This document shows positions 1-11,771 of a stretch of DNA of 11,771 nucleotides, in pieces. The translations under genes and the position numbers were made by a program. Below the pieces are notes generated by a model, which ran no database searches, had not been told where the DNA came from, and saw nothing but the letters and a program-made list of their open reading frames with translations. Source of the stretch: Elusimicrobiota bacterium (GTDB lineage: Bacteria > CAYTYR01 > UBA6262); the NCBI GenBank assembly GCA_003153935.1, contig PMCA01000019.1, positions 25,193 through 36,963 of the forward strand, in the 5' to 3' direction. Every line of letters begins with the position of its first letter. Position 1 is the stretch's first letter.

Positions 1-1
1 C

Positions 2-724
2 TATGAGTTCCTCTGGCGGGAATATGAGAAGGCGCAAAAGGGTGAAAGCACCCCTGATTGCCAGCAATCCTGTTCCTCTTGCGGAGTTGACGGCTGCAAT
101 CTGGAGAGCTTCAGGAAGATCACTGAGCTGGCGGGAACCGCTAAACAAGTGCTGCAAAAGAAGACCATTTTAGCGCCTGTGCAGAAGGTCCGGCTGAAAT
201 TCGCTAAGAAGGGTGAGGCCAGATTTATCTCCCATCTGGATTTGATGGTCGCTTTTAACCGCGCTTTGCGCCGGGCCAAGATACCGCTTGCGTATTCACA
301 GGGATTTAACCCGCACCCGTCGATGTCTTTCGGCCCGCCTCTGGCCATAGGGTTCGAGAGCGATACGGAATTAGCAGATATTGAGTTGACGAATCATATG
401 GAATTAGGTAAAATAGTCAAAAGCCTGGTAAAAGAGACACCTCCGGGCTTGGAGATATTGGAAGCGCAACAGGTACCGGCGGTAGCCAAGTCGCTGATGG
501 CCAGCATTATCGGGGCCCTGTACTCGGTAAAAGTAGAAGGCGCTTTAGCGGTTGAGCTTCCGGTGGGTGTGCAGATCACTAATCAGCATGGGAATATAGT
601 AAATCTGTTAATGGAGCTGCCATTAGGGGAAAAGAACAAGAGGCCCGATAAAGTTTGTGCCGAAATATTAGCCCCCGGGTACAAAGTCTTGCAAATAAAA
701 AGGATACAGTTCCTTTTTAAATAA
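2..724 (+). CDS. Radical SAM protein C-terminus fused to TIGR03936/DUF2344 domain (partial, 5' end outside window)
   Basis: The reading frame is open from base 2 to the TAA at 722-724 and gives about 240 visible residues; the start lies upstream of the window. Visible residues 20-32 hold a cysteine cluster (C20, C24, C27, C32), as seen at the end of TIGR03960-type radical SAM proteins. From about residue 50 the sequence matches the radical-SAM-linked TIGR03936/DUF2344 family, with the stretches KVRLKFAKKGEARFISHLDL and YSQGFNPHP. In many bacteria these two parts are separate adjacent genes; here they are one chain. The biochemical role of the family is not established. The RNase G/E gene follows after 27 bp, and this neighbour pairing is common, suggesting a shared role in RNA or ribosome metabolism. 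A GTG at 149 could be mistaken for the start, but the frame continues well upstream with family-like residues. Confidence 0.87.
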   Translation, partial: YEFLWREYEKAQKGESTPDCQQSCSSCGVDGCNLESFRKITELAGTAKQVLQKKTILAPVQKVRLKFAKKGEARFISHLDLMVAFNRALRRAKIPLAYSQGFNPHPSMSFGPPLAIGFESDTELADIELTNHMELGKIVKSLVKETPPGLEILEAQQVPAVAKSLMASIIGALYSVKVEGALAVELPVGVQITNQHGNIVNLLMELPLGEKNKRPDKVCAEILAPGYKVLQIKRIQFLFK

Positions 725-751
725 AAAGTTACAATATAGAATGGAGTTTAA

Positions 752-2038
752 ATGTTGAACGCGGTGAACAAAGAGTTTCTAATTGACGTAGGTAAGGAAC
801 TGGTCAGGGTCGGCATCCTGGAAAAGGGTATTTTGACCGACCTGATCATCGAGTATTTCCAGGACAGACACCTGGTAGGCAATCTTTACAAGGGCCGGGT
901 GAACGCTATCCTGCCCGGTATGCAAGCCGCTTTTGTCGATATCGGCATCGGCCGTGACGCTTTCCTGCCGTTGACCGAGCCGATAGACGATATTTTGGCA
1001 GACGAAGAGGGCGGAGCGGTGGTCGGCAAGCTCAAGAAAGTATTCAGGAAAGTGTTCCATGCTAAGAAACAACTGAAAAGGGGCCAGGAGATCCTGGTTC
1101 AGGTAACCAAGGACGCGGTCGGCAAGAAAGGGCCGCGCTTAACCACCAGTATCAGTATAACCGGTAGGAACCTGGTATATATGCCCACGGTCAACCATTT
1201 TGGCGTATCCAAGAAGATCGAGCACGGCAAGGAAAGGGTACGTCTGCGCACCATTGTCAAAAAAATCAAGAGCCATGGCTCGGGATTCATCGTTCGTACT
1301 GCCGGCGAAGGCAAGCCCCTGGAGGAATTCCAGGCCGAGGCCAAAGTCCTGGCCAGCATGTGGGAGAACATCAAGCACCGGGCGGCGGAATTGCCTATTT
1401 CCACCCTGGTTTATGAAGATCTGGACACGGTTTTGAAGGTAGTCAGGGATAATTACCTGCCAGGCGACAAGATCGTCATCAATTCTGATTTTGAATACCA
1501 GAAACTGATGGGTTTCGTGCAGTCCATGATACCCGCAGCCAGGGGGAAGATCCATCATTACCAGGATCGCAACCCGCTATTTGTCGCCCATGGCATTGAA
1601 CAGCAGATAGAGCAGGCCCTACAGCGCCGCGTCAAGCTCAAAAGCGGCGGCCATATTGTCATAGATGAAGCGGAAGCCCTGACAGCCATAGACGTTAATA
1701 CCGGTAAGTTCATCGGCACCCATAACCTGGAAGAGACCGTCTTCCGGACCAATCTGGAGGCCGCGGAAGAGGTTGCCAGGCAGGTGCGCCTGCGCTCCAT
1801 CGGCGGTATCATCATCGTTGACTTCATAGATATGGAATCCAGGAATCACCAGGACAGGGTGATGAAGACCTTTGAGAACGCATTCGCCACCGATAAAGCC
1901 AAAGTTAATATCATTCCCCTGACCGAGATCGGCCTGGTCGAGATGACCAGGAGACGCATGCGGCCGTCGCTGAGCAAGATACTGACTACCACCTGTCCGC
2001 ACTGCGGCGGGACCGGTTCTTTAAGGAAAAAAGCGTAA
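752..2038 (+). CDS. rng: Ribonuclease G/E family endoribonuclease
   Basis: Cytoplasmic Mg-dependent endoribonuclease that acts in rRNA maturation and mRNA decay. The 428-residue protein has the full catalytic half of the family: an S1 RNA-binding domain at about residues 35-135, then the RNase H-like and DNase I-like subdomains. The catalytic aspartates are visible at D314 (TAIDVNTGKF) and D357 (IIVDFIDM). The zinc-link cysteines C415 and C418 lie in CPHCGGTG near the C-terminus. It ends soon after the zinc link, so it is RNase G-like and lacks the long scaffold tail of enterobacterial RNase E; at 428 residues it is somewhat shorter than E. coli RNase G. The ATG at 752 has a GGAG 5 bp upstream (743-746); an ATG at 741 opens a frame that stops at once. 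It probably shares a transcript with the preceding radical SAM gene. The rplU that often follows in other genomes is not here. Confidence 0.97.
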   Translation: MLNAVNKEFLIDVGKELVRVGILEKGILTDLIIEYFQDRHLVGNLYKGRVNAILPGMQAAFVDIGIGRDAFLPLTEPIDDILADEEGGAVVGKLKKVFRKVFHAKKQLKRGQEILVQVTKDAVGKKGPRLTTSISITGRNLVYMPTVNHFGVSKKIEHGKERVRLRTIVKKIKSHGSGFIVRTAGEGKPLEEFQAEAKVLASMWENIKHRAAELPISTLVYEDLDTVLKVVRDNYLPGDKIVINSDFEYQKLMGFVQSMIPAARGKIHHYQDRNPLFVAHGIEQQIEQALQRRVKLKSGGHIVIDEAEALTAIDVNTGKFIGTHNLEETVFRTNLEAAEEVARQVRLRSIGGIIIVDFIDMESRNHQDRVMKTFENAFATDKAKVNIIPLTEIGLVEMTRRRMRPSLSKILTTTCPHCGGTGSLRKKA

Positions 2039-2050
2039 TTTTGAAAGACC

Positions 2051-2079
2051 TTGACAAAACGGTATTTCCTTGTTATATA
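2051..2079 (+). promoter_or_regulatory. Sigma70-type promoter with extended -10
   Basis: A perfect TTGACA (2051-2056), a 17-bp spacer and TATATA (2074-2079) are preceded by TG at 2071-2072, an extended -10 arrangement. Transcription would begin near 2086, just after rng, and run into the hairpin at 2116-2159 and the small gene at 2179. The match is strong, but the call rests on sequence alone. Confidence 0.72.
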
Positions 2080-2089
2080 TTAATTACAA

Positions 2090-2109
2090 TTTAACCAGCC
2101 ACGGTTAAA
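2090..2109. repeat. Inverted repeat TTTAACC/GGTTAAA near the transcription start
   Basis: TTTAACC (2090-2096) and GGTTAAA (2103-2109) form a perfect 7-bp inverted repeat around a 6-base loop, directly downstream of the predicted start site. It may be a small RNA hairpin or an operator. The core GGTTAA recurs in the palindrome at 2361-2375, which favours a shared protein-binding site, but this is inference. Confidence 0.4.
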
Positions 2110-2115
2110 AAAATT

Positions 2116-2159
2116 AAGTTACTACCATAGGTTGTTTATAGTGGTAACTTTATTTTTTT
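2116..2159 (+). terminator. Intrinsic terminator or attenuator in the leader of the 45-residue gene
   Basis: AAGTTACTAC (2116-2125) pairs over its full length with GTGGTAACTT (2141-2150), with one G-T pair, followed by a T-run at 2151-2159. It lies downstream of the promoter at 2051 and only about 20 bp before the ATG at 2179. It therefore cannot simply end the upstream gene; RNA from this promoter must pass through it, as in an attenuator. Confidence 0.6.
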
Positions 2160-2178
2160 AAGGAAAGCGAGCCACGAA

Positions 2179-2316
2179 ATGCCCAGGAAGAGGAAATCCT
2201 CAGCGGCAGCTCCGGAGTCCAGGGTTATATCCGAATTTGAGCAAATGCTGAATAAACTGAAGAAAGAAATGGAAGAAGACAAGAAGAACAGTTTCTTCAA
2301 GGTAGAAGAAGAATAA
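2179..2316 (+). CDS. Small charged hypothetical protein (45 aa)
   Basis: I do not recognise this protein. The ATG at 2179 opens a 45-codon frame ending in TAA at 2314-2316. The product begins with the basic stretch MPRKRK and continues into a Lys/Glu-rich part (about residues 19-45) that is likely one amphipathic or coiled-coil helix. It has no signal peptide, membrane segment or cysteine, so it is probably cytoplasmic. An AAGGA at 2160-2164 is a possible ribosome site, although its spacing is long. Support comes from context: it has its own strong promoter (2051-2079), a leader hairpin, and a second hairpin before the next gene at 2430. A nucleic-acid or protein partner is conceivable from the charge pattern but nothing shows it. 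It could also be a chance frame. Confidence 0.5.
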   Translation: MPRKRKSSAAAPESRVISEFEQMLNKLKKEMEEDKKNSFFKVEEE

Positions 2317-2360
2317 CCAGACTGTACGCCTGCAAAGGTAAATTCTTTCATGCAAAAAGG

Positions 2361-2375
2361 GGTTAATGATTAACC
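2361..2375. promoter_or_regulatory. Palindrome GGTTAAT-G-ATTAACC, possible operator
   Basis: A perfect 7-bp palindrome with a single central base lies just upstream of the hairpin at 2377 in the leader of the gene at 2430. The centre is too small for a full RNA stem-loop, so a dimeric DNA-binding protein site is the simpler reading. The same GGTTAA half-site occurs at 2090-2109. No regulator gene is visible in the window. Confidence 0.35.
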
Positions 2376-2376
2376 G

Positions 2377-2410
2377 AAGGTTGCCAAAACGGTATTTGGC
2401 AACCTTTTGT
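2377..2410 (+). terminator. Strong hairpin with T-run in front of the zinc-ribbon gene
   Basis: AAGGTTGCCAAA (2377-2388) and TTTGGCAACCTT (2395-2406) form a perfect 12-bp stem with a 6-base loop, followed by TTTTGTATTT. It ends about 20 bp before the ATG at 2430 and about 10 bp before the G-run that serves as ribosome site, too close for a promoter in between. It could terminate the small-gene transcript or act as an attenuator for 2430. Confidence 0.7.
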
Positions 2411-2429
2411 ATTTAGGGGGGAATATTAA

Positions 2430-3290
2430 ATGAAATGTCCAAAATGCGGCTATGATAACAAGGATGACGCCAACTGTTGCGACCTTTGCAAAGAGGTCCT
2501 GGGGGCGTCGGCGGTAAGAACAGGGGCGGTACCGGCATTTACTCGGCCTACATGGAAAAAAACTGCTGAAAAGACAGCTCCCGTGATAAGTGAAGGGCTT
2601 TCCGGCAAGGCAGCTATGAGTTATGGCTGGAACACCTTTTGGGACCATATCGGCGTATTTGTATCGAGCGGTATCCTCATAGGCATCCTTTCAATTGCAG
2701 GTAAGATGGTCGAGAAAATGGCCGATTCATTCTTTGGCATACTTATAATGGTGTTGTTTTACTATGTCAACTTTGCCATGGGTCTGGGTTTGGCCAAGAT
2801 ATGCCTGGATATCGTGGATGGGGAGGACGCAACATTTAATGATCTTTTCTCCCAATTTAACAGGAGTCTGCCCTATGCCATAGCTACCGTGTTGATCATG
2901 CTGATCGTGGCTACATCCATCGGGTTATCGACGTTCGGGATTATCGCTCTCGGTAAGATGGTAGGAATGCAGCCATTTGTTTATTTTCTTATGTTTTTAT
3001 TGGTCGTGGTAGTCGTAGCGATCATCCTGGTATTCAGCTTGCGCTTCTTTTTTATCTCCTATTTGATAGTGGATACCGATATAGACGCGTTCTCATCTAT
3101 CAAAGAAAGCTATAGACTTACCGAAGGTACTTTACCGGAGCTCTCTAATTTCCTCATGCTGATGTTCCTGGTCAATTTAGCCGGTCTCCTGTGCCTTGGT
3201 ATCGGCCTACTGGCCACCATTCCCGCCTCCAGGATCGCCACCGCGCACTTCTACCGCCAGCTAAAGAACAGGGCTGACCGAAGTGCTTAA
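2430..3290 (+). CDS. Zinc-ribbon polytopic membrane protein
   Basis: This 286-residue inner-membrane protein starts with a zinc ribbon (C3, C6, C17, C20; CPKCGYDNKDDANCCDLC), then a polar linker to about residue 58. The rest is hydrophobic, with about five or six membrane segments near residues 72-90, 102-125, 148-170, 180-210 and 240-265. The C-terminal stretch SYLIVDTDIDAFSSIKESYR resembles the DUF975/glycerophosphodiester phosphodiesterase membrane-domain type, in which an Asp is followed by an amphipathic helix beginning with Ser. Such proteins are of unknown function, often linked to envelope biogenesis. The ATG at 2430 follows a G-run (2416-2421) that serves as ribosome site. Its stop overlaps the next gene's GTG start by 8 bases, which implies translational coupling. 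A hairpin sits directly before its ribosome site. Confidence 0.8.
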   Translation: MKCPKCGYDNKDDANCCDLCKEVLGASAVRTGAVPAFTRPTWKKTAEKTAPVISEGLSGKAAMSYGWNTFWDHIGVFVSSGILIGILSIAGKMVEKMADSFFGILIMVLFYYVNFAMGLGLAKICLDIVDGEDATFNDLFSQFNRSLPYAIATVLIMLIVATSIGLSTFGIIALGKMVGMQPFVYFLMFLLVVVVVAIILVFSLRFFFISYLIVDTDIDAFSSIKESYRLTEGTLPELSNFLMLMFLVNLAGLLCLGIGLLATIPASRIATAHFYRQLKNRADRSA

Positions 3291-4266
3291 TAAATTAATG
3301 GAACTAAAATTGTCGCTTTTACAAAAGAGAATAATATTGGCTGTTTGGTTTGCCCTTTGCCTGATACTGTGGGTCTTTACTTTCCGTCTATTTGGCGCCA
3401 CTCTGATGTTCTTTGGTTGGATAGCTTACATATTCGATAATAGTTTTGTGCCATTGATCTGGAAAACTGTTTTGGGCGGGGTAGTCCTGTGCCTGCTGTT
3501 TATGGTATCCGAATTTACGAGTTATGAATTAGAGACCGCTTTCTCCCAGCCCTGCTGGTCACCGGATAGCAAGTATATAGCTTTTTACATGGAGAGGGAC
3601 TTGCACAGGAATCATCCGGCTATTTTCAGCGAGAACATGTCTACGAATATCTGGAAAAAATACTATCTCTGCACAATGGATCGTGATGGTAAGCTTCTTA
3701 AGGTGGTGAAGGAAACAAATAACAAGGGACGAGTATTATGGCCTGGTAATAACGCCATTGTTTATACTGAGGAAGAGCATGGGAATTCAGCGGCAAGCGG
3801 CATAGCCTACAAAATTCGGCCGGACAGCACAGGATTAGAGGAATTGTGGAAATGGGATGGGAATTCAGAATACCAGGATGTATACTGGCTTACGCCAAAT
3901 GAAGAATATCTCGTATTAGCGAAGTATATCGGTAAAGACCGTAAATTTTCAGTTTATGACAGGAAAGCCAACAAAATCACTAAAGAGTTATCATCCCCAG
4001 GGGTGCTTTATGGGGCATATAGGGACAATTCTATAGTCATCCGGGAGGGTTATAACCAGACTATTATATTTTTGGACACCCTAAAATACAAAGCCATGAA
4101 TTTAAGGCGAAAAGGGGCTGAAGATATCCTGCTAAACGGCTATAATCTGGGATGGATGTCTCCCGATCGCAGTATGAGCGCAAATGATGTATTTAAACAC
4201 TATAATGATGAACACGAGACTGACAGAAAGAAGCACAGTTACCTGTTGAATATCTTTTGGAAATAG
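3283..4266 (+). CDS. Membrane-anchored PD40 (TolB-like) beta-propeller protein
   Basis: The 327-residue product has two hydrophobic stretches near the N-terminus (about residues 18-50 and 58-76), then a soluble part that is probably periplasmic. The motif CWSPDSKYIAFYM (91-103) is a clear PD40/WD40-like strand pair as in TolB, followed by YYLCTMDRDGK. Later blades are more diverged (about 200-215 and 288-300). The role is unknown; TolB-type propellers bind proteins at the envelope. It overlaps the zinc-ribbon gene by 8 bases; an in-frame ATG at 3298 is an alternative start. It shares the phrase YYLCTM plus a PD40 motif with the gene at 5988, so the two are paralogs with different anchors. Its last 16 codons recur at 5115-5162. 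Confidence 0.72.
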   Translation: MLNKLMELKLSLLQKRIILAVWFALCLILWVFTFRLFGATLMFFGWIAYIFDNSFVPLIWKTVLGGVVLCLLFMVSEFTSYELETAFSQPCWSPDSKYIAFYMERDLHRNHPAIFSENMSTNIWKKYYLCTMDRDGKLLKVVKETNNKGRVLWPGNNAIVYTEEEHGNSAASGIAYKIRPDSTGLEELWKWDGNSEYQDVYWLTPNEEYLVLAKYIGKDRKFSVYDRKANKITKELSSPGVLYGAYRDNSIVIREGYNQTIIFLDTLKYKAMNLRRKGAEDILLNGYNLGWMSPDRSMSANDVFKHYNDEHETDRKKHSYLLNIFWK

Positions 4267-4277
4267 AAGCCGACGCT

Positions 4278-4298
4278 AAAAGTAAAGACCTGACCCCA
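4278..4298 (+). repeat. Left REP-like inverted repeat
   Basis: The core AAAGACCTGACCCCA begins 11 bp after the stop codon of the PD40 gene. Its inverted partner is at 5093-5114. The two bracket the lipoprotein gene. Confidence 0.6.
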
Positions 4299-4316
4299 TG
4301 CTTAGATAATACTTGC

Positions 4317-4344
4317 TTGACAAATTCTTACTTTGTGTTAATCT
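4317..4344 (+). promoter_or_regulatory. Probable promoter of the lipoprotein gene
   Basis: TTGACA (4317-4322) is followed after 16 bp by TAATCT (4339-4344). The -35 is perfect; the -10 matches only the key first A and final T. It lies inside the inverted-repeat pair and 45 bp before the GTG start, so the unit would carry its own promoter. Confidence 0.45.
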
Positions 4345-4388
4345 TTTAATAAAATTCCATTCAATTATAGAAGAAAGGGATAACCATC

Positions 4389-5063
4389 GTGCTTAGATCT
4401 AGAATTTATTTATGTCTACTTGGAATATTGTTACTATCTGGCTGTCATAAACATAATGAAGTGGCGGGAGGAGATATAGATTCGCCTGTCTTTACATCGA
4501 TTAATGTAGATAATATAACTTCTGGTTCTGCTCGGATAAACTGGGTGGTATCTGAAGACTGCAGTATGACCGTAGATTATGGCACTTCTACTGTCTTTGG
4601 CGCGGAAATTGAGCGAACTAGTGCCGCGATTTCCGGGAACGTTGACTTAACCGGTCTAAGTGAAGGCGCTACTTATTATTACCAGTTGACGGCAAAAGAT
4701 AGCGCCGCCAATATAACTGTTTCCAGTAGTAATTCTTTCCATACGATTATGACCAGTGGATCGGTGTGCTCTGTGCAACCGCAAAATGCTGCTTTGCACT
4801 TTGGAGAATCAGTTACAATTAATGCTACCGCTACTGACTCTGATAATTATAATCATAATGCTGATGTGCAGTGGACTTTAGAGAACGCGCAATTGACAGG
4901 ACCTTCTGACCCGGCTATCGGTTCAATTAATACTAATTCAGGAGGGACAGTGGTTTTTACCGCAGGTAATATGGCTAGCAGGGTATATTTAGAGGCTCTA
5001 TATATGCCGACTGGTAAAGCTGTCGGTGTTAAAGCTACCGTGAGGATAGACGTGACTCCTTAA
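4389..5063 (+). CDS. Lipoprotein with fibronectin type III-like domain
   Basis: The 224-residue protein starts with a lipoprotein signal peptide: basic N-terminus, hydrophobic core and lipobox LSGC with the lipidated Cys at residue 19. No Asp follows the Cys (HKH does), so outer-membrane sorting is plausible. Residues 31-120 form a fibronectin III-like beta-sandwich (INWVVSEDCSMTVDYGT and TGLSEGATYYYQLTAKD are typical strands). Residues about 126-222 look like a second Ig-like beta domain. There is no catalytic signature; an adhesion or scaffold role is the best guess. The GTG at 4389 has AGGGA 8 bp upstream. The gene is monocistronic, with its own promoter at 4317, and is flanked by REP-like inverted repeats, so it may have arrived separately from its neighbours. 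Confidence 0.78.
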   Translation: MLRSRIYLCLLGILLLSGCHKHNEVAGGDIDSPVFTSINVDNITSGSARINWVVSEDCSMTVDYGTSTVFGAEIERTSAAISGNVDLTGLSEGATYYYQLTAKDSAANITVSSSNSFHTIMTSGSVCSVQPQNAALHFGESVTINATATDSDNYNHNADVQWTLENAQLTGPSDPAIGSINTNSGGTVVFTAGNMASRVYLEALYMPTGKAVGVKATVRIDVTP

Positions 5064-5078
5064 TATTTTAATATTAAG
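5059..5078. repeat. 20-bp AT-rich palindrome over the lipoprotein stop codon
   Basis: CTTAATATT (5059-5067), TT, AATATTAAG (5070-5078) is a perfect inverted repeat spanning the stop codon. It is nearly all A/T and lacks a following T-run, so it is a weak candidate for a terminator. It may protect the 3' end or be chance in AT-rich DNA. Confidence 0.35.
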
Positions 5079-5092
5079 AAAATAATAAATAC

Positions 5093-5114
5093 TGGGGTCA
5101 GGCCCTTTAGTTTT
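5093..5114 (-). repeat. Right REP-like inverted repeat
   Basis: TGGGGTCAGG at 5093-5102, followed by CCCTTTAG, is the inverted partner of 4278-4298. It directly abuts the relic of a PD40 gene at 5115. Confidence 0.58.
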
Positions 5115-5162
5115 ACTGATAGAAAGAAGCATAGTTACCTATTGAATATCTTTTGGAAATAG
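5115..5162 (+). pseudogene. 3'-terminal relic of a PD40-protein paralog (last 16 codons)
   Basis: These 48 bp match 4219-4266, the end of the PD40 gene at 3283, with only three differences. In the gene's frame both encode TDRKKHSYLLNIFWK and a TAG stop. All three differences are third-position synonymous changes (GAC/GAT, CAC/CAT, CTG/CTA). This points to the tail of a once functional paralog rather than a fresh target-site copy. Everything upstream of these codons is missing and is replaced by the lipoprotein unit, whose right repeat ends at the preceding base. It has no start codon and should not be expressed as a gene. Confidence 0.75.
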
Positions 5163-5250
5163 CCTTGACAAATAAGGGGTTTCTGGTGCCCAGAGCCAGT
5201 CATTAAGTTGCCATTAGGAATCTACATTCTGGCAGCTTTTTTTATTTAAA
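5163..5250 (+). repeat. Leader repeat, copy 1 (promoter -10 deleted)
   Basis: This stretch matches 7912-8060 closely: a TTGACA block with TTTCTGG, then GAGCCAGTCATTAAGTTGCC and the hairpin. It lacks about 64 bp present in copy 2 (about 7936-7999), which hold the TATATT -10 box, the start site and the 5' half of the leader. The junction sits on a short shared GT. The -35 here (5165-5170) therefore has no partner -10. The hairpin part still precedes the LolA-like gene. Confidence 0.7.
5205..5243 (+). terminator. Hairpin with T-run in front of the LolA-like gene
   Basis: AAGTTGCCA (5205-5213) pairs with TGGCAGCTT (5230-5238; one G-T pair), followed by a run of T to 5243. It ends 20 bp before the ATG at 5263, leaving room only for the ribosome site. 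It could end transcription from the lipoprotein unit or act as an attenuator for 5263. It is nearly identical to the hairpin at 8018-8056. Confidence 0.65.
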
Positions 5251-5262
5251 AAGAGGAGAAAA

Positions 5263-5979
5263 ATGAAAAAAATAATAGTTCTGATGACGATGCTGATGAT
5301 GGTAGGGGTAAATGCTTATGCGGATCCTACGCCGGAGCAGATACTACAGAAAGTTTCTGATATGGGAGTACGTATAATTGACATGAAAGCAAATATTGTT
5401 AACACCGCTACCCTGAAAAAGGCTGGGCAGCCTGAGCAGATTATTGGTCAATACAATAGAGTTTACTATCAGAAAAAGCCAAATAAATTAAAAGTAGATA
5501 ATCCTTTGGATGGTTCCTTTTATATTATAAATGGTGATAAGTTATATCTCAAAGAGGCTGGAAAAGATTTGGTAGAAACTCCTAATAATGAGTCATATAT
5601 GAGTCAAATGGACTATATATATAATTTGCCGACATTTATTGCAAACAATGAAATAATAATAGATAGCCAATTTGTTAAAGACGGTTCCCAGTACTACGTT
5701 GTAAAGGCCATTCCAAAAGCAACCCCAAAGCCATATAATGACATGCTCCTAACAGTAAATTATGATCAAGGAACGATATCAAAAATGGAACTATATAACC
5801 TAGGTAATGAAATTGTTCTTTCAAATGAATCGTTGGAATTCACTACCATCGATAGTATTTCTATCCCAAGCAAAACACAGGAAACCAAATACTATGCGGA
5901 TGCCACGGTGGTCACAAATGTTCAGTATAGTAATATTCAATTAAATAAGGGATTAGATGATTCAATATTTACCCCATAG
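5263..5979 (+). CDS. LolA-fold outer-membrane lipoprotein-sorting-like protein
   Basis: The 238-residue exported protein has a signal peptide with likely cleavage after NAYA (residue 20). The mature part reads as the LolA/LolB-like fold: an opening helix (PTPEQILQKVSDMG), then alternating strands (ANIVNTATLKK, GQYNRVYYQKKPNKLKVD, SFYIINGDKLYL) ending in TVVTNVQYSNIQLNKGLDDS. LolA carries lipoproteins across the periplasm. This member lies outside a lol operon and may be a relative with another client, possibly the lipoprotein at 4389, although that is inference. It resembles the 'outer membrane lipoprotein-sorting protein' group rather than canonical E. coli LolA. The ATG at 5263 has GAGGAG at 5253-5258. 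The ribosome site of the next gene overlaps its stop codon, so the pair is coupled. Confidence 0.78.
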   Translation: MKKIIVLMTMLMMVGVNAYADPTPEQILQKVSDMGVRIIDMKANIVNTATLKKAGQPEQIIGQYNRVYYQKKPNKLKVDNPLDGSFYIINGDKLYLKEAGKDLVETPNNESYMSQMDYIYNLPTFIANNEIIIDSQFVKDGSQYYVVKAIPKATPKPYNDMLLTVNYDQGTISKMELYNLGNEIVLSNESLEFTTIDSISIPSKTQETKYYADATVVTNVQYSNIQLNKGLDDSIFTP

Positions 5980-5987
5980 GAGGATGA

Positions 5988-6974
5988 ATGTTGTGCAAAT
6001 TTAGATACGTAATAATCATAATTATAGTTGTACTTGGATGTTTGTTAGGCTCTTCAGCCCATGCATGGTGGGATACTACTTATTGGGATGAAGTAAGATA
6101 TTATGCGCCTTCCTGGACACCTGAAGGGAAGATATGTTTTATTAAGGAAGTGAAGAATAATTCGAAAACCGAGAATATACCTTGGCCATTTTTCATGTTA
6201 ACCTTTGGGACCAGCGCAAACAACTTTGGGGAACCCGAGTATTATCTCTGTACGATGAATATAAATGGCAGTGATAAGAAGGAAATTGCCAAAATGCCAA
6301 AGGGATTTAAGCCAGATCTTATCTCTTGGGCCAGAAATAATTCAATTATAGTGCTTTCTGGTAAAATCTTTGAGAAGGGTGTAGAAGCAACATCTAAAAT
6401 GGCGACACTTAGAGCAGATGGCACTAATTTTAAGTATATTACATCTGGAACAATGGCTGATGTTTCAGCAGATGGTTTGAAGATTGTCTATGTAAATCAT
6501 GGTATATGGATATCAAGTGCTGATGGAAATAATCAAAATAATATATTAACTAATGGAACACACCCTCTTTGGTCGCCAAATGGGGAGATGATAGCCTTTG
6601 AACAGGGAAGTCGGATAAAGGAGATTAACGGGGTCTATCTTTTTAGACTCAAAGATAAACAGGCAAGGAAGGTATCAGATAAAGATTTCTTCAATTGGGA
6701 AAGCAGTGGAAATTATTTGTGGACATTCTATGGGTTAATTGACTTAAACGGCAATGTAGTTAAAGGATACTTGCAAGAAAGAAATAATAAGCCGATCCCA
6801 ACTGGGCCATTAGCGCCAGATGGTTCAAAAATAGTTTCAGATTTCAACAGAGATGACTTTTATATAGGTGATGTAAACGATAATAAAATTTATTCAATTA
6901 ATGCGTTCCAGGAAATTAAATATGGCAAAAACAATAAAAATCAAGAAAACAAAATTTGGATAAATAATAGGTAA
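5988..6974 (+). CDS. Exported PD40 (TolB-like) propeller protein, paralog of 3283-4266
   Basis: The 328-residue protein has a signal peptide (hydrophobic residues 8-22, likely cut after SSAHA, residue 26). PD40-type strand pairs appear at 42-53 (SWTPEGKICFIK), 158-169 (VSADGLKIVYVN), 193-205 (PLWSPNGEMIAFE) and 275-284 (LAPDGSKIVS), so most of the chain should be one beta-propeller. It shares PEYYLCTM and the propeller motifs with the gene at 3283, which instead has membrane segments. The function is not known; a periplasmic protein-protein scaffold is likely. AGGAGG at 5978-5983 overlaps the LolA-like stop and sits 4 bp before the ATG, so translation is coupled to that gene. The mature N-terminus (WWDTTYWDEVRYYAP) resembles that of the truncated gene at 6992. 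Confidence 0.75.
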   Translation: MLCKFRYVIIIIIVVLGCLLGSSAHAWWDTTYWDEVRYYAPSWTPEGKICFIKEVKNNSKTENIPWPFFMLTFGTSANNFGEPEYYLCTMNINGSDKKEIAKMPKGFKPDLISWARNNSIIVLSGKIFEKGVEATSKMATLRADGTNFKYITSGTMADVSADGLKIVYVNHGIWISSADGNNQNNILTNGTHPLWSPNGEMIAFEQGSRIKEINGVYLFRLKDKQARKVSDKDFFNWESSGNYLWTFYGLIDLNGNVVKGYLQERNNKPIPTGPLAPDGSKIVSDFNRDDFYIGDVNDNKIYSINAFQEIKYGKNNKNQENKIWINNR

Positions 6975-6991
6975 TAAAGGAATAAGCCGCG

Positions 6992-7108
6992 GTGAATAAT
7001 ATTCGTAAGATCCTTTTAGTTATAATAATAGCAATCATAACAATAGCTCAACTAGCTATTGCTAACACAATTGAGTGGGATAACAAACAGGCATATTACC
7101 CTAAAGAA
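6992..7108 (+). pseudogene. Truncated exported protein, cut by the RAYT element
   Basis: The GTG at 6992, with AAAGG at 6976-6980, opens a frame with a clear signal peptide (LLVIIIAIITIAQLAIA, then N). The mature part starts NTIEWDNKQAYYP, which parallels YWDEVRYYAP of the preceding gene, suggesting a third member of the same exported family. After residue 37-39 the frame enters the left inverted repeat of the transposase element and ends at 7180 after foreign sequence. The rest of the gene is not visible to the right of the element, so it was lost or deleted. If translated it would give a short exported peptide of 62 residues. The assignment to the paralog family rests on a short stretch. 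Confidence 0.6.
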
Positions 7109-7125
7109 AAAAGGGGACGTTTCTC
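7109..7125 (+). repeat. Left inverted repeat of RAYT element
   Basis: This is a perfect 17-bp partner of 7857-7873. It begins where the reading frame of the exported protein at 6992 stops resembling its paralog. Confidence 0.75.
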
Positions 7126-7202
7126 TTTTTCAGCTCTATTTCAACCCTGTTTCAAAGATTTAATTGACAAAACCCCCTGAAAGCGATATAAAAGCACCCA
7201 TT

Positions 7203-7961
7203 ATGCCCAGAAGCGCACGTATCTTACCCGAACAGAGTATTTTCCATATCATGGCCCGAGGTAATAACCGGCAGGAGATCTTCAAGGATAAAGAAGACTT
7301 CGAAGCCTACATCTACCTGCTCAAACTCTACAAAGAGCAACACCTCTTCAACCTCTATCACTATTGCCTCATGAACAACCACCTGCACCTGATCCTGGAG
7401 ACCACCCCAAGCACTAATCTCCCCAAGCTGATGAAACAGATCAGCCTCTCTTATGTGCATTACTTTCGCCGGAGATATCGCTACTATGGTCATTTCTGGC
7501 AGGGGAGATACAAGAGCCTGCTGATAGAGAAAGATATATACCTACTCACCTGCGGCAAATACATAGAAATGAACCCTGTCAGAGCCAAGATGGTAACTTC
7601 CCCGGAAGAGCATCCCTGGAGCAGCTACAGGACATATATAGGGCAGACCCAGGATAGACTGGTTACCCTGGATCCTTTGTTCGAAACCCTGGGCAAAACC
7701 GAGAAAGAGAGGCAAGAGAACTACCAGGGCATTCTCATTGAAGAATTGGACCTAAACAAGAGGTATCTGGGCACTAAAACCTTCATCAAAGCCATGGAGG
7801 AGAAGTTTGGGATAGCCAACCAGAGGGGCAAGATAGGCAGGCCGGGGAAGGGAAAAGAGAAACGTCCCCTTTTGGGCGTCCCCTTTTGGGGGAGGCAGGG
7901 ACGGAAAAAACGCTTGACAAATAAGGGTTTTCTGGTATATTTTAGATATACAATTATATAG
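7203..7961 (+). CDS. REP-associated tyrosine transposase, Y1/HUH (IS200-like) family
   Basis: A single-strand DNA transposase-like enzyme that nicks REP sequences with one tyrosine. Counted from the ATG at 7203, the HUH motif is H60-L-H62 (MNNHLHLI) and the likely catalytic tyrosine is Y120 in KYIEMNPVRAKMV. The stretch FWQGRYKSLLIEKD (98-111) and WSSYRTY (139-145) are family hallmarks. MPRSARI is the usual N-terminus, so ATG 7203 is preferred over an upstream TTG at 7164. All catalytic residues are present, so activity is possible. The last roughly 30 residues are not family-like: they are translated from the right inverted repeat, a 14-bp tandem repeat and the promoter of the next operon. 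Removing one 14-bp unit would put a TAA in frame at 7922-7924. Confidence 0.9.
   Translation: MPRSARILPEQSIFHIMARGNNRQEIFKDKEDFEAYIYLLKLYKEQHLFNLYHYCLMNNHLHLILETTPSTNLPKLMKQISLSYVHYFRRRYRYYGHFWQGRYKSLLIEKDIYLLTCGKYIEMNPVRAKMVTSPEEHPWSSYRTYIGQTQDRLVTLDPLFETLGKTEKERQENYQGILIEELDLNKRYLGTKTFIKAMEEKFGIANQRGKIGRPGKGKEKRPLLGVPFWGRQGRKKRLTNKGFLVYFRYTII
7857..7873 (-). repeat. Right inverted repeat of RAYT element
   Basis: GAGAAACGTCCCCTTTT is the exact inverse of 7109-7125. It lies within the 3' end of the transposase frame. Confidence 0.75.
7863..7890 (+). repeat. 14-bp perfect tandem repeat (two copies)
   Basis: CGTCCCCTTTTGGG occurs at 7863-7876 and again at 7877-7890. The first copy overlaps the right inverted repeat. 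Because 14 is not a multiple of three, the second copy shifts the transposase frame and lengthens its C-terminus. Confidence 0.85.
7914..7941 (+). promoter_or_regulatory. Sigma70-type promoter of the riboswitch-controlled operon
   Basis: A perfect TTGACA (7914-7919), a 16-bp spacer and TATATT (7936-7941) carry an extended -10 TGG immediately upstream (7933-7935). Transcription should begin near 7948 and run through two successive hairpins before 8187. The promoter lies within the 3' end of the transposase reading frame. Confidence 0.72.
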
Positions 7962-8017
7962 TCGCCACGTAGTTACTTGCTGTGCGCATTCGGAGAGAGT
8001 GCCTAGAGCCAGTCATT

Positions 8018-8056
8018 AAGTTGCCATTAGGAATTCACATTCTGGCAACTTTTTTA
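8018..8056 (+). terminator. First leader terminator/attenuator
   Basis: AAGTTGCCA (8018-8026) is a perfect 9-bp match to TGGCAACTT (8043-8051), followed by a T-run to 8056. It lies between the promoter at 7914 and the riboswitch at about 8080. Any transcript from that promoter must read past it to reach the operon. Confidence 0.68.
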
Positions 8057-8079
8057 TTTTATAAAGGAATCACCCACTT

Positions 8080-8170
8080 GCAAGGGCAAAACCTGAGTAA
8101 TCAGGCGACGCAAAGCTAAAGGGACCTATCCGGTCAGCCAGCTGCCAAGACATCCAAGGCAGCTGGTTTT
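8080..8170 (+). promoter_or_regulatory. Class I cyclic-di-GMP (GEMM-I) riboswitch with terminator platform
   Basis: The aptamer signature is clear. GGCAAA (8085-8090) opens helix P1; CCTGA-GTAA-TCAGG (8092-8105) is the P1b hairpin capped by a GNRA tetraloop; GACGCAAAGC (8107-8116) is the most conserved GEMM segment; the AAAGGGACCT...GGTCAGCCAG region follows; and TGCC (8143-8146) closes P1. The 3' P1 strand also belongs to the terminator at 8138-8170. Ligand binding should hold TGCC in P1 and block the terminator, so c-di-GMP is predicted to switch the operon on. The riboswitch sits 17 bp before the ATG at 8187 and controls three genes for exported proteins. Confidence 0.85.
8138..8170 (+). 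terminator. Riboswitch expression-platform terminator
   Basis: CCAGCTGCC (8138-8146) pairs perfectly with GGCAGCTGG (8158-8166), followed by TTTT. The 5' arm overlaps the closing strand of the GEMM aptamer, so the two folds exclude each other. The T-run is short, which suggests partial termination. Confidence 0.78.
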
Positions 8171-8186
8171 AATTTAAGGAGAAAAG

Positions 8187-9128
8187 ATGAAAAAAGTAGT
8201 ATTAGCAATAATAATAGGTATTTTATCAATAAACTTGGCCTATGCCGCCGATGTGGATAGAGCTATATCCAAGATTCACAGCAAAGAGACCCGCCAGGAA
8301 GGGGCCAAAGAACTGGAATCTATAGGTCAGGACGCACTACCTCAGGTGCAGGAAATAGCCAAGGACAAGACCAGAACCAAGGAAGAAAGAATAACCGCCC
8401 TTATACTGATGGGCAGGATAGGTAAGGATGCTCCGGTAGAGACTCCGCAGTTACCCAAAGGGAAAAAAATAATGGGGGCTCAGAAAGGCCGTCTAAACAG
8501 ATCCCAAGTTAGAATGCAATTAGAAGATACACTTAAAAATGATGATGACGATCTTACCCGGGAAGCATCAGCTATCGGCTTAGGCCACCTCAATGATCAT
8601 GACGCCATTCCCAAGTTGAAAGAAGCTCTAAATGACCGTAGTGGCAATGTCAGAATGAGAGCAGCTCTGGGATTAGCCAAAATGGGAGATGAAACCGGCA
8701 AAAGACAAGCCTTGGAAGCATTAAAGAGTAAAGATGTCACAGCTCAGCTATTAGCTATCGACGCCCTAGAGGAATATAATGATAAGTCTGTAATAGCCCA
8801 ACTCAGACAGAACCTAAACTCAGACAATGTTTGGACCAGAATAGACTCAATGTTAGCTATAAAGAGAATTGAAGTAAAAGACCTGCAAGGCCAAGAAAGA
8901 CTAAACTACCTGAAGGAAACATTGAAAGACAAGCAATTTGAAGTAAACAACTGGGCTGCTGAAAGTCTTATGAAAGAAATAGTTAATAACACCGAAAATA
9001 GTACTCAAGCGCTAAATATACTGAAAGACAATGCGAAAAACAAGGAAATAGCCGGATGTTATAGCTGCAACAAGATGATCAGATACCTGATGGAGACAGG
9101 TAAGATAACAGAAAGTGAGATACAGTAA
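8187..9128 (+). CDS. Exported HEAT-repeat protein, first gene of the c-di-GMP-controlled operon
   Basis: The 313-residue protein has a signal peptide cleaved probably after LAYA (residue 20). Residues about 22-80 form one or two helical repeats and residues about 110-265 a run of HEAT/PBS-lyase-like repeats (LTREASAIGLGHLNDHDAIP, VRMRAALGLAKMGDE, VTAQLLAIDALEEYND). Such solenoids bind proteins. A short C-terminal CYSC (291-294) could form a disulfide or bind metal. There is no enzyme motif, so a periplasmic scaffold or chaperone is likely. The ATG at 8187 has AAGGAG at 8176-8181. It is the first gene after the GEMM riboswitch and is followed at 36 and 27 bp by two more exported proteins, so the three form an operon whose products may work together outside the cytoplasm. 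Confidence 0.82.
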   Translation: MKKVVLAIIIGILSINLAYAADVDRAISKIHSKETRQEGAKELESIGQDALPQVQEIAKDKTRTKEERITALILMGRIGKDAPVETPQLPKGKKIMGAQKGRLNRSQVRMQLEDTLKNDDDDLTREASAIGLGHLNDHDAIPKLKEALNDRSGNVRMRAALGLAKMGDETGKRQALEALKSKDVTAQLLAIDALEEYNDKSVIAQLRQNLNSDNVWTRIDSMLAIKRIEVKDLQGQERLNYLKETLKDKQFEVNNWAAESLMKEIVNNTENSTQALNILKDNAKNKEIAGCYSCNKMIRYLMETGKITESEIQ

Positions 9129-9164
9129 GCCATGGATTATTCTAAGCAAGAAAGGGGCAACAAG

Positions 9165-9971
9165 ATGAAGTTAAAAGCATTATTTGTTTTCTTCTTTGGA
9201 ATGGTCTTGAGTTTGATAATAGTAGATATAGGGTTGGCCAAGGTTATTAAAACACCCACAATTGAAGGAAAAGTAATAGATGCAACTACAGGTCAGCCTT
9301 TGGAAAATGCAATCGTCTCTTGCACCTGGTTGACAAGTGTTGCTAATTTAGTGGAAAGACATAATGTGGTGTTGTTTCAAGAAACAGTTATAACAGATAA
9401 AGATGGGAATTTCAAAATTAGCTCAAAAAAGACCTGGGAATTGAATGGCCTATTACGAAGCTTCAATGGGATTGATATGAGCGTCTTACATCCTATATAC
9501 GAATCAAAGAATTCTATAAATGATCAGCAAATGAACTGGACCGGCCGAAACTATGAGTCATTAGTAAAACGGGCTGATAGAAATAATGTAGTAGTTATTA
9601 ATATAGGATTAAAAGCCCTAGCTGATATTTTCCAAGTAAAACCTTGGTATGTTGATCATAAGGGGGATTTTGTTAGCAGTATTGTAGATGTAATTAGTAA
9701 TAGAAATAAGAATATAGAACAATATATAAGTAATAAACAAAAGTTTGATAAGGGGCAGTATATTATATTTTTAAATAAAATGAAGGATATTGTTAATAAC
9801 TATGATGATGAGAAATTATGGGGTTTATGGTTAAGTGAATGTAATGAAGGTGTAATTAGCACAATATATAAAGAATGGCCAAAAGAAAGATTTAGTAGGA
9901 GTTTTTCTAAAACTATATTATTGAAAGAGCTAGAAGACTTAGAAGCTGATTTTAATACAAAACTAAAATAA
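9165..9971 (+). CDS. Exported protein with carboxypeptidase regulatory-like (CarboxypepD_reg) domain
   Basis: The 268-residue protein starts with a signal peptide or N-terminal membrane anchor (residues 5-25). Residues 33-86 fit the carboxypeptidase D regulatory-like beta fold: TIEGKVIDATTGQPLENAIV, a spacer, then TDKDGNFKI. The remaining 180 residues are AT-rich, helical-looking and not recognised. These domains usually serve as beta-sandwich adaptors on surface or secreted proteins. The ATG at 9165 is preferred: AAAGGGG (9151-9157) sits 7 bp upstream and the signal peptide begins at once, whereas the in-frame ATG at 9132 adds 11 polar residues without a ribosome site. It is the second gene of the riboswitch-controlled operon. 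Confidence 0.72.
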   Translation: MKLKALFVFFFGMVLSLIIVDIGLAKVIKTPTIEGKVIDATTGQPLENAIVSCTWLTSVANLVERHNVVLFQETVITDKDGNFKISSKKTWELNGLLRSFNGIDMSVLHPIYESKNSINDQQMNWTGRNYESLVKRADRNNVVVINIGLKALADIFQVKPWYVDHKGDFVSSIVDVISNRNKNIEQYISNKQKFDKGQYIIFLNKMKDIVNNYDDEKLWGLWLSECNEGVISTIYKEWPKERFSRSFSKTILLKELEDLEADFNTKLK

Positions 9972-9998
9972 CTATCAGTATAATCATTGAGGACGGGC

Positions 9999-11771
9999 AT
10001 GAGGATAATTCTTAAATCATTATTAATTTTGTTGATAATAAGCGTATCAAAAATAGCTTATTCTCATGAAAATTTAATAGTGCATCCATATATAATATCT
10101 GCTAAAGGGATTCAGCTGCTACAAAACAGTAAATATAATAATAATAATCAATATGATGAACTAGGAACATATTTTAATCTACCCCCATCAGATCTAAATG
10201 CTATTCCTCAAGATCCCAAAAAAGGTACTTTGGGTACAATTAATGAAGACAATAGTAGTATATTAAGTAATGGCGGAGTCCCTGGCTGTTCGTGGTTAAA
10301 TCATTTTTATGTACCTGCAACTTCAAATCATAAGGCTTGGTGGAGTAGCCCCCTTTTCTGGACAACAGATGCATGGAGCTACATTGAACCAGTATGGCAA
10401 GAGGCCATAACTGATTATAAGAACAATGATAAGGACAAGGCCTATTTCAAGTTGGGCCGTTGTTTGCATATCATCGGCGATATGAGTTCGGTACCCCATG
10501 TATATGGGGATGCTCATTTTTCGAACAAGAATGGTTATGAGAGTTGGGTATATGATAATCGAGGAAGTGTGTTTATTAATGCAAATCCCTCAACATTTAC
10601 AGAGGGCATTGATTTCCAAACAATTTTAACCAAATTAGCAGAAAGAACATATAAAGTTGCGCGGATCCAAGGCCATCTTGATCATGCCAATAGGACCTGC
10701 TCGGGTGACATAGCAGAGATGTTCCCAAATAATAATATACAATATATGAAGTATGTACATTGGGATGACCAGTTTGGCCATGAAGTTGCACACGAATGGC
10801 GTATAGCCAATGTCGGAATAGATTATATAACTGACGGGATGGATGCAAATTATGGATATCCGGATTGTTTAAGTGATTGGTGGAGATGTCCGAACCTTTT
10901 TGGAGAAACAGGAGAATATTATTATATAGAAAGCTATCAAAGGGATGTATATCCATATCGTTACAGAATGCACGATGAAAATGGTATACCTTCTATTTTA
11001 ATAGATAATGCAGGCAGTGTTAAATCTCTCTGCGAGTACTGGGCTATAGATGATAAACTAGTTGAAAATGCGATTCAGTACTCGGCTAGTTTAATGAAAT
11101 ACTTCTACGATACTGTAAAGCCACCTAAAGTTGAACAGACCAATCCTGCCAATACTACGCAAAATGTCCCACTTGATCAGACAATAGAAGTGACTTTCGA
11201 CACTGAAATGGATTCAACAATTGATCCTAATTCCTTCTGCTTAATATCCCCCGCATTTTCAGGAACTTGGAAGTGGGGTGCCTCGGCTAAGAAAGTTGTA
11301 TTTACTAGCCTGAATTATTTTTCTCCCTATACTAAATACACCGTCACTATTGGGAAAGAAGCAAAAGGTAAGAATGGCGTTAAAATGGATGATAATTATA
11401 CATTTACTTTCCAAACAGGTGATTCTGCCGGTGGAACTGGAGGAGGAGGCGGAACTGGTGGCACAGGTGGCGGTAATGGGGGTATCCCTAATGGCTCAAC
11501 TCCAGGTGGAGGCCATCCGGATGATAATAATGGGGTGGAAACTGGAACCCAAAATCCTCAATCTGTACAAGGGGATACTAAAGTAGGTATTTTGGACAAT
11601 GGTTTTGGTTATGATACTTACGTATTGTTAAGCGGTTTAAACATAAACACCAGGTTGATTAGGTTAAATGACCTGGATTTAGCTTTCCAGTACCCTGTTT
11701 TAGTAATTCCAACTGCTGGATTATATGGATTAGGGAACTCGCCATCGTTTAGACAAAAACTGGCCGATTAC
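9999..11771 (+). CDS. Secreted zinc phospholipase C/P1-nuclease-like protein with Big_5 Ig-like domain (partial, 3' end outside window)
   Basis: An open frame of 591 codons runs to the window edge. A signal peptide (residues 1-22) is followed by a region like zinc-dependent phospholipase C/S1-P1 nucleases, enzymes that use a tri-zinc site to split phosphodiesters. Candidate ligands are H29, H102 (NHFY), and H157, D161, H167 in LHIIGDMSSVPH, then E181 (GYESW). The usual His four residues before that Glu is Lys177 here; H173 may substitute. Residues about 376-474 form a bacterial Ig-like (Big_5) domain (TNPANTTQNVPLDQTIEVTF). A Gly-rich linker spans 478-505. From 528 a new alpha/beta, amidotransferase-like domain begins (KVGILDNGFG, YPVLVIPTAGLYG) and is cut by the edge. 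GAGGA at 9988-9992 precedes the ATG. It is the third gene under the c-di-GMP riboswitch. Confidence 0.76.
   Translation, partial: MRIILKSLLILLIISVSKIAYSHENLIVHPYIISAKGIQLLQNSKYNNNNQYDELGTYFNLPPSDLNAIPQDPKKGTLGTINEDNSSILSNGGVPGCSWLNHFYVPATSNHKAWWSSPLFWTTDAWSYIEPVWQEAITDYKNNDKDKAYFKLGRCLHIIGDMSSVPHVYGDAHFSNKNGYESWVYDNRGSVFINANPSTFTEGIDFQTILTKLAERTYKVARIQGHLDHANRTCSGDIAEMFPNNNIQYMKYVHWDDQFGHEVAHEWRIANVGIDYITDGMDANYGYPDCLSDWWRCPNLFGETGEYYYIESYQRDVYPYRYRMHDENGIPSILIDNAGSVKSLCEYWAIDDKLVENAIQYSASLMKYFYDTVKPPKVEQTNPANTTQNVPLDQTIEVTFDTEMDSTIDPNSFCLISPAFSGTWKWGASAKKVVFTSLNYFSPYTKYTVTIGKEAKGKNGVKMDDNYTFTFQTGDSAGGTGGGGGTGGTGGGNGGIPNGSTPGGGHPDDNNGVETGTQNPQSVQGDTKVGILDNGFGYDTYVLLSGLNINTRLIRLNDLDLAFQYPVLVIPTAGLYGLGNSPSFRQKLADY

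Follow-up and report, generated by a model that had tools for sequence, protein, structure and literature searches.

An operon for exported surface proteins in an Elusimicrobiota bacterium is probably controlled by two independent transcription attenuators, which lie in series behind one promoter and would together act as an AND gate. The first element, here called leader 1, is a member of no described family, and this is where the novelty of the tandem lies. The GEMM-I part by itself adds one more member to an established riboswitch class. Both RNAs, both terminator/antiterminator pairs and the lack of a second promoter-like site were computed here from a stretch of 11,771 nucleotides (the window), the features of which are collected in Table 1. 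A first-pass annotation had read 7914-11771 as a c-di-GMP ON riboswitch that controls an operon of three exported genes. The riboswitch is present, but the promoter at 7914 drives another conserved leader first, and the earlier reading did not mention the additional terminator at 8019-8055 or the additional conserved RNA at 7958-8058, both of which lie between the promoter and the aptamer. When the region is considered as a tandem riboswitch, two antiterminator/terminator pairs and one promoter are found; the combination of leader 1 with GEMM-I was seen once.

Table 1. Positions of the leader elements and genes in the window.
Feature	Position	Strand	Evidence or description
Promoter	7914..7941	+	TTGACA 7914-7919, 16 nt, TATATT 7936-7941; 11/12 consensus matches
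Leader 1	7958..8058	+	Long imperfect hairpin (predicted antiterminator) and terminator 1; model R1, 103.3 bits
Invariant GCCACGUA of leader 1	7964..7971	+	Unchanged in five copies
Terminator 1	8019..8055	+	AGUUGCCA 8019-8026 / UGGCAACU 8043-8050, U-tract to 8055
AAAGGA, probable relic ribosome-binding site	8063..8068	+	Comparison with G001:C65, G000:C1 and window 5250-5260
GEMM-I aptamer	8076..8150	+	RF01051 and RF03167 scores; key bases compared in 24 matches
Aptamer P1	8077-8080/8146-8149	+	
Aptamer P2	8092-8096/8101-8105	+	GUAA loop (8097-8100)
Aptamer P3	8114-8126/8132-8143	+	
Terminator 2	8136..8170	+	Excludes aptamer; shares P3 3' strand, C92 and C8146
Ribosome-binding site AAGGAG	8176..8181	+	Sequence
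Gene 1, exported HEAT-repeat protein, 313 aa	8187..9128	+	HEAT_2, 79.3 bits
Gene 2, exported, CarboxypepD_reg-like domain, 279 aa from 9132	9132..9971	+	PF13620, 24 bits (sub-threshold)
Gene 3, N-terminal part of giant surface protein	9987..11771	+	Start TTG 9987 or ATG 9999

Leader 1, its copies and its predicted fold

A BLAST search with 7880-8186 found the stretch ahead of the aptamer again at G000:C1:42770, at 5186-5253 of the window itself and at G001:C65:9392. A covariance model built from three copies recovered two further copies in G001 (76.7 and 64.1 bits), weak matches at G001:C34 (28.1 bits) and G003:C53 (25.6 bits) represent a second subtype, and a model built from seven copies added one more at G002:C52 (50 bits). 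By models R1 and R2, leader 1 occurs at nine places in four genomes of one family, mostly before operons for exported proteins, and the other full copies have a promoter of the same kind in the same place. When R2 was run over 386 genomes under strict filters, with ten candidates scored per genome, matches were obtained only in the same four genomes of the family, and an exact-pattern scan of GTDB contigs matched leader 1 only in the sister genome, the MAG STB_115 (G001; JAQTPL01). The R2 search weakly suggests that leader 1 is absent outside its family. No copy tested matched an Rfam family, and leader 1 was on this ground rejected as a degenerate GEMM-I, glycine or other known riboswitch. 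It was also rejected as the terminator of the upstream transposase gene, since copies elsewhere stand without a transposase. At 5164-5246, the window contains a decayed copy in which the terminator survives, while the -10 box and one half of the hairpin are gone.

In an alignment of seven related sequences fitted to the structure model, 93.5% of the pair cells in leader 1 are standard, compared to 84.1% in shuffles; 9 of the 25 pairs have both partners changed, and pairing in slid controls is 27-47%. The stem and the U-tract (U6 in the window) of terminator 1 are conserved among the copies. We regard leader 1 as a separate conserved RNA and as a candidate for a new cis-regulatory RNA.

The predicted anatomy of leader 1 is that of an attenuator. 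Through its GC and AC, GCCACGUA can form four pairs with bases in the 5' arm of terminator 1 (7964-8024, 7965-8023, 7967-8021 and 7968-8020). Of the five pre-terminator transcripts, four give these pairs predicted probabilities of 0.93-0.99, and the fifth has them in its minimum free energy fold. If the 3' arm of the terminator is left out, all five GCCACGUA copies lengthen the hairpin by pairing GC.AC of GCCACG with GU.GC, and in the second subtype a GGU/GCC pairing has the same effect. Along the folding path of the window's leader 1, the antiterminator is the best structure until 8047 and the terminator takes over at 8050 (-23.6 to -28.0). None of the four pairs in competition with terminator 1 varies among the GCCACGUA copies, and these pairs thus contribute no covariation.

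Alternatively, leader 1 might be a leaky terminator that acts constitutively, or the gene of a small RNA with its end at 8055, which would leave GEMM-I as the sole regulated switch acting on the read-through fraction. Terminator 1 is strong when folded by itself, no ligand is known for leader 1, and the terminator is what the decayed copy retained after losing its -10 box and half-hairpin. We nevertheless consider this explanation unlikely: the upstream hairpin covaries, its invariant bases are predicted to pair with the arm of the terminator in every GCCACGUA copy, and the copies lie a short way before the start codons of different operons. The last point disfavors a small RNA gene, because a position just before start codons is expected for attenuators and not for free RNA genes. 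We infer that leader 1 is subject to regulation and does not simply terminate a fixed share of transcripts.

The GEMM-I riboswitch and its position

The aptamer, which was placed by cmscan and cmsearch, matches the GEMM-I (c-di-GMP-I) family RF01051 with 54.8 bits (E 3.5e-10; cut-off 35) in a covariance-model search, in agreement with the GEMM-I assignment of the first-pass annotation; the GNRA cap (GUAA), GACGCAAAGC (8107-8116) and UGCC (8143-8146) had likewise been recognized correctly. The ligand-contacting bases are all canonical, G20 corresponding to 8085, A47 to 8112 and C92 to 8145, in the numbering of the V. cholerae Vc2 aptamer, where these bases read the ligand. Given that all three are canonical, c-di-GMP is the expected ligand. 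In cmscan, the GGC variant RF03167 had the better E-value on the same aptamer (4.6e-9), and a variant with altered ligand, of the GGC or the 3',3'-cGAMP (c-AMP-GMP) type, might thus be considered. We judge such a variant to be highly improbable, since RF03167 reached 48.4 bits against its cut-off of 59 and has a G in its consensus at position 47, where the window has A8112, and since cGAMP-type aptamers have an A at position 20, where the window has G8085.

The window aptamer has a compact P1 (CUUG/CAAG), a J1/2 that is one base short and an A-C mismatch at the base of P2 (8091/8106), and its score is exceeded by those of most other copies in the phylum, which is represented by five genomes in the collection searched. 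Owing to the mismatch, the shortened J1/2 and the short P1, its affinity may be reduced. The aptamer fold, G20/A47/C92, the GNRA-capped P2, a terminator over the 3' strands of P3 and P1, and the ON geometry are shared with RF01051 riboswitches, from which the window copy differs by the shortened J1/2, the mismatch and the lack of its own promoter.

Terminator 2 pairs AGCCAGCUGCC (8136-8146) with GGCAGCUGGUU (8158-8168), followed by UUAAUUU, and folds at -19.9 kcal/mol (z -4.5), a stability reached by none of 200 shuffles. Its 5' arm takes in the P3 3' strand, the C92-containing junction and a single P1 base. The closing strand of P1 had earlier been located within this arm, which is true of C8146, whereas the other three bases of 8146-8149 lie in the loop. 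In the predicted folds, the aptamer and the strong stem of terminator 2 (8136-8168) are mutually exclusive, as in the expression platforms of the RF01051 class. The geometry is therefore most naturally that of an ON switch, which agrees with the c-di-GMP-I ON riboswitch proposed before. Folds of the whole leader prefer the terminator (-35.9 versus -16.9 to -18.3 for the aptamer), and the ligand would therefore have to win during transcription. By eye, a similar overlap between the 3' strand of the aptamer and a terminator can be recognized in several further GEMM-I copies from the phylum, among them those at G000:C33, G001:C10, G004:C147 and G004:C190. The genome of the window contains ten GGDEF matches, which makes c-di-GMP signalling plausible.

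The aptamer is separated from the nearest promoter (7914-7941) by 135 bp, with terminator 1 in between. Within the 110 nt searched ahead of the aptamer, the best promoter-like site has 6 of 12 consensus matches, and shuffles mostly give 7-8. The five genomes of the phylum contain 23 other GEMM-I matches, most of which are accompanied by a perfect TTGACA -35 at a distance of up to 110 nt. This motif is missing over the same distance from the second units of tandem GEMM-I pairs, just as it is from the window aptamer. Given the lack of a near promoter and the full terminator before it, the window GEMM-I is placed like the second unit of a tandem. A single-input c-di-GMP ON riboswitch with its own unrecognised promoter, to which leader 1 would be irrelevant, seems very unlikely to us. 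For such a promoter, TATAAA at 8060-8065 could act as the -10 box, but a -35 at the right spacing is absent, and the perfect TTGACA close to most other GEMM-I matches of the phylum argues against it as well. A sigma-70-unlike promoter between 8056 and 8076 is possible.

The operon and its counterpart in the sister genus

Three consecutive genes with hydrophobic N-termini follow the riboswitch, as expected from the earlier description of an operon of three exported genes. The HEAT assignment of gene 1 is supported by HEAT_2 (79.3 bits), whereas the CarboxypepD_reg assignment of gene 2 stays below threshold (PF13620, 24 bits versus a cut-off of 32.3). Gene 2 could also start later, at 9168, and has a counterpart in the same place in G001:C65. 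Gene 3 is cut by the window and has at least 4,095 codons, running to the end of the contig. It contains a Zn-PLC-like domain and Big_5 and, beyond the window, discoidin (F5/8C), CARDB and OmpL47-type domains; Ig-like and propeller-like domains are also present. Its first 380 residues resemble zinc phospholipase C, with a profile match to the phospholipase C of PDB 8cqm (E 4e-4) and the conserved H..D, H, H and E residues present in both homologs. An AlphaFold model of this domain from one sequence had a mean pLDDT of 34.7 and was discarded. PF00882 scored 18.4 and 19.9 bits, below its gathering cut-off of 26.8, on about 350 of at least 4,095 residues, which makes the suggested role of the operon in phospholipid or nucleic-acid processing a weak one. 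Leader 1 likewise precedes giant exported proteins at two other places, G000:C1 and G001:C14; at G001:C14, a PorV-like protein comes next.

The same genes had been considered unusual targets of c-di-GMP. A giant surface protein is, however, an ordinary kind of target: in Bacillus thuringiensis, a c-di-GMP riboswitch, Bc2, controls a collagen adhesion protein (PMC4933901). Bc2 likewise precedes the gene of a large surface protein; it differs in being a single element in another phylum, and the gene is reported as strongly repressed in the parent strain (PMC4933901).

All three genes of the operon also occur together at G001:C65 in the sister genus, where the HEAT protein is 81% identical to that of the window. 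A survey for these three genes behind a GEMM element had been proposed. The genes are indeed found together, but behind leader 1, which is directly followed by the ribosome-binding site; GEMM-I is absent. In the window, terminator 1 is set apart from the ribosome-binding site by an aptamer-terminator cassette (about 8069-8170). Upstream of this cassette, AAAGGA is probably the old ribosome-binding site that follows leader 1 where GEMM-I is absent. Judging from the five genomes, leader 1 appears to be the older attenuator and GEMM-I a later addition behind it; gain of GEMM-I is the simpler history, because the other copies of leader 1 stand without GEMM-I.

Proposed tandem control in context

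In the tandem arrangement that we favor, RNA polymerase would start near 7948 and make leader 1 first. The long imperfect hairpin of leader 1, closed by GCCACG with AGUUGC, would hold the 5' arm of terminator 1, and a ligand, a protein or the rate of transcription would decide whether this antiterminator lasts until polymerase has passed. In transcripts that read through leader 1, the GEMM-I aptamer would be made next. Binding of c-di-GMP would keep the 5' arm of terminator 2 engaged in P3, the C92 junction and P1 and allow transcription into the genes; without c-di-GMP, terminator 2 would form. AND logic would follow from two terminator/antiterminator pairs in series on one transcript, and expression of the surface-protein operon would require c-di-GMP as well as read-through of leader 1. 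Both the ligand and the polarity in the cell are inferred.

Heterologous tandems ending in c-di-GMP-I have been described, namely six cases of glycine/c-di-GMP-I with AND logic and two of AdoCbl/c-di-GMP-I (PMC9481103). Similar to the window, they contain two attenuators with their own terminators before one operon and have GEMM-I in the second place, whereas the first element of the window belongs to no Rfam family. Tandem GEMM-I pairs are known from 347 doublets (PMC9481103), and one such pair is also found at G000:C8 of the window's genome. Their second units, like the window aptamer, have no promoter and depend on read-through of the first unit; in contrast, the first unit of the window is not GEMM-I.

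Most riboswitches act singly; combinations of unlike switches in tandem are rare and illustrate RNA-based computation in bacteria. Given that the operon has a single element in the sister genus, the step from one input to two can be traced here. It is possible that leader 1 represents a new riboswitch class. More broadly, we tentatively suggest, as a possibility that is less likely than not, that a new riboswitch class, or a factor-dependent antitermination element, for surface-protein operons in the uncultured family has its first example in leader 1, turned into an AND gate in the window by the added GEMM-I. Leader 1 is an orphan RNA; its target genes and the c-di-GMP regulon of the phylum overlap in kind, and this resemblance makes its signal worth seeking.

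A decayed leader 1 copy and other conserved starts

A decayed copy of leader 1, the window's candidate cis-regulatory RNA, has retained the -35 box and the terminator, and has lost the -10 box together with half of the hairpin. The promoter of leader 1 itself is overlapped by the end of an IS200-like (Y1) transposase open frame. G/C-rich repeats lie at ~7864-7905 of the window.

The short leader linked to the RNase G gene is conserved in four genomes (the window's genome, G001, G002 and G003) and has the motif GCCACG in common with leader 1. Its elements run in the order promoter, ACCAGCCACGGUU, terminator and a small ORF of ~45 codons. Another conserved transcript start, carrying GUCAUAUGAAAGACGU...GCCACGGCGUCAAAGAUAUGAC and a terminator at loci L094, L095 and L118, had no match in Rfam.

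Coordinates of the features in the window or by genome (G; G000, the window's genome) and contig (C), with locus handles (L)
Feature	Position	Locus or context
Tandem GEMM-I pair before subtilase operon	G000:C8:20248-20340	L006
Tandem GEMM-I pair before subtilase operon	G001:C60:32521-32612	L065
Tandem GEMM-I pair before subtilase operon	G002:C132:4466-4560	L068
Tandem GEMM-I pair before subtilase operon	G003:C24:15207-15301	L067
Gene 3 locus	G000:C24:35179-47465	L005 with L133
Decayed leader 1 copy	window 5164-5246	before LolA-like gene at 5263
Short leader 3' of RNase G gene	window 2050-2170; G001:C64:806; G003:C38:27140; G002:C39:4058	
Conserved transcript start	G000:C11:72089; G003:C37:61007; G001:C66:59112	L094; L095; L118
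IS200-like (Y1) transposase ORF	window 7164-7961	immediately upstream; end overlaps leader 1 promoter

The gene 3 surface protein

The product of gene 3, the third gene of the window's riboswitch operon, is a surface protein that reaches at least 4,095 aa before the contig end cuts it off. To the eye, its residues 528-600 look similar to a class I amidotransferase-like fold.

Tandem aptamers of the subtilase operon

In all four family genomes, the first aptamer of the tandem GEMM-I pair carries C at the ligand-contacting position 20 (CGCAAA) and retains A47; the second aptamer has G20. The C20 first aptamers could possibly represent a GEMM-I variant with altered ligand.
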